DNA of 54,975 bases from a bacterium. GTDB taxonomy: Bacteria; Patescibacteriota; Microgenomatia; UBA12405. Where the stretch lies: positions 1-54,975 of the forward strand of contig JAKAFM010000005.1 of assembly GCA_021817905.1 (NCBI GenBank), in the 5' to 3' direction. The position numbers and the translations under genes were made by a program. The notes under the pieces were generated by a model. The model was not told the origin of the DNA and searched no databases. It worked only from the letters and a program-made list of their open reading frames with translations. Below, piece by piece: positions 1 through 54,975 of this stretch; the first letter of the stretch is position 1, and every line of letters starts with the position of its first letter.

Positions 1-1
1 T

Positions 2-823
2 CTTGCTCCCCAAACTATCGAATTTGCTGTTTATCAACACCATGTTGAATCATTAATCGGTCTAAAAAAATGCCTCGCTCCATTATTATGGATCGATGTC
101 ATGAAAATTAAATACTGGGAAAATTATTATTGGAAAAAAACCGATCATATCGCTGCTGTCTCAGCCGAAGACAAACAAATTATGTCGCGACTTTCCAAAC
201 GAATCGATATCAAGATAGTTCCCAACGGCGTCGACGATCTCTTTTTTCAGACAGTTAAAACCACCAAAAAAACATCCTATCCTTCAATTCTTTTTGGTAT
301 CTCAAATATGAAATGGATGCAGAACAGTGAAGGCGCACAACTTTTACTAAAAGATATTTGGCCAAAGGTTAAAAAAGCCCTCCCCACCGCCAAACTATTT
401 ATTATTGGTCGCTTTGCCCCATCAACTTTTGCCAATATTACCGACCCAGATATTATCATCAAAGAAGCTGAAAATGATGGCCATTCAGATGATCCTCAAT
501 CTTATTATCAACGTAGTTGGTTGCTGGTAGCTCCGATAAAAAGTGGCGGTGGCTCACGAACGAAATTCTTTGAAGCTATGGCCTCAAAATTACCGATTCT
601 AACAACTAAACAGGGGATAGAAGGCATCGATATTGTCAACAATCAACATGCCATCATTGGTGATTATCAACAACTTGCTACTATTGCCATAAAACTTCTC
701 AAAAATCCCAAACATCTAGTTTCAATCGGAGACAACGCCCAACAGTTGGTTAAGGACCAATATTCTTGGGCAAAACGTGCCCACACATTAAATGATATCT
801 ATGCTCAAATCACCAAAAAATAA
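2..823 (+). CDS. glycosyltransferase family 4, 5'-partial
   Basis: This is the C-terminal part of a GT-B glycosyltransferase. The reading frame is open to the left edge of the window, so the first visible ATG (101) is not the true start. Visible features are the second Rossmann half with NGVDD near the domain junction, then SGGGSRTKFFEAMASKLPILTT, where the EAMA glutamate region normally binds the sugar nucleotide. It probably adds a sugar to a lipid-linked surface glycan, because it opens a run of similar genes. The next gene starts inside its 3' end. Donor and acceptor cannot be told. The family assignment is solid; the missing N-terminus lies outside the window. Confidence 0.85.
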   Translation, partial: LAPQTIEFAVYQHHVESLIGLKKCLAPLLWIDVMKIKYWENYYWKKTDHIAAVSAEDKQIMSRLSKRIDIKIVPNGVDDLFFQTVKTTKKTSYPSILFGISNMKWMQNSEGAQLLLKDIWPKVKKALPTAKLFIIGRFAPSTFANITDPDIIIKEAENDGHSDDPQSYYQRSWLLVAPIKSGGGSRTKFFEAMASKLPILTTKQGIEGIDIVNNQHAIIGDYQQLATIAIKLLKNPKHLVSIGDNAQQLVKDQYSWAKRAHTLNDIYAQITKK

Positions 824-1739
824 GCCTTTTTTAACTATCATTATTCTCAATTACAATTCTGGAGATTATTTGTCAAAATGCCTCAGTAGTCTCGATAACT
901 GTCATCACTCAACCTTCGATTACCAAATAATTATTGTCGACAATGCCTCATCCGACGATTCATTTTATAAAGCACGTCAACTTAATACCAAAAACTGTCT
1001 CTTTATTACCTCTCCAACAAATAATGGTTTTGCTTCCGGCAATAACCTTGGAATAAAACATCTTGATCCGAAAACCAAATATGTTCTATTTCTTAATCCA
1101 GACACTACTGTTAATCCAGAAACACTGGAAAGAATGATCGACTTTTTTCATTCGCACAAAAACGTAGACGCCGCAACTTGCAAAATAATATTAGCTAAAA
1201 CTAATCAAATCCAACCAGAATGTCATCGCGGATTTCCAACTCCATGGCGATCATTATGCTATTTTACAGGTATTTCCAAGCTATTCCCTAAAAGTCAATT
1301 TTTTAATGGCTATTTTATGGGCAATCTTGATCTCACTAAACCTCAAAAGATCGAGGCTTGTGTTGGGGCATTTTTGATGATTAAAAAACAGGTAGGTGAA
1401 AAAATAAAATGGTGGTCAACAGACTATTTCTTTTATGGCGAGGATTTGGATATTTGTTTTCAGCTGTATCAACACCACTACCAGCTGTGGTATAACCCTT
1501 ATGCTTCGATTATCCACTACCAAGGTATTTCCTCAGGGGTTCAGAAATATAGTAAAAATCGTTCCGGAGCTACCAAAGAAACAAAAATCCAAGTTGCCCT
1601 CGCCTCAACCCAAGCCATGCGTATTTTCTACCAACGAAACTACTTCAAACACTACCCAAAATTTTTACAATCCTTAGTCAATCTGGGAATTAATATACTT
1701 GAAAAAAAACGTTTAGCTCATGCTAGGAAATCACTATGA
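792..1739 (+). CDS. glycosyltransferase family 2 (rhamnosyltransferase-like)
   Basis: GT-A fold enzyme of about 315 residues. The N-terminus has the nucleotide-binding strand TIIILNYNSGDYL, then VDNASSDDS, NNGFASGNN and the metal-binding region FLNPDTTV. A later YGEDLDICFQL segment matches the family's catalytic ED motif. This pattern is typical of dTDP-rhamnosyl and related transferases acting on lipid-linked oligosaccharide. It overlaps the previous gene by 32 bp. An alternative ATG at 801 would shorten the overlap and gives MLKSPKNK. It is followed by an ATGA overlap with the next gene, so the group is very likely one operon. Confidence 0.85.
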   Translation: MISMLKSPKNKPFLTIIILNYNSGDYLSKCLSSLDNCHHSTFDYQIIIVDNASSDDSFYKARQLNTKNCLFITSPTNNGFASGNNLGIKHLDPKTKYVLFLNPDTTVNPETLERMIDFFHSHKNVDAATCKIILAKTNQIQPECHRGFPTPWRSLCYFTGISKLFPKSQFFNGYFMGNLDLTKPQKIEACVGAFLMIKKQVGEKIKWWSTDYFFYGEDLDICFQLYQHHYQLWYNPYASIIHYQGISSGVQKYSKNRSGATKETKIQVALASTQAMRIFYQRNYFKHYPKFLQSLVNLGINILEKKRLAHARKSL

Positions 1740-2842
1740 AACATATTTGCATTGATGCTCGCATGTATGGACCAAATAATACAGGTATCGGACGATATGT
1801 TCAAAATTTGCTTTGCTCTCTAACTGATCAACCTAATTTTCACAACTACCGTTTTACCCTTCTGGTCAATCCTCAACAATATAACACCATTAAAAGTGAG
1901 CTTGGGGAAAAATACAAGTACCTCACTGTTAATATCCCTCACTATTCGTTAAACGAGCAAATTAAACTGCCATTCATACTGTATCGGCTTCATCCTGACC
2001 TGGTCCATTTCCCCCATTTTAATAAACCTATTTTTTATTTCGGAAAAAGTGTTGTCACCATCCACGATTTAATCAAACACTACTCCAAAGGAAAAGACAC
2101 AACTACCAAAAATATTTTCCTCTATTGGCCTAAATATTGGCTATATATCATTCTAACAAAATTAGTCATTGAACATAACGCCATTATTGTTCCCACCAAT
2201 TATTGGCGTCAGCATCTTTTGACTCATTTTCAACTCAAACCGCAAAATATTATTACCACCTACGAGGCAGTGGATCCATCATTTCTCAACTCCTCACAAA
2301 TAACTCAAAAAACCGAAAACTACTTACTTTACACCGGTAATCTTTATCCACATAAAAATATCGTAGTTGTTTTAAAAGCCCTTAAAAAATTACCCGATAT
2401 TTCTCTTAAAATAATTTCCCAGCCGAACATTTTTTTAACTCGAACCAAATTACTTTCTAAAAAACTTGGGGTTGAAAATCAAGTAGAGTTTCTCGGTTTT
2501 GTTAATGATAACGATTTCAAAACCTTATACCATCACGCTCTCGCCTACGTCTTTCCATCTTTAATGGAGGGCTTTGGACTTCCAGGGTTGGAAGCCCAGG
2601 CTCTTGGATGTCCCGTAATCTGTTCTCATGCCAGCTGTCTTCCTGAAGTCTACGAAGACTCGGCCTTATATTTTCAGCCTAACAATAGTAACGATCTTGT
2701 TTCCAAAATAAAACAATTAAAAACATCGCCAAGTTTACGAAAAGAAATGATTGCCAAAGGGTTTTCGCAGGTTAAAAAGTATTCCTGGAAAAGTACTGCT
2801 GCCCAAACTTTATCTTACTATGAAAAAAATCTTATCCCCTAG
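1736..2842 (+). CDS. glycosyltransferase family 4
   Basis: Complete GT-B enzyme of 368 residues. It starts MKHICIDARMYGPNNTGIGRY, with the N-terminal donor/acceptor loop typical of mannosyl- and glucosyltransferases of GT4. The C-terminal half has YTGNLYPHKN and EGFGLPGLEAQALGCPVI, the E-x7-E motif that contacts the nucleotide sugar. The start codon overlaps the previous stop as ATGA. It probably adds one sugar in the surface-glycan pathway encoded by this operon. The exact sugar is not predictable from sequence. Confidence 0.88.
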   Translation: MKHICIDARMYGPNNTGIGRYVQNLLCSLTDQPNFHNYRFTLLVNPQQYNTIKSELGEKYKYLTVNIPHYSLNEQIKLPFILYRLHPDLVHFPHFNKPIFYFGKSVVTIHDLIKHYSKGKDTTTKNIFLYWPKYWLYIILTKLVIEHNAIIVPTNYWRQHLLTHFQLKPQNIITTYEAVDPSFLNSSQITQKTENYLLYTGNLYPHKNIVVVLKALKKLPDISLKIISQPNIFLTRTKLLSKKLGVENQVEFLGFVNDNDFKTLYHHALAYVFPSLMEGFGLPGLEAQALGCPVICSHASCLPEVYEDSALYFQPNNSNDLVSKIKQLKTSPSLRKEMIAKGFSQVKKYSWKSTAAQTLSYYEKNLIP

Positions 2843-3923
2843 AATCGCCATTTATTACGATTGGCTAAATCAGTGGGGTGGAGCAGAACGTCTTCTTCTG
2901 GATCTTTTGTCAATTTTTCCTAAGGCCAAACTATATACCTCAGTTCATAACCCATCCGCGACTAAGTGGATTCCAGAAAATATTCCTGTCACAGCCTCAT
3001 TTTTGAATAAGATTCCCTTATTCAAAAAAAATTCAATTATTTCCGCGCTTTTTCAACCAATCGCTATTGAACAATTTCGTTTTAACCAATTTGACATCGT
3101 TATTTCATTAACGAGTATGCATGGCCAGTGTCTCTTGACCTCACCCCAAACATTACATATTTGTTATTGTCTAACTCCCAACCGTTACCTCTATCAGAAA
3201 AACTACTCATTTCTTATAAAACCTCTTATCACTTTTTACCAAAAAATAGACTATTGTTACGCTCAACGTCCCGATATATATTTGGCAATATCAAAAACAG
3301 TCCGTCACCGTATCCAAAAAAACTATCATCGATACGCCCAAATTATCAACCCTGGGGTTGATATTTCAATTTTTAAACCAGTACCAAACCCCACCAACGA
3401 CTATTTTCTAACTGTATCCCGACTTGTTCCCCACAAGAATGTTGATCTAGCTATTCTTTCGTGTCTCCAAACAAAAAATCGACTTAAAATTGTCAACACC
3501 GGACCAGAGTTACCACATCTCAAAAAAATTGCCAATGACAGCCCCCTAATAGAGTTTGTTGGTACAGTTTCACAAGCAAATCTCGTCAAACTCTATCAAA
3601 ATTGTCAAGCTCTCATTTGTCCTCAGCGTGAGGATTTTGGACTGGCCGCTCTTGAATCTCTTGCCTGCGGTCGACCGGTTATTGCCTTTAAAGAAGGTGG
3701 AATAGGGGAAATAGTTATTGACAATAAAAACGGCCTGCTTTTCTCTGAGCAAAGTGTTACCGCCCTAACCCAAACATTAAAAATATTTCCAAAAAATAAG
3801 TTCATTTCGCAACACTGTCGAGAACGTGCAATCCATTTTTCCAAAAATAAGTTTATGTTATCCTTTAAAAGGATTGTTCTAAATGTATGGAAAAAGTATC
3901 AACTTCCCACCACTACGTCATAA
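2820..3923 (+). CDS. glycosyltransferase family 4 (mannosyltransferase-like)
   Basis: GT-B enzyme. An upstream in-frame start at 2751 exists, but ATG 2820 (MKKILSPRIAIYYDWLNQWGGAERLL) begins exactly where family members begin, so it is preferred. The GGAERL motif near residue 20 and EDFGLAALESLACGRPVIAF near residue 270 are the usual acceptor-side and donor-binding motifs of WbaZ/mannosyl-type GT4 enzymes. It overlaps the previous gene by 23 bp. The next gene supplies the GDP-mannose enzyme, which makes mannose a reasonable but unproven donor. Confidence 0.85.
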   Translation: MKKILSPRIAIYYDWLNQWGGAERLLLDLLSIFPKAKLYTSVHNPSATKWIPENIPVTASFLNKIPLFKKNSIISALFQPIAIEQFRFNQFDIVISLTSMHGQCLLTSPQTLHICYCLTPNRYLYQKNYSFLIKPLITFYQKIDYCYAQRPDIYLAISKTVRHRIQKNYHRYAQIINPGVDISIFKPVPNPTNDYFLTVSRLVPHKNVDLAILSCLQTKNRLKIVNTGPELPHLKKIANDSPLIEFVGTVSQANLVKLYQNCQALICPQREDFGLAALESLACGRPVIAFKEGGIGEIVIDNKNGLLFSEQSVTALTQTLKIFPKNKFISQHCRERAIHFSKNKFMLSFKRIVLNVWKKYQLPTTTS

Positions 3924-4954
3924 TACTCTGTGGAGGTTCTGGCCCCCGACTATGGCCAATGTCTACCGCAAAAAACCCAAAACAATTTCTTAAACTATTT
4001 AATCAACACACCCTTCTCGAAAACACTATTAGCCGCTGCTTAAAACTTGTCCCATCAAAACAACTATATCTTATATCCAACCGAAAATACGCCTCAAAAC
4101 TACGCCATCTTAAATGCCAGATAATACTTGAACCACAAAGACGCAACACTGCCCTAGCAATCTGTCTTGCCGCTGCAACTATCTACAAAAAAGACCCTAA
4201 CGCTATTATTACCACTACCCCAGCAGATCATCACATTAGTAATAATCTTGCCTTTTCTCAAGACATCACTACCTCGGTTACCTTGGCCAATCAAGGCGCA
4301 TTTGCCACTATTGGTATTAGACCAACAACAGCCAATCCCTCCTATGGTTACATTAAAAAAAGCAAAAATTCTTCTCGGGTAATTAAGTTTATTGAAAAAC
4401 CTCCAAAAGAAAAGGCTAAAATATATATCCAAAACCATCAATGGCTCTGGAATTCGGGTATCTACACTTTCTCACTTTCAACCCTCAAACACTCGCTCTT
4501 TGTTCACAACCATCAGTATTACACCTTTTATACCCAACTTATAGAAAACAAAAGTACTAATCTTACCACCATTTACAACAATGCTCCCTCACTTTCATTT
4601 GAAAAGGTAATTGCCGAAAAAAGTCATAATCTAACAACAACTTTGGCTCATTTTGATTGGAACGATGTTGGAGAATGGCGATCTATATATCACGAATCTC
4701 CCAAAGATCACAATCAAATTGCATTGTTATCAAAAAATACTGACTACGTTTCCTATCAAAGTTCTCATTGTCTACTTTCTAGTGAAACCAAAAAACTTAT
4801 TGGATTAGTTGGAATTAAAAACATTGCCGTCATCGACACCCCCCAAGGATTGCTTATCTGTAAACTACCACTATCGTCACATGTCAGAGATTTAGTTGCT
4901 ACAATAGTAGCAGATCCCAAAAGAAAACATTTCTTTACCAATGATCACCGTTAA
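3887..4954 (+). CDS. manC: mannose-1-phosphate guanylyltransferase
   Basis: Makes GDP-mannose from mannose-1-phosphate and GTP in the cytoplasm. The protein (355 aa) has the nucleotidyltransferase signature CGGSGPRLWPMS near residue 15, TTPADHHI near 106, a FIEKP segment, WNSGIYTF, and WNDVGEW near 265, in the order seen in the family. The usual GGxGTRLWP has Pro in place of Thr here. The C-terminal isomerase domain of bifunctional ManC/AlgA is absent, so this is the monofunctional form. It overlaps the preceding glycosyltransferase by 37 bp and the next gene by 14 bp. Confidence 0.88.
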   Translation: MEKVSTSHHYVIILCGGSGPRLWPMSTAKNPKQFLKLFNQHTLLENTISRCLKLVPSKQLYLISNRKYASKLRHLKCQIILEPQRRNTALAICLAAATIYKKDPNAIITTTPADHHISNNLAFSQDITTSVTLANQGAFATIGIRPTTANPSYGYIKKSKNSSRVIKFIEKPPKEKAKIYIQNHQWLWNSGIYTFSLSTLKHSLFVHNHQYYTFYTQLIENKSTNLTTIYNNAPSLSFEKVIAEKSHNLTTTLAHFDWNDVGEWRSIYHESPKDHNQIALLSKNTDYVSYQSSHCLLSSETKKLIGLVGIKNIAVIDTPQGLLICKLPLSSHVRDLVATIVADPKRKHFFTNDHR

Positions 4955-5609
4955 ATCGAAGTATCTTGTTAGTCAACGTATCATTTTATTTGATATCACA
5001 AAAAGAATTATTGATATTGTTGGTTCATTAGTTCTATTACTTGTCTTTTCTCCGGTGATGATTGTTACGGCAATTCTCATCAAATTAACATCACCCGGTC
5101 CGGTTCTTTTTTCCCAAAAACGAGTCGGCAAAAATTCCCACCAGTTCTCAATGTATAAATTCCGTAGTATGTATACCGGAAACAATGACGAACGACTAAA
5201 ACTTTATCCTGAATTATTAAAAAAATATAAACAAGCCGGGTGGAAATTATCTATCAAAGAAGATCCCCGAATTACACCGATAGGGAAATATCTTCGCACC
5301 CTTTCTATTGATGAAATGCCGCAATTTATCAACGTTCTCCAGGGAAACATGTCGCTTGTCGGGCCACGAGCTTACCGAGAAGAAGAACTCCAGGAATATG
5401 CTCACCGTTTTCCGCAAACTAAAAAATATATCGATGATATTCGCTCCGTCAAACCTGGTATTACGGGGTTATGGCAAACTTCAGGAAGGAATGATTTATC
5501 TTTCGAACAAAGAGCAAAACTTGACTCTCACTACATTAGAACTCGATCAATGCGGCAAGAGCTTTTAATTCTTCTCAAAACCCCCTTAAGTATGATTTCT
5601 CATTGGTAG
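4941..5609 (+). CDS. undecaprenyl-phosphate sugar-1-phosphate transferase
   Basis: Monotopic phosphoglycosyl transferase of the WbaP/PglC superfamily, which starts lipid-linked glycan assembly by moving a sugar-1-phosphate onto undecaprenyl phosphate. The 222-aa protein has the re-entrant membrane helix (about residues 18-42), the SPGPVLFSQKRVG segment, KFRSMY, EDPRITPIGKYLR, SIDEMPQFINVLQGNMSLVGPRA, and the C-terminal KPGITGLWQ. It lacks the N-terminal multi-helix domain of long WbaP enzymes. As the last gene of the glycan operon it supplies the primer step for the glycosyltransferases upstream. Confidence 0.9.
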   Translation: MITVKSKYLVSQRIILFDITKRIIDIVGSLVLLLVFSPVMIVTAILIKLTSPGPVLFSQKRVGKNSHQFSMYKFRSMYTGNNDERLKLYPELLKKYKQAGWKLSIKEDPRITPIGKYLRTLSIDEMPQFINVLQGNMSLVGPRAYREEELQEYAHRFPQTKKYIDDIRSVKPGITGLWQTSGRNDLSFEQRAKLDSHYIRTRSMRQELLILLKTPLSMISHW

Positions 5610-5614
5610 TTTGT

Positions 5615-5620
5615 TACACT
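5615..5620 (+). promoter_or_regulatory. -10-like box, leaderless start
   Basis: TACACT lies 6 nt before the ATG at 5627. The spacing fits transcription starting at or next to the start codon, the same arrangement as at several other genes here. The hexamer is only a partial match. Confidence 0.4.
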
Positions 5621-5626
5621 AATAAG

Positions 5627-7558
5627 ATGATGGATACGATTGTTGAACAACAAGTGGCCCCTCCAAAACATAAAGTTTTAAAGGTCATTTTAAGAGTATT
5701 CCTCTATATTTTTGCAGTTTTTACCGCCATAGTAATCGTTGTCGGGGTCTTTGCGTACACTACTATTTATCTCCCCGGCCGAGAGCTCCTTTCCCAAGTT
5801 AACCAACTCAAATCAAAAGAAAGTGAAGTTAAATTAGCCCTCGCCAGTCGCGACTTGACCAAAATTAACGCCGAAATCCAATCTTTAGACGATTATCGCC
5901 AAAAAATAGACGTTTCCTATCGCAAATTATCAATTCTAGCCTCACTGCCGGTTGCCAAAGATTATTATGCAGATGGCCGTCAAGTACTTTCAATCGCGCA
6001 AGATGGAATCGACACCGCCAAAATTGTTGTCAAAGCCGTTGAACCTTACCAGGATTTTATCGGTCTTAAAGGCACTGCCACCAGTAGTGCTAAAACCACC
6101 GAAGATAGAATTTCATTTCTAACCAATACAATCGAAGGGCTTGTTCCCCAGATGGACACTATCGAAAAACAAGTTTCCAAAATACAATCCTCTCTCGATA
6201 CCATTGACCCAAGCCGTTACCCCGAAGAATACCATGGTATCAAGATTCAAAGTACCTTACTCCAAGCCAAACAAACAATTGCTGAGGTAGACAAGTTTCT
6301 CAAACAAGGCCAACCAATACTGGCCAAAACTCCTTGGTTATTAGGGAAAGACGCCCCCCGTCAATACCTTCTATTATTCCAAAATGATAACGAACTACGA
6401 CCAAGTGGTGGCTTTTGGACAGCCTACGGAATTTTAAAAGTGGACAATGGCAAAATCACTCCAGTTGTCTCAGATGATATTTATTCACTGGATGCTAAAT
6501 TAAAAAGCACTATCCCGGCCCCTCGCCCCATCAAAGCCTATCATATTAATGTTCCCTACTGGAACATTCGCGACATGAACATCTCTCCTGACTTTCCAAC
6601 AGATATCGATACCATGCTCCCATATTTTAAGAAAGTTGATTCTGACAAATTTGACGCTATCATTGCCCTCGACACTCAAGTGCTTGTCGATTTCGTAAAA
6701 GTTTTAGGTAGAGTTGGAGTTCCTGGCTGGGGAAATTTCAGTGCTGAACCTGACAAACGTTGTGATGGCTGTCCTCAAATTGTTTATCAACTAGAATATA
6801 TTGCTGGAAAACCACGCAACTACATTGATCCCAACCGTAAAGGCTTTCTCGGTCCACTCATGCACTCCCTACTGGCCAACGCGATGGGTTCACCCAAGGA
6901 AAAAATTGGTCCTATCGCCGAAAACTTACTCAACAATATTTATGAAAAACACATGTTATTTTGGTTTGCTGACAAAGACGTTCAAACCGCCGCTCTCAAT
7001 GCCAATATTGCCGGAGCCATTACTCAAACCGATAAAAATACTGATTATTTTCATCTTAATGACGCTAATATGGCGAGTGCCAAAAGTAACTTGTTTATTA
7101 CTCAAAAAATTAAACACGAAATTATCGTCAATAATGGGAAAGTAGAACATAAAGTTACGGTTACTTATACCAACCCCACACCCGCTTCAAATTGTAACCT
7201 GGAAAAAGGTGACTTATGTCTCAACGCCCCTCAATATCGTGATTGGTTCCGTTTTTATGTTCCTCAAGGAAGCCAGATGATTAAAATGACTGGTTCCGAA
7301 GTTGATCCCGTTCAATACGAAGAGCTTGGAAAACAAGTCTTTGAAGGATTTTATGGTAATAAATACCCCCTTTACGCGTTATCAAGTACTAAAACCTCAA
7401 TTGAATACATCTCCTCGGTTCCTCCAAGTTCAAACTATACTTTACTTCTCCAGAAACAACCCGGGACTAAACCGGTGCCGTACGAACTTTGGGTTAATGG
7501 CCAGAAATACGAAACCTTCAGTTGGACAACCGACAAAATAATCAAATTGTCATTGTAA
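5627..7558 (+). CDS. DUF4012 membrane-anchored protein
   Basis: Large surface protein of about 643 residues. A TTG start at 5603 is possible, but ATG 5627 (or 5630) is preferred because a -10-like box ends 6 nt before it and the 5603 start would lie inside the previous gene. One membrane helix lies at about residues 24-46, followed by an extracellular helical stretch and then the DUF4012 region with LLFQNDNELRPSGGFWTAYG. DUF4012 proteins are common in Patescibacteria and Actinobacteria and often sit beside polysaccharide genes; the fold is related to LytR-CpsA-Psr-like surroundings but the function is unknown. The position directly after the glycan operon suggests a role in glycan attachment or export, as inference only. 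Confidence 0.8.
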   Translation: MMDTIVEQQVAPPKHKVLKVILRVFLYIFAVFTAIVIVVGVFAYTTIYLPGRELLSQVNQLKSKESEVKLALASRDLTKINAEIQSLDDYRQKIDVSYRKLSILASLPVAKDYYADGRQVLSIAQDGIDTAKIVVKAVEPYQDFIGLKGTATSSAKTTEDRISFLTNTIEGLVPQMDTIEKQVSKIQSSLDTIDPSRYPEEYHGIKIQSTLLQAKQTIAEVDKFLKQGQPILAKTPWLLGKDAPRQYLLLFQNDNELRPSGGFWTAYGILKVDNGKITPVVSDDIYSLDAKLKSTIPAPRPIKAYHINVPYWNIRDMNISPDFPTDIDTMLPYFKKVDSDKFDAIIALDTQVLVDFVKVLGRVGVPGWGNFSAEPDKRCDGCPQIVYQLEYIAGKPRNYIDPNRKGFLGPLMHSLLANAMGSPKEKIGPIAENLLNNIYEKHMLFWFADKDVQTAALNANIAGAITQTDKNTDYFHLNDANMASAKSNLFITQKIKHEIIVNNGKVEHKVTVTYTNPTPASNCNLEKGDLCLNAPQYRDWFRFYVPQGSQMIKMTGSEVDPVQYEELGKQVFEGFYGNKYPLYALSSTKTSIEYISSVPPSSNYTLLLQKQPGTKPVPYELWVNGQKYETFSWTTDKIIKLSL

Positions 7559-8118
7559 TGCCCTCTTACTCCAACACCCAAGGACTTGTCATTAATAAAC
7601 GTACCTATCAGGACAACGATCTGGTGATTACCATGCTTACTCAAAATTTAGGGAAAATAGTCGTCAAGGCTGTTGGTGCCAAAAACATTAAAAGTAGCCG
7701 ACTTTCTACCCTTCAATTGGGAAACATTATCAGGTGCTCAATTTACGAAAAAAACGGTCAATACTGGCTTTCGGAATCACTCACTGTCAGTTCCTTTTTA
7801 ACTCATCGAAAAAGCCTTACCCAACACAATCTTCTTTTCTATTTTCTTGAGCTTATTAACCAGCTGGTAGCCGAAAACCAAGATACTCCGGGAATATATA
7901 ACTTGTCTACCAACATTGTTAACGCTATTAATGAAGATAACGTTAAAAGTTATATTGGCAATGAGATAGCGCTTATAAAATTGTTAGGTTTTGGAATTCC
8001 CGCCGAAATTCAACTATATTACTCTCAAGCAAATTACAAATCATGCCAAAAATATATTAAAAATTTCCTTGAATCAATTATTGAAAAAAAACTTGAAAGC
8101 AATCGACTCTTTCGTTAG
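7558..8118 (+). CDS. recO: DNA repair protein RecO, short form
   Basis: RecO anneals single-stranded DNA and loads RecA with RecR. The start is ATG 7558, which shares a base with the previous stop (TAATG). The N-terminal OB-fold is clear: TQGLVINKRTYQDNDLVITMLTQNLGKIVVKAVGAKNIKS, followed by SRLSTLQ. The protein is about 187 aa against roughly 240 for typical RecO. The C-terminal region carries no recognisable zinc-binding cysteines, so the C-terminal domain is reduced. Fold and N-terminal match support the call; function is less sure because of the truncation. Confidence 0.75.
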   Translation: MPSYSNTQGLVINKRTYQDNDLVITMLTQNLGKIVVKAVGAKNIKSSRLSTLQLGNIIRCSIYEKNGQYWLSESLTVSSFLTHRKSLTQHNLLFYFLELINQLVAENQDTPGIYNLSTNIVNAINEDNVKSYIGNEIALIKLLGFGIPAEIQLYYSQANYKSCQKYIKNFLESIIEKKLESNRLFR

Positions 8119-8128
8119 CTAGATATAG

Positions 8129-8134
8129 TATAAT
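8129..8134 (+). promoter_or_regulatory. glyS promoter -10 box (TATAAT)
   Basis: A perfect TATAAT after the end of recO. Transcription starting about 7 nt downstream would begin at the first base of T-box Stem I (8141), which supports both calls. Confidence 0.75.
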
Positions 8135-8140
8135 AACCTC

Positions 8141-8258
8141 AGTAGTTATTGAGAGGGGATTGGCTCCCAGGAGACTACTTAGATAAGAAGTAATAGAGGT
8201 GGAACCACGGTGTAACCATCGTCCTCTAATGAGTTATTATTAATTCATTAAGGACCAT
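8141..8258 (+). promoter_or_regulatory. translational T-box riboswitch (glycine), short Stem I
   Basis: Seen directly: the T-box core GGTGGAACCACGG at 8198-8210 sits in a complete antisequestrator fold. Helix A1 is AGAGG 8195-8199 with CCTCT 8223-8227, the bulge is TGGAACC 8200-8206, and helix A2 is ACGGTG 8207-8212 with CATCGT 8217-8222. The competing hairpin pairs 8221-8232 with 8245-8255 (one bulged C) and buries the Shine-Dalgarno AAGGA at 8250-8254. Stem I is only about 39 nt: AGTAGT 8141-8146 with ACTACT 8174-8179, inner GGGG 8155-8158 with CTCCC 8164-8168 region. GGA at 8170-8172 is the best specifier candidate (Gly). The bulge TGGA would pair with a UCCA tRNA end, and the tRNA-Gly in this window has a U discriminator. 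Uncharged tRNA-Gly should free the SD and raise glyS translation. Confidence 0.88.
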
Positions 8259-9584
8259 ATGCCAGAAACTAACCAAAATGACCTTGTTAGCAAAATAGTT
8301 GCTTTGTGTAAACGGCGCGGAATCATTTTTCAAAATTCAGAAATTTATGGTGGTATTCAAGGTTTTTACGATTACGGTCCGGTCGGGTCTTTAATGAAAA
8401 TGAACTGGAAAAATCTCTGGTGGCGTGACAATGTTACCCGAAGGCGCGATGTAGTCGGTATTGATGGAACAATTATTACCCATCCAAAAGTTTGGGAAGC
8501 ATCTGGTCACATAAAAAACTTTGCCGATGCTTTAGTCGAATGTAAATCGTGCCACAAGCGTTTTCGTCCCGATTTAATTGACAATGCTACTAAATGTCCG
8601 GAGTGTGGTGGCCAATTTACGCCAGCTCGAAAATATAATATTCTGTTCCATACTGAAATCGGAGTTATTGAAGGTGAAAAAATGCCTGCTTATTTGCGAG
8701 GAGAAGCTTGTCAAACCATTTATCTTGATTTCAAAAACATTGTTGACTCAACCAGAGTAAAAATACCTTTTGGTGTTGCCCAAATAGGAAAGGCTTTCAG
8801 AAACGAAATTACTCCAAAAAATTTTTTATACCGCACCCGTGAATTCGAGCAGTGGGATATTCAATACTTTGTTCATCCGTCCGAAATGGATAAATGGTAC
8901 GAGTATTGGAAGCAAAATCGAATGGACTGGTATCAAAAATTATTTAATAATACAAAAAATCTTCGTTTCCGACAGCATGCTTCTGACGAACTAGCATTTT
9001 ATGCCAAAAAGGCTTTTGATATCGAATACCAAGCACCTTGGGGTTGGGCCGAAATGGAAGGAATTCATTGGCGATCTGATTATGACCTTACTCAACACAG
9101 TAAATTTAGCGGTCAGGACCTTTCATACAATGATCCAGTCACCCACGAAAAATACCTTCCTTGGATTACCGAAACATCCGGTGGCGCTGATCGTAGTTTT
9201 TTCTTCATGCTCCTCGATGCCTACCACGAAGATATTTTAGAGAATGGGGAAACTCGTGTTTGGCTACAAGTCAAACCATCTATCGCCGCCTATAAAATGT
9301 GTATTATTCCTTTGGCAGCAAATAAACCTGAACTTGTCGCCAAAGCCGAAACAATATATCAGACACTAAATGCCAAATATTCCATCGATTGGGATGATTC
9401 CAGTAATATTGGTAAAAAATATCGCCGCGCAGATGAAATTGGGACTCCTTGGTGTCTAGTTGTTGATTACCAATCACTCGACGACGATACCGTGACCATT
9501 CGAGACCGTGATACCATGAAACAAATAAGGGTTAACATAGGCGATATTTCTTCATGGCTGGAAAAGCAACTTCAAAGCGTCTAA
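8259..9584 (+). CDS. glyS: glycyl-tRNA synthetase (alpha2 type)
   Basis: Charges tRNA-Gly; class II synthetase of 441 aa. Motifs include EIYGGIQGFYDYGPVGSLMKMNW near the N-terminus, a zinc-binding pair CKSC and CPEC near residues 90-115, GVAQIGKAFRNEITP (motif 2 region), EFEQWDIQYFV, and the C-terminal anticodon-binding domain from about residue 345. This is the dimeric eukaryote/Gram-positive form, not the alpha2beta2 bacterial form. An SD (AAGGA) sits 4 nt before ATG 8259 and is controlled by the upstream T-box. Confidence 0.95.
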   Translation: MPETNQNDLVSKIVALCKRRGIIFQNSEIYGGIQGFYDYGPVGSLMKMNWKNLWWRDNVTRRRDVVGIDGTIITHPKVWEASGHIKNFADALVECKSCHKRFRPDLIDNATKCPECGGQFTPARKYNILFHTEIGVIEGEKMPAYLRGEACQTIYLDFKNIVDSTRVKIPFGVAQIGKAFRNEITPKNFLYRTREFEQWDIQYFVHPSEMDKWYEYWKQNRMDWYQKLFNNTKNLRFRQHASDELAFYAKKAFDIEYQAPWGWAEMEGIHWRSDYDLTQHSKFSGQDLSYNDPVTHEKYLPWITETSGGADRSFFFMLLDAYHEDILENGETRVWLQVKPSIAAYKMCIIPLAANKPELVAKAETIYQTLNAKYSIDWDDSSNIGKKYRRADEIGTPWCLVVDYQSLDDDTVTIRDRDTMKQIRVNIGDISSWLEKQLQSV

Positions 9585-9593
9585 AATCTAAAC

Positions 9594-10283
9594 ATGAAAA
9601 CAAAAATTGCACTATTATTTGGCGTCATTCTTTTATTATCAAGTTGCGGCAAAACCTCGCCAACTCCAGTTGCTCAGAGTAAACCAACTTCCACTGATCA
9701 GACTGCGTTTAATTTTAGCCCTTCTGAAAAACCAACCTTATCACTTATTCCTCGTGCAGACGGTCATTTGTTAACAATGAAAATTGACAATATTCCCAGC
9801 AAATTAGTATCCCTCGAATACGAACTTGTCTACACTGCTTCAGACAATGGTAACGATATTGAAAAAGGACTTGGAGACACGGTTAAACTTAATAATGAAC
9901 CGTCACTTACCCGAGATTTATTATTAGGGACTGCATCATGTACCAGCGGCTGTAAATACAAATACGATAACAATGTTAACAGTGGCACCGTCACCCTAAC
10001 GTTTATGACCGCAGACAATCAAGTTAACACTTTTGATGCTCCATTTACACTCGATTCCGGCGCTGACATCAAAAAAACTGGTGGCATGTTTTTAAAAGAC
10101 AATTCCATGGGTTTTAAAGGCAAACCGATTTCATCAGCGGACTATTATGTACTTGTTAAAAATTATCTAGGTGGATTCTCAGTATTTAGTAGTGGCAACG
10201 GTAAGGGGACAGTTACCGAAAACACCCCATCCAGTTTAACCAAAAAAGACAAAACTACGCTCACTGGTGATTATTTACCATAA
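9594..10283 (+). CDS. putative lipoprotein
   Basis: A 229-aa exported protein. The N-terminus has a lysine-containing start, a hydrophobic stretch and a lipobox LLSSC with Cys near residue 18, so lipidation and membrane anchoring outside the cell are expected. The mature part is rich in Ser, Thr and Lys and has beta-type sequence with a CTSGC pair near residue 120, which could form a disulfide. No family was recognised. It lies 10 bp after glyS and abuts rsmH, so it may be co-transcribed with both. Confidence 0.7.
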   Translation: MKTKIALLFGVILLLSSCGKTSPTPVAQSKPTSTDQTAFNFSPSEKPTLSLIPRADGHLLTMKIDNIPSKLVSLEYELVYTASDNGNDIEKGLGDTVKLNNEPSLTRDLLLGTASCTSGCKYKYDNNVNSGTVTLTFMTADNQVNTFDAPFTLDSGADIKKTGGMFLKDNSMGFKGKPISSADYYVLVKNYLGGFSVFSSGNGKGTVTENTPSSLTKKDKTTLTGDYLP

Positions 10284-11165
10284 ATGGAACCGGTTTATCA
10301 TCAACCAGTATTAGCTCAAGAAATTATCACCTTTTTCCAACCCGGTCCTAATAACATCTATATTGATGCAACGCTTGGCAATGGGGGGCACACCCTTGAA
10401 TTACTCAAGCACGGTGCAAAAGTCTATGGTATTGATCAAGACCCCCAAAACCTGACCATCGCCACCAGTCGAATACGTGCAAATAATGTAAGTAAAAATT
10501 TTATTGGGATTAATGATAATTTTGCCAATTTAGAAAAAATTATCAGTTCCAACAACATTAAATGTATAAGCGGAATATTATTTGATCTTGGTCTAAGTTC
10601 AAATCAACTCAAATCCGCCACTCGAGGTTTTTCCTTCAATGACTCAACCTCGCTTGACATGAGACTTGATCCAACCGTCCAAACACTGACGGCAAAAGAA
10701 ATCATTAATACATATTCCGCAGCCGAACTTTTTAATATATTTTCCAAATATGCTCAAGAAAAATATAGCCGAGAGATAGCCGATAATATAACAACAGTCC
10801 GCAAAAGTCACCCTTTTGAGACAAGTATTCAACTTGCCGACTATATAAAAGAGTTTTATCGTCAAAAACACCAATCCGTACACCTTCATCCGGCCACAAA
10901 AATACTAATGGCCCTCCGTATTGCCACCAATAATGAATATCAAAATGTAACCACCGCCTTAAACAGCTGCTTAAAATTACATCAAACAAAAATTGCTCTG
11001 ATTACATTTCACTCAGGAGAAGACCGACTCGTCAAACAGTTTATTAATCAAAATAAGCAATCATTTAGTCAGTTTTCTACACGACCAATTAAGCCCAGTT
11101 CATCTGAAATTCGACAAAATCACCTGTCCCGCTCCAGTCTCCTTCGAACTTTCACGCTAAAATAA
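10284..11165 (+). CDS. rsmH: 16S rRNA (cytosine1402-N4)-methyltransferase RsmH
   Basis: SAM-dependent enzyme that methylates C1402 in the 30S decoding centre, and the conventional first gene of the dcw cluster. The 293-aa protein has YHQPVLAQEIITFF at the N-terminus, the SAM loop IDATLGNGGHTLELL near residue 28, ILFDLGLSSNQL near 99, GFSFNDSTSLDMR, and ALRIATNNE near 210, plus the C-terminal SSSEIRQNHLSRSSLLR. All are characteristic of MraW/RsmH. Start ATG follows the previous TAA directly. Confidence 0.93.
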   Translation: MEPVYHQPVLAQEIITFFQPGPNNIYIDATLGNGGHTLELLKHGAKVYGIDQDPQNLTIATSRIRANNVSKNFIGINDNFANLEKIISSNNIKCISGILFDLGLSSNQLKSATRGFSFNDSTSLDMRLDPTVQTLTAKEIINTYSAAELFNIFSKYAQEKYSREIADNITTVRKSHPFETSIQLADYIKEFYRQKHQSVHLHPATKILMALRIATNNEYQNVTTALNSCLKLHQTKIALITFHSGEDRLVKQFINQNKQSFSQFSTRPIKPSSSEIRQNHLSRSSLLRTFTLK

Positions 11166-11168
11166 AGT

Positions 11169-11435
11169 ATGAAACGGTCTGTATTGAGCAGTTTAGTCTT
11201 GGTCACTATTATTACCATAATCATCCAAATCGTGATTTCACTTTATTACTCAAATCAAATTTTAACTATAAATAGTCAATTTAGCCAGCTTCGCAAACAA
11301 TCGCTTGAAATTAACCGCCAGGTTGAAAAACTTCAATCTCAACTTTCTGATTTGCAATCAATTCATCATTTACTCTTAGCTACCCCTTCAGCCACTCTTG
11401 TTCCCATTACCAAGTCCATAAATCTATCTCCATGA
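11169..11435 (+). CDS. ftsL: FtsL-like division protein
   Basis: Small bitopic protein of 88 aa with a membrane helix at about residues 8-28 and a following coiled-coil stretch (about 33-70: SQFSQLRKQSLEINRQVEKLQSQL). FtsL has no strong sequence signature. The assignment rests on this topology and on the position between rsmH and ftsI, where ftsL normally lies. It would form part of the divisome complex with FtsB/FtsQ, FtsW and FtsI. The start overlaps nothing, and the end overlaps ftsI by 4 bp. Confidence 0.7.
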   Translation: MKRSVLSSLVLVTIITIIIQIVISLYYSNQILTINSQFSQLRKQSLEINRQVEKLQSQLSDLQSIHHLLLATPSATLVPITKSINLSP

Positions 11436-13015
11436 ACAAGACGCGTCTAGCCACCCTTACTTTTGCCATCATTTTCGCCTTTATAGTCATTATTTCCCGA
11501 TTGTTTTACTGGCAAATAATAAAGTCTGGCGAACTAAGAAAAGATTCGTTACTCCAAAGTTATAAAATTGAAGTCATCAACCCCCCACGAGGATCAATTC
11601 TAGCATCTGACAACTTTCCCTTGGCCCAAAACCAAACTTTTTACCAGCTCTCTATTTACAAGCCAAATCTAAATAAACCTATATCAGATGTTTTTAACAT
11701 TATCAACAACATCAAGCCGACATTTATAACTAACAATCAATCCATGGTCAACCGTCTCACCAACGATAGTAATCTTAAGTGGTATACATTTCCAGATTAC
11801 TTTTCATACGAAGATAGCCAACAGCTAAATCTTCCGGGACTGACATTTACCTCAATTACTCAACGTTATTACCCCGAAAATGACTTAGCTAAAAGCATTA
11901 TTGGTGGATTAGAACGCTATTACAATAAACAACTTGTCGGAAAAGCTGGTTTTTTTCGATTATCCAAAGATGCCCTTGGCAACGCCTTACTGCTTAATAG
12001 TAACTGGCAAACTCAAGCCGTCCCTGGTCAAGATCTTCATTTATACCTAAACCGACCGCTTCAATACCTAACTGAAACCATTCTTAAGGATGGTGTTACC
12101 AAATTTCAGGCAGATTCAGGCTCAATTACCATTATGGATCCCAAAACAGGTGGTATTCTGGCCATGTCCAGTTTTTCGGCCACCAGTTCTGCAACACCAA
12201 GCGCCGAGGCTGACCCTATTATTACTAGGTTATTCGAACCAGGTTCCATATTTAAACCATTAGTTATGGCTGCAGCCCTTGATACCCACGTCATTGATAT
12301 CAACTATACTTGTCCCCGATGTGCTGCGCCGTTACCTATTGGCCAGTACACAATTACCAATTGGAACAACGAACTTCATCCCAACACCAACTTAGCCGAT
12401 ATTATTAAAAATTCGGATAATATCGGAATGAGTAATATTATCGCCGTCTTGGGCCAAGATAAATTTTTATCATACTACAAACGATTAGGACTTAATCAAA
12501 AATCAGGCATAGATCTTGTAGGCGAGGCTAAACCGGTTCTCAAAAAAAACTGGAGTCCTATTGACCTTGCCACCGCCTCATTTGGACAGGGGATTGCCAT
12601 CACTCAGTTACAAATGTTAACTGCCTTCACCACACTTGCTGATGATGGTTACCTCATTAAACCCAAAATGGTCGATGATTCAAGACCTATAAATAAAATT
12701 AAAATCTATGACTCAACTACCGTTCGCGAGATCAAAAATATTCTTAAATACGCCGTAAATAATGGAGTTGTTGCCAAATTTAAACCAATTGATATGGAAG
12801 TATGTGCCAAATCAGGGACAGCTCAAATTCCCCTTAATGGCACCTACAGTCCTGATAACACCATTGCCTCATATATTGGCTTTTCACCTTGTGATAACCC
12901 CAAATTTTCCATGATAGTCACCATCGATAACCCTCGGACATCTCCTTGGGGATCGAGTACCGCTGCTCCAATTTGGTACGATCTTGCCCAAAAGATTTCC
13001 AATTCACCGCTCTAA
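11432..13015 (+). CDS. ftsI: penicillin-binding protein 2/3 (FtsI-type D,D-transpeptidase)
   Basis: Septal peptidoglycan transpeptidase, 527 aa. One membrane helix at residues 8-30, a dimerisation domain from about 48 (PPRGSILASDNFPLA), then the penicillin-binding domain with SxxK at 272-275 (GSIFKP), SDN near 330, and KSGTAQI near 455. These are the three class B PBP active-site motifs. No PASTA repeats follow. It overlaps ftsL by 4 bp. The context after ftsL and before murE makes FtsI more likely than the elongation PBP2. Confidence 0.93.
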   Translation: MNKTRLATLTFAIIFAFIVIISRLFYWQIIKSGELRKDSLLQSYKIEVINPPRGSILASDNFPLAQNQTFYQLSIYKPNLNKPISDVFNIINNIKPTFITNNQSMVNRLTNDSNLKWYTFPDYFSYEDSQQLNLPGLTFTSITQRYYPENDLAKSIIGGLERYYNKQLVGKAGFFRLSKDALGNALLLNSNWQTQAVPGQDLHLYLNRPLQYLTETILKDGVTKFQADSGSITIMDPKTGGILAMSSFSATSSATPSAEADPIITRLFEPGSIFKPLVMAAALDTHVIDINYTCPRCAAPLPIGQYTITNWNNELHPNTNLADIIKNSDNIGMSNIIAVLGQDKFLSYYKRLGLNQKSGIDLVGEAKPVLKKNWSPIDLATASFGQGIAITQLQMLTAFTTLADDGYLIKPKMVDDSRPINKIKIYDSTTVREIKNILKYAVNNGVVAKFKPIDMEVCAKSGTAQIPLNGTYSPDNTIASYIGFSPCDNPKFSMIVTIDNPRTSPWGSSTAAPIWYDLAQKISNSPL

Positions 13016-13023
13016 AGTCTATA

Positions 13024-14274
13024 ATGCACATATCCCGTATGTTTCAAAAAGCTAAAAACTACCTTTGGCACCTCCCAAAAAGTTATCTTATGGCTGCACG
13101 ATACGGCTTTCCTTCAAAAAAACTAACGTTAATTGGGATAACGGGTACCGACGGCAAGACTACCACCTGCAATCTTATCTACGAAGTTCTAAATAATAGT
13201 AAATATAAAGTCGGGTTACTATCAACCATAGGGGCAAAAATAGGAGATAAATTGCTTCCAATTCCTCCCCACATGACCTCTCCCGACCCATCATTAATTC
13301 AATCGATATTTCGCCAAATGGTTGATCAAAAAATTACTCACGTGATTGTCGAGGTTACCGCCCACGCCCTTGACCAGTTCCGATTCGCCGGTTGTCACTT
13401 TACTATTGCCGGCATTACCAACACCTCTCACGAACACCTCGATTATTTTCACGACATGACAAAGTATATTGAAACTAAAGGTAAACTTCTCGCCTCCTCA
13501 GATATCTCTATACTCAACCGTGACGATGAATCTTTCTTACAACTTTCCAAACAATGCTCATCCACCCCCATTACCTATAGCCAAAAACAATCGGCTGATT
13601 TTTCCATCACTAATATCAAAGTAGCCGACAACCTAAGTTTTTCTGTAAACAAAATACCATTCAAAACCAATAGTAATTATCTATACCAAGTCAACAATAT
13701 CACCTTGGCCTACATTATTTGCCAAAAGCTAGGTTCTAAAGATAAAGTATTCAAAGAAACAATAGCCAATTTTCCCTTTATGAAAGGAAGACGCGAAACA
13801 GTCGATAACGATTTTAACATCAATGCTTTGATTGATTTTGCTCATACCCCTCAAGCCCTTGAACAAACGCTTATCTCTTTAAAACGAAATCACCCGCACG
13901 GAAAATTAATAGTAATTTTTGGAGCTACCGGTGGACGCGACCAAACAAAGAGACCTCTCATGGGTAAAGTTGTTTCTGACTATGCAGATGTTGCTTATAT
14001 TACTGCCGATGATACCAGGAATGAATCTGTCTCTGACATAAACCAACAAATTATCGCCGGCATTAACCAACAAAGAGTTGATTCCAAAAAATTCCGATAT
14101 TTTGATATCCCCAACCGTCAAGACGCCTTTAACCAAGCCATTCAGCTAGCCCAAGACGGTGATACTGTTATCGCCTGCGGTAAAGGGCACGAAACTACCA
14201 TTTTACATGGCACCACTGAATATCCATGGTCTGAACGGTTAGCTTTCACTACCGCCTTTAAACTCAAAAAATAA
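13024..14274 (+). CDS. murE: UDP-MurNAc-dipeptide ligase, MurE-type, N-terminally short
   Basis: Mur ligase adding the third stem amino acid. ATG 13024 is preferred to an in-frame start at 12946, which lies inside ftsI. ATP-binding GTDGKTTT is at about residue 42, whereas in full MurE it lies near 110, so the usual N-terminal UDP-binding domain is missing. The rest fits MurE: HMTSPDP, VEVTAHALDQ, FAHTPQAL, GATGGRDQTKRPLMG, and GKGHE near the end. The diaminopimelate-selecting DNPR motif reads DDTR. The Arg is kept, so meso-DAP is possible but not certain. Length is 416 aa against about 490 usually. Confidence 0.85.
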   Translation: MHISRMFQKAKNYLWHLPKSYLMAARYGFPSKKLTLIGITGTDGKTTTCNLIYEVLNNSKYKVGLLSTIGAKIGDKLLPIPPHMTSPDPSLIQSIFRQMVDQKITHVIVEVTAHALDQFRFAGCHFTIAGITNTSHEHLDYFHDMTKYIETKGKLLASSDISILNRDDESFLQLSKQCSSTPITYSQKQSADFSITNIKVADNLSFSVNKIPFKTNSNYLYQVNNITLAYIICQKLGSKDKVFKETIANFPFMKGRRETVDNDFNINALIDFAHTPQALEQTLISLKRNHPHGKLIVIFGATGGRDQTKRPLMGKVVSDYADVAYITADDTRNESVSDINQQIIAGINQQRVDSKKFRYFDIPNRQDAFNQAIQLAQDGDTVIACGKGHETTILHGTTEYPWSERLAFTTAFKLKK

Positions 14275-14275
14275 T

Positions 14276-14875
14276 ATGCCTACCTTCAATCATCAACTTC
14301 ACAACTCATTAGAAAATTCCTATGCACAAGGATATTTACCCCAGCGCAATCATTCAGGACTTTTCTATCTGAGTACATCGTGTCGATCAAATTTAAAAAA
14401 CAGCACACTATCATCAGAAAATAAACGCATTTTAAACACTACCGCTTCCTACACTTTCAAAAAAATTGCTCTCAAAGACTTTAGCTACACTATTGATATT
14501 CAGAAAAAAATATATGGCTGGATTAAGGAATTAGGATGGGATTTTCCGATAGCTTCAGTAAAAAATATATTTACCAATCATATTTTTAACAAGCTATACA
14601 TATGGTCAGACCAACAACAAGTTATCGGTTACGCCATCTGTCTATTCACCTCAGAAATTAGCCACATCGCCTATGTTTTCTACAATCCTGAGTATGCCCG
14701 ACGAAATCTCCCCATCAGAATGGTTCTTGAAGTTATTATCGATAGTCAATCAAGCGGATTAAACTTCTGTTATTTAGGACAGTTTACGCCAAACAATGGT
14801 TATTACAAACGCAACATGCCTGGTTTTGAATATTTTCATAATAACCAGTGGGTAACATTTAATAAAAATATATAA
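14276..14875 (+). CDS. arginyl/leucyl-tRNA-protein transferase-like protein (GNAT-type)
   Basis: A 199-aa protein whose C-terminal half resembles the ATE/Bpt family of aminoacyl-tRNA-dependent transferases: YNPEYARRNLPIRMVLEVI, then LNFCYLGQFTPNNGYYKRNMPGFEYF, which parallels the family's YLGYWI-x-C-x-MxYK region. The N-terminal part (GYLPQRNHSGLFYLSTSCRS, LSSENKRIL) also parallels the family. ATE/Bpt enzymes add amino acids to protein N-termini, and the related Fem enzymes build peptidoglycan cross-bridges from tRNA. Sitting between murE and the next Mur ligase, a wall role is attractive but unproven. Recognised from memory of the family, without a search. Confidence 0.5.
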   Translation: MPTFNHQLHNSLENSYAQGYLPQRNHSGLFYLSTSCRSNLKNSTLSSENKRILNTTASYTFKKIALKDFSYTIDIQKKIYGWIKELGWDFPIASVKNIFTNHIFNKLYIWSDQQQVIGYAICLFTSEISHIAYVFYNPEYARRNLPIRMVLEVIIDSQSSGLNFCYLGQFTPNNGYYKRNMPGFEYFHNNQWVTFNKNI

Positions 14876-14900
14876 AAATTTTGCTACTTTAAACTTAATT

Positions 14901-16205
14901 ATGCATATTCATATTTTAGGAATTGCTGGAGTCATGACCGCCCCGCTAGCCGTTGAATTACAACGGCTTGGATATACCATTACTGGCACGGATCAAAAAA
15001 ACATCTACCCGCCAATTAGCACCTTATTAGACGATGCCAAAATTAAAATAAATGACACGCCCATCACTTCAGACATTAATCTGGCAATTATTGGCTCATC
15101 ATTTAAATCATTTGAACAATGTCGGTATGAATTCGAACAAATTAAAGCGCTTAAGATTCCTTACATTTCCGCAACTCAATATTTAGCCAACCATCTAATT
15201 AAAAAAAATTCCATACTTGTGGCTGGATCGTTTGGAAAAACTACTATTTCAGCCTTGATTGTCTGGATTCTTAAAACAAACAACAGTAATCCAAACTATT
15301 TTTTTGGAGGTAAAACTATCGAATCCATTCCTTCACTAAAAATTACCGAATCGGATTGGTCAGTAACTGAAGCCGACGAGTCCATCAATGGACTTGATAC
15401 TATGGCCAAATTTTTATATTACCCATCCAAATATGTCGTTCTAACCTCAGCCTCATGGGAACATCGCGAATCATACCCTTCTAAAAAAGATAATCTTAAT
15501 GCCTTTAAAAAACTAATTACTCAAATACCAACTGATGGGGCTCTCATTTATAATCCTCATGATTCTACTATTAAAAAAATTTTGTCGTCATGTACAGCCA
15601 AAATTATTCCTTACAACGAATCAATACGCTATCAAACCCCATTAATTGGAGAATTTAACCAACAAAATGTTCAAGCAGCCGCTACTTTGGCTCAAGTACT
15701 AAACATTAGTCCCGATGATATCTCCCGAGCTATTAGTAGCTTTCATGGCATTAAGCGTCGTCTGGAAATAATTAAAAAAGTTAATAACACCTATTTTATC
15801 GATGACTTTGCTCAATCAGCAGACAGAATTACGCAAGTAATAACTACTCTTCACACCACCTTTCCCCATCATACGCTCAAAGTTTTCTTTGAACCTCATG
15901 CCTCATTTCTACAATACAAAGCAAGTTTAAATGATTTTAAATCAGCTTTTAAGGAAGTTGACGACATCGTATTATCAACACTTAAATTTAATAGTAATCA
16001 AGACAAAGCGACCAGAGTTACTGCCAAAGATTTTGTCGAAATTATCGGCCCAAAATTACACTACCAACCAACACTTACCGAAACAATTGACTATTATCAA
16101 CATAACTTAAGTGATAACACCGTTCTTATTCATTTCAGTTCCGGTGGACTTTCAGGACTTAATACTCTAAACCAAATCATTACTAATTATGAATCAAAAG
16201 TCTAA
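14901..16205 (+). CDS. Mur ligase, Mpl/MurC type
   Basis: ATP-dependent ligase of 434 aa. The N-terminus MHIHILGIAGVMTAPLAVELQRLGYTITGTDQ and IYPPISTLL match the Mpl group (which reattaches tripeptide to UDP-MurNAc) better than classical MurC. P-loop GSFGKTT is near residue 113 and the catalytic-site EADES near 155. The C-terminal FEPHASFLQYKA replaces the MurC FQPHRYTR and Mpl EPRSNT segments. As no other murC is in the window, it could serve either as MurC or as recycling ligase Mpl. A TAAACT box lies 5 nt before the ATG. Confidence 0.75.
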   Translation: MHIHILGIAGVMTAPLAVELQRLGYTITGTDQKNIYPPISTLLDDAKIKINDTPITSDINLAIIGSSFKSFEQCRYEFEQIKALKIPYISATQYLANHLIKKNSILVAGSFGKTTISALIVWILKTNNSNPNYFFGGKTIESIPSLKITESDWSVTEADESINGLDTMAKFLYYPSKYVVLTSASWEHRESYPSKKDNLNAFKKLITQIPTDGALIYNPHDSTIKKILSSCTAKIIPYNESIRYQTPLIGEFNQQNVQAAATLAQVLNISPDDISRAISSFHGIKRRLEIIKKVNNTYFIDDFAQSADRITQVITTLHTTFPHHTLKVFFEPHASFLQYKASLNDFKSAFKEVDDIVLSTLKFNSNQDKATRVTAKDFVEIIGPKLHYQPTLTETIDYYQHNLSDNTVLIHFSSGGLSGLNTLNQIITNYESKV

Positions 16206-16211
16206 TTGCGT

Positions 16212-17540
16212 ATGTCGAAATATATAATCCATGGCGGGAAACCATTAAACGGTGAAGTTTCTATCCGAGGCGCCAAAAATGCCTCCTGGAAAGAACTTAT
16301 TATCTCTATGCTTACCCACCATCCGGTTCAAATCACCAATATCCCTCAAATATCTGATGTTAAGATAGCTGAAAGCATCGCCAAAAGTCTTGGAAGTATT
16401 ATTACCAAGACAGGGGAGCATAGTTTAGAGATAATAACCCCAAATATCACTAATTCAATCATTCCCCATGGTACCGGAGAAAAATCTCGTTCATCGTTTA
16501 TGTTCGCCGCACCATTACTAATCCGAACCGGCAAAGCCATCATTCCGCTTCCCGGGGGAGACAAGCTTGGTGCCCGACCGCTCGACCGACTTTTTGAATG
16601 TTTTGCCCAAATGAACATTCACACCGAATTTGTTAACGACACTATAGTCTTTACTTCCGACAAAATCACTCCCACAACATATACCTTTACTAAACCATCC
16701 CATACCGTTACTGAAGTCATTCTTATGACTGCCTGCATGGTTGATGGTCAAACCATCCTCAATAACGCTGCCCGCGAGCCAGAAATAGACGATGAAATTG
16801 AAATGCTAAATTCTATGGGTGCCAAAATTAGACGTAACCCTGACAATCTCTCCCAGATTATTATTACCGGCGTTCCTTGGCTCTCTGGCACCAAACATCA
16901 AGTTATTGCAGACCGCAACGAGGCCATAACTTTTGCAGTCGCCGCCCTTGCCACTCAAGGAACTGTAAATATTCTTCGTATTGACCCTGCAATAATTAAG
17001 AAATTTCTCGATACTATTGAAATAATGGGCGCTAAAGTAGAAACGGGTAAAGACGAAGTCACCATCGCTTGGACAAAAAAACTCACTGCCGTTAACATTG
17101 AAACTGAACCAGAGCCTGGCTTTATGACTGATTGGCAAGCAATTTTTTCAGTACTCTTAACCCAGGCTAGAGGTTGCAGCACTGTCATCGAAAGAATTTT
17201 TCCTTCCCGTTTTCAACAGGTGGAAATACTTGAACAAATGGGTGCCAAAATAAAATATTTTAACCCCAAAATCAAAGATCCCGAAAACTACTATCACTTT
17301 AATGCAGATTCTGATCGTCCTGAATATTTCCACGGAATCAAAATATATGGACCAACTCAACTTTTCCCCTTTAACGGAACGATCAATGACCTTCGCTCCG
17401 GAGCCAGCACCACCGTCGCCGCCCTCGTTGCCCAAGGTAAGTCAGTTATCAATAAAGTCGAATATATTGAGCGGGGCTATGAAAAACTTGCCGAACGGCT
17501 GGTCGCCTTAGGAGCCGATATCGAATACATTAAGATTTAA
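16212..17540 (+). CDS. murA: UDP-N-acetylglucosamine 1-carboxyvinyltransferase
   Basis: First committed step of peptidoglycan synthesis: transfers enolpyruvate from PEP to UDP-GlcNAc. ATG 16212 is preferred to a TTG at 16206 that abuts the previous stop. IRGAKNASWKE near residue 20 contains the catalytic Lys. The active-site loop reads LPGGDKLGARPLDR: Asp (codon 16560-16562) takes the place of the Cys that fosfomycin alkylates. Other family blocks are MTACMVDGQTIL, DRNEAITFAVAAL, TDWQAIFSVLLTQA, IFPSRFQQVEILEQMGA and DLRSGASTTVAALVA. Confidence 0.93.
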   Translation: MSKYIIHGGKPLNGEVSIRGAKNASWKELIISMLTHHPVQITNIPQISDVKIAESIAKSLGSIITKTGEHSLEIITPNITNSIIPHGTGEKSRSSFMFAAPLLIRTGKAIIPLPGGDKLGARPLDRLFECFAQMNIHTEFVNDTIVFTSDKITPTTYTFTKPSHTVTEVILMTACMVDGQTILNNAAREPEIDDEIEMLNSMGAKIRRNPDNLSQIIITGVPWLSGTKHQVIADRNEAITFAVAALATQGTVNILRIDPAIIKKFLDTIEIMGAKVETGKDEVTIAWTKKLTAVNIETEPEPGFMTDWQAIFSVLLTQARGCSTVIERIFPSRFQQVEILEQMGAKIKYFNPKIKDPENYYHFNADSDRPEYFHGIKIYGPTQLFPFNGTINDLRSGASTTVAALVAQGKSVINKVEYIERGYEKLAERLVALGADIEYIKI

Positions 17541-17542
17541 TG

Positions 17543-17548
17543 TATACT
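17543..17548 (+). promoter_or_regulatory. mraY promoter -10 box (TATACT)
   Basis: TATACT ends 11 nt before the mraY ATG, right after the murA stop, so transcription could restart here with a leader of only a few nucleotides. Confidence 0.45.
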
Positions 17549-17559
17549 AAATACATCAA

Positions 17560-18594
17560 ATGACACATTTATACTTAGGCCTGTTACTGTTCTCTTTTTT
17601 ATTAACCAGCGTCCTTGTCATCCCTTTTATCAACTTGCTTTATAAACTTAAATTTCAACGACAGAAGCAAACTACCCTCGACTTTCAGAATGCTCGAACA
17701 CCAATTTTTGACAAATTTCATGGTCATAAAGCCGGAACTCCGGTCGGTGGAGGACTACTCATCATCAGTTCGGTTTGCATTCTTTTTGCCCTTATTTTTC
17801 CAACTTTACATTTAAGTAATATTTTTATTAGTCGGAACTATGATATCGGCAAGGAACTAACCGTCATCTTTTTTACATTTATTAGCTTTGCTATTCTTGG
17901 TTTGTATGACGATATTCTTAAATTCTTTGGGTTTAAAAAATCAGGATTCTTTGGACTCAGATTACGTCACAAATTTTTGCTTCAAATTCTTCTTGCCACA
18001 ATCTCTGCATCTCTAATTTACTTTAATTTGGGTATTAATTTTATTTATATTCCATTTCTCGGTCCAATTAAGTTAGGACTTTTTTATCTCCCCATAGCCA
18101 TAGGATTAATTGTCGGATTTGCAAATTTTTTTAACATTACCGACGGACTTGATGGTCTCTCTTCGGGTCTTCTTATGATTGCTCTTTTTTCGTTTTGGTT
18201 TCTATCCAACACCTCACTTGATACCCCAATATCAGTTTTTCTTGCTCTCTGGATCGGTGCTCTTATTGCCTTTCTCTATTTTAATATTTACCCTGCCCGT
18301 ATCTGGCTAGGAGACGTTGGGGCCTTGTCTTTTGGTGCCACATTTGCGGTAATCGCACTATTATTAGGCAAAATTATTCCATTTTTTATTGTTGGTTCTC
18401 CCTTCATAATTGAAGGCTTAAGCAGTGCCATTCAGATGGCATCCAAAAAAATATATAAGAAAAAAGTCTTTCCCGCCGCCCCGCTCCACCTAACCCTCCA
18501 GCAACTTGGATGGGAAGAGCCAAAAATAGTTATGCGTGCCTGGTTGGCCGCCATTATTTTAGCTGTCTTTAGCATATGGCTCGGACTGAACTAA
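17560..18594 (+). CDS. mraY: phospho-MurNAc-pentapeptide transferase MraY
   Basis: Polytopic enzyme (344 aa, about ten helices) that makes lipid I from UDP-MurNAc-pentapeptide and undecaprenyl phosphate. Motifs: GHKAGTPVGGGLLI near residue 52, the DD pair in LYDDILK near 113, NITDGLDGLSSG near 188 and WLGDVGALSFGA near 250. The HHH motif of MraY near the C-terminus reads PLHLTLQQLGWEE, so only the first His is kept. The overall match to MraY rather than WecA is clear from TPVGGG and the C-terminal GWEEPKIVMR. The next gene overlaps its end by 19 bp. Confidence 0.9.
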   Translation: MTHLYLGLLLFSFLLTSVLVIPFINLLYKLKFQRQKQTTLDFQNARTPIFDKFHGHKAGTPVGGGLLIISSVCILFALIFPTLHLSNIFISRNYDIGKELTVIFFTFISFAILGLYDDILKFFGFKKSGFFGLRLRHKFLLQILLATISASLIYFNLGINFIYIPFLGPIKLGLFYLPIAIGLIVGFANFFNITDGLDGLSSGLLMIALFSFWFLSNTSLDTPISVFLALWIGALIAFLYFNIYPARIWLGDVGALSFGATFAVIALLLGKIIPFFIVGSPFIIEGLSSAIQMASKKIYKKKVFPAAPLHLTLQQLGWEEPKIVMRAWLAAIILAVFSIWLGLN

Positions 18595-19142
18595 TAATTG
18601 CCTTCAAAAATGAGATCAATAAATACCTTGGTCTGCCGTATTTCAAAAACGCCGGTAAATATAAAAATCATGGCAGTAACGCCTATGTCGGGAAAGGAGA
18701 TGCCAAAGAAATTGCGCTAGCCACCATCGAATTAGCCAATAAGGAAAATATAAAACTACTCGATCTTTCAACCAAACAAATCTACAATTTCCAAAAAAAG
18801 CACCACCTTGGTATTGATTGCTCCGGTCTTGCTTGCCATTTATTAACGTACTATGGCTCTTTAATCAACAAGAAGGTAATATTAAATCCGCGAAATACAT
18901 CCGCCGACATGCTAACCTCTCCGCCACTTAGCTCTAGAATTGACCCTGAACTAATTGAAAGCGGTGACCTGGTCCGTCAAAAAAACGGCGCCCATGTAGT
19001 CATAATAATTGACAAACATAAAGATACTATTACCTACGTAGATAGTAGTTTCGCCAACAGGGGAGTGAAGCAAGGCGCAATCAAATATCCCGATCCCGAA
19101 TTCTTTAAAGACGGTGTTTTTAGACTTAATCAGCTTATTTAG
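18576..19142 (+). CDS. NlpC/P60-like cysteine peptidase
   Basis: A 188-aa protein with GIDCSGLACHLLTYYG (catalytic Cys near residue 88 in the DCSG motif) and GDLVRQKNGAHVVIIID (catalytic His near 145), the order seen in NlpC/P60 enzymes that cut the stem peptide between D-Glu and DAP. No signal peptide is visible, so export is unexplained or the enzyme acts on cytoplasmic precursors or recycled peptides. It starts inside mraY and converges with the LysW-like gene, overlapping it by 8 bp. Confidence 0.7.
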   Translation: MARTELIIAFKNEINKYLGLPYFKNAGKYKNHGSNAYVGKGDAKEIALATIELANKENIKLLDLSTKQIYNFQKKHHLGIDCSGLACHLLTYYGSLINKKVILNPRNTSADMLTSPPLSSRIDPELIESGDLVRQKNGAHVVIIIDKHKDTITYVDSSFANRGVKQGAIKYPDPEFFKDGVFRLNQLI

Positions 19143-19302
19143 TTTCCACTAATTCACGATAAGTCAAAGGTTCAATTGATGTAATTTCCACCTCAGTTCC
19201 ACATTCCTGACATTCAACAATATCACCTACCTCAAGCTTCTCAGGATGATTAATTACTGCCTCACAATCAGGACAAATAATCTTGTTTTGGATATCAGTC
19301 AT
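19135..19302 (-). CDS. LysW-like zinc-ribbon protein
   Basis: A 55-residue protein on the opposite strand. Two CxxC knuckles, CPDC at 10-13 and CQEC at 31-34, bracket KLEVGDIVE, and GTEVEITSIEPL follows, which is close to the LysW/ArgW amino-group carrier pattern (CPxCGxE...LEVGDIVECPxCGAELEV). True LysW ends in EDWGE with a terminal Glu that carries the substrate. This one ends VETK, so the carrier function is doubtful. It is divergent from the PLP/ATP-grasp pair; LysW normally works with an ATP-grasp ligase. Similarity recognised by eye. Confidence 0.65.
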   Translation of the reverse strand: MTDIQNKIICPDCEAVINHPEKLEVGDIVECQECGTEVEITSIEPLTYRELVETK

Positions 19303-19317
19303 ATATATAGGTTAAAA

Positions 19318-19323
19318 TATAAT
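19318..19323 (+). promoter_or_regulatory. promoter -10 box (TATAAT) for PLP/ATP-grasp pair
   Basis: Perfect TATAAT 16 nt before ATG 19340 and 16 nt after the start of the divergent LysW-like gene. The region 19303-19339 is the only intergenic control space for both directions. Confidence 0.55.
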
Positions 19324-19339
19324 CAATGTTAATCCAGCT

Positions 19340-20155
19340 ATGATTATAACCCCGCTACTTAAAATTAATAACATTTATCTCAAACGTGAAGATCAAAATC
19401 CCACGGGCTCAGCCAAAGACCGTGCCCTATCAGTCCAAATTAGGAAATTAGAAGAAAAGGGGATAAAAGATGCAGTTATTTCTTCAACCGGTAATGCCGC
19501 TATTTCCGCCCAATATTATTGCAAGCAAGCTAAAATAAAACTAACCATTTTTGTCTCACCCCAAATAAACAAGGAAAAATGCCGGTTACTTTCTGGCTCC
19601 ACTCTAATCTTTGATCCCAATCCTATCAAAGCTGCTTTTCAGTTTGCCAAAAAAAACAACCTTCCCTACCTTCGCCAATCAACTGATCCAAATGCCATTC
19701 TTGGCTACCAACAAATTGGTCGCGAGCTACTCGATCAACTACCTACATTAAGCAGCATTTTTATTCCTACTGCCAGTGGTTCAACACTTCTTGGTATTAG
19801 TCAAACACTTCCCTCAACAGTCAAGATTTTTGCCGTCCAACCTGCCAATTACCACCCTATTGCCAGCTATTTTGATCAAAATTTTACCACCGAACCAGAT
19901 TCTATTACCGATGCTTTGTCGGTCAAATTATTACCTCTCAAACACCAAGTTATTGCTGCTATTAACCATTCCCATGGCTCAGCCCTCATTGTCCAAAATC
20001 AAGATACAATTACTGCTCAGGAATTCCTCCAAAACCACCAAATAATCACTTCAAATGAAGGGGCTTTAGCACTTGCTGGTTACAACAAAGCCAATCTTCT
20101 ACAGTATGATATCGGTAACTCACCGGTAATTTTATTAACGGGAGCCAAACGATGA
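19340..20155 (+). CDS. fold-type II PLP enzyme, threonine synthase-like, short
   Basis: A 271-aa PLP enzyme of the tryptophan synthase-beta fold. NPTGSAKDRA near residue 21 holds the PLP lysine in the position of threonine synthase (NPTGSFKDR), SSTGNAAIS near 48 binds the cofactor ring, and PTASGSTLLG near 147 is the phosphate-binding loop. Typical threonine or cysteine synthases have 320-430 aa, so this is a minimal version. The reaction cannot be named: threonine, cysteine, diaminopropionate or serine/threonine dehydratase-type chemistry are all possible. Its stop overlaps the start of the ATP-grasp gene (ATGA), and the position inside the dcw cluster suggests an amino acid for the wall. 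Confidence 0.7.
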   Translation: MIITPLLKINNIYLKREDQNPTGSAKDRALSVQIRKLEEKGIKDAVISSTGNAAISAQYYCKQAKIKLTIFVSPQINKEKCRLLSGSTLIFDPNPIKAAFQFAKKNNLPYLRQSTDPNAILGYQQIGRELLDQLPTLSSIFIPTASGSTLLGISQTLPSTVKIFAVQPANYHPIASYFDQNFTTEPDSITDALSVKLLPLKHQVIAAINHSHGSALIVQNQDTITAQEFLQNHQIITSNEGALALAGYNKANLLQYDIGNSPVILLTGAKR

Positions 20156-21219
20156 CTCAAAAAATTGTGTATTTTCTACTGGTTGTAGACGACAATCTTG
20201 ATTTTACACCGCCGGGTTCATTTCCAAATTTCAATCGACTAAGACTTAGCGACTTTAAATTAAACATTCCTCACAACAGTGGTCGCTTGCTTGAACAGCC
20301 CTCAGTAACTGCGGCTATTAATCATGTTGCCAACACCAATAAGGTTGCCATCATCCCATTTAAACCAAGTGCAAAAATCGAAAGACTCTGTCAAAAATAT
20401 CATTGGCTCTATATCGCCAATCCCGCTAAAATTAACCGACTACTTGAGGATAAAGTGCACTTTACTCAAATTGCTGCCGCATTACATCTTCCTATTATTC
20501 CCAACTACACTACCCCACTTAATAGCCAAGCCATTACCGAAAGTCAAAAGCGCTTCGAGACAACTCAACTCGTAATCCAGACTCATTTCGGTTGGGCCGG
20601 TCAATCCACCTTTCAAACGACCGATAATTCAATTATCAACACACTTATCCCTGAAGGAACCATGGTCAAAATTATGCCGAAATTATCAGGATACACCCTA
20701 CTAAATAATTGTTGTATTTATAATCACCAATTATTGCAGAGTCCTCCAGCACTCCAGTTCACAGGCATCCCTCTATTGTGTTCAAACCCGTTTACCACAG
20801 TTGGCCGTCAATGGCCGTCCTCAGCACCTGAAAACATACTGGATCAAATAAAAACCATTACGAATAAACTTGGTAATTACCTTGATCAACAATTTCACTA
20901 TCGCGGTTTTTTTGGACTTGATTTCTTTATTACCGTTAATAACCAAGTTTACTTGATGGAATGCAACCCTCGACTTACAGCATCATACGCTTTCTACACC
21001 CAACTTGAACTCAAGGCTGGTCTCATTCCCTTGTTTTATCTTCATCTTGATGAATTTACTCAAGAACATAACTATCGTCATCTCCAGGATCGATTTCACA
21101 CCCCACTTTCTGGAACCGAAATAACTCCCAAAGACACTTCCGGTGCTACCATTAAAAAAATACACTTCGATTACCCTCTAACTACTAACCCTCATGAAAT
21201 CACCCTTCCACATCTCTAA
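20152..21219 (+). CDS. ATP-grasp ligase, unassigned
   Basis: A 355-aa protein with an ATP-grasp layout: LVIQTHFGWAGQSTF near residue 143 (ATP lid), GFFGLDFFITVNNQVYLMECNPRLTASYAF near 250-275 with the metal-binding Asp and E-x-N. This resembles the carbamoyl-phosphate synthase large-chain/PylC-type branch of carboxylate-amine ligases, not D-Ala-D-Ala ligase. It is coupled translationally to the PLP enzyme by ATGA and overlaps ftsW by 26 bp. A joint pathway, making an amino acid and ligating it to another molecule, is a fair inference. The D-aspartate ligase of enterococcal cross-bridges is an ATP-grasp precedent for wall use. Confidence 0.65.
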   Translation: MTQKIVYFLLVVDDNLDFTPPGSFPNFNRLRLSDFKLNIPHNSGRLLEQPSVTAAINHVANTNKVAIIPFKPSAKIERLCQKYHWLYIANPAKINRLLEDKVHFTQIAAALHLPIIPNYTTPLNSQAITESQKRFETTQLVIQTHFGWAGQSTFQTTDNSIINTLIPEGTMVKIMPKLSGYTLLNNCCIYNHQLLQSPPALQFTGIPLLCSNPFTTVGRQWPSSAPENILDQIKTITNKLGNYLDQQFHYRGFFGLDFFITVNNQVYLMECNPRLTASYAFYTQLELKAGLIPLFYLHLDEFTQEHNYRHLQDRFHTPLSGTEITPKDTSGATIKKIHFDYPLTTNPHEITLPHL

Positions 21220-22348
21220 TCTGCTCGTATTGGTCTACAGCTTAATTATTATTAGTCTTATTTTTTTGGGAAGTTCCAGCCTTGCCGAAGCACAATCAAG
21301 TTTTGGTGATCACTATTTTTTTATCAAAAAACAATTACTTTGGGTTAGTCTTGGTACCTTGACCCTCTTTATCACCACCAAAATCAAAACGAATTGGCTT
21401 AAAAAAAGCGCCTCCATAATCTATTTTGGTTCACTGATACTGCTCGCCATAGTCTTAATTCCCGGACTCAGCACCACAATCCTTGGAGCTAGACGATGGC
21501 TATCACTTGGTTTTTTCGCTCTACAGCCAACTGAAATATATAAGTTAGCCGCTGTTATCTACTTTTCTTACCTAATTACTAATCCCAACAAAAATAGTTT
21601 AAAAAATATTCTCATAACACTTATTATTCCATTGGTTCTCATCCTTCTTCAGCCAAACATGAGTGCCATAGTCCTCATTACTGCCATTGTTTTTTCTCTT
21701 TATTATTTAGGCAACGGCAATATTTTTCACCTCGTCAGCTTAACTTCCGTTTTTGCCTGTTTAGGTATTCTTTTAATTGTCATTTCTCCCTATCGCCATG
21801 CCCGCCTTCAAACACTACTCTCACCACATGATAATAATAATCAAGCCAATTATCACACCAACCAAATCGTTCTCAGTTTAGCCTCCGGTGGTTTTTTCGG
21901 TAAAGGCTTAGGAAACTCGAACCATAAATATCAATACCTTCCTGAGTTAGCTACTGACTCCATTTTAGCTATTATCGGTGAAGAATTAGGATTTGTCGGT
22001 TTAATTCTGATACTTTTTCTTTATTACTATCTAGTAACTTCAATTTTTAAAATCAGCAAAATTGCCACTGAACCTTTTGATCAGTTATTAACAGCCGGGG
22101 TTGGCTTATGGATTACAATTCAAACAATAATTAACGCCGCCTCAATAGCCGTACTCGTTCCTTTGACCGGCGTCCCGTTGCCATTTATTTCCTATGGAGG
22201 CTCGTCACTTCTGACCCTTTTTGCCGCTATCGGTCTGGTGGTCAATATTCAAATGAAGTATACTCATGCAGATGATAACCAAGACCATCATCATCACCGG
22301 CAGCCATCACACCCCAGCCATAGAACTCATCAACCAACTAAAAAATGA
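21194..22348 (+). CDS. ftsW: SEDS glycosyltransferase FtsW
   Basis: Septal peptidoglycan polymerase of the SEDS family, about ten membrane helices, 384 aa. Motifs: GARRWLSLGFFALQPTEIYKLAAVIYFSYL near residue 95, NQIVLSLASGGFFGKGLGNSNHKYQYLPELATDSILAIIGEELGF near 220-260, and PLTGVPLPFISYGGSSLL near 325. The catalytic Asp region ATDSILA is kept. The last 25 or so residues are His-rich and come from DNA that also encodes the N-terminus of MurG in another frame. Placement beside murG/ftsA/ftsZ favours FtsW over RodA. Confidence 0.92.
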   Translation: MKSPFHISNLLVLVYSLIIISLIFLGSSSLAEAQSSFGDHYFFIKKQLLWVSLGTLTLFITTKIKTNWLKKSASIIYFGSLILLAIVLIPGLSTTILGARRWLSLGFFALQPTEIYKLAAVIYFSYLITNPNKNSLKNILITLIIPLVLILLQPNMSAIVLITAIVFSLYYLGNGNIFHLVSLTSVFACLGILLIVISPYRHARLQTLLSPHDNNNQANYHTNQIVLSLASGGFFGKGLGNSNHKYQYLPELATDSILAIIGEELGFVGLILILFLYYYLVTSIFKISKIATEPFDQLLTAGVGLWITIQTIINAASIAVLVPLTGVPLPFISYGGSSLLTLFAAIGLVVNIQMKYTHADDNQDHHHHRQPSHPSHRTHQPTKK

Positions 22349-23351
22349 TTCTTACCATTGGCAGATTAACTATATCGGTGATGTTTTTAAATCCGAAACC
22401 CACCTTACCAACACGATAATTCCCGACCACGAGATAAACTTTTATCAACTTACTAGCGGCAAATTTCACCGTCGCTGGCTTCCAGATACTATTCGGGGAA
22501 TTCCCAAAACACTTGCTGCCCTCATTTCCTCGTTTAAACTTGTTTCCACTATTAAGCCAGATATTATTATCTCTTTTGGCGGTTATGTTTCAGTTCCGAT
22601 TATAATCGCTGGCTCACTTCTAAAGATCCCCACCATTACGCATGAACAAACACTGACTAACAGTCTTTCAACCAAAATTAATAGCCTATTTGCCACTAAA
22701 GTTGCCCTCTCATTTGAAGAGCCAAATCAAATTAAACAATTGCCATCTAAAAAAGTCGTCGTAACTGGCAATCTTCTCCGTTCTGATATTTTTAAAATTG
22801 CTTCCTCTAAATATCGCCACTTAGAATCAACTATAAAAAAATATCCTCTCATCTATATTACTGGTGGAGCCCAAGGTTCGTCCGCAATTAATCAAACAAT
22901 CACAAAAATAATTCCATCATTATCAGCTAAATATACCATCATTCACCACTGTGGCAAACTTGAATACGATCTCATCAAATCACAGCTAACCTCTATGTCT
23001 CATTATATTCCTACTGACTATGTCGGACTTGATGATATCGGTTGGGTTCTTCATAATGCTGATATTGTAATTAGTCGTTCAGGAGTCAATACTTGTCAGG
23101 AAATAGTCGCACTTCACAAAAAATCCATTCTTATTCCACTTCCATTTTCCCAACAAAACGAACAACTATTGAACGCTCAATGGGTCAAAAAATGGTTACC
23201 AAAAACAACAATTATCATCGACCAAAACCAACTATCGGCCAACACCCTTCTTGAATCGATAGACCAACTGGCCAAAACAAAATCCATACACCCACCTAAA
23301 ACAGCCATTGCCAACAACTTAGTTCTTAAACTGATTCATGAACTTATATAA
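22266..23351 (+). CDS. murG: MurG, lipid II-forming GlcNAc transferase
   Basis: Transfers GlcNAc from UDP-GlcNAc to lipid I at the inner membrane face. The start is ATG 22266 or 22272. The usual N-terminal GGTGGH loop is replaced by IITGSHHTPAIELI. FGGYVSVPIIIAG near residue 105, THEQ near 122, VTGNLLR, YITGGAQGSSAINQ near 195 and SRSGVNTCQEIVALHKKSILIPLPFSQQNEQLLNA near 270 are the MurG/GT28 motifs. It overlaps ftsW by up to 83 bp, and part of the acceptor-binding loop lies in the overlap, so the overlap cannot be explained by a wrong start. Length 361 aa is normal. Confidence 0.9.
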   Translation: MQMITKTIIITGSHHTPAIELINQLKNDSYHWQINYIGDVFKSETHLTNTIIPDHEINFYQLTSGKFHRRWLPDTIRGIPKTLAALISSFKLVSTIKPDIIISFGGYVSVPIIIAGSLLKIPTITHEQTLTNSLSTKINSLFATKVALSFEEPNQIKQLPSKKVVVTGNLLRSDIFKIASSKYRHLESTIKKYPLIYITGGAQGSSAINQTITKIIPSLSAKYTIIHHCGKLEYDLIKSQLTSMSHYIPTDYVGLDDIGWVLHNADIVISRSGVNTCQEIVALHKKSILIPLPFSQQNEQLLNAQWVKKWLPKTTIIIDQNQLSANTLLESIDQLAKTKSIHPPKTAIANNLVLKLIHELI

Positions 23352-23712
23352 AGTGTTAGTAGGTATCGGCATTTTTGTTATTAGTATTGGAATTGTCTGG
23401 CAGCTAAACAATACAAATACTCCTTCCACTCCAAACAGTCTAACTTTTGACCAAAAACTTAAATATGCCCTATCTGTATCAAAAATCAACCTTGCCGGTA
23501 ATCCTGATTGTAACTATCTCCTTAACCTCTGCCACCTTACCATCAATGACAACTCACACCATGTGATTGCTCTCATAACCACTCAAACTGACCCACTCTA
23601 TCAAGTTTCATCTTTGCAACAAATTTTAAAAATCGCTACAATAAAACATAAACATGCTGATTTTATCGATTTAAGCAGTCCTCGTCCCTATGCAACACTC
23701 AAAGATAATTAA
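23338..23712 (+). CDS. small membrane protein at the ftsQ position
   Basis: A 124-aa bitopic protein: membrane helix at about residues 6-24, then a short extracytoplasmic domain with two cysteines close together (CNYLLNLC). It ends FIDLSSPRPYATLKDN, which recalls the terminal strand of FtsQ/DivIB (IDLRFGRP). FtsQ is normally about 250 aa with a POTRA domain, and here there is room only for a fragment of the beta domain. The place between murG and ftsA is the classic ftsQ slot. FtsQ-like by position and end motif only. Confidence 0.5.
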   Translation: MNLYKVLVGIGIFVISIGIVWQLNNTNTPSTPNSLTFDQKLKYALSVSKINLAGNPDCNYLLNLCHLTINDNSHHVIALITTQTDPLYQVSSLQQILKIATIKHKHADFIDLSSPRPYATLKDN

Positions 23713-24946
23713 TGGTATAGATATTGGATCAAGTAAAGTTACCACTATCATTGGTCAATATTTTGAGACTGAAGACCGTTTTAATATTATTGCCGTGGCC
23801 TCATCTCCAGCTTTAGGGTTTCGTAAAAGTCAAATTATTAACCTTGAACAGGCCATTGACACCATTACTAAAAGTGTTGAATCAGCCGAACGTATGGCTG
23901 GTATGCAAATAAAAGAAGCTCATATTTCTTTAGCTGCCGCCCATATTCAATCACTAAACTCTAAAGGTGTAGTTGCCGTTAGCAACCCAAAAGGTGAAAT
24001 TGTCGCCAACGATGTTGATCGTGTTATCGAAGCCGCTAAAGCTATCACTCTTCCATCAGGGAAAGAAATTATTCATATTATCCCCCGAGTTTTTACAGTT
24101 GACGGTCAAGAAGGAGTGGTCGACCCTATCGGTATGAATGGAGTTCGACTCGAAGTCGAAACCAACATTATCGTTGCCTCCGCTCCGGCTTTACGTAATT
24201 TGGAAAAATGTTTAAATGAGGTTGGGGTCAATCCACAATCATTGGTTTATGCCGGACTTTCAACTGCTACCATCGCTTTAACTGACACCGAAAAAGAACT
24301 CGGAGTAGCCCTTATCGATATCGGAGGAACGACTACTTCAATCACCATTTTTAATGAATCATCGCCGTGCTATGCTGCCGTATTACCAGTCGGTGCTACC
24401 AATGTTACTAACGACTTAGCCATTGGTCTAAGATTCTCCCTCGATGATGCCGAAAAAATAAAACTTAAATTAACAAAATTTTTAGAAAACAAAAACTATG
24501 AAGACGAGATAGATCTTTCACACTTCGGTATCGAATCTGATCAACGGAAATTATCCCTCCAAACCGCCGTCAATGGAATTATAAAACCTCGACTTGAGGA
24601 AATATTTTCCCTAATTGATCAAGAAATTGATAATAGTGGTTACAAATCATTAATACCTGCCGGAATTGTTATGACCGGCGGTGGTGCTTTAACCATCATG
24701 GCCAAAGAAGTCTGCAGTAACACTATCCCGCTACCTTTAAGAATTGCCATCCCTCCAAAAATTGGTGGACTGGTTGATGAAATACTCAATCCTGCATTCA
24801 CTAGCTCTGTTGGTCTATTAATGTACGGTTTCAATCAAGAAAAAAAAGGGAAAACCACTTCTTCAAGTCATAAATCTAAAGCAAAAGTTTCTGTTGGATC
24901 ACTGTTTGGACGATTTAAAGATTTAATTGAGCCATTGCTACCATGA
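23690..24946 (+). CDS. ftsA: cell division protein FtsA
   Basis: Actin-like membrane tether for the FtsZ ring, 418 aa. Motifs: GIDIGSSKVTTIIG near residue 9 (phosphate 1), VIDIGGTTTSITIF near 205 (phosphate 2), GIVMTGGGALTIM near 322 (adenosine), and the 1C domain in between. The C-terminal end, SVGSLFGRFKDLIEPLLP, is an amphipathic helix that fits membrane binding. It overlaps the preceding small gene by 23 bp and precedes ftsZ by 25 bp. Confidence 0.93.
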   Translation: MQHSKIINGIDIGSSKVTTIIGQYFETEDRFNIIAVASSPALGFRKSQIINLEQAIDTITKSVESAERMAGMQIKEAHISLAAAHIQSLNSKGVVAVSNPKGEIVANDVDRVIEAAKAITLPSGKEIIHIIPRVFTVDGQEGVVDPIGMNGVRLEVETNIIVASAPALRNLEKCLNEVGVNPQSLVYAGLSTATIALTDTEKELGVALIDIGGTTTSITIFNESSPCYAAVLPVGATNVTNDLAIGLRFSLDDAEKIKLKLTKFLENKNYEDEIDLSHFGIESDQRKLSLQTAVNGIIKPRLEEIFSLIDQEIDNSGYKSLIPAGIVMTGGGALTIMAKEVCSNTIPLPLRIAIPPKIGGLVDEILNPAFTSSVGLLMYGFNQEKKGKTTSSSHKSKAKVSVGSLFGRFKDLIEPLLP

Positions 24947-24971
24947 TAAGTAGCAATCTCTCTTAAATACT

Positions 24972-26141
24972 ATGGCACTCATCAAAACGCTGGCCGGTCA
25001 GTTCGCTAAAATAAAAGTCGTCGGAGTCGGAGGTGGTGGCAATAATGCCGTCAATTCCATGATAGCTGAGGGTGGTATTAATGGCGTTGACTTTGTCGCT
25101 ATTAACACCGATTCTCAAGCACTGCTCAACTCCCAAGCTTCAATCAAAATCCAAATCGGTGAAAAATTAACCAAAGGTCTTGGTGCTGGATCAAATCCTC
25201 AAATAGGTCAAAAGGCTGCCGAGGAATCTCACGACAAAATTAAAGAAATACTTGAAGGTACCGACATGTTATTTATCACCGGCGGAATGGGCGGTGGAAC
25301 CTGCACTGGAGCCGCACCCATCATTGCTTCAATTGCCAAAAAAGAATTGGGGATTCTAACTATTGCTGTTGTTACCAAGCCATTTTTATTCGAAGGTACC
25401 CGACGAATGACCAATGCTGAAGAAGGCATCACTCAGCTTAAAAAAAACGTCGATACCATGATCGTCATTCCCAACCAAAAGGTAATGGAAGTGGTCAATA
25501 ATAAAGCCACTCTACAACAAGCGTTTAAAACTGCCGATTCCGTTTTAACCAAAGGCACCCGGGCAATTTCTGATCTGATTACTATTCCCGGACTCATTAA
25601 CCTAGATTTTGCCGATATAAAAACAGTTATGGCCAACGCTGGATCCGCCCTCATGGGAGTAGGGGAAGCCGAAGGAGAAAATAAAGCCTCAGAAGCTGTC
25701 CAAGCCGCCATTTATTCTCCATTACTCGAAGTCAGTGTTGACGGAGCTCGCGGAATTCTCATCAATATTGTCGGTGGCACTGATTTAACTATGGCCGAAA
25801 TCGAAGAGGCGGCCCACACCATTACCGAAAAAGCCTCTCCTGATGCCAACATTATCTTTGGCGCTTCAATTGATCCCAGCCTTAAAAATAGGATGAAAAT
25901 TACCGTGATTGCCACTGGCTTTGACGAATCACATCAACGAATTTACGGCCAAGTTAAAAAACCTGTCTTCACTCCTCAAACATCCACTCACGCGTCATCT
26001 TCCACTCCATCAAATTCCACCCCACCACAGCCTCTTGATCAGGACAAAATAACCGAATTATTGGGCAATAAAAATATTCCCGTCGGGGTTGATATCTCCG
26101 ATTCCTTCGACATCCCTTCTTTCTTAAAGAAAAACAGTTAA
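24972..26141 (+). CDS. ftsZ: cell division protein FtsZ
   Basis: Tubulin-like GTPase forming the division ring, 389 aa. GVGGGGNNAVNSM near residue 18, the tubulin signature region GGMGGGTCTGAAP at about 104-116 (GGGTGTG in most FtsZ, here GGGTCTG), NLDFADIKTVMANAG for the T7 synergy loop, and a flexible Ser/Pro-rich linker. The C-terminal conserved peptide SFDIPSFLKK, which binds FtsA, is intact. The stop codon lies inside a 14-bp palindrome next to the ileS leader promoter. Confidence 0.95.
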   Translation: MALIKTLAGQFAKIKVVGVGGGGNNAVNSMIAEGGINGVDFVAINTDSQALLNSQASIKIQIGEKLTKGLGAGSNPQIGQKAAEESHDKIKEILEGTDMLFITGGMGGGTCTGAAPIIASIAKKELGILTIAVVTKPFLFEGTRRMTNAEEGITQLKKNVDTMIVIPNQKVMEVVNNKATLQQAFKTADSVLTKGTRAISDLITIPGLINLDFADIKTVMANAGSALMGVGEAEGENKASEAVQAAIYSPLLEVSVDGARGILINIVGGTDLTMAEIEEAAHTITEKASPDANIIFGASIDPSLKNRMKITVIATGFDESHQRIYGQVKKPVFTPQTSTHASSSTPSNSTPPQPLDQDKITELLGNKNIPVGVDISDSFDIPSFLKKNS

Positions 26142-26146
26142 CTGTT
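26133..26146. promoter_or_regulatory. 14-bp perfect palindrome in promoter spacer
   Basis: AACAGTTAACTGTT reads the same on both strands. It covers the ftsZ stop codon and ends one base before the ileS-leader -10 box, filling the spacer. This is where a repressor dimer could bind. It could be chance, since no second copy was found. Confidence 0.35.
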
Positions 26147-26147
26147 G

Positions 26148-26153
26148 TATAAT
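26148..26153 (+). promoter_or_regulatory. ileS leader promoter -10 box (TATAAT)
   Basis: Perfect TATAAT ending 10 nt before the leader-peptide ATG, so the leader transcript would begin 3-5 nt before that ATG. No good -35 box is visible. Confidence 0.7.
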
Positions 26154-26163
26154 AAACCCAACC

Positions 26164-26196
26164 ATGACGTATCAATTCATTATTATTATTAACTAG
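26164..26196 (+). CDS. ileS leader peptide MTYQFIIIIN
   Basis: A ten-codon reading frame: ATG ACG TAT CAA TTC, four consecutive ATT (Ile) codons, AAC, then TAG. It is placed between a promoter and a terminator in front of the isoleucyl-tRNA synthetase gene, so the four Ile codons would make the ribosome sense charged tRNA-Ile, as leader peptides of amino-acid operons do. The codon run alone could arise from an ATT repeat in AT-rich DNA. The combination with position is what makes it convincing. Confidence 0.75.
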   Translation: MTYQFIIIIN

Positions 26197-26220
26197 GGCT
26201 CTGCTTCAAACCGCAGAGTC
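26197..26220 (+). other. leader hairpin after the stop codon
   Basis: An 8-bp stem: GGCTCTGC 26197-26204 pairs with GCAGAGTC 26213-26220 (one G-U), loop of 8 nt. It begins at the base after the leader stop, so a ribosome paused on the Ile codons or at the stop would cover different amounts of its 5' arm. It may act as a pause hairpin or as part of the switch. Confidence 0.65.
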
Positions 26221-26223
26221 ATT

Positions 26224-26252
26224 ATCCCGGTATCCACCGGGATTTTCTTTTT
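26224..26252 (+). terminator. intrinsic terminator (attenuator) before ileS
   Basis: ATCCCGG 26224-26230 pairs perfectly with CCGGGAT 26237-26243 (6-nt loop), followed by TTTCTTTTT. This is a classic Rho-independent terminator lying 7 nt before the ileS ATG, so ileS must be expressed by read-through. Confidence 0.85.
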
Positions 26253-26259
26253 AAATAAC

Positions 26260-29061
26260 ATGAACCAAACAAACTTTTTTCCCTCAATCTCCAACAATCC
26301 AGATTTTCCAGAACTAGAGCGTCAAATGCTTGAAACCTGGGAAAAGAACGATTTAGTTAACCTGTATCTTCACAAAAACGACCAATCCGATAAACGTTTT
26401 TCTTTTATCGATGGACCAATTACTGCCAACAACCCCATGGGAGTTCACCATGCTCGCGGAAGAACACTCAAAGATGTCATTCAACGATTTAAAAACGCCC
26501 AAGGTTTCGCCGAGCGTTTCCAAAACGGCTTTGACTGCCAAGGATTATGGGTCGAAGTCGAAGTCGAAAAAGAAGCCGGATTTAATTCTAAAAAAGATAT
26601 TCAAGAATTCGGGCTGGCCAATTTTACCAATGCCTGTCTTGCTCGAGTCGACAAATATGCCGCTATCCAGACTAAACAATCCCAACGATTAGGAATGTTT
26701 ATGGATTGGGAAAATTCTTACTACACCAACTCCCTTAACAATAATCTTTATATTTGGCATTTCTTAAAAATTGTCTATGAAAAAGGTTGGCTTTATCAAA
26801 AAGAAACCGCCACCACCTGGTGTCCACGCTGTGAAACCGGACTGTCTCAACATGAACAAGCTGATGGTTACAAAGATATTACCGATACTTCGGTATACCT
26901 AAAGTTTAAATTAAAAAATAAGCCTAACGAATATGTGCTTGCCTGGACAACCACACCCTGGACACTTTCTGCTAATGTTTTACTTGCCATTAACCCAGAT
27001 CATCAATATGTTAAGGCCAAACAGAACGACCAATATATCTATCTTGCTAAAGTTTCTGCCAACCGTCTAGGATTAACCGATTACCAACCGATTGATGCCA
27101 CCACACTCCTTGGACTTGAATATGACACCCTCTATGATATTCCCGCACAACTTGGCGTCAAACATACCATCGTCGAGTGGGATCAGGTCGACCCTATCCA
27201 AGGTTCAGGAGTTGTCCATATCGCGCCAGGATGTGGTCAAGAGGATTATGATTTAGGCAAAAAACTTGGTAGTGCCATGATTGGCCCCTTAAACGAACAA
27301 GGACACTTTATTGAAGGCTTCGGAGAATTAACCGGTAAATATGCCCACAATGTCGCCCCCATGGTTTTTGAATATCTCGAAAAATGTGGCGCCCTCTTTA
27401 AAACCGAACCCATCACACACCGCTACCCTCATTGCTGGCGATGCAAAACCAAATGTCTGTTCCGACTGGAAAAAAATTGGTTTATCAATACCGACGAAAT
27501 TCGCCCTCAATTAAAAGAAGCCGCTGCAAAAGTTAAGTGGCATCCAAAATATACACTCAGAAGAATGCTTAATTGGCTTGACAATATGGAAGATTGGATG
27601 ATTAGTCGTAAACGTTTTTATGGTCTCGCCCTGCCGTTTTATCCCTGCAAATGTGGACATTTAACCGTTGTTGGCAGCTTGGAAGAATTGAAAACTTTAG
27701 CCACTAATCCCGAAAAAATTAAGGGTTTAAAAAGCCTCCACCGTCCCTGGATCGACGAAATCACGATTACTTGTCCTCAATGCGGCCAAACCACCTCACG
27801 TGTAGCTGATGTCGGTGATTGCTGGTTAGATGCTGGTGTTGTTCCCTTTTCAACCCTTAAATATCTCGAGGATAAAGAATACTGGAAAAAATGGTTTCCT
27901 GCCGATTTTATTAGTGAAATGATCGAACAGGTCCGCCTTTGGTATTATTCCATGCTCTTTTTTAGTGTAATTTTTGAGGGTCGTTCGCCTTACCAAAACG
28001 TCCTAAGTTACACCGAAGTCAGAGACGAAAAAGGTGAACGTATGAGTAAAACCAAAAAAAACGGTATTGGTTTCGATGAGGCAGCTGAAAAAATGGGCGT
28101 TGACGCTATGCGCTGGCTTTACTGCCGACAAAAGTCTCACGCTGTAGTAAATTTTGGCTATAATATTGCCGACCAAGTCAAACGCGATTTTATCTTACTA
28201 TACTGGAATACATTCCGTTTCTTTACCACCCTTGCCAATAGTGAAAACTGGCAACCTCCCAAAAATCATCAGCCGTTTAAACCAGAAACCCTTCACCTCC
28301 TTGATCGCTGGATTTTGACCAGACTCGATCAGGCAATTACACTTACGACCAAATCGCTGGAAAGATTTGATACTACGACCAGTACTAAAACGCTTGAAGA
28401 ATATATCAATGACCTCTCGACTTGGTATATCCGTCGCTCGCGGGATCGCGCTGAATCTCTTCCGGTCCTTTATCACTGCCTAACCACCCTGACTTTACTC
28501 TGCGCCCCCTTTATTCCGTTCCTAACTGAAACGATTTACCAACAACTCCTGGGTAATAGCCAATACAATGTCCATGATTCCGTTCATTTACAATCCTGGC
28601 CTCAACCATCTACTAAAGTTGACACTACGCTTATTACTGCCATGAATCAGGCGAGAACCTATAGCCAATTAATTCACGGCCAACGTCAACTAGCCGGCAT
28701 TAAAATTAGGCAACCACTTGCCACAGCCACTATTTTTACATCACTTAACCTAAACCAAGAATTTCTCGACATCATAAAAGAAGAGACTAATGTCAAAAAA
28801 ATTGACATTGTTTCCAAAACGGGTGAAATTGAAGTCAAACTTGACACCACCATAACCGACGAGCTACGCCAAGAAGGGGAATATCGTGACCTGGTTCGTT
28901 CAATTCAGGTCATGCGAAAAGAACAACATTTTGATCTCAAAGATCACATAAAAATATTTGCCCCTGCTTGGCCAAAAACATTTGAACAGGCGATAAAAGA
29001 CAAAACGGTTGCCGATTCAATAACCCAGGCTGATAAACTATCCATAGAACATGTCAATTAG
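26260..29061 (+). CDS. ileS: isoleucyl-tRNA synthetase
   Basis: Charges tRNA-Ile; class I synthetase of 933 aa. The HIGH region reads NNPMGVHHARGRTLKD and the KMSKS region reads GERMSKTKKNG. Zinc-binding cysteines are visible in WCPRC near residue 188, KCGH and CPQC around 463-507. The editing domain lies between about 210 and 390 (AWTTTPWTL, HIAPGCGQEDYDLG), and the helical anticodon domain follows residue 650. The HIGH variant belongs, as I recall, to a recognised IleRS subgroup. Expression is probably set by the leader peptide and terminator upstream. No Shine-Dalgarno is evident. Confidence 0.9.
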   Translation: MNQTNFFPSISNNPDFPELERQMLETWEKNDLVNLYLHKNDQSDKRFSFIDGPITANNPMGVHHARGRTLKDVIQRFKNAQGFAERFQNGFDCQGLWVEVEVEKEAGFNSKKDIQEFGLANFTNACLARVDKYAAIQTKQSQRLGMFMDWENSYYTNSLNNNLYIWHFLKIVYEKGWLYQKETATTWCPRCETGLSQHEQADGYKDITDTSVYLKFKLKNKPNEYVLAWTTTPWTLSANVLLAINPDHQYVKAKQNDQYIYLAKVSANRLGLTDYQPIDATTLLGLEYDTLYDIPAQLGVKHTIVEWDQVDPIQGSGVVHIAPGCGQEDYDLGKKLGSAMIGPLNEQGHFIEGFGELTGKYAHNVAPMVFEYLEKCGALFKTEPITHRYPHCWRCKTKCLFRLEKNWFINTDEIRPQLKEAAAKVKWHPKYTLRRMLNWLDNMEDWMISRKRFYGLALPFYPCKCGHLTVVGSLEELKTLATNPEKIKGLKSLHRPWIDEITITCPQCGQTTSRVADVGDCWLDAGVVPFSTLKYLEDKEYWKKWFPADFISEMIEQVRLWYYSMLFFSVIFEGRSPYQNVLSYTEVRDEKGERMSKTKKNGIGFDEAAEKMGVDAMRWLYCRQKSHAVVNFGYNIADQVKRDFILLYWNTFRFFTTLANSENWQPPKNHQPFKPETLHLLDRWILTRLDQAITLTTKSLERFDTTTSTKTLEEYINDLSTWYIRRSRDRAESLPVLYHCLTTLTLLCAPFIPFLTETIYQQLLGNSQYNVHDSVHLQSWPQPSTKVDTTLITAMNQARTYSQLIHGQRQLAGIKIRQPLATATIFTSLNLNQEFLDIIKEETNVKKIDIVSKTGEIEVKLDTTITDELRQEGEYRDLVRSIQVMRKEQHFDLKDHIKIFAPAWPKTFEQAIKDKTVADSITQADKLSIEHVN

Positions 29062-30034
29062 CCTCTTATTAAGTCTCGGGACACTATTTTGTATCAACAC
29101 CTTCATGGTGTTATCACTAACCCCCAGTTTATTACCAAAACAACTCTTAAGCTGGCTTATTGGTATCTGTTTATTCTTTGTTGGTCGACTTATTGTCCCA
29201 AAAAACGTTACTTCCTCAAAATGGGTTATATTTATCATTTGCTGTCTATTTTTAGTAAGTCCTATCCTCCTTAATCACATCACCCGCGGATCGCGTCGTT
29301 GGATAAATGTCGGCCCACTTAGCCTCCAACCCTCAGAATTAGTCAAGCCGTTTATCGCCTTATTTCTAATTACTTCAGGTCAACCGCTCTGGGTAATCAT
29401 TCCAATGGCCATTATCATGCTTCAGCCCGATCTTGGCAGTGCTATTTCTTACACAGTTTTAGCCATTCCTGTCATTATTAGCCGACCGAGATTAATCAAA
29501 ATGAGTTTAGTGGTCATTATTATCACTGCCCTCATCTCCCCAATTATCTGGAAGTTTGCCCTCCATGATTATCAGCGAAATCGCATCATCTACTTTATCG
29601 AACCCCAAAAAGACCCTCTCAATAAAGGCTATAACGTTATTCAATCAACGATTGCCATCGGTTCAGGCGGTTTAACTGGTCAAGGCTTCAAAAGTGGTTC
29701 CCAAGGACAATTATTATTCCTTCCCGAAAAGCAAACCGACTTTATCTTTGCCTCACTTTCCGAAGAACTTGGACTTATTGGTATTGTCACTCTTTTAATT
29801 GCTTACTTTTTTCTCATCAAAAATCTTCTTGCTAAAGCATGGCAATCCTCTGATACCGTCCAAAATCTTTTTACCCTAGCCATTGCTGCCGAAATATGGT
29901 TTCAAGCCTTTGTTAATATCGGCATGAATATGGGTCTACTTCCTGTTACCGGCATTCCGCTCCCATTTGTTTCCGTCGGTGGCTCATCACTTATGTCACT
30001 TTTATTTAGCCTAGGGATCATCTTTTCAAAGTAG
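29051..30034 (+). CDS. rodA: SEDS glycosyltransferase RodA
   Basis: Second SEDS-family peptidoglycan polymerase in the window, 327 aa with eight or nine membrane helices. GSRRWINVGPLSLQPSELVKPFIALFL near residue 80, LQPDLGSAISY near 125, NVIQSTIAIGSGGLTGQGFKSGSQGQLLFLPEKQTDFIFASLSEELG near 195-240 and PVTGIPLPFVSVGGSSLM near 298. The LPEKQTDFIF block is typical of RodA, where the Asp is catalytic. Shorter than most RodA by one or two helices. It overlaps ileS by 11 bp, so it is probably co-transcribed with it. Confidence 0.88.
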   Translation: MSISLLLSLGTLFCINTFMVLSLTPSLLPKQLLSWLIGICLFFVGRLIVPKNVTSSKWVIFIICCLFLVSPILLNHITRGSRRWINVGPLSLQPSELVKPFIALFLITSGQPLWVIIPMAIIMLQPDLGSAISYTVLAIPVIISRPRLIKMSLVVIIITALISPIIWKFALHDYQRNRIIYFIEPQKDPLNKGYNVIQSTIAIGSGGLTGQGFKSGSQGQLLFLPEKQTDFIFASLSEELGLIGIVTLLIAYFFLIKNLLAKAWQSSDTVQNLFTLAIAAEIWFQAFVNIGMNMGLLPVTGIPLPFVSVGGSSLMSLLFSLGIIFSK

Positions 30035-30055
30035 GTAACCAGTTTATTGGTATGC

Positions 30056-30061
30056 TATAAT
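30056..30061 (+). promoter_or_regulatory. rplU promoter, extended -10 (TGCTATAAT)
   Basis: TATAAT with a TG extended element, ending 8 nt before the rplU ATG. Transcription would start at or within 1-2 nt of the ATG, giving a leaderless ribosomal-protein mRNA. Confidence 0.7.
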
Positions 30062-30069
30062 TCCCAAGT

Positions 30070-30384
30070 ATGAAATACGCTGTTATTGCCATCTCTGGCT
30101 CACAATATAAAATCGAAGAAGGGAAAACCTATACTGTCGATCTTCAAGACGTTAAGGAAGGTGAAACCAAAACCACTGATCAGGTACTCCTCTTTGTTAA
30201 CGAAAAAGATACCAAAATTGGCACCCCTCTCATTAAGGACGCTTCAGTTGACTACCAAGTTGTCAAACATTATCAGGGTGAAAAATTGCGTGTCTTTAAG
30301 TACAAATCAAAATCTCGTTATCGCAAAACCCGTGGTTTTAGAGCCCAACTTTCTGATATTAAAATAGTAAAAATTAATGCATAG
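30070..30384 (+). CDS. rplU: 50S ribosomal protein L21
   Basis: Ribosomal protein of 104 aa. MKYAVIAISGSQYKIEEGKTYTVD at the N-terminus, DQVLLFVNEKDTKIGTPLI in the middle, and the basic rRNA-binding segment RVFKYKSKSRYRKTRGFRAQLSDIKI near the C-terminus. Followed after 2 bp by rpmA, the conserved pairing. Confidence 0.95.
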   Translation: MKYAVIAISGSQYKIEEGKTYTVDLQDVKEGETKTTDQVLLFVNEKDTKIGTPLIKDASVDYQVVKHYQGEKLRVFKYKSKSRYRKTRGFRAQLSDIKIVKINA

Positions 30385-30386
30385 TT

Positions 30387-30638
30387 ATGGCACATACAAA
30401 ATCCCAAGGTAAAACAAACCAAAAATCAAATCGTCCCGGTCAACGGCGTGGTCTTAAAAAATTTGGTGACCAAACAGTTAATGTCGGTCAAATCATTGTT
30501 CGCCAGGTAGGATCAAAATACCATTCAGGTGAAGGCACTAAATATGGTAAAGATTTTACAATCTATGCAATCCGGCCAGGAATAATCAAATTCTTCAAAA
30601 GATTAGGCAAACAATTCGTTTCTGTAGTCAAGGCATAG
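30387..30638 (+). CDS. rpmA: 50S ribosomal protein L27
   Basis: Ribosomal protein of 83 aa near the peptidyl-transferase centre. MAHTKSQGKTNQKSNRPGQRRGLKKFGDQ and the IIVRQVGSKYHSGEGTKYGKDFTIYA block are characteristic (RQRGTKFHPGxNVGxGKDxTLFA in most). The N-terminus begins directly at the mature sequence, without a Firmicutes-type cleaved leader. Confidence 0.94.
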   Translation: MAHTKSQGKTNQKSNRPGQRRGLKKFGDQTVNVGQIIVRQVGSKYHSGEGTKYGKDFTIYAIRPGIIKFFKRLGKQFVSVVKA

Positions 30639-30694
30639 TTTTGATCCATAAGATCATACTTTTTTCACCACGGTTTTCATAGTAGTCTTAAACA

Positions 30695-31549
30695 ATGAAA
30701 GCCGTCAGCCAAATTCCTACCAACCAGCTCGAGCCAAACCCCCTTCAGCCCCGAGGAATAATCTCTCCAGAATCACTGGGCGAGTTGGTCGAATCGATCA
30801 AAGAACACGGTATCCTTGAACCCTTAATCGTTGCCAAAACCCCTGCCGGCTTCCAAATCATTGCCGGCGAACGTCGTTGGCGGGCGGCGCGTTATCTTAA
30901 GCTAGAATACGTCCCCGCCATTATTAAAGAAACCACCCCTCAACAAATGCTGGAAATGGCAATTGTTGAAAATATTCAACGCAAAGATCTAAACCCCATA
31001 GAAAGAGCCAAAGCTTTCCTTCGACTCAAAGACGAATTTGGTTTTGATAATAACAAAATTGCTAAACGTATGGGAAAAAGTATCCCATATGTTATTAATG
31101 TTTTAAAACTACTTACCCTTCCCGATGCCCTTAAAGACGGACTCCTTTCGGGACTTATCACCGAAGGTCATGCTCGCGCGCTTTCAGGAATCGGCGACAC
31201 TCGTCTCATTATCGAAGCCTACAAAATCGTACTTCGCGAAAAAGCTTCAGTTCGACGGGCTGAGGATATTGCCAGACGAATGCGCAAGCGTATCGAAGAA
31301 GGTATTGTCCCTATTACTAAGGAAAACCTTCCCCAATTTCTCAAGTCCCGTTTAGACAGTATTTCTACTGATTTCGAATCTCATTTTGACGCCAAAACCA
31401 CCAAAGTTAAAATTGTTCAAACTAACGTTGTTACTCGAGTTACTTTCCAATTTCGTGGGCCAATCGACCACCGTTTTGACGAACTTAAAATTCTCTATCA
31501 AAAACTTTGCGACAAGGCATTAACTGAAACCTCAGAAACCGAACGATAA
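30695..31549 (+). CDS. parB: chromosome partitioning protein ParB
   Basis: CTPase and centromere-binding protein, 284 aa. IPTNQLEPNPLQPRGIISPESLGELVESIKEHGILEPLIV opens the ParB/Spo0J N-domain, GERRWRAARYLKLEYVPAII is the conserved CTP-binding box, IVENIQRKDLNPIERAKAFLRL follows, and a helix-turn-helix at about residues 120-145 (NKIAKRMGKSIPYVINVLKLL) binds parS. No parA is in the window and no parS-like 16-bp site was noticed. It converges with lepB, 6 bp apart. A TAGTCT box lies 6 nt before the ATG. Confidence 0.93.
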   Translation: MKAVSQIPTNQLEPNPLQPRGIISPESLGELVESIKEHGILEPLIVAKTPAGFQIIAGERRWRAARYLKLEYVPAIIKETTPQQMLEMAIVENIQRKDLNPIERAKAFLRLKDEFGFDNNKIAKRMGKSIPYVINVLKLLTLPDALKDGLLSGLITEGHARALSGIGDTRLIIEAYKIVLREKASVRRAEDIARRMRKRIEEGIVPITKENLPQFLKSRLDSISTDFESHFDAKTTKVKIVQTNVVTRVTFQFRGPIDHRFDELKILYQKLCDKALTETSETER

Positions 31550-31555
31550 CTTAAC

Positions 31556-32146
31556 CTAATACCGAACCGTTGGTACCAATCCAATTGAGCTAATCGGAAA
31601 ATACACAAAAAATGCTTTTCCAACAATGCTGTCCCGTTTAATTGGTCCAAATTCACGTCCATCACGAGAGTGAGATCGATTATCTCCAAAGACTAAATAA
31701 CTATCGCTTGGCACCGTTACCTCCACCCCCTCACGAGCATAACTGCCCTGATCAGTCACAAAATCCTTTGGTAGAAAAAATTGATTCAATTCTGCCCCAT
31801 TCAAATACACTTTTTGATCTTTAACCATTACTTTATCCCCAGGTAATCCAATAATCCGTTTAATGTATTCACATTCATCCGCGGCACAAGGTTCCGATGG
31901 GGGAGCCTTGAAAACAATTACATCACCCCGTTGTGGTTTGCCTAATTGATATGACAATTTATCAGTCAGCAAATATTCACCGTCATGAAAATTAGGTTCC
32001 ATCGAACTTCCCTTAACCTGGTTTGGCTGTGCCACAAATAAATAAAGCAACACAAAAACAGACAATGCCAAAACAATAGATTGGACGAATTCCAAAATAA
32101 ACGATCCAATGGCAAAACCGCCTTGATATTTTAAGTCTTTCTGCAT
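31556..32146 (-). CDS. lepB: signal peptidase I
   Basis: Membrane protease that removes signal peptides from exported proteins, 196 aa. N-terminal membrane helix at about 14-38, the Ser nucleophile in GSSMEPN (Ser 48), the Lys general base in EYIKRIIGLPGD (Lys 96), and the SPase box FGDNRSHSRDGREFGPI. All boxes B-E are present in the right order and spacing. The upstream DNA shares a divergent region with tRNA-Val; TATAAA at 32156-32161 (minus strand) is a possible -10. Confidence 0.93.
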   Translation of the reverse strand: MQKDLKYQGGFAIGSFILEFVQSIVLALSVFVLLYLFVAQPNQVKGSSMEPNFHDGEYLLTDKLSYQLGKPQRGDVIVFKAPPSEPCAADECEYIKRIIGLPGDKVMVKDQKVYLNGAELNQFFLPKDFVTDQGSYAREGVEVTVPSDSYLVFGDNRSHSRDGREFGPIKRDSIVGKAFFVYFPISSIGLVPTVRY

Positions 32147-32170
32147 ATCTCCCAGTTTATAATGTCCTGT

Positions 32171-32176
32171 TATAAT
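32171..32176 (+). promoter_or_regulatory. tRNA-Val promoter -10 box (TATAAT)
   Basis: Perfect TATAAT, 16 nt before the tRNA-Val 5' end, in the divergent region shared with lepB. Confidence 0.65.
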
Positions 32177-32192
32177 TTGCTAGACAGCAATT

Positions 32193-32267
32193 GGTCGCTT
32201 GGCTCAGTGGTAGAGCATTCCATTCACATTGGAAAGGTCAGTGGTTCGATCCCACTAGCGACCACCA
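32193..32267 (+). tRNA. tRNA-Val (anticodon CAC)
   Basis: Full cloverleaf: acceptor GGTCGCT/AGCGACC, D-arm GCTC/GAGC, anticodon stem TTCCA/TGGAA with loop TTCACAT, and T-arm AGTGG-TTCGATC-CCACT. The 3' ACCA is encoded in the gene. It reads GUG. Located between lepB and the L,D-transpeptidase gene. Confidence 0.95.
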
Positions 32268-32286
32268 AAGGTGCTAGAGTATTCTA

Positions 32287-32973
32287 ATGATAAACGATCG
32301 ACTAATCGGTTTTCTATGTATACTTTCCACATTTCTTTTTATTATTTTACTGTTCCAAGCACAACCGTGGTATTTACTTTCCCAGCAGCAACCAATTAAT
32401 CCGACCACAATTACTTACCCAGATCCAGATCAACCAAACATTGCCTATTTCAACAACCAACCTCTTACCGTGCCACCCTTAGACACTTATCAGCCCCCTT
32501 CCGTACTCGGAGACACTACCACCCCTAGTCAAAAACGAATCGAAGTCGATCTAACCAACCAACTCCTCTATGCCTATGATGGCGATCAGTTAGTCTACAA
32601 ATTTGTTATCTCTTCAGGAAAATGGGATCGAACTCCTACCGGGACTTTTACTATCTGGGCTAAAGTAAGATCTACCAGAATGATCGGTGGTTCAAAAGAA
32701 TTAGGCACCTACTACGATCTTCCCAATGTTCCCTATGTAATGTTCTTCTCTAACGATAAAGTTGCCAAAGAGCAGGGCTTTAGCCTCCACGGAACATATT
32801 GGCACCACAATTTTGGAGTTCCTATGTCACATGGCTGTATTAATATGAAAACTGAAGAAGTAAGGCAACTTTATTTTTGGGCCAATCCCGATTTAGGATC
32901 CAAAACAAGTATCTATTCAACTCCCGATAACCCCGGCACACCAATCATCATTTACGGCAAGTATCAGTATTAG
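32287..32973 (+). CDS. L,D-transpeptidase (YkuD/ErfK)
   Basis: Wall cross-linking enzyme of 228 aa. Membrane anchor at about 7-24, a Pro/Thr-rich spacer, then the YkuD domain from about 83 (KRIEVDLTNQLLYAYDGDQLVYKFVISSG). The catalytic motif SHGCINM is at 181-187 with Cys 184, and a second His is in SLHGTYWHHNFG near 168. Such enzymes form 3-3 cross-links between DAP residues or attach proteins to the wall. The start lies 19 nt after tRNA-Val. Confidence 0.93.
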   Translation: MINDRLIGFLCILSTFLFIILLFQAQPWYLLSQQQPINPTTITYPDPDQPNIAYFNNQPLTVPPLDTYQPPSVLGDTTTPSQKRIEVDLTNQLLYAYDGDQLVYKFVISSGKWDRTPTGTFTIWAKVRSTRMIGGSKELGTYYDLPNVPYVMFFSNDKVAKEQGFSLHGTYWHHNFGVPMSHGCINMKTEEVRQLYFWANPDLGSKTSIYSTPDNPGTPIIIYGKYQY

Positions 32974-33002
32974 AAAGATATACTTTAGTATAGTTATATA
33001 TA

Positions 33003-33029
33003 TTAGCAGAGAAGTATTAAGTCTGCTAA
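33003..33029. terminator. inverted repeat between convergent genes, possible terminator
   Basis: TTAGCAGA 33003-33010 pairs perfectly with TCTGCTAA 33022-33029, loop of 11 nt, in the AT-rich gap between the L,D-transpeptidase and the convergent lipase gene. There is no T-run on either side, so termination would be weak or need a factor. The rest of 32974-33107 shows no gene. Confidence 0.35.
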
Positions 33030-33107
33030 ACTAATACATATTTGAGATATACTTGATCTAGTGGGTAAATATGCTCTAAATTATTACTTTTATACCTAAA
33101 AGTACAC

Positions 33108-34784
33108 TCATATTTCTCGAAGCAAGCTTTCGATAACTTGGGTTATTGCTACCACCCCACTGTAATTTTCGGAATTGTAGTTTCGCTGTAATTGATTAAA
33201 ATAGTACTCACTAAGTTCATAACTATGTGCTCTTCTGATTGATAACGATCGATGGCCAGAGGTTAATAGTGCCAACCGCATTTTTACAAAACGATGATTA
33301 ATATTTGCCGCCATTAACATTGCCTTGGCCATCCCTCTTGAGCTATTTTTAAATTTTAGCGTCAAAATGGTAGTACTATTTTCAATAATTCGGTCACTTA
33401 TTTGAAACTCACCAGTCTTTTTTCGAAACTCAAAAATCGAATCTAAAAGTTCATCAATATTTTTACGCCCAAAGGATCTTTCCGCATTTTGTAAATACCG
33501 GTTACTTCTAAATAACGGGTTTGTTTTCAATAGTGCAATATCGTGCATAATCAAATCATAGCTTTGGTCGCTGGAAGTCAACACCGACAAGTTTCCGTCT
33601 GCCACCGTTACCGTATAATATTCAATAGCCCCGTTTGTAATTGACCCCTCAGAGTAATGCCAATCCGATGAGCTTCCAACCACCCCAGAAACTAAATGGT
33701 ATGTTCCACTTCCGGTTCCAACAACCTTCTCTTGACATTTTGTATTCCTCGCATTGGCAACCACCACAAATCCCATAGCATCCGATCGCTGCAAAGGTAA
33801 AGAATCACATAATACTTCCAAATACGCAGGAGAACCAATAAAAAACACTAGACTACCATCAGTAATGGATGGCGGAGATTGGCTAATATAATTAGAAGGA
33901 ATATTAAGATAATCCAATATGTGAGGAATTGACGGATCAACCATATCAGTATGCAATGCCGACACCCGACCAACTGTCGCACCCGACAATTGTGCACTTA
34001 TATCAAGGACAGAACCATCACCTGCATCATACACATACGAACTCGGCTTCCCATCTGGCCACCTCATCAACCCTTTATCAATAATTGACGGTTCTTGTGT
34101 AATCATAAATCGCTTTGTTTCCGGACCATGTGCCACGATAGTATCGACTTTACTGACTATTGAAGAATTCAGCAACGCATTCTCTGTATCTAGGTAATCA
34201 TTGGCTCCGCTTGTTTTTGACCAGGCAACAATCCCTTGATTATTTTTTATAAAATCAAAAGTCGGATTAATATCACGCAAACTAGGAACAACAGTACGCA
34301 CCATATTAGTTGTCGTTAGATACATCGCTTTTTGCGTTTCCATTAAAATATTCATTGCTACTGCTTTTGCTCCCCAGTCCGATGGAACCAGCCCGCTTGC
34401 CCAAAATTCATACGATTTAATATCACCTTGATGTGGACTTCCTAAAGTTATTAATGAATCGATTCTGGGGTCATTTGTATGAGATTGGTACCATATTCTT
34501 GCCACCAATCCTCCTAGACTATGTCCAACCAATTCAACCTTTTCGTCCATTTTAACTTTTTTATTTATAAAAGTATCAAGCTCAGCCGACATCACACTTA
34601 ACCTATCTCGCCAATCATAGGCCCATAAAAAGGACTGCGGGTCGCTGCCTCCATAATCGTAACCATTTTTTCGCAGAGTCTCCATTAAACCATCATAGTT
34701 ATGAACAAAGGGAAGCAGTTGCCATTGATTATTTGGCATCTTTATATTCATTACCATTGCCGCCGTATTCCAACTAGCTCCCAT
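33108..34784 (-). CDS. alpha/beta-hydrolase (lipase/esterase) part of a frameshifted surface protein
   Basis: 558 aa from the first ATG, but reading continues upstream in frame as IIVIPG before PGMGASWN, the start of an alpha/beta-hydrolase, up to a run of nine A. The Ser nucleophile is in VELVGHSLGGLVARIWYQ (Ser 89), matching lipase class 3/PGAP1-like enzymes. DYLDT and GDGSVLD near 220-270 could supply the Asp and a later VSALHTDM the His. The C-terminal 250 residues have no recognised domain. The preceding gene ends a few codons beyond the A-run in the other frame, so both probably form one secreted protein. Confidence 0.7.
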   Translation of the reverse strand: MGASWNTAAMVMNIKMPNNQWQLLPFVHNYDGLMETLRKNGYDYGGSDPQSFLWAYDWRDRLSVMSAELDTFINKKVKMDEKVELVGHSLGGLVARIWYQSHTNDPRIDSLITLGSPHQGDIKSYEFWASGLVPSDWGAKAVAMNILMETQKAMYLTTTNMVRTVVPSLRDINPTFDFIKNNQGIVAWSKTSGANDYLDTENALLNSSIVSKVDTIVAHGPETKRFMITQEPSIIDKGLMRWPDGKPSSYVYDAGDGSVLDISAQLSGATVGRVSALHTDMVDPSIPHILDYLNIPSNYISQSPPSITDGSLVFFIGSPAYLEVLCDSLPLQRSDAMGFVVVANARNTKCQEKVVGTGSGTYHLVSGVVGSSSDWHYSEGSITNGAIEYYTVTVADGNLSVLTSSDQSYDLIMHDIALLKTNPLFRSNRYLQNAERSFGRKNIDELLDSIFEFRKKTGEFQISDRIIENSTTILTLKFKNSSRGMAKAMLMAANINHRFVKMRLALLTSGHRSLSIRRAHSYELSEYYFNQLQRNYNSENYSGVVAITQVIESLLREI

Positions 34785-35679
34785 ACCCGGAATTACAATA
34801 ATCTTTTTTTTTAACAGGAGAATCAGTTGGAATCGATGTTGGTACCAAGGTAGGTGTCAATGTCGGAGTGGGTGTTTCTGTCGGCAACAAAGTTGGAGTT
34901 GGAATTAATGTAGGGGTTAATGTAGGAACTAATGTTGGAATTAATGTGGGTTCTGGCGAAGGGGTAGGGGAAAGTAAATTAGAATATGAATCAACTGAAA
35001 TGTAATCAATCAATAAAGGACTCCAGGAACCCCCATTAAATAAATTTCCGAAAAAGATTCTATTTGGAGCACATTGGGTTTGAACAAAACTAAGATAAGG
35101 TTTCGAATATTTATCTCTATCCAAATATAAAGAATATAAATTATCAATTTTTTCAATTTCAAAAACATGCCATTCTGTTGTAGGTCCAAAAAATTTATAA
35201 TACCTACTTTCACCATTATCAACATAATTTAAAATATCGCCACAACCATACGTCCTAGATTTATCATTATAATATATATACAAACCCCCAGCAGTTTCCT
35301 GCCAAAATGCAGCTTGCTGCACACTTGTTCCATTATTATTAATAAACCCAATTCCCAAACCTTGACCGTTCGCTTTAACATCCGTGTATTTAAATTTAAC
35401 TTTTAGATCATAATCGACGTCATTCGGTAATAAATTAATACCTTCTTTCGAATAAACAAAAGGAACATGTTCATCATTACTATTTACCAGAACACCACTA
35501 TTAGATATATCAAGAGTTGCTCCAATACTTAGGTATTTCACTTCCCAAATTTTCGGGTCTATACTATTACCATTAAAGTCGTCAAAGAAAAAATTAACGC
35601 CATAAATGGGCGAATGAGATAACAGACAAAAACCTGAAACTAACACAATTATAAATAATAATCTTTGTATACTATTCAA
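34774..35679 (-). CDS. exported lectin-like domain with Thr/Pro stalk, 5' part of frameshifted lipase
   Basis: About 301 aa from TTG 35679, chosen because it gives a clean signal peptide (MNSIQRLLFIIVLVSGFCLLSHSPIYG); the longer ORF from 35742 overlaps the divergent gene. FFDDFNGNSIDPKIWEVKYL and the following beta-rich stretch look like a concanavalin-type (LamG/glycosidase-16-like) domain. A Thr/Pro-rich stalk of about 50 residues follows, then VKKK and a short out-of-frame tail ending at TAG. Removing one A from the A9 run at 34804-34812 joins it to the lipase frame. Confidence 0.6.
   Translation of the reverse strand: MNSIQRLLFIIVLVSGFCLLSHSPIYGVNFFFDDFNGNSIDPKIWEVKYLSIGATLDISNSGVLVNSNDEHVPFVYSKEGINLLPNDVDYDLKVKFKYTDVKANGQGLGIGFINNNGTSVQQAAFWQETAGGLYIYYNDKSRTYGCGDILNYVDNGESRYYKFFGPTTEWHVFEIEKIDNLYSLYLDRDKYSKPYLSFVQTQCAPNRIFFGNLFNGGSWSPLLIDYISVDSYSNLLSPTPSPEPTLIPTLVPTLTPTLIPTPTLLPTETPTPTLTPTLVPTSIPTDSPVKKKDYCNSGYGS
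34823..34972. repeat. low-complexity Thr/Pro-coding repeat
   Basis: Imperfect short repeats of the type TPTLIPT/PTLVPT on the minus strand encode a stalk between the lectin-like domain and the lipase. Such regions change length easily. The repeat units are too short and too variable to be CRISPR. Confidence 0.6.
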
Positions 35680-35721
35680 TAAACTAAGATTATTCCAAAT
35701 AATTAGTATGTCAACAACTAA

Positions 35722-36843
35722 ATGAAAATATGCATATTTCACAACTTACCTGATGGGGGTGCAAGGCATTCATTGTACGAAATAGTAAAATATTTGCACA
35801 AAACAAATAAAATTGATCTCTATACATTTCAGGATATTTATACAAAAGATAAAACATACTTTAATGAAATTACCTCAGTAAAACTAAAAAATACTAATAA
35901 CATCTTTGGACATGTGATTCAATCTTTATTTGAATTAAGAATTAAATCAAAAGAAATATCAGAAAAAATATCATCAAAAAATTATGACCTTATAATCATT
36001 TTTCCTTGCTATATAACCCAAAGTCCATATTTATTACAGTTTTTATCAGACAAATCAAAAGTTCTGTATATATTTGCAGAGCAAAAAAGAGAATACTACG
36101 AAAAAACATCAGCCGATTACTATTCTTTAAAAAAGATAATATCCAGAACAATCAGATCTCCAATAAAATACATTGATATATATAATTGCCGTAAAGCTGA
36201 ACATATTATTTGTAATTCGTATTACTCAAAAAGTGTTATTTCAAAAATATATAATAAAAATGCTCATGTAATTTATCCAGGACTTGAATTTATTAAACCA
36301 CAAAAAAAATTACTAAACTTAAATACTAATTATCCTATAGTAAGTGTCGGTTTATTATCATATTTCAAAGGACACGCCGATTCGATCAAGATCTTAACTA
36401 AAAGTAACTTTCAACTAAAAATTATTGGAAAAATATATAATATCGATGAATATTTATATTTCAAAAACCTATCCAACAAATTTAAAACAAATGTAGATTT
36501 CAATTTAAATACTAATGACAAAGAAAAAATAATTTTTTTAAAAAAGTCTACTTTATATTTTGCAAACAATCTTTATGAACCTTTTGGACTATCAACACTT
36601 GAAGCAGCAGACTATTTTATGTTTATTTTAGGTTACAATATCGGTGGAACACCAGAAATTATAAAGTCTGGGTTAAACGGAATGCTATATCCAAAAAATA
36701 TACATTTAGGTAAAAAAACATTACAATTAATTGAAAAATATACTCAATTACCCATATATAAAATAACAAAGATAAATTGGGCATCAACTTCAGCAAAAAT
36801 AATTGAGTACCATAAAAACATCAACCATGAGCCCATCTACTAA
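35722..36843 (+). CDS. glycosyltransferase family 4, AT-rich
   Basis: 373 aa. MKICIFHNLPDGGARHSLYEIVKYL has the GGA loop of GT4 enzymes, NAHVIYPGLEF lies near the domain junction, VSVGLLSYFKGHADSI begins the second domain, and EPFGLSTLEAADYFMFILGYNIGGTPEII is the donor-binding E-x7-E. The gene uses far more A/T at third codon positions than its neighbours, which suggests recent transfer. It is divergent from the lipase gene and overlaps the next gene by 17 bp. Donor unknown. Confidence 0.8.
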   Translation: MKICIFHNLPDGGARHSLYEIVKYLHKTNKIDLYTFQDIYTKDKTYFNEITSVKLKNTNNIFGHVIQSLFELRIKSKEISEKISSKNYDLIIIFPCYITQSPYLLQFLSDKSKVLYIFAEQKREYYEKTSADYYSLKKIISRTIRSPIKYIDIYNCRKAEHIICNSYYSKSVISKIYNKNAHVIYPGLEFIKPQKKLLNLNTNYPIVSVGLLSYFKGHADSIKILTKSNFQLKIIGKIYNIDEYLYFKNLSNKFKTNVDFNLNTNDKEKIIFLKKSTLYFANNLYEPFGLSTLEAADYFMFILGYNIGGTPEIIKSGLNGMLYPKNIHLGKKTLQLIEKYTQLPIYKITKINWASTSAKIIEYHKNINHEPIY

Positions 36844-37603
36844 CATCTCCCTCCTTCTTCTCACTCACAACGAAGCAGGTATTCTTAAAAAAAACTTCGA
36901 TTGGCTTACACAATGCCCTAATATAAACGAAATAATAGTCATTGATGATCAATCCACTGACGACACAGTAAAAACAGTCAAAACTCTTAAAGTTCCAAAA
37001 TCTACTAAAATAAAAGTTATAAGTCACCCTCTTAATCAGGATTTTTCAGCTCAGCGTCAATTTGGCGTTGACATCGCTATCAATGATTGGATTCTATGGC
37101 TCGATCCCGACGAAACCCCCGATTATAAACTAATAACCTATCTTCAATCATTCAATCCCAATAACGAATCAGCTTTTTTAATACCGCGAATCGACTACTT
37201 TGAAGGCAAACTCCTAAAACACGGAGAAACCGGTCACAGCTGTTTTATACGATTATTTAATCGTAAATATGGTAAATTTATCGGTAAAGTTCACGAAGTT
37301 TGGTTTTCATCAACCCCTGCTTCCAACTTAAAGTATGATATTTACCACCATTCTCATCCCAACCTGAAATCATTTTTGGAAAAAATAAATTTTTATAGCG
37401 AGATCAGATCACTTGAACTTTATCAGCAGGGGATTAACCCATCACTTTTTCAAATTATTTTTTACCCAATAGGTAAATTTATAATAAATTATTGGCTAAA
37501 ATTAGGATTTCTTGATGGCACACCAGGAATTATTATGGCAATAACTATGAGTTTTCATTCATTTCTTGTTCGCGCCAAATTATGGAAACTCTCACAACCC
37601 TAA
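36827..37603 (+). CDS. glycosyltransferase family 2 (WaaE/KdtX-like)
   Basis: About 258 aa from ATG 36827 (a TTG at 36803 is further inside the previous gene). ISLLLLTHNEAGILKKNFDWL, VIDDQSTDDTV and WILWLDPDETPDYKL are the GT-A nucleotide and metal motifs. FIRLFNRKYGKFIGKVHEVWF is typical of the WaaE/KdtX (beta-glucosyltransferase for LPS core) subgroup. The C-terminal part is hydrophobic. In a lineage without LPS the acceptor is probably another lipid-linked glycan. Codon use here returns to that of the rest of the window. Confidence 0.82.
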   Translation: MSPSTNISLLLLTHNEAGILKKNFDWLTQCPNINEIIVIDDQSTDDTVKTVKTLKVPKSTKIKVISHPLNQDFSAQRQFGVDIAINDWILWLDPDETPDYKLITYLQSFNPNNESAFLIPRIDYFEGKLLKHGETGHSCFIRLFNRKYGKFIGKVHEVWFSSTPASNLKYDIYHHSHPNLKSFLEKINFYSEIRSLELYQQGINPSLFQIIFYPIGKFIINYWLKLGFLDGTPGIIMAITMSFHSFLVRAKLWKLSQP

Positions 37604-38634
37604 GTCTCTATATCACTATTCTTGCCCTTCCTTTTAGTCAACTTTTTAAACCTTTTTTTGATATCAGCCTCGTTATCACTATGGGTTTACATCTGACCCA
37701 CGCTTATTTTTATCGTCAATTTAAAGTCAAAAATCGTTGGTTTTTAGCATTTATTATCTATGCCTGGATAAACCTTATCCTTCAATTCGTAGTTCATCAT
37801 TTTACGCTCCTCCCATTATTCTACCTAATCCGCCTAAGTTCCTTATTACTTCTTTTTGTATTTCCCATAAAAACAACCAAATTGACTACTAAATTGCTTA
37901 TTTTAAGTTTAGTTTCCTCAGTTCTTATGGGTTTAATTCAATATATAGTTTCGCCAAATGTCACTTATTTCAATGCCTTTAATTGGGACCCACACCTTAA
38001 CCGTATCATTCTGCCATTTTTTGACCCAACATTTAGTGCACTAGCCTTTGTAGGCTTATTAGTTATCATTGCCACCAAATCAAAAAAGAAACTGTTCGAT
38101 TATATAATCCTCTTCCTAGGCTATATAGGACTTGCACTAACCTACAGTCGAGCCAGTTGGTTATCGTTAGTCACCATCGCCGGAGTCTATAGCTACCGAA
38201 CAAAAAAAATTGGCTTTTTAGTTGGCACTATCATCCTCATCATCTTAACCATCGTTGTCTTACCTAAACCGTACGGTGAAGGGACCAAATTGAACCGCAC
38301 CGCCTCAATTGCTGCCAAAATAGAAAATTATAAACAAGCTTTTCAGGTAATAGGTCGCTCACCATTAATCGGTATAGGCTACAACCGTCTTAGCCTTGTT
38401 AGAACCGATCAACCAAAAGTATCACATGCTATCAATGGTTTCGATGCTTCTTTACTGACAGTTTGGGCTACCACTGGTATTTTCGGACTATTACTTTTTG
38501 TATCTGGTCTCTATCATTTTGCATCGCGTCGCTCTTGGCAACAAAATCTTTTCCTGATAGTACTATTAGTTCACTCGTGTTTTGCCAACTCATTGCTCTA
38601 TGCTCCGATTCTGTTCCTTCTCTATCTAATTTAG
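37582..38634 (+). CDS. O-antigen ligase/polymerase-like membrane protein
   Basis: 350 aa, about ten membrane helices. The Wzy_C/WaaL-type segment LALTYSRASWLSLVTIAGVYSY near residue 190 and IGRSPLIGIGYNRLSLV near 255 are typical, including the loop before the terminal helices. Such proteins polymerise or attach lipid-linked glycans outside the membrane. It overlaps the GT2 gene by 22 bp, so the three glycan genes form a unit. It ends 4 bp into the convergent gene. Confidence 0.75.
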   Translation: METLTTLSLYITILALPFSQLFKPFFDISLVITMGLHLTHAYFYRQFKVKNRWFLAFIIYAWINLILQFVVHHFTLLPLFYLIRLSSLLLLFVFPIKTTKLTTKLLILSLVSSVLMGLIQYIVSPNVTYFNAFNWDPHLNRIILPFFDPTFSALAFVGLLVIIATKSKKKLFDYIILFLGYIGLALTYSRASWLSLVTIAGVYSYRTKKIGFLVGTIILIILTIVVLPKPYGEGTKLNRTASIAAKIENYKQAFQVIGRSPLIGIGYNRLSLVRTDQPKVSHAINGFDASLLTVWATTGIFGLLLFVSGLYHFASRRSWQQNLFLIVLLVHSCFANSLLYAPILFLLYLI

Positions 38635-39353
38635 TTATTATATGTAATCGATACTTTCTTACTCGTTTGATTCCCAGCCAAGTCAGTCGATGTCACCGTG
38701 AAATCATTATTTCCAGGCGACAACTCCACCCGTAAAGTAAATTTACCCGTGTCATCTACCATTGCCATGCGGTCATTAACCATCACACTAACCCCTTTTT
38801 CACTTGTTCCCGTAATATCGTATTCGGGAGTATCAACCGTTATAGTGTCACTGTTGGGCTGTGTCACCGACAAAACAGGAGGGGTATCGTCATAAGTAAC
38901 TGATGTATCTTTCGAAATAGTACTTCTTACCCCTTTATCACTAATCGCTACTGCAGTAAATTTATTATTACCCTTATCCAAGGTAACATTATCAACCGTA
39001 AAATCACCATTTGGCGAAGCGTCAATCTTGGTTACCACCACATCATTCTTCATCAGTTCTACTGAAGTATTGGGCTCGGCGGTACCACTTATCGAAATGG
39101 TAGCACTATTTGTAGCGTCATAGGAAATAAACAAGCGGGGAGCCAATGGTGGCAAAGTAATATCAGTTGCTACCGAAGCATTTTTACTTTTCATATCACC
39201 CAAGAAAACAGCAAAACGGACCAGTAAAGGTAGACCAACTACTACCAAAAATACCAAAAAAAGTACCGTTACCAAACCCAAAATAATGGTCTTTCGGGTT
39301 ATTTGTTCATCAGCTTTGCGCTCCAGTCTACTTTTCCTTAAAAATTGTGCCAT
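38631..39353 (-). CDS. membrane-anchored Ig-like domain protein
   Basis: 240 aa: short basic cytoplasmic part, membrane helix at about 25-48, then two bacterial Ig-like (glucodextranase-B/Big-type) beta domains, with repeated patterns such as GTAEPNTSVELMKND...PNGDFTVDNVTLDKGNNKFT and GTSEKGVSVMVNDR...TGKFTLRVELSPGNNDFTV. Likely a surface adhesin or wall-binding protein. It has a proper Shine-Dalgarno (AGGAG, 6 nt before ATG), which is uncommon in this window. Confidence 0.75.
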   Translation of the reverse strand: MAQFLRKSRLERKADEQITRKTIILGLVTVLFLVFLVVVGLPLLVRFAVFLGDMKSKNASVATDITLPPLAPRLFISYDATNSATISISGTAEPNTSVELMKNDVVVTKIDASPNGDFTVDNVTLDKGNNKFTAVAISDKGVRSTISKDTSVTYDDTPPVLSVTQPNSDTITVDTPEYDITGTSEKGVSVMVNDRMAMVDDTGKFTLRVELSPGNNDFTVTSTDLAGNQTSKKVSITYNN

Positions 39354-39401
39354 AAATCACTCCTATTGTAACATTTTTTCAATATACTAATTTCTAAACT
39401 G

Positions 39402-39474
39402 AGCCAGAGGGGAGAATCGGACTCCCGACCTTGGCTTTACGAAAGCCCTGCTCTACCATCTGAGCTACTCTGGC
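39402..39474 (-). tRNA. tRNA-Thr (anticodon CGT)
   Basis: Cloverleaf on the minus strand: acceptor GCCAGAG/CTCTGGC, D-arm GCTC/GAGC, anticodon stem GGGCT/AGCCA (outer G-A mismatch) with loop TTCGTAA, and T-arm GGGAG-TCCGATT-CTCCC. The T-loop has C at position 55 in place of the near-universal U. CCA is not encoded. Discriminator U. Reads ACG. Confidence 0.9.
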
Positions 39475-39484
39475 GCTACGAAAG

Positions 39485-39555
39485 AGCGGCTAGAGGGAAT
39501 CGGACCCTCGACCTATCCTTGGGAAGGATATATTTTACCGCTAAACTATAGCCGC
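39485..39555 (-). tRNA. tRNA-Gly (anticodon CCC)
   Basis: Cloverleaf: acceptor GCGGCTA/TAGCCGC, D-stem GTTT/AAAT, anticodon stem TATCC/GGATA with loop TTCCCAA, and T-arm GAGGG-TCCGATT-CCCTC. It also has C55 in the T-loop. Discriminator U, which agrees with the UGGA bulge of the glyS T-box; CCA not encoded. Ten bases from tRNA-Thr, so probably one transcript. Confidence 0.92.
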
Positions 39556-39604
39556 GTGGCAAATTTTAACACATTTATCTATAGCCCTGAGCCTGCCGAA
39601 GGGA

Positions 39605-40306
39605 TCATCTGGGAATAACCAACTTCCATCCTGGCTTAATTAATCGAGGATTACGAATCACATTCGAATTTGCTTTCCATATCCTACCCCAGGCATACAT
39701 ATCACCATAGGCTCGCAATGCAATTAAAGAAAGGCTATCACCTTTGACTACCGTATATGATGTTCCATCAATCAGTTTTAACGTTGATGTTGCTACTAAT
39801 TTTTCCGTCCCCAACGTTGGAATAACTAATGTTTGACCTTTATACAAAATATGAGGGTTCTTTAGCTTGTTGGCTGAAGCAAGTAACACCCACTTATAGC
39901 CATCGCCATATTGACTCATCGCAATCTTCCATAAACTATCTCCGGCCTCCACCTGATACGAAGTTGATTTCTGATCGTTTTCAGTTGCTTGAGGGGTTGG
40001 TTCAATTTTAGTGGTAGGCTTCGCTTGTGGTGTCTCAGTAACCAAAATTGGTTTATAAGTAGGTACAGTAGATTTTTTAACGGTAGGGACAATAGCCAGC
40101 TTACCTGACGGAGTAGCAGCCGCTGTCGGACTAACAACAACATCGCTAACTCCTGGCAAATCAACCGTTCCACTTCGTTTCTTTTGAAAATAATTTATCA
40201 CCAAAAAAAACACCACCAAGACAATACCCAACCCCAAAAGCATACTGACTAATTCTTCTGTTGATTTAAAAAATTTATTTTGAGAGTTATGCGCGTCTTT
40301 TTCCAT
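39605..40306 (-). CDS. membrane protein with two LysM domains
   Basis: About 233 aa from ATG 40306; a GTG at 40345 lies inside the ArsR gene. Membrane helix at about 20-41, a Pro/Thr/Lys-rich linker, then two LysM motifs: YQVEAGDSLWKIAMSQYGDGYKWVLLASANKLKNPHILYKGQTLVIP and YTVVKGDSLSLIALRAYGDMYAWGRIWKANSNVIRNPRLIKPGWKLVIP. LysM binds N-acetylglucosamine chains, so the protein anchors to the cell wall. No catalytic domain is present. Confidence 0.87.
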   Translation of the reverse strand: MEKDAHNSQNKFFKSTEELVSMLLGLGIVLVVFFLVINYFQKKRSGTVDLPGVSDVVVSPTAAATPSGKLAIVPTVKKSTVPTYKPILVTETPQAKPTTKIEPTPQATENDQKSTSYQVEAGDSLWKIAMSQYGDGYKWVLLASANKLKNPHILYKGQTLVIPTLGTEKLVATSTLKLIDGTSYTVVKGDSLSLIALRAYGDMYAWGRIWKANSNVIRNPRLIKPGWKLVIPR

Positions 40307-40337
40307 TAAGTTAATGTAGTGTACAATCGACCTATAG

Positions 40338-40643
40338 TCAACCACTTACAATACTTTTTCTAGCCTTAATCTCCGTAATTAAACCGTTTCCAAAAAACGT
40401 CTCCAAATGGCTCATAAATAATTTCCAATGTGAAATATTTAAACAATACACTCTCCACTTACCATAAGTTCGGCAATCCACTAATCCGGATTTTTTTAAC
40501 AGGGATAAATGTGCTGATACGGTAGGTTGACTAATATCCAAATGTTTTTGCATTTGAGTTACAGTCATCTCACCACTTAAAGCCAATAGGGCTATAATTT
40601 TTCTCCGATTACCATCACTTAATACTTCAAATATTTCATCCAT
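40338..40643 (-). CDS. ArsR-family transcription regulator
   Basis: 101-aa winged-helix protein: FEVLSDGNRRKIIALLALSGEMTVTQMQKHLDISQPTVSAHLSLLKKSGLVDCRTYGKWRVYCLN is the complete ArsR HTH and wing. No obvious metal-binding CxC pair, so the signal is unknown. It ends inside the upstream extension of the LysM gene, and the two may be co-transcribed. Divergent from ndk, so the 40644-40730 gap is a candidate operator region. Confidence 0.85.
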   Translation of the reverse strand: MDEIFEVLSDGNRRKIIALLALSGEMTVTQMQKHLDISQPTVSAHLSLLKKSGLVDCRTYGKWRVYCLNISHWKLFMSHLETFFGNGLITEIKARKSIVSG

Positions 40644-40730
40644 AATTAGATTATATAGATATATTTACATATATCAATATTATAATTACCATCTTGCAAT
40701 TAAATTGGATATAGCTAATAATTACCCACT

Positions 40731-41342
40731 ATGCAAAACTACGACAAAAAGCAAGAACGAACGTTGGTCATTGTTAAACCAGATGGAGTTCAACGAAGCT
40801 TGATCGGCGAAGTCATTAAGCGCTATGAACAATGCGGACTTAAGCTTGTTGCCTTAAAAATGGTTATTCCTTCCCGCGACCAGGCTTTAAAGCATTATTC
40901 AGTCGATCCTGAATGGGCATTAAAAACCGGAACTAAAAGTATTGAAGCTTGGAAAGCCAAAGGATTAACTCCACCAACCAATGATCCTATCGAACTTGCG
41001 GAAGGTGTCAGAAAAACTTTACTTGATTTCCTTAGTAGTGGACCAGTAGTCGCAATGGTATGGCAAGGCATGCATGCTGTTGGAGTAATTCGAAAAATTA
41101 CCGGTTCCACCGAACCATTAAGCTCAGTTCCAGGTACGATTCGCGGGGACTATACCATTGATTCCTATAGCGCCGCCGATAGTGATAAGCGATCCGTCCG
41201 TAATATTATCCACGCCTCCGGGACTGTGGCTGAAGCTAATAATGAAATTCCTTTGTGGTTTAATAAAAATGAGATCCTTAATTATCGGCTCGTAGCCGAA
41301 GAAATTCTTTACGATGCTAACCTCGACGGCATTCTAGAATAA
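40731..41342 (+). CDS. ndk: nucleoside diphosphate kinase, extended
   Basis: Balances nucleoside triphosphates. ERTLVIVKPDGVQRSLIGEVIKRYEQCGLKLVALKMV is the N-terminus, GPVVAMVWQGMHAVGVIRKITGSTEP the middle, and the catalytic His is in RNIIHASGT near residue 160. At 203 aa it is longer than the usual 140-150: about 35 extra residues (DPEWALKTGTKSIEAWKAKGLTPPTNDP) lie before the GPVV strand and the C-terminus is extended. The 3' end overlaps the convergent M23 gene by 9 bp. Confidence 0.9.
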   Translation: MQNYDKKQERTLVIVKPDGVQRSLIGEVIKRYEQCGLKLVALKMVIPSRDQALKHYSVDPEWALKTGTKSIEAWKAKGLTPPTNDPIELAEGVRKTLLDFLSSGPVVAMVWQGMHAVGVIRKITGSTEPLSSVPGTIRGDYTIDSYSAADSDKRSVRNIIHASGTVAEANNEIPLWFNKNEILNYRLVAEEILYDANLDGILE

Positions 41343-41942
41343 ATCCATCGGATTAATCCATCCGGATAGTTCATTGTAGTTCTGAACATATCCACGATAA
41401 TCTATTTTTAAGCCATTTATAATCCCCAAATGAAGATGTTTTCGTTCGCCGCCAGTTTCGCTACTATACGCTTTACCTAAAATAGCGATTTTTTCGCCCT
41501 TAGCAACAACTTGTCCTACTTTTACGCTCGGTACCACATGTCCATAGAGACTTAAATAACGCTGGTGTTGTATAACAACCACCTGACCATAACCACCAAC
41601 AGGGCCAGCCATAATAACTTTCCCACTGTCTATTGCCATTACCTTAACTTGACCACTCACATCGCCATACTCCACATCTACGCCCGTATGATAGCCAGTG
41701 AACCTTTCCGGTTTTACTGGAGAATTTTGTGGCGTTACATATGTCCCAAAGAATTTTTTTGTTATCCGCTTTTTAAATTCAGCCACTGGTTCTGCTAATC
41801 CATTTTTCATCTCCAATGTCGGAGTCAAAGTAGGGTAGCTGGATATTACTACTCCGTTTCTGACTTCGCTAACTTTCGGATACATAGCCTTAATCAACAA
41901 CACTACCCCAATAAGTATTACCAATACCCAAACATATTTCAT
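41334..41942 (-). CDS. M23 (LytM-type) metallopeptidase
   Basis: 202 aa with an N-terminal membrane anchor (about 3-20). The peptidase domain has GYHTGVDVEYGD (H-x3-D zinc site), QVVVIQHQRYLSLYGHV, and KHLHLGI (HxH), which are all the zinc and catalytic positions of LytM, so it should be an active endopeptidase acting on peptidoglycan outside the cell. It is just 12 bp downstream of the SPFH gene on the same strand. Confidence 0.88.
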   Translation of the reverse strand: MKYVWVLVILIGVVLLIKAMYPKVSEVRNGVVISSYPTLTPTLEMKNGLAEPVAEFKKRITKKFFGTYVTPQNSPVKPERFTGYHTGVDVEYGDVSGQVKVMAIDSGKVIMAGPVGGYGQVVVIQHQRYLSLYGHVVPSVKVGQVVAKGEKIAILGKAYSSETGGERKHLHLGIINGLKIDYRGYVQNYNELSGWINPMDLF

Positions 41943-41954
41943 AGCATCACTAAT

Positions 41955-42737
41955 TTACTTAACCAAACTTGTCATTTTCTTAAGTCCATCCATGATCTCA
42001 ATAGGAATAGCAAAAACAATAGTATTACTCTGCGCCACTGCTGCCGTCTCTATAGTCTGAAGACTCCGTAAAGAAATTGCTCCCGAAGCAGTCAATACCT
42101 CCATCGCTTTTGCTAAATTTTCAGATGCAGTCAATTCTCCCTCGGCTCTAATAATCACCGATCTACGCTCACGCTCTGCCTGAGCTTGCTTAGCCATCAC
42201 CAACTTCATATCTTGCGGCAATTCAATATCCTGTAATTTAATGGCAGTAACGTCAACTCCCCATTCAATCGTTTCTCCATCAACTATTTTTTGAATCTCT
42301 TCCGATAATTTTTGACGTTCAGTTAACAATTCATCCAAAGTCACCCCACCAATTACATCCCGTAAGGCTGTTTGTGCGTATTGAGTGATAGCATAGGAAA
42401 AATCCATAACCTTAAGAATTGCATCCTCCGGACGTAATACCTGAAAATAAACTACCGCATTAATGTTTACCGGCAAATTATCTTTGGTAATCACTTCCTG
42501 TTTAGGAATATCGGTAGTATTAATCCGAATATCAACCTTTATAACCCGTTGAACAATCGGTATTACTAATTTCAGACCCGGCTGCAAAGTGTACGAATAA
42601 ACTCCCAAAGTTAAAACAATCCCTCGTTCATACTGATCAACAATCACAATCATCTTAATGAGGAGATAAACCCCAACCAATAGTAGAAAAAGTATCAACA
42701 TTGTTGCTATTGCCATATACTCTATTGTACTCCCCAT
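41955..42737 (-). CDS. SPFH-domain protein (stomatin/slipin)
   Basis: 260 aa. N-terminal membrane helix (about 8-33), IVDQYERGIVLTLGVYSYTLQPGLKLVIPIVQRVIKVDIR, TKDNLPVNINAVVYFQV, YAQTALRDVIGGVTLDELLTERQKLSEEIQ, and the AKQAQAERERRSVIIRAEGE helix are stomatin/slipin hallmarks. Such proteins form oligomers in membrane microdomains and often work with a protease; the downstream M23 gene may or may not be a partner. Confidence 0.9.
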   Translation of the reverse strand: MGSTIEYMAIATMLILFLLLVGVYLLIKMIVIVDQYERGIVLTLGVYSYTLQPGLKLVIPIVQRVIKVDIRINTTDIPKQEVITKDNLPVNINAVVYFQVLRPEDAILKVMDFSYAITQYAQTALRDVIGGVTLDELLTERQKLSEEIQKIVDGETIEWGVDVTAIKLQDIELPQDMKLVMAKQAQAERERRSVIIRAEGELTASENLAKAMEVLTASGAISLRSLQTIETAAVAQSNTIVFAIPIEIMDGLKKMTSLVK

Positions 42738-42754
42738 TTTTTACATTTTTTAGT

Positions 42755-42760
42755 TAAAAT
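42755..42760 (+). promoter_or_regulatory. -10 box (TAAAAT), leaderless start of SET gene
   Basis: TAAAAT ends 5 nt before the ATG at 42766. Confidence 0.45.
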
Positions 42761-42765
42761 GGACC

Positions 42766-43212
42766 ATGAATCCAATTGAAACTCCAAAAATTGTTTGTTC
42801 CTGGCCAATTTATATTGGTTGGTCAAAAAAATTAAATTGCCGCGGAATGTTTGCTGCCAAAACTATCAAAAAAAATGAATTAATTGAAATTTGTCCGGTT
42901 ATTTTGGTCAAATATCGAACCCAGCAGCACCGAATCAACAATACCCCTTCAGAAAATATTCTCGACAATTATTATTTCGATTGGAACAAAAATTACTGGT
43001 GTTTCCCTATGGGGTATGGGACCCTATACAACCATAGTTATCATGCTAATGCTAAATATGTTTTTAATCATCGCCAAAAATTACTAAAATATAGAGCTGT
43101 TACCCTTATTAATAAGGACGAAGAAATTACCATCAACTACAATGGTACCCCCAACGATACCGACTCTATTGATAGCTGGTTTGTTGATCATCACGGCAAA
43201 AAAATAATTTAA
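42766..43212 (+). CDS. SET-domain methyltransferase-like protein
   Basis: 148 aa. CRGMFAAKTIKKNELIEICPVILV, YGTLYNHSYHANAKYVF and AVTLINKDEEITINYNGTP follow the order of SET-domain proteins (GRGLFA...NHSCxPN...I..GEEIxxxY), with the NHS and final Tyr kept. SET proteins are lysine methyltransferases in eukaryotes; bacterial versions are scattered and mostly uncharacterised. The substrate could be a ribosomal or DNA-binding protein. No post-SET cysteines. The gene stands alone between divergent and unrelated genes. Confidence 0.8.
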   Translation: MNPIETPKIVCSWPIYIGWSKKLNCRGMFAAKTIKKNELIEICPVILVKYRTQQHRINNTPSENILDNYYFDWNKNYWCFPMGYGTLYNHSYHANAKYVFNHRQKLLKYRAVTLINKDEEITINYNGTPNDTDSIDSWFVDHHGKKII

Positions 43213-43259
43213 ACATTTACCATAATTTCTACTACTACTAACGTAATCATAATTTGGTA

Positions 43260-43265
43260 TATACT
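43260..43265 (+). promoter_or_regulatory. -10 box (TATACT), leaderless start of lipoprotein
   Basis: TATACT ends 6 nt before the ATG at 43272, which also supports that start over TTG 43254. Confidence 0.5.
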
Positions 43266-43271
43266 TTTTCT

Positions 43272-43730
43272 ATGACATCATCCAAACTTCTAATACTTTC
43301 GGCTTCAGTTATTTTACTCTCTGCCTGCAACGCCAGCCCCACTACTAACAACACCCCACCAGTTAGTCTCCCTACAGTAAGCGACACTACCGTGTCCGGT
43401 CCAACCAATAATATCTATCAAACAAAAACAGACACGACTAAAGGACCCTATCTGGCTGATTTTAATGGCAACACCCTATATGTCTTTGATAAAGACACCG
43501 CCAATACCAGTAACTGCTACGGCACCTGTGCCAAAAATTGGCCTATTTACACCTCTGGAGCTATTGCCGAAACTCAGCTTCCGCCCAATATTACTGTGGT
43601 CACTCGTACTGATGGTTCAAAACAGTTTGCCTGGATGGGCAAGCCTCTCTATTACTTTGCTGGTGACCAAAAAGCCGGAGATGTTAATGGCGACGGCGTC
43701 GGCGGCACTTGGCATATTGTTAAACCATAA
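43272..43730 (+). CDS. lipoprotein with secreted repeats (COG4315-type)
   Basis: About 152 aa. Signal and lipobox LLSACNAS, then a low-complexity Ser/Thr/Pro linker, then two copies of the secreted-repeat motif: PYLADFNGNTLYVFDKDTANTSNCYGTCAKNWPIY and FAWMGKPLYYFAGDQKAGDVNGDGVGGTWHIV. This family (PF03640 type) is found in bacterial surface lipoproteins of unknown role. Two Cys (NCYGTC) could form a disulfide. Monocistronic with a promoter of its own. Confidence 0.8.
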   Translation: MTSSKLLILSASVILLSACNASPTTNNTPPVSLPTVSDTTVSGPTNNIYQTKTDTTKGPYLADFNGNTLYVFDKDTANTSNCYGTCAKNWPIYTSGAIAETQLPPNITVVTRTDGSKQFAWMGKPLYYFAGDQKAGDVNGDGVGGTWHIVKP

Positions 43731-43880
43731 TAAGCTTCTTCGATACGTGTCACTTCATTAATACAGACTAAATCTAGTTCTTTCTCTCATTAACTGTCGT
43801 GCTGTCGACGTAATCACCCCTAAAGCTTCATTAATTTCTACAACCATATAAAAAATGTCAAATAATAAATACTCATAAGC

Positions 43881-43886
43881 TATAAT
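43881..43886 (+). promoter_or_regulatory. -10 box (TATAAT), leaderless methyltransferase
   Basis: Perfect TATAAT 6 nt before the ATG at 43893. The 43731-43880 stretch holds nothing else that I can support. Confidence 0.65.
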
Positions 43887-43892
43887 CAAACA

Positions 43893-44642
43893 ATGACAAC
43901 CGATTTTTACAATAAAGTAGCCCAAAAATTTGGTAATTATCATACCGGTGCTAAATATTTCTCTGAATTCCCTAATGGTGAACCGGAAAAAATATTTAAG
44001 GAAAAACTAACAGCAATTTCGGGGAAAAAGAAAACTGCACTTGATGTTGGTTGCGCCGACGGTCGCTTTACCATCTCTGTCGCCCCACTTTTTCAAAAAA
44101 TAACAGCTATTGATTTATCTCAAGGCATGCTTGAAGCCGCCAAAAAACTTCAACAAGAACAATCAATAAACAATATTAACTTTGAAGAACAAAATGCCAG
44201 CCAGACAAACTACGCTGATGATAGTTTTGATGTCGCTTACAGCCGTCGAGGACCAACTCCCTATCACGAATTCCAAAGAGTCCTAAAATCAAGCGGTTAC
44301 TTCGTTGGAATTAACATTGGCGAAAAAGATTGCCAAGAAATCAAGGAAATATTTGGCAGGGGACAAGGCTTCAACCAATGGCATACTTCAGCGCTGGAAA
44401 AAGCCAAGCAAAACCTCTTAGAAAATAATTTTTTCATAATCTTCGCTCAAGACTATTTTTATAACGAATATTACCAATCACCCGAAGATTTAGATCTATT
44501 TCTCCAGGGCGTTCCCATTTTTGAAGACTATGACCCAGAAAATGATAAAAAAATGCTCAAGAGTTATGTTGCTAAATTTTCCATCAAAAAGGGAATTAAG
44601 TTTCCCCGCCATCGATTCGTAATCGTCGCCCAAAAACTTTAG
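43893..44642 (+). CDS. class I SAM-dependent methyltransferase
   Basis: 249 aa. TALDVGCADGRFTISVAP near residue 50 is the SAM-binding glycine-rich loop, AIDLSQGMLEAAKKL near 72 is motif II, and SFDVAYSRRGPTPYHEFQRVLKSSGYFVGINIGE carries motifs III-IV. Substrate unknown (small molecule or tRNA both possible). The IS element lies 2 bp after its stop, so the gene is intact. Confidence 0.82.
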   Translation: MTTDFYNKVAQKFGNYHTGAKYFSEFPNGEPEKIFKEKLTAISGKKKTALDVGCADGRFTISVAPLFQKITAIDLSQGMLEAAKKLQQEQSINNINFEEQNASQTNYADDSFDVAYSRRGPTPYHEFQRVLKSSGYFVGINIGEKDCQEIKEIFGRGQGFNQWHTSALEKAKQNLLENNFFIIFAQDYFYNEYYQSPEDLDLFLQGVPIFEDYDPENDKKMLKSYVAKFSIKKGIKFPRHRFVIVAQKL

Positions 44643-44644
44643 AT

Positions 44645-44666
44645 CAGGCACCGTTTAAATTTGGTC
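44645..44666 (+). repeat. left inverted repeat of IS element
   Basis: CAGGCACCGTTTAA with GGTCAC nearby matches the reverse complement of the right end at most positions. Confidence 0.75.
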
Positions 44667-44741
44667 ACTTTATTAATTTGATTCTGCCTGTATTTGCCTT
44701 AATAGTATTCAAATGACTAGGTGAAGAGTAAAATGTAGTTC

Positions 44742-45787
44742 ATGAAAAAAGTTATAGTTGTCCCTATTGTTCAAGTAAAAAGGTAATCAGGAAAGGAGTT
44801 AGACGAGGCAAGCTAAAATTTCAGTGTCAAAGCTGCCATCACTGGTTTCAGATTAATCGATCCAAAACTAAGAAAATCAGTAACCGAAAGCTTCTGTCTC
44901 TCTATCTTTCTGGTATTTCTTTCCGTAACTTAGCAAGTCACTACGGAATTAGTCCGGCTACAGTCTATCTTCGAGTTAAATCTGTTCTTACCCAACTACC
45001 TCATTGTGCCGACCTATCCCGAGGTAACGATAAACACTATTGTGGCGTTCTTCTCCTTGATGGCAAGTACGTTCATGTCAAAGGCTATAGTGACAAGATA
45101 CCCTGTATTTATGGCATCGACTACCTAACCCATGATGTAGTTCATTTTGTTGTATCACGAGGTGAAAACTATCAAACATCTGCCTCATTTTTTCAATCAC
45201 TTCGTTTACTTGGTTATCCCCTTCATGCTTTAGTCTGTGACGACAATCAAAACTTCCAACTGGCTTGCCAAAGAACCTATCCTAAGGCTGTTATCCAAAT
45301 TTGTCACAACCATTACAAAGAAAACATCCGACGGAATTTAGCTGTCCGTTCCGATCCAACTTACCGATCTTTTATGTCTGAGATCGAAAAGTTGTTTTCC
45401 CAAAAGAGATCGGTTGATGAATTCTTCACCATTGCTCGGAAAATACTTTTGAACTATGGGACTGATCCTAAATGCCAAGTGACACTTCTTGATATTGAAC
45501 GTCGAAAAGAAGTCCTTTTGGCTTACAACAATGAGAAATCAATTCCTCGAACTACCAACCTAATTGAATGTTTTAATGCTCACCTAGAAGGTAGACTAAA
45601 AAGTCTGAGAGGATTTGCATCAGTCGAACACGCCAAACTATGGTTTAATGCCTATTTTATCAGACGAAGATTAAAACCATTTACTGATTGTACTGGCAGA
45701 TTTAAACAACTTAATGGCAAATGTTCACTCGAAGTTGCTATTCAAAATGATAAAAGATTTCAAATTCTAAAACAAAAATTCAGGTGA
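44742..45787 (+). pseudogene. IS transposase with frameshift after codon 3
   Basis: The frame from 44744 to 45787 is open and reads SYSCPYCSSKKVIRKG...FQCQSC (zinc ribbon, residues about 4-35), a helix-turn-helix, LLLDGKYVHV (first catalytic Asp), LVCDDNQNFQLACQRTYPKAVIQICHNHYKENIRRN (second Asp and the C-H motif of Mutator-like enzymes), and NLIECFNAHLEGRLKSLRGF (catalytic Glu). No ATG, GTG or TTG exists in this frame before 45374. The ATG at 44742 is one frame off and is followed by a run of six A, so loss of one A, or -1 slippage there, explains it. The ATG at 45374 would give only a C-terminal fragment. Confidence 0.8.
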
Positions 45788-45839
45788 CCGTTTCTTAAAC
45801 GGTACCAAAAATTCAGGTGACCGTTTCTTAAACGGTACC
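45774..45839. repeat. tandem 33-bp duplication of the IS right end
   Basis: Two identical 33-bp copies, 45774-45806 and 45807-45839, each carrying the right terminal inverted repeat (CAGGTGACCGTTTCTTAAAC then GGTACC). The transposase stop TGA lies in the first copy. The duplication has no spacer, so it is not a CRISPR. Confidence 0.95.
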
Positions 45840-45842
45840 TGG

Positions 45843-45869
45843 GTTAACTGAATGGAACGATTTCAGAAC
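45843..45869. repeat. 27-bp direct repeat, copy 1
   Basis: Starts GTTAACTGAATGGAACGA and continues to AGAAC. 25 of 27 bases match the copy at 46515-46541. It ends at the first base of the metallopeptidase stop codon and lies 1 bp after the IS end. Confidence 0.8.
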
Positions 45870-46474
45870 TATTCATCAATTTTATCGTGTTGATTTAGTT
45901 TATTATCAACAGCAAGTGATGTTGCCACCCATTCTGGAATAGTCTTGTTAACCCAAGAGGCAATGTCTTCTGGTGAATACGACTTATAGATTATCTCCCC
46001 TGGGTTAAATTGTTGATATGCATAAGCCTCTTGTTCAGCAATATGATCAGGCATACCGGGAAACATAATGTTTTGAAGAGCGTGAACAATTTCGTGAGAC
46101 AGTTGGTTTGCTCTAGCTCTGAGTGCCCACCAATCATCAGGCTGGTGTTGTTCTGCGATAATAGTATTATCTCTAAAAACACTTTTGCTTGTTAAAGCTC
46201 CTGCTTTATTTTCCTCAAAAAATAATTGAAATTCGTGCTTTGGCCTAATCTCTATCTTATTTTCTTTAGCTAATTGTTCAATTTTTTGTATGTAAGAAAC
46301 GGGGAAGTCCCACTTATCAGCGCATTCGGGTAATCCATATTTTATTCTAACGTTTTCTCTATAGGCCCAGTATTCGCTTGGCTTGATTCCACCCTCAGGC
46401 GTAAACACATCGGCTTTAGTCAGAATATTAAGTATTAACTCGTCGTTTGTCGCAGAGTCTTTTTTTTCGGCCAT
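45869..46474 (-). CDS. putative zinc metallopeptidase
   Basis: 201 aa. QLSHEIVHALQN has the HExxH zinc motif at residues 127-131, and HIAEQEAYAYQQF near 147 offers a Glu third ligand, so a gluzincin-like minimal peptidase is likely. N-terminal helix-rich part (KPSEYWAYRENVRIKYGLP) is unrecognised. Cytosolic, since no signal peptide. The gene is framed by a 27-bp direct repeat on each side, and the island context (IS, ART-like gene, HNH) suggests it arrived by transfer. Toxin, defence or peptidase-regulator roles cannot be told apart. Confidence 0.6.
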   Translation of the reverse strand: MAEKKDSATNDELILNILTKADVFTPEGGIKPSEYWAYRENVRIKYGLPECADKWDFPVSYIQKIEQLAKENKIEIRPKHEFQLFFEENKAGALTSKSVFRDNTIIAEQHQPDDWWALRARANQLSHEIVHALQNIMFPGMPDHIAEQEAYAYQQFNPGEIIYKSYSPEDIASWVNKTIPEWVATSLAVDNKLNQHDKIDE

Positions 46475-46514
46475 ATCAAATTATAGTAGCAAAATAGAAG
46501 CTAATTAGGTTGAA

Positions 46515-46541
46515 GTTAACTGAGTGGAACGATTTTAGAAC
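46515..46541. repeat. 27-bp direct repeat, copy 2
   Basis: GTTAACTGAGTGGAACGA and onward to AGAAC, two mismatches to copy 1. It lies 41 bp upstream of the metallopeptidase start and 23 bp before the next promoter. Confidence 0.8.
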
Positions 46542-46563
46542 CTAAGAACCAGATCCTATATAT

Positions 46564-46569
46564 TATAAT
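46564..46569 (+). promoter_or_regulatory. -10 box (TATAAT), leaderless ART-like gene
   Basis: Perfect TATAAT 6 nt before the ATG at 46576. Confidence 0.65.
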
Positions 46570-46575
46570 GATTTA

Positions 46576-46944
46576 ATGGAGTTCGAAAGTAATAATGATC
46601 TGAGTAGAGATATTGCTTATACTAAGAGTGACTTACCTCCGTTGTTAGACGATTATGTGCGAGTAGTTCATATTACTTCACCCCAAAATGCAGCTAAAAT
46701 AATTGATAACGGTTTAGATTACGAAAGACAAGGAATGGCAATGTCGAGTGCAAGAGCATGGAGCAATCCTGAGGATGTTCAGTATGGCTCAACAGATCCT
46801 AGATTTAATATCCTTGGCCAAAAAGTAGTAGTAATGGACATTCCAAATAATGAATGGAAACTTCATAATGATGTAACTAGATCACCCGGGAGAATATCTG
46901 CCTATAGAGTTGTAGGCGTTATTGATATAGAAAAAGTAAAATAA
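46576..46944 (+). CDS. small protein with ART-like N-terminal motif
   Basis: 122 aa. VRVVHITSPQNAAKIIDNGLDYERQGMAMSSARAW resembles the start of ADP-ribosyltransferase-like domains (YHxTSxENAxxIxxxGL), as in RNA 2'-phosphotransferases and many toxins. VVVMDIPNNEWKLHNDV is a plausible next strand. The glutamate expected at the active site was not identified. Function unknown; ART-like is a tentative reading. Monocistronic with its own leaderless-type promoter in an accessory island. Confidence 0.5.
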   Translation: MEFESNNDLSRDIAYTKSDLPPLLDDYVRVVHITSPQNAAKIIDNGLDYERQGMAMSSARAWSNPEDVQYGSTDPRFNILGQKVVVMDIPNNEWKLHNDVTRSPGRISAYRVVGVIDIEKVK

Positions 46945-46998
46945 CCTAAAATACTGTTGAGTACTACGATCAAGAATCCTTCACATTAAGTGGTGAAT

Positions 46999-47496
46999 CT
47001 AATTTATTAGCTTACCCGTTAACCACTTGTTTACTAATTCTTCTCCTGAAGGTGTTAGTTGAACGATATAATGAGATTCAATTCCACTCATTGTGATCCC
47101 AGATTTGCTCACTACCATAATAAGCCCATCTACCTCTAACTGGCTAAATACCCATCCCATTGTTCCAGGAATAGGAAGTTTTTTTCTCCCTGCTAGACCT
47201 TCGAGTAATCTTTTTTCAAGTTCCATAAAACGTGAATTTATAACTCCCAAATTTGCTTTATATATTCGCATCGATTTTTGATCTATTTCCTTGAAATTGT
47301 CGAATCTTGAGTGACATGTAGGGCACAACGCAATAAGGTTTTCGAATGTATGGTCTTTTACAGTTCTGTATGGAGTAATATGCGCTAATTCAACTGGCCA
47401 TTGTCTGCAGGTTGGAATCGCACATCGATGACCTGCTTCAACTTTCACTTGCCTTTCTATTTCGGCTGGAATTGCCGGTCTCCCAATATCTGTCAT
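46999..47496 (-). CDS. HNH endonuclease
   Basis: About 165 aa. ATG 47496 is preferred because the longer ORF start (47559) runs back through tRNA-Gln. CAIPTC (zinc or structural Cys), ELAHITPYRT (His nucleophile region) and ENLIALCPTCHSRFD (N and second H, with CxxC) form the HNH core. The C-terminal part (PIPGTMGWVFSQLEVDGLIMVVSKSG) looks like a winged-helix domain and may bind DNA. Located at the 3' end of a tRNA gene. A defence or homing role is possible. Confidence 0.8.
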   Translation of the reverse strand: MTDIGRPAIPAEIERQVKVEAGHRCAIPTCRQWPVELAHITPYRTVKDHTFENLIALCPTCHSRFDNFKEIDQKSMRIYKANLGVINSRFMELEKRLLEGLAGRKKLPIPGTMGWVFSQLEVDGLIMVVSKSGITMSGIESHYIVQLTPSGEELVNKWLTGKLIN

Positions 47497-47533
47497 ATTT
47501 GACAAAACGGTCACCGTTGGGTGCACGCTTTTG

Positions 47534-47604
47534 TTACCCCGCAAGGATTCGAACCTCAATTCTCGCGTTCAGAGCGCGATGGCCTACCATTAGCCGACGG
47601 GGTA
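47534..47604 (-). tRNA. tRNA-Gln (anticodon CTG)
   Basis: Minus-strand cloverleaf: acceptor TACCCCG/CGGGGTA, anticodon stem TCGCG/CGCGA with loop CTCTGAA, T-loop TTCGAAT. Discriminator A, CCA not encoded. Reads CAG. The apparent ORFs across this stretch are artefacts. The HNH gene begins 38 bp downstream. Confidence 0.9.
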
Positions 47605-47648
47605 TCGTCAAGCACTTGTGGTATTTTATCCCAAAATCACGAACTTCT

Positions 47649-47885
47649 CTACTTATTTAGTTTTCTAACGGTTTTAAGACTCGAAGATTTATATACATAT
47701 TCAGCGACTATATTTTCATCCAATAGTGCGGGGTTTAACCTTAACATGTTATATACATCAGCGATAACTTGGGCCCTAACTATTGGTCGCAAAGTTCTCC
47801 TAACATATATAGCTGCCTCATCAACCGAACCTTCAGCCACTGCAGCCAAATACTGATCTCTGTTATCGTATTTGTTTGAAATCAT
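47649..47885 (-). CDS. hypothetical protein, 78 aa
   Basis: Alpha-helical acidic/basic small protein (MISNKYDNRDQYLAAVAEGSVDEAAIYVRRTLRPIVRAQVIADVYNMLRLNPALL). No family recognised. It sits between tRNA-Gln and the MBL gene on the same strand. Coding potential is supported by length and by normal amino-acid composition only. Confidence 0.45.
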   Translation of the reverse strand: MISNKYDNRDQYLAAVAEGSVDEAAIYVRRTLRPIVRAQVIADVYNMLRLNPALLDENIVAEYVYKSSSLKTVRKLNK

Positions 47886-47919
47886 AGCAAATTAGTAACA
47901 GTTTACTACTTATCACATT

Positions 47920-48528
47920 TTATATCATACCCAACGCAAATTGTCTTCCGTGACCCGGCAATACTATAGTTTCTAATGGCAATTTCCTTAGTTTTTTAAT
48001 ACTTGTCATCAAATCAGCTGAGCTACTATAACGAAGATCGGCTCTTCCAACCCGTTCATCACTGATCGTATCCCCGGAAAACAATAGCCCCTCGTCAGGT
48101 GCATAAAAACAGACACTACCTGGAGTGTGTCCAGGAGTTTTAATAACTAAAAGGGTGCTTTCCCCAAAAACCAATGTCCCGATATTCGCCAAATCACCAT
48201 CGACCACTAATTTCGGTTGTGCGATTTTATGCTTTAACCAGTAAGAAGCCGATGAGCTTGTTTTTTCAAGTAAAAATGCATCGTTACTATGCAAATAAAA
48301 GGGTACTTGGTAAATGAGCTTTAAATCCAGTGCCCCCAACAAATGATCAAAATGCCCATGACTTGCGACAATATAGTTAGGTATTAACTGCATTGTTTCC
48401 AACTCTTGAGACAAAAATACGCCATCATCAGCCGGGTCAATAATAACACTGGCTTTGGTTGATTCATCCCACAGTAAGTAGCAATTGGTTTCCATTTCTC
48501 CAAGACTTATAGCCCGATATTCAATCAT
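47920..48528 (-). CDS. MBL-fold hydrolase (glyoxalase II-like)
   Basis: 202 aa. SHGHFDHLLG (HxHxDH metal motif) near residue 57, KTPGHTPGSVCFY near 131, FSGDTI near 150 and VLPGHGRQ near 195 are the metallo-beta-lactamase-fold ligands in order. LWDESTKASVIIDPADDG begins the fold. Hydrolase for thioesters or similar; the glyoxalase II subgroup is the closest by motif. Confidence 0.88.
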   Translation of the reverse strand: MIEYRAISLGEMETNCYLLWDESTKASVIIDPADDGVFLSQELETMQLIPNYIVASHGHFDHLLGALDLKLIYQVPFYLHSNDAFLLEKTSSSASYWLKHKIAQPKLVVDGDLANIGTLVFGESTLLVIKTPGHTPGSVCFYAPDEGLLFSGDTISDERVGRADLRYSSSADLMTSIKKLRKLPLETIVLPGHGRQFALGMI

Positions 48529-48533
48529 TTATT

Positions 48534-48539
48534 ATTTTA
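48534..48539 (-). promoter_or_regulatory. -10 box (TAAAAT), leaderless MBL gene
   Basis: On the minus strand TAAAAT ends 5 nt before the ATG at 48528. It lies back-to-back with the promoter of the lipoprotein. Confidence 0.55.
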
Positions 48540-48552
48540 CCCAAATTCTTGC

Positions 48553-48558
48553 TATAAT
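48553..48558 (+). promoter_or_regulatory. -10 box (TATAAT), leaderless lipoprotein
   Basis: Perfect TATAAT 5 nt before the ATG at 48564, divergent from the MBL promoter; both promoters fit into 35 bp. Confidence 0.65.
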
Positions 48559-48563
48559 AAAAC

Positions 48564-49199
48564 ATGACTATCAAAGTGGCATCTATCCTAACTTTAGTTG
48601 TTATTTCTACTTTAGTACTTTCCGCATGTGGCAAAAAACAGCCCCAATTTAGCCCCGACTCGCTTGATAATGGTGCCATTACTCCGCTAGTTGACAAAGA
48701 TGCCACTGACAAAATTAACATCACCAAGACGTTTAATTTGAACCAAGAAATACCCGTCACCTATCAGACTTACGGGCCGGATGGTCAGGGAACTGCCATT
48801 GTTAAGGCTATTTCTGTCAAGGAAATTCCCACTGCTGGTAAAAAAACGCCCGATCCCGGCAAAAAACTCATTTTAGTTAATATTGCCGTTATGGGTAATA
48901 GTAAAAATCAGGGCGAACCTTCGACTTTTAATCAAATTGGCGATCACCCCTCTCCTCAATTTGTCATGATTGACCGTGCCAAAAATACTTCCGAAGTTGA
49001 AACCACCTACTATAGCGATGGTTATACCCAAGATAAAAATTTATTCGAACTATCAAAAATTACCCTAGATCACCAAACATTGGTATCTACCGCCATTGTT
49101 TTCCAGGTAGATCAGTCTTACGTCCCTGATTTAGCATTTAGATTTACTGATACCTCAGGAAAAGTGGAGTTTTATGGCATCAATCAGAACTCCAAATAA
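48564..49199 (+). CDS. lipoprotein, DUF4352-like
   Basis: 211 aa. Signal peptide with lipobox LSAC (Cys near residue 22), then a beta-sandwich-like domain with TAIVKAISVKEIPTAGKKTPDPGKKLILVNIAVMG, which parallels DUF4352 (a telokin-like immunoglobulin fold of exported proteins). Membrane-anchored outside the cell, role unknown. The 3' end overlaps the RRM gene by 26 bp. Confidence 0.65.
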   Translation: MTIKVASILTLVVISTLVLSACGKKQPQFSPDSLDNGAITPLVDKDATDKINITKTFNLNQEIPVTYQTYGPDGQGTAIVKAISVKEIPTAGKKTPDPGKKLILVNIAVMGNSKNQGEPSTFNQIGDHPSPQFVMIDRAKNTSEVETTYYSDGYTQDKNLFELSKITLDHQTLVSTAIVFQVDQSYVPDLAFRFTDTSGKVEFYGINQNSK

Positions 49200-49725
49200 G
49201 CGTCTGTTTATTGGCAGTCTCCCTTACAAATTTAGTGAAGGGGAGTTGTTGGCGCTATTTATTCCCTTTGGTAAAGTAACAGCTGTACGTATTATGCGTA
49301 ATCGATGGGGAAAAAGTCGTGGATTGGGTTTTGTTGAATTTGATAATCTGGAATCTGCTATTGCCGCCAAAACAGAAATGCACAACTATAAACTGACTGA
49401 TCGCACGATTATCGTCGATTATTCTGAGCCTGATCCCTTCAATACTCCCGAGGGTCAAGAAAGACACTCCCAAAAAGTTGCCCGCTTCCAATCCAAACAT
49501 CCTCAACGTCTAACTCTAGACGACCACACCACGCCGGGTTCATTTACTCCTCGTAAAAAAAGTATTCGTCATATATTAAATCCTGCTCCGAAAACCATTG
49601 GATACGGCACCTCACCCAAAAAATTCTATAGTCCGCAACGACAAAGTGTTTATGATTCTCGAACTCATCATTCAAAAGTCGGTGCCAAATTTGCAGCTAA
49701 AACCAAAAAACGATCTACTCGTTAA
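49174..49725 (+). CDS. RRM RNA-binding protein
   Basis: 183 aa. One RNA-recognition motif: RLFIGSLP (RNP2) near residue 10 and KSRGLGFVEF (RNP1) near 49, with the aromatic residues kept. The C-terminal half is long, basic and disordered (RKKSIRHIL, KKFYSPQRQSVYDSRTHHS, KTKKRSTR), which is uncommon for the 80-90-aa bacterial RRM proteins. Likely an RNA chaperone. Confidence 0.88.
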   Translation: MASIRTPNKRLFIGSLPYKFSEGELLALFIPFGKVTAVRIMRNRWGKSRGLGFVEFDNLESAIAAKTEMHNYKLTDRTIIVDYSEPDPFNTPEGQERHSQKVARFQSKHPQRLTLDDHTTPGSFTPRKKSIRHILNPAPKTIGYGTSPKKFYSPQRQSVYDSRTHHSKVGAKFAAKTKKRSTR

Positions 49726-49733
49726 TAGTGCTT

Positions 49734-50801
49734 ATGTCAAATCCCATTCTTGATATTTTAACTTCTATCCATCCGGTTGTTGGTTTATCCCCCATGGATG
49801 GATTAACTGATGAGCCGTTTCGTTTACTTCAATCAAAAATAGCTAAACCAGATATTATTTTTACCGAATTTGTTAGTGCTGAAGGATTATCCCACAACGC
49901 CACCAAACTTTTTGACCATTTACTTTATTCTCAGATTGAACGACCGATTATTGGCCAAATATTTGGTCGCTCGCCCGATAGTTTTTATAGCGCTGGACTT
50001 ATGCTCTGTTACCTTGGTTTTGATGGCATTGATATTAATATGGGGTGTCCTGCCGCAACAGTTACTCAGCACGGTGGCGGAGCCGCGTTAATTGATAAAC
50101 CCGCTGTTGCTGCCGAATTAATTAAAGCTGTTAAAGCGGCTATAAACGATTTTAGTACTCAAAGTCGAACTCTCACCGACCTTCACCTGAAACAAAAAAC
50201 ACTTGACACTCTTGATCACAACAATGTATATTCTGGTTTCAAAATTGATCCCAAAAACATCCAGCCCCCAACTTTATCTGTTAAAACGCGATTGGGTACA
50301 AACGAGCCTGTTATTGAACGGTGGATTCCTTATTTAGGTGAACAGCCTCTCGACTTTATAACCCTACATGGACGCACTTTAAAGCAAGGATACTCGGGTG
50401 TTTCTGATTGGGAATTAATTAAAGAATCAGCCCGAATAATACATCAAACTAAACTTAAAATTATAGGAAGTGGCGATATCAAAAATCGTCACCAGGGTAG
50501 TGAGTATTCCCAAAAATACGGCGTTGACGGCTATTTAATTGGTCGGGGGTGTTTAGGTAACCCTTGGGTATTTTTACAAGAAACAACCGAAATAACTTCT
50601 CAGCAGAAATTCGACACCTTACTGCTTCATGCCCAAATGGCCAGAAGTTTATTTCCCGATCGTCAATTTGACTATCTTCGCCAACAGTTTTTACTATATG
50701 CCGCTGGTCTTCCCAATGCCAAAAAAATGCGTACCGAGTTAGTCAGAGTCAGTTCACTTGATCAACTTTGTGCTCTTGAACAGGAATTTGTCAGCTGTTA
50801 A
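49734..50801 (+). CDS. dus: tRNA-dihydrouridine synthase
   Basis: FMN enzyme that reduces uridine in the tRNA D-loop; 355 aa from ATG 49734 (a GTG at 49728 is also possible). GLSPMDGLTDEPFRLLQ near residue 18, FGRSPDSFYSAG, DGIDINMGCPAATVTQHGGGAALI with the catalytic Cys near 102, SVKTRLG, FITLHGRTLKQGYSG and IIGSGDIKNR are the family blocks. An insert of about 35 residues lies between the Cys loop and SVKTRLG. Confidence 0.9.
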   Translation: MSNPILDILTSIHPVVGLSPMDGLTDEPFRLLQSKIAKPDIIFTEFVSAEGLSHNATKLFDHLLYSQIERPIIGQIFGRSPDSFYSAGLMLCYLGFDGIDINMGCPAATVTQHGGGAALIDKPAVAAELIKAVKAAINDFSTQSRTLTDLHLKQKTLDTLDHNNVYSGFKIDPKNIQPPTLSVKTRLGTNEPVIERWIPYLGEQPLDFITLHGRTLKQGYSGVSDWELIKESARIIHQTKLKIIGSGDIKNRHQGSEYSQKYGVDGYLIGRGCLGNPWVFLQETTEITSQQKFDTLLLHAQMARSLFPDRQFDYLRQQFLLYAAGLPNAKKMRTELVRVSSLDQLCALEQEFVSC

Positions 50802-50811
50802 AGTGAACGGT

Positions 50812-51219
50812 ATGCCAAACGATACCACCAACCAAGCCGATACCTTATTAAACATTGAATCACTCGTCAAAAGTTACTATCAGCGGCTTAACTCCCTGAC
50901 GCTTGAAGTGCGCCAGCTAAAGGAAATGATGGATTCTACCCTTAATAATGATAGCGAATACCATGAAAATGACTTGGCAGCCAAAAAATCTACAAAACTC
51001 AGAACCATTGCCAGGCAAAAATTACTTAATGTCTCGGCCAATGCTGACCTTTTCGATAAAATAAAAGATCATCAGGCCCAACTTCGCGAACTTAAGATTG
51101 GCCTCTCAGAATATTTAACCCAATATATGGCATTATCTGGAACAAACAAGATAGAGTCAGTTGACGGCGCCATTTTAGAAATTGTTACCAACGCTAAATT
51201 AGTTAAAAAGAAAGAGTAA
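50812..51219 (+). CDS. hypothetical coiled-coil protein
   Basis: 135 aa from ATG 50812; the longer ORF from 50758 runs inside dus. Helical throughout, with heptad-like stretches (SLTLEVRQLKEMMDSTLNN, KIKDHQAQLRELKIGLSEY). No family recognised. It follows dus by 10 bp and precedes trxA. Confidence 0.55.
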   Translation: MPNDTTNQADTLLNIESLVKSYYQRLNSLTLEVRQLKEMMDSTLNNDSEYHENDLAAKKSTKLRTIARQKLLNVSANADLFDKIKDHQAQLRELKIGLSEYLTQYMALSGTNKIESVDGAILEIVTNAKLVKKKE

Positions 51220-51240
51220 GTTATTAATTAGCTACTATAT

Positions 51241-51552
51241 ATGACAGTTATCGGAACAAATCAGAACTTTAAATCAGAAGTATTAGACTTCAAAGGTCAC
51301 GTTTTGGTAGATTTTTGGGCAACCTGGTGTGGTCCGTGTCAAATGCTTTCCCCCCTTATCGAACAAATTGGAGTAGAGCTAAAGGACACCGTAAAAGTCG
51401 TCAAAGTCGACGTTGACCAGGAAAACGACTTGGCTATGAAATACAATGTTTCAGCTATTCCCACTGTCATTTTATTTAAAGATGGCGCCGTAAAAGACAC
51501 CATCATCGGCTTTCACCAAAAGCAGGATTATATAGTCGCACTTCAAAAATAA
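51241..51552 (+). CDS. trxA: thioredoxin
   Basis: 103-aa disulfide reductase. LVDFWATWCGPCQMLSPLIEQI contains the WCGPC active site near residue 31, VDVDQENDLAMKYNVSAIPTVILFKDG contains the cis-Pro. Short C-terminal helix. No thioredoxin reductase lies nearby. Probably the general cytoplasmic thioredoxin. Confidence 0.95.
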   Translation: MTVIGTNQNFKSEVLDFKGHVLVDFWATWCGPCQMLSPLIEQIGVELKDTVKVVKVDVDQENDLAMKYNVSAIPTVILFKDGAVKDTIIGFHQKQDYIVALQK

Positions 51553-51565
51553 TCCACAAATAGGG

Positions 51566-51571
51566 TATAAT
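51566..51571 (+). promoter_or_regulatory. rlmN promoter -10 box (TATAAT), leaderless
   Basis: Perfect TATAAT 6 nt before the ATG at 51578. Confidence 0.7.
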
Positions 51572-51577
51572 AGCCGT

Positions 51578-52576
51578 ATGGATTTACCGGCACTTAACGC
51601 ATTTCTTATTGACAATAAATACCCGGCTTTTCGCGCCCGCCAAATTACCAAAAACTATTATTCTGGTCGATATATTTCATTTGATCAAATGACCGATCTC
51701 CCCAAAGTGCTGCGTGATCAATTAATCGCCAATTTTGATCTTTTATCGGTTACTCCAATACAAACATATGATTCGCTACACACCCAAAAAACAGTCTTAC
51801 AGTTGGTTGATGGTCTAAAAATTGAGACGGTTCTTATGGATTACGATGGGTGGTTAACTGCCTGTATTTCCTCACAAGTAGGTTGTGCTCTTGGCTGTAC
51901 CTTTTGTGCCACCGGAAAAATGGGTCTTAAACGCAATTTGACCACGTCAGAAATAATTGATCAGATTATCTATTGGAACACTAAACTATATCCCAAATAT
52001 ATCGGTCGGGTTGTCTTTATGGGCATGGGTGAACCTTTTATGAATTGGGATAACGTCTTTGCGGCCATCAAACACATAAATGATAAGGATGGACTTAATA
52101 TAGGCCAGCGAAAAATAAGCATTTCCACCGCCGGGTTGGCTGACAAAATTATCGATTTTGCCAACCTAAATACCCAGATTAATTTGGCAGTTTCATTACA
52201 TTCCGCTGATCAAATAAGTCGAGCTCAATTAATGCCAATCGCCCGAAAATTCGATTTAGAAACCCTCAAAAAAGCTTGTGAAATCTATACTCGCAAAACA
52301 AATCGTCAATTATTTTTTGAATATGCTTTAATCCGCGATAAGAACGACACCCAATCTCACCTAAACGATATTATTGAATTTATGGGTAATAATAGACTAT
52401 TCTTTCTTAATATTATCCCTCTCAACCCCATTCCCAATGGCCTACCCCCAAGCAATCAGCAAACGCTTTCTTTGTGGGAACAACAACTTAGTCGCCATCA
52501 TGTCAATTTTTCATTTAGAAGAACTTTTGGGCAAAATATTGCTGCGGCCTGCGGTCAGTTAGCCACTACTAATTAA
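51578..52576 (+). CDS. rlmN: 23S rRNA (A2503-C2) methyltransferase RlmN
   Basis: Radical-SAM enzyme that methylates A2503 of 23S rRNA and A37 of some tRNAs. The iron-sulfur motif is in GCALGCTFCATGKMG (CxxxCxxC) near residue 105, VVFMGMGEPFMNWDNV is the GEP block, RKISISTAGL and LAVSLHSAD follow, and the C-terminal catalytic Cys is in AACGQLA. Length 332 aa is near normal. The overlapping short gene is on the other strand. Confidence 0.94.
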   Translation: MDLPALNAFLIDNKYPAFRARQITKNYYSGRYISFDQMTDLPKVLRDQLIANFDLLSVTPIQTYDSLHTQKTVLQLVDGLKIETVLMDYDGWLTACISSQVGCALGCTFCATGKMGLKRNLTTSEIIDQIIYWNTKLYPKYIGRVVFMGMGEPFMNWDNVFAAIKHINDKDGLNIGQRKISISTAGLADKIIDFANLNTQINLAVSLHSADQISRAQLMPIARKFDLETLKKACEIYTRKTNRQLFFEYALIRDKNDTQSHLNDIIEFMGNNRLFFLNIIPLNPIPNGLPPSNQQTLSLWEQQLSRHHVNFSFRRTFGQNIAAACGQLATTN

Positions 52577-52659
52577 CTTTTTTTAGTCAGATATTTGACA
52601 ATAAATGCAATCAATGTTCCAAACACCACTAACACAATTGCAAAACCAACATAAATCAT
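52573..52659 (-). CDS. small single-helix membrane peptide, 28 aa
   Basis: ATG 52659, stop at 52573, reading MIYVGFAIVLVVFGTLIAFI then VKYLTKKS: one membrane helix and a basic tail. GGAG about 9 nt before the ATG acts as an SD, which makes translation plausible. It overlaps the rlmN stop by 4 bp. It may be a membrane-stabilising micropeptide; no family was recognised. The rest of 52660-52755 shows nothing more than the obg promoter. Confidence 0.4.
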   Translation of the reverse strand: MIYVGFAIVLVVFGTLIAFIVKYLTKKS

Positions 52660-52755
52660 ATTTGATTATCTCCATAAAATAAGTTTTTGTGAAGTATTTT
52701 ATTTTTCAGCATTACTTCACTTCAAATATTTCCATAAATTATCTAGCTTTAATGG

Positions 52756-52761
52756 TAAAAT
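52756..52761 (+). promoter_or_regulatory. obg promoter -10 box (TAAAAT), leaderless
   Basis: TAAAAT ends 6 nt before the ATG at 52768. Confidence 0.5.
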
Positions 52762-52767
52762 TACCCC

Positions 52768-53727
52768 ATGTTTGTTGATGATGTTAGTATCGAAATAAAA
52801 GCCGGCGATGGTGGCAATGGTTTTGTCCATTTTTTAGCCAATCGTCACCAACCAAAAGGCGGACCTGATGGCGGCGACGGTGGTGACGGTGGCTCGGTTT
52901 TTGCTCAGGCTGTAGCCGATATCACTAGACTAAAGGTTTTTCGTAGCACTCAAAAATACCAGGCTGAAAACGGTGGAAGAGGTGGTGCCAAACAAAAAAC
53001 AGGAAAAAATGGTGAAGATTTAATTTTGAGGGTTCCCATCGGTACCACCATTACTTTTGACAATGGCACTCAAATCGACCTCACCCGGGTGGGTGAAGTC
53101 AAGATGCTTACTAAGGGTGGCAAAGGCGGCTGGGGTAATTATCATTTCCGTTCACCTTCCAACACTACACCAATGAACTTTAAACCAGGCGAAATCCGCC
53201 CTTGGCGACACCTTCATTTGGAACTAAAACTTATCGCCCAGATTGGATTAATTGGATTACCAAATGCTGGCAAAACCAGTTTGCTAAACGCCCTTACTCA
53301 AGCCCATGCCCGAGTTGCCAGTTACCCCTTCACCACACTTGAACCAAATCTTGGGGTTACTAATGCCGGCTTTATTATTGCCGATATTCCTGGACTTATT
53401 GAGGGTGCTTCAATGGGTAAGGGACTAGGTGCTAAATTTTTGCGGCATGTTGAAAGAACCGGTTTGTTAGTGCACTGCCTCAACCCTGAATCACCTGATA
53501 TTATGGCCGACTACAAAACGATTCGACACGAGCTAGAAAGTTTCAGTAGCTTACTCGCTTCCAAACCTGAAATTGTAATACTTACCAAATCAGACCTGTT
53601 AACAACTAATCAGATTTCCGATATCACTTCAAAAATTCCCCAGATAAAACTTGTTACCTCAATTATTGACGACTCTTCGCTCCGGGCTTTAAACTCGCTT
53701 TTTCAGGAAGCGTTAAAGCTTTCTTAA
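52768..53727 (+). CDS. obg: GTPase Obg (CgtA), without C-terminal domain
   Basis: Ribosome-assembly GTPase of 319 aa. The Gly-rich Obg fold is at the N-terminus (VSIEIKAGDGGNGFVHF, GGPDGGDGGDGGSVFAQAV, NGGRGGAKQKTGKNGEDLILRVPIGT), then the G domain: GLPNAGKTS (G1), ADIPGLIEGA (G3), LTKSDL (G4). The C-terminal OCT domain of most Obg is absent. The 3' end overlaps the convergent YtxH-like gene by 65 bp. Confidence 0.92.
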   Translation: MFVDDVSIEIKAGDGGNGFVHFLANRHQPKGGPDGGDGGDGGSVFAQAVADITRLKVFRSTQKYQAENGGRGGAKQKTGKNGEDLILRVPIGTTITFDNGTQIDLTRVGEVKMLTKGGKGGWGNYHFRSPSNTTPMNFKPGEIRPWRHLHLELKLIAQIGLIGLPNAGKTSLLNALTQAHARVASYPFTTLEPNLGVTNAGFIIADIPGLIEGASMGKGLGAKFLRHVERTGLLVHCLNPESPDIMADYKTIRHELESFSSLLASKPEIVILTKSDLLTTNQISDITSKIPQIKLVTSIIDDSSLRALNSLFQEALKLS

Positions 53728-54136
53728 CCTTTTCCCAATCTTTTTTAAGATAGTCAACCATCTTTTCCGCTCCGTTTTTGGTATTTTCGAAATCTTTTTT
53801 ATATTCTGTCACCACCTTATCAACGATTGCACCATATTTATCTTTATCAATAGCCTCACCGGTTTCCTTGACGGCTGCTAGACGTTCTGATAATGCCATC
53901 TTTATCTCTGAAAAACTATCTTTAGCCTGTTTTGTTGCCTCACCATATATCTCAATAATTTTTCGCTCAGTCTCAACCACCCCCAGCCTAAGTTGTTTAT
54001 AAATATCATTAGCAATCCGGGCAATATCTGCCCTGGTTTTCTTTCCCGACTGTGGTGCTAATAATAACCCTCCTACCACCCCAGCCAACGCCCCTAACAT
54101 ACCTACAAACAAAATTTTTCCTTTATTTTCTGCCAT
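53663..54136 (-). CDS. YtxH-domain protein
   Basis: 157 aa. A membrane helix at about 6-26 with GALAGVVGGLLLAPQSGKKTR (the YtxH/gas-vesicle GvpP signature) is followed by a long amphipathic helical region rich in Lys/Glu. YtxH proteins are stress-related membrane-surface proteins of unclear function. The C-terminal 20 or so codons are shared with the obg end on the other strand. 19 bp separate it from the DUF4340 gene upstream on the same strand. Confidence 0.78.
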   Translation of the reverse strand: MAENKGKILFVGMLGALAGVVGGLLLAPQSGKKTRADIARIANDIYKQLRLGVVETERKIIEIYGEATKQAKDSFSEIKMALSERLAAVKETGEAIDKDKYGAIVDKVVTEYKKDFENTKNGAEKMVDYLKKDWEKVKKALTLPEKASLKPGAKSRQ

Positions 54137-54155
54137 ATCTAATTGTAGGCAAAAT

Positions 54156-54944
54156 TTACACCGAAGTCAACAAATCATAGTCTGACTTTGTTATCTCATA
54201 AAAATTTTTCTGATCAATGCTCGCCCAATACTGCCATTTATAGTTTAGTAATTGTTTTCCAATTATAAGATGGGTCAATGGTTGACCGTCTTGATCAATG
54301 GTAAAAAGTTTTGTTGCCTGCTTACTATCAATAGTTGTTCCCAAATAACTTATTGCCGAAAGATGAACCACTTTTTCAACCCATTTTTCATTTTTCCATT
54401 TGCCATCCTTATCGGGAATCTGGTCGTTAATTTTCTTTATCTGATATAGGGCTAAGTTGGTAACCCTGGTATTTTTCCAGTGATCATAGTTCAAAAGAGC
54501 ATCACTACTCCATATAAAAGGTACCTCATAAACGGTAGTTCCGTTTGGTTCACGTACTAGAGTTGAATCATAATTAGCCCCATTGCCTCCGACTTCTAAT
54601 TTTTTATTACCACTGGAAATGACCATTACCTTCTGGCCCATAAAACCTAAATCTGTCAGCCGATCTTTATCCGTGGATACCACCGAATTAAGCGTTAATG
54701 ACTCAAGCGATTTAACCATACCTTCAGCAGTATCAGGATCTGCAGGTTGTGTTTCTGAACCATTCGTTACTATCCATGAGTCTACTGATTTTGAAAGACA
54801 AATATCGTTGATACAAAATTGGGTAACCGGTCGATTAAAATACGGCATAACAGCTTTTTTGGTAGGTTTATAAAATTGTTGCCACAAGACCACCACTGCC
54901 AAGATAAGTACTACTATAAAACTGTAAAGTACTGATTTAGTCAT
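54156..54944 (-). CDS. DUF4340-domain membrane protein
   Basis: 262 aa with one N-terminal membrane helix (about 4-23). GSETQPADPDTAEGMVKSLESLTLNSVVS, LGFMGQKVMVISSGNKKLEVGGNGANYDSTLVREPNGTTVYEVP resembles DUF4340 proteins, which often neighbour ABC or gliding-type operons. The function is unknown. Start ATG 54944; the upstream DNA up to the window edge contains no other gene that I can support. Confidence 0.7.
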   Translation of the reverse strand: MTKSVLYSFIVVLILAVVVLWQQFYKPTKKAVMPYFNRPVTQFCINDICLSKSVDSWIVTNGSETQPADPDTAEGMVKSLESLTLNSVVSTDKDRLTDLGFMGQKVMVISSGNKKLEVGGNGANYDSTLVREPNGTTVYEVPFIWSSDALLNYDHWKNTRVTNLALYQIKKINDQIPDKDGKWKNEKWVEKVVHLSAISYLGTTIDSKQATKLFTIDQDGQPLTHLIIGKQLLNYKWQYWASIDQKNFYEITKSDYDLLTSV

Positions 54945-54975
54945 AAAAGTTAGATATCCTTTTTTTTACGAACAA

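Follow-up and report, generated by a model that had tools for sequence, protein, structure and literature searches.

The closest described counterparts of the element considered here are the classical leader-peptide attenuators of Proteobacteria (trp, his, ilv and pheST), in which a ribosome translating a short ORF with cognate codons is the sensor, a hairpin lies by the leader stop codon, and transcription may end at an intrinsic terminator. Attenuators of leuS and trpS, described as classical, have been predicted in Streptomyces (PMC1262725), and one for a hisS paralogue has been predicted in Bacillus (PMC2965389). These are all predictions, and they make attenuation of synthetase genes less rare than an earlier note on this DNA had claimed. 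A different arrangement is seen in pyrBI of E. coli, where a ribosome close to RNA polymerase prevents the terminator from folding without the help of an alternative RNA structure, and where, in vitro, termination at pyrL becomes less efficient when a ribosome trails polymerase (PMC10135430). Within the literature searched, which mostly omits subscription journals, we found no report of a leader peptide for ileS and, as the earlier note had stated, none of leader-peptide attenuation in Patescibacteria.

The window, by which we mean the whole 54,975-nt stretch of DNA analyzed, corresponds to contig C30; the genome totals 817 kb, and the closest named relatives of its IleRS come from Candidatus Shapirobacteria (Patescibacteria). 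On its forward strand, a unit of about 100 nt lies between ftsZ (24972..26141; TIGR00065) and ileS (26260..29061, with the ATG at 26260; TIGR00392, 654 bits, above the cut-off), which encodes isoleucyl-tRNA synthetase and is the gene proposed to be regulated. The unit opens with a -10 promoter element, TATAAT, preceded by TG (26148..26153); the start codon of a leader ORF follows 10 nt past the end of this element, from which we predict an almost leaderless leader mRNA. The ORF (26164..26196; ATG ACG TAT CAA TTC ATT ATT ATT ATT AAC TAG) encodes MTYQFIIIIN and ends in TAG, and its four consecutive Ile codons, (ATT)4 at 26179..26190, are the proposed sensing codons. A hairpin, referred to below as hairpin 1 and proposed to sense the position of the ribosome, begins at the first base past the stop codon (26197..26220; GGCTCTGC-TTCAAACC-GCAGAGTC) and has 8 pairs, one of them G-U. 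Separated from it by a 3-nt spacer (26221..26223) is an intrinsic terminator (26224..26252; ATCCCGGT-ATCC-ACCGGGAT, then TTTCTTTTT) made up of an 8-bp stem (26224-26243) and a U-tract (26244-26252), so that the leader stop lies 27 nt before the terminator stem. The leader peptide, hairpin and terminator that the earlier note had read before ileS were each found in place, exact to the base. On folding, the leader region was more stable than all 200 of its dinucleotide shuffles (z = -4.6).

Comparison of ileS upstream regions across the family and order showed the unit in 17 genomes of the same order, arranged as -10 element, nearly leaderless ORF, Ile codons, one codon, stop, hairpin 1, terminator and ileS. 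Examples of the leaders, each followed by a stop codon, are MYLVNKIIIR, MLHSVKIIIK, MGQTKTIIII and MTCLSIITIN, as well as MKTGFKQIIIIF from a different family within the order. Since these 17 genomes are relatives of one another, the counts drawn from them are not independent: Ile fills 55 of the 85 positions in the last five leader codons, versus 8% genome-wide, and is spelled ATT, ATA or ATC 38, 11 and 6 times, respectively; the last Ile codon stands one codon ahead of the stop in 15 leaders and adjoins it in two; TATAAT is 6-12 nt before the leader start in most; the spacer (to AUCC) is 3-9 nt; and the terminator occurs in all 17. It is conserved jointly with the Ile-codon ORF, with 17 genomes having both and 11 relatives having neither, the latter lacking a terminator close upstream of ileS as well as the leader. 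The unit precedes two deeply separate IleRS types and needs 6 changes on the IleRS tree, and it has undergone several losses or gains, a point against the attenuator reading. Some genomes of the order have a second, very different IleRS type, approximately 36% identical (L056, L057, L058 and L116). Conservation of the unit in relatives and the occurrence of leuS and pheS leaders with cognate codons in the same genome bear out the reading of the leader as an ileS attenuator, and we consider it very probable, on sequence grounds, that it senses the charging of tRNA-Ile.

Could the arrangement be fortuitous, consisting of an ordinary ftsZ terminator and a chance short ORF that regulate nothing? 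The terminator does sit between ftsZ and ileS, and the 11 relatives manage without the unit. However, we find this explanation hardly credible, given that the ORF, hairpin and terminator occur together in 17 genomes, that the unit also precedes ileS where the neighbor is not ftsZ, and that the site is unique in its genome. A strict scan of the whole 817-kb genome for a short ORF with a run of at least three identical residues, a hairpin at the stop and a terminator returned a single match, the ileS site. A degenerate pattern (promoter, start, Ile3, X and UAG) applied to 44 genomes of the order gave 15 matches, 12 of them before ileS, and the reversed control gave 1. Eight matches inspected closely among 330 genomes of the class outside the order had no ileS downstream and look like chance, and an Rfam search with the window and the leader loci yielded no leader family that reached threshold. 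In the window the leader frame stays open past TAG; in-frame read-through into ileS was considered, but this feature is not kept in L007 and was taken as chance. In the ileS upstream regions of many genomes of the order, a start codon frequently follows the -10 box at a distance of just 6-12 nt, an indication that the order commonly makes nearly leaderless mRNAs.

The arms of hairpin 1 covary strongly across the 17 genomes, with pair types changing on both sides at nearly every position. When arms were swapped between genomes, 51% of positions could pair, as compared with 100% for a genome's own arms, a value that is true by construction since the helices were taken from folds. The ends of the hairpin are fixed and its length is variable (20-37 nt in the family), and neither its sequence nor its loops are conserved. 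UAG ends 16 of the 17 leaders, versus 22% of long genes in the window's genome, because the G of UAG belongs to the hairpin 1 stem in most members, usually as its first pair. Hairpin 1 is also the only structure that depends on the position of the ribosome in folds of all 17 ileS units with the footprint blocked; it is predicted to be folded in every state but the one with the ribosome at the stop codon, and in the two leaders whose last Ile codon touches the stop it is partly melted at that codon as well. For these folds nothing was allowed to pair up to 8 nt past the first base of the A site, a footprint that, like the distance threshold used below, comes from E. coli. The choice of footprint rests on the position of the ribosomal helicase.

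In its cognate-codon leader ORF, its intrinsic terminator and its structure dependent on ribosome position, the ileS unit agrees with the classical four-segment attenuator. What it lacks is an antiterminator that excludes the terminator by base pairing. The probability of the terminator is 0.99-1.00 in every ribosome state in 17 of 17 units, no alternative fold that displaces it was found in any state, and neither antiterminator nor pseudoknot-like pairing rose above chance in the 17 units. The best pairing of the stretch past the stop with the 5' arm of the terminator amounts to -1.9 to -7.3 kcal/mol in the 17 units (z -1.0 to +1.5 against shuffles), as compared with -8.8 to -16.3 kcal/mol in the leuS and pheS leaders. 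The earlier note had doubted that hairpin 1 and the terminator exclude one another and that switching follows the four-segment model; on folds and chance-level complementarity, both doubts are justified, the former for all 17 members. In some members the run of Ile codons can be seen by eye to pair with the spacer or the U-tract, a feature that we set aside as inconsistent. One reason for the missing antiterminator may be that AUU, AUA and AUC offer no possibility of a GC-rich pairing partner.

The same fold and complementarity tests do detect a switch in two further synthetase leaders of the window's genome. The leuS leader, MFILGLSRLLLTH and stop, is located at L075:14970-15092 (contig C17) and has counterparts in G002, G003, G010, G023 and G024. 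The pheS leader, MLQPLSFSFSFRI and stop, lies past rplT on the minus strand of L066 (pheS start at 3756), with counterparts in G005, G020, G021, G022 and G027; in G005 the cognate codons are present and no terminator was found. Both the gene order and the leader position of the pheS leader are as in E. coli pheST. In most of these leaders, with no ribosome present, a G-rich segment past the stop is predicted to pair with a pyrimidine-rich leader sequence, and the fold contains the terminator. A ribosome stalled early leaves the G-rich segment to pair with the 5' arm of the terminator, and a ribosome at the stop covers it. With the footprint blocked, the probability of the terminator drops to 0.00-0.03 where the switch is clearest (leuS of G010 and G023, pheS of G022) and is 0.98-0.99 with the ribosome at the stop, and the fall is partial or small in the other leuS and pheS leaders. 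The leuS leader of G003 was left out of the footprint folds and included in the complementarity test with its terminator placed by hand. In these models the leuS and pheS leaders are the textbook switch, with a mutually exclusive antiterminator. They are like the ileS leaders in that the run of cognate codons ends 1-2 codons before the stop, with structured RNA directly past the stop, a terminator and the synthetase gene following, and they differ in that the segment past the stop pairs with the 5' arm of the terminator.

It is conceivable that ileS, too, has a classical switch, one whose antiterminator, pseudoknot or kinetic intermediate is invisible to nearest-neighbor folding. The use of a classical switch by leuS and pheS of the same genome would favor such an explanation, as would a weak ACCG/CGGT pairing in the window. 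Chance-level pairing in 17 of 17 ileS units and the terminator probabilities given above make it quite improbable.

Other sites in the order have related features. Upstream of pheS in L146, L147, L154, L163 and others there is no Phe leader, and a G-rich segment and a terminator come immediately past the rplT stop; these could pair in an attenuator-like manner, as if rplT were the leader. Near 11450 of L111, upstream of proS in the window's genome, a short ORF with two Pro codons is followed by a strong C-rich/G-rich terminator. This ORF is a possible attenuator candidate with few Pro codons, and no counterpart was found in relatives. Terminator-like hairpins also occur directly before nusA-like and fusA-like genes (near 1188 of L111 and 16731 of L112).

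If the ileS leader has no antiterminator, what is the mechanism by which a stalled ribosome would affect termination? One possibility, to which we give somewhat less than even weight, is a switch based on distance, in which the hairpin past the stop would be folded only as long as the ribosome is held at Ile codons, bringing ribosome and terminator closer together and sterically blocking termination. Transcription would begin a few bases ahead of the leader ORF. With the leader untranslated, or with the ribosome having read on to the stop codon, polymerase would halt at the terminator; with charged tRNA-Ile scarce, the ribosome would stall on the Ile codons, polymerase would pass the terminator, and more IleRS would be made, which is the direction of attenuation that we infer. 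No choice between two base-paired structures would be involved. Hairpin 1 starts at the downstream edge of a ribosome positioned on the last Ile codon, and it would be folded with the ribosome on the Ile codons and melted with the ribosome on the stop. By looping out RNA, the folded hairpin would leave few single-stranded nucleotides between the stalled ribosome and the terminator, and the resulting crowding would keep the terminator hairpin from closing in the exit channel of polymerase.

The lengths involved are consistent with such a switch. A ribosome on the last Ile codon, with hairpin 1 folded, leaves scarcely more single-stranded RNA up to the terminator than the spacer of 3-9 nt. For a ribosome at the stop, the stretch measured from the stop is 24-39 nt in nearly all members (27 in the window), and termination would proceed. 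In E. coli, a terminator 28 nt past a stop codon is approximately 90% efficient and one 5 nt past it is less than 10% efficient, since the ribosome occupies RNA required for the hairpin (PMC4824070). By analogy, the ileS path lengths would lie on either side of the E. coli threshold. Collided ribosome-polymerase complexes have also been modeled as incompatible with termination hairpins (PMC7858274). Two features are less favorable: a ribosome that stalls already at the first Ile codon has some 6-9 nt of additional free RNA ahead of it, so the steric block may be incomplete, and the variation of the spacer counts against the distance switch. Comparison of the genomes establishes an Ile run in a fixed place, a hairpin at a fixed distance, a nearby terminator and the cognate gene; for ribosome-mediated attenuation of ileS and the distance switch taken together, with the switch as the part that we infer, we judge the chances to be about even.

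An alternative mechanism, which we regard as rather unlikely, is that hairpin 1 itself, a few nucleotides upstream, clashes with the exit channel of polymerase and hinders the last pairs of the terminator, and that a ribosome at the stop permits termination by melting it. The short, fixed spacer fits this explanation, and hairpin 1 holds the same place past the stop as the leuS and pheS antiterminators. Spacers of 7-9 nt, however, may suffice to avoid a clash, and the mechanism predicts full expression without translation, whereas the leuS and pheS folds with no ribosome have the terminator.

The first hairpin of known attenuators is a pause hairpin. Hairpin 1 could likewise be an element for polymerase pausing or RNA stability by which polymerase and the ribosome stay synchronized, with an unknown factor acting as antiterminator, and it would be approximately 11 nt behind a polymerase transcribing the 5' arm of the terminator. 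A pause alone leaves read-through unexplained, though, and the unconserved sequence and loops of the hairpin argue against a specific RNA-binding protein; this account seems unlikely to us. The leader might also act in the opposite sense, with both hairpins ending transcription and a ribosome at the stop weakening their effect, such that ileS is on when Ile is plentiful. Hairpin clusters have been proposed as terminators (PMC8355165), and hairpin 1 alone responds to ribosome position. We hold a tandem terminator to be very improbable, as the ileS terminator is strong by itself and synthetase attenuators, like leuS and pheS here, have the reverse sense.

The ileS genes of other bacteria may be controlled by tRNA-Ile charging through T-box leaders, and in this regard the two systems are alike. 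The window's leader differs in having no T-box features: neither the T-box covariance model (RF00230) nor a conserved T-box sequence had a match in the window, and we rejected a T-box identity. T-box-like leaders were seen by eye before ileS in Dojkabacteria, where L023 matched RF00230 with an E value of 3e-4, below the curated cut-off. Upstream of proS in L208 and L211 (G021 and G027) there is a T-box-like motif, GGTGGTACCACG, and T-box-like elements and leader peptides may both occur in the order.

Patescibacteria are a vast and hardly cultivated group in which amino-acid sensing is little known, and most must take amino acids from hosts or neighbors. The leaders described here point to leader-peptide attenuation of at least three synthetases (Ile, Leu and Phe) in one order, and T-box-like elements precede ileS in another lineage of Patescibacteria. 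The ileS unit provides a natural comparative case for asking whether attenuation requires mutually exclusive RNA structures. With the predicted cases in Streptomyces and Bacillus it has in common a cognate-codon leader peptide ahead of a synthetase gene, the phyla and synthetases being different. From pyrBI it differs in the signal, which there is UTP acting through polymerase pausing, and in geometry, since the pyrBI ribosome follows polymerase into the terminator and a leader ORF of that type extends into or past it, while the ileS ORF ends approximately 27 nt before the terminator (24-39 nt in the family). Set beside the classical attenuators, the unit has the same cognate-codon ORF, ribosome sensor, intrinsic terminator and hairpin by the leader stop, and it differs in its nearly leaderless ORF, in the gene, ileS, and in having no antiterminator that excludes the terminator. 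Judged from its predicted structures, the ileS unit resembles leader-peptide attenuators yet lacks the mutually exclusive structures by which they are defined.
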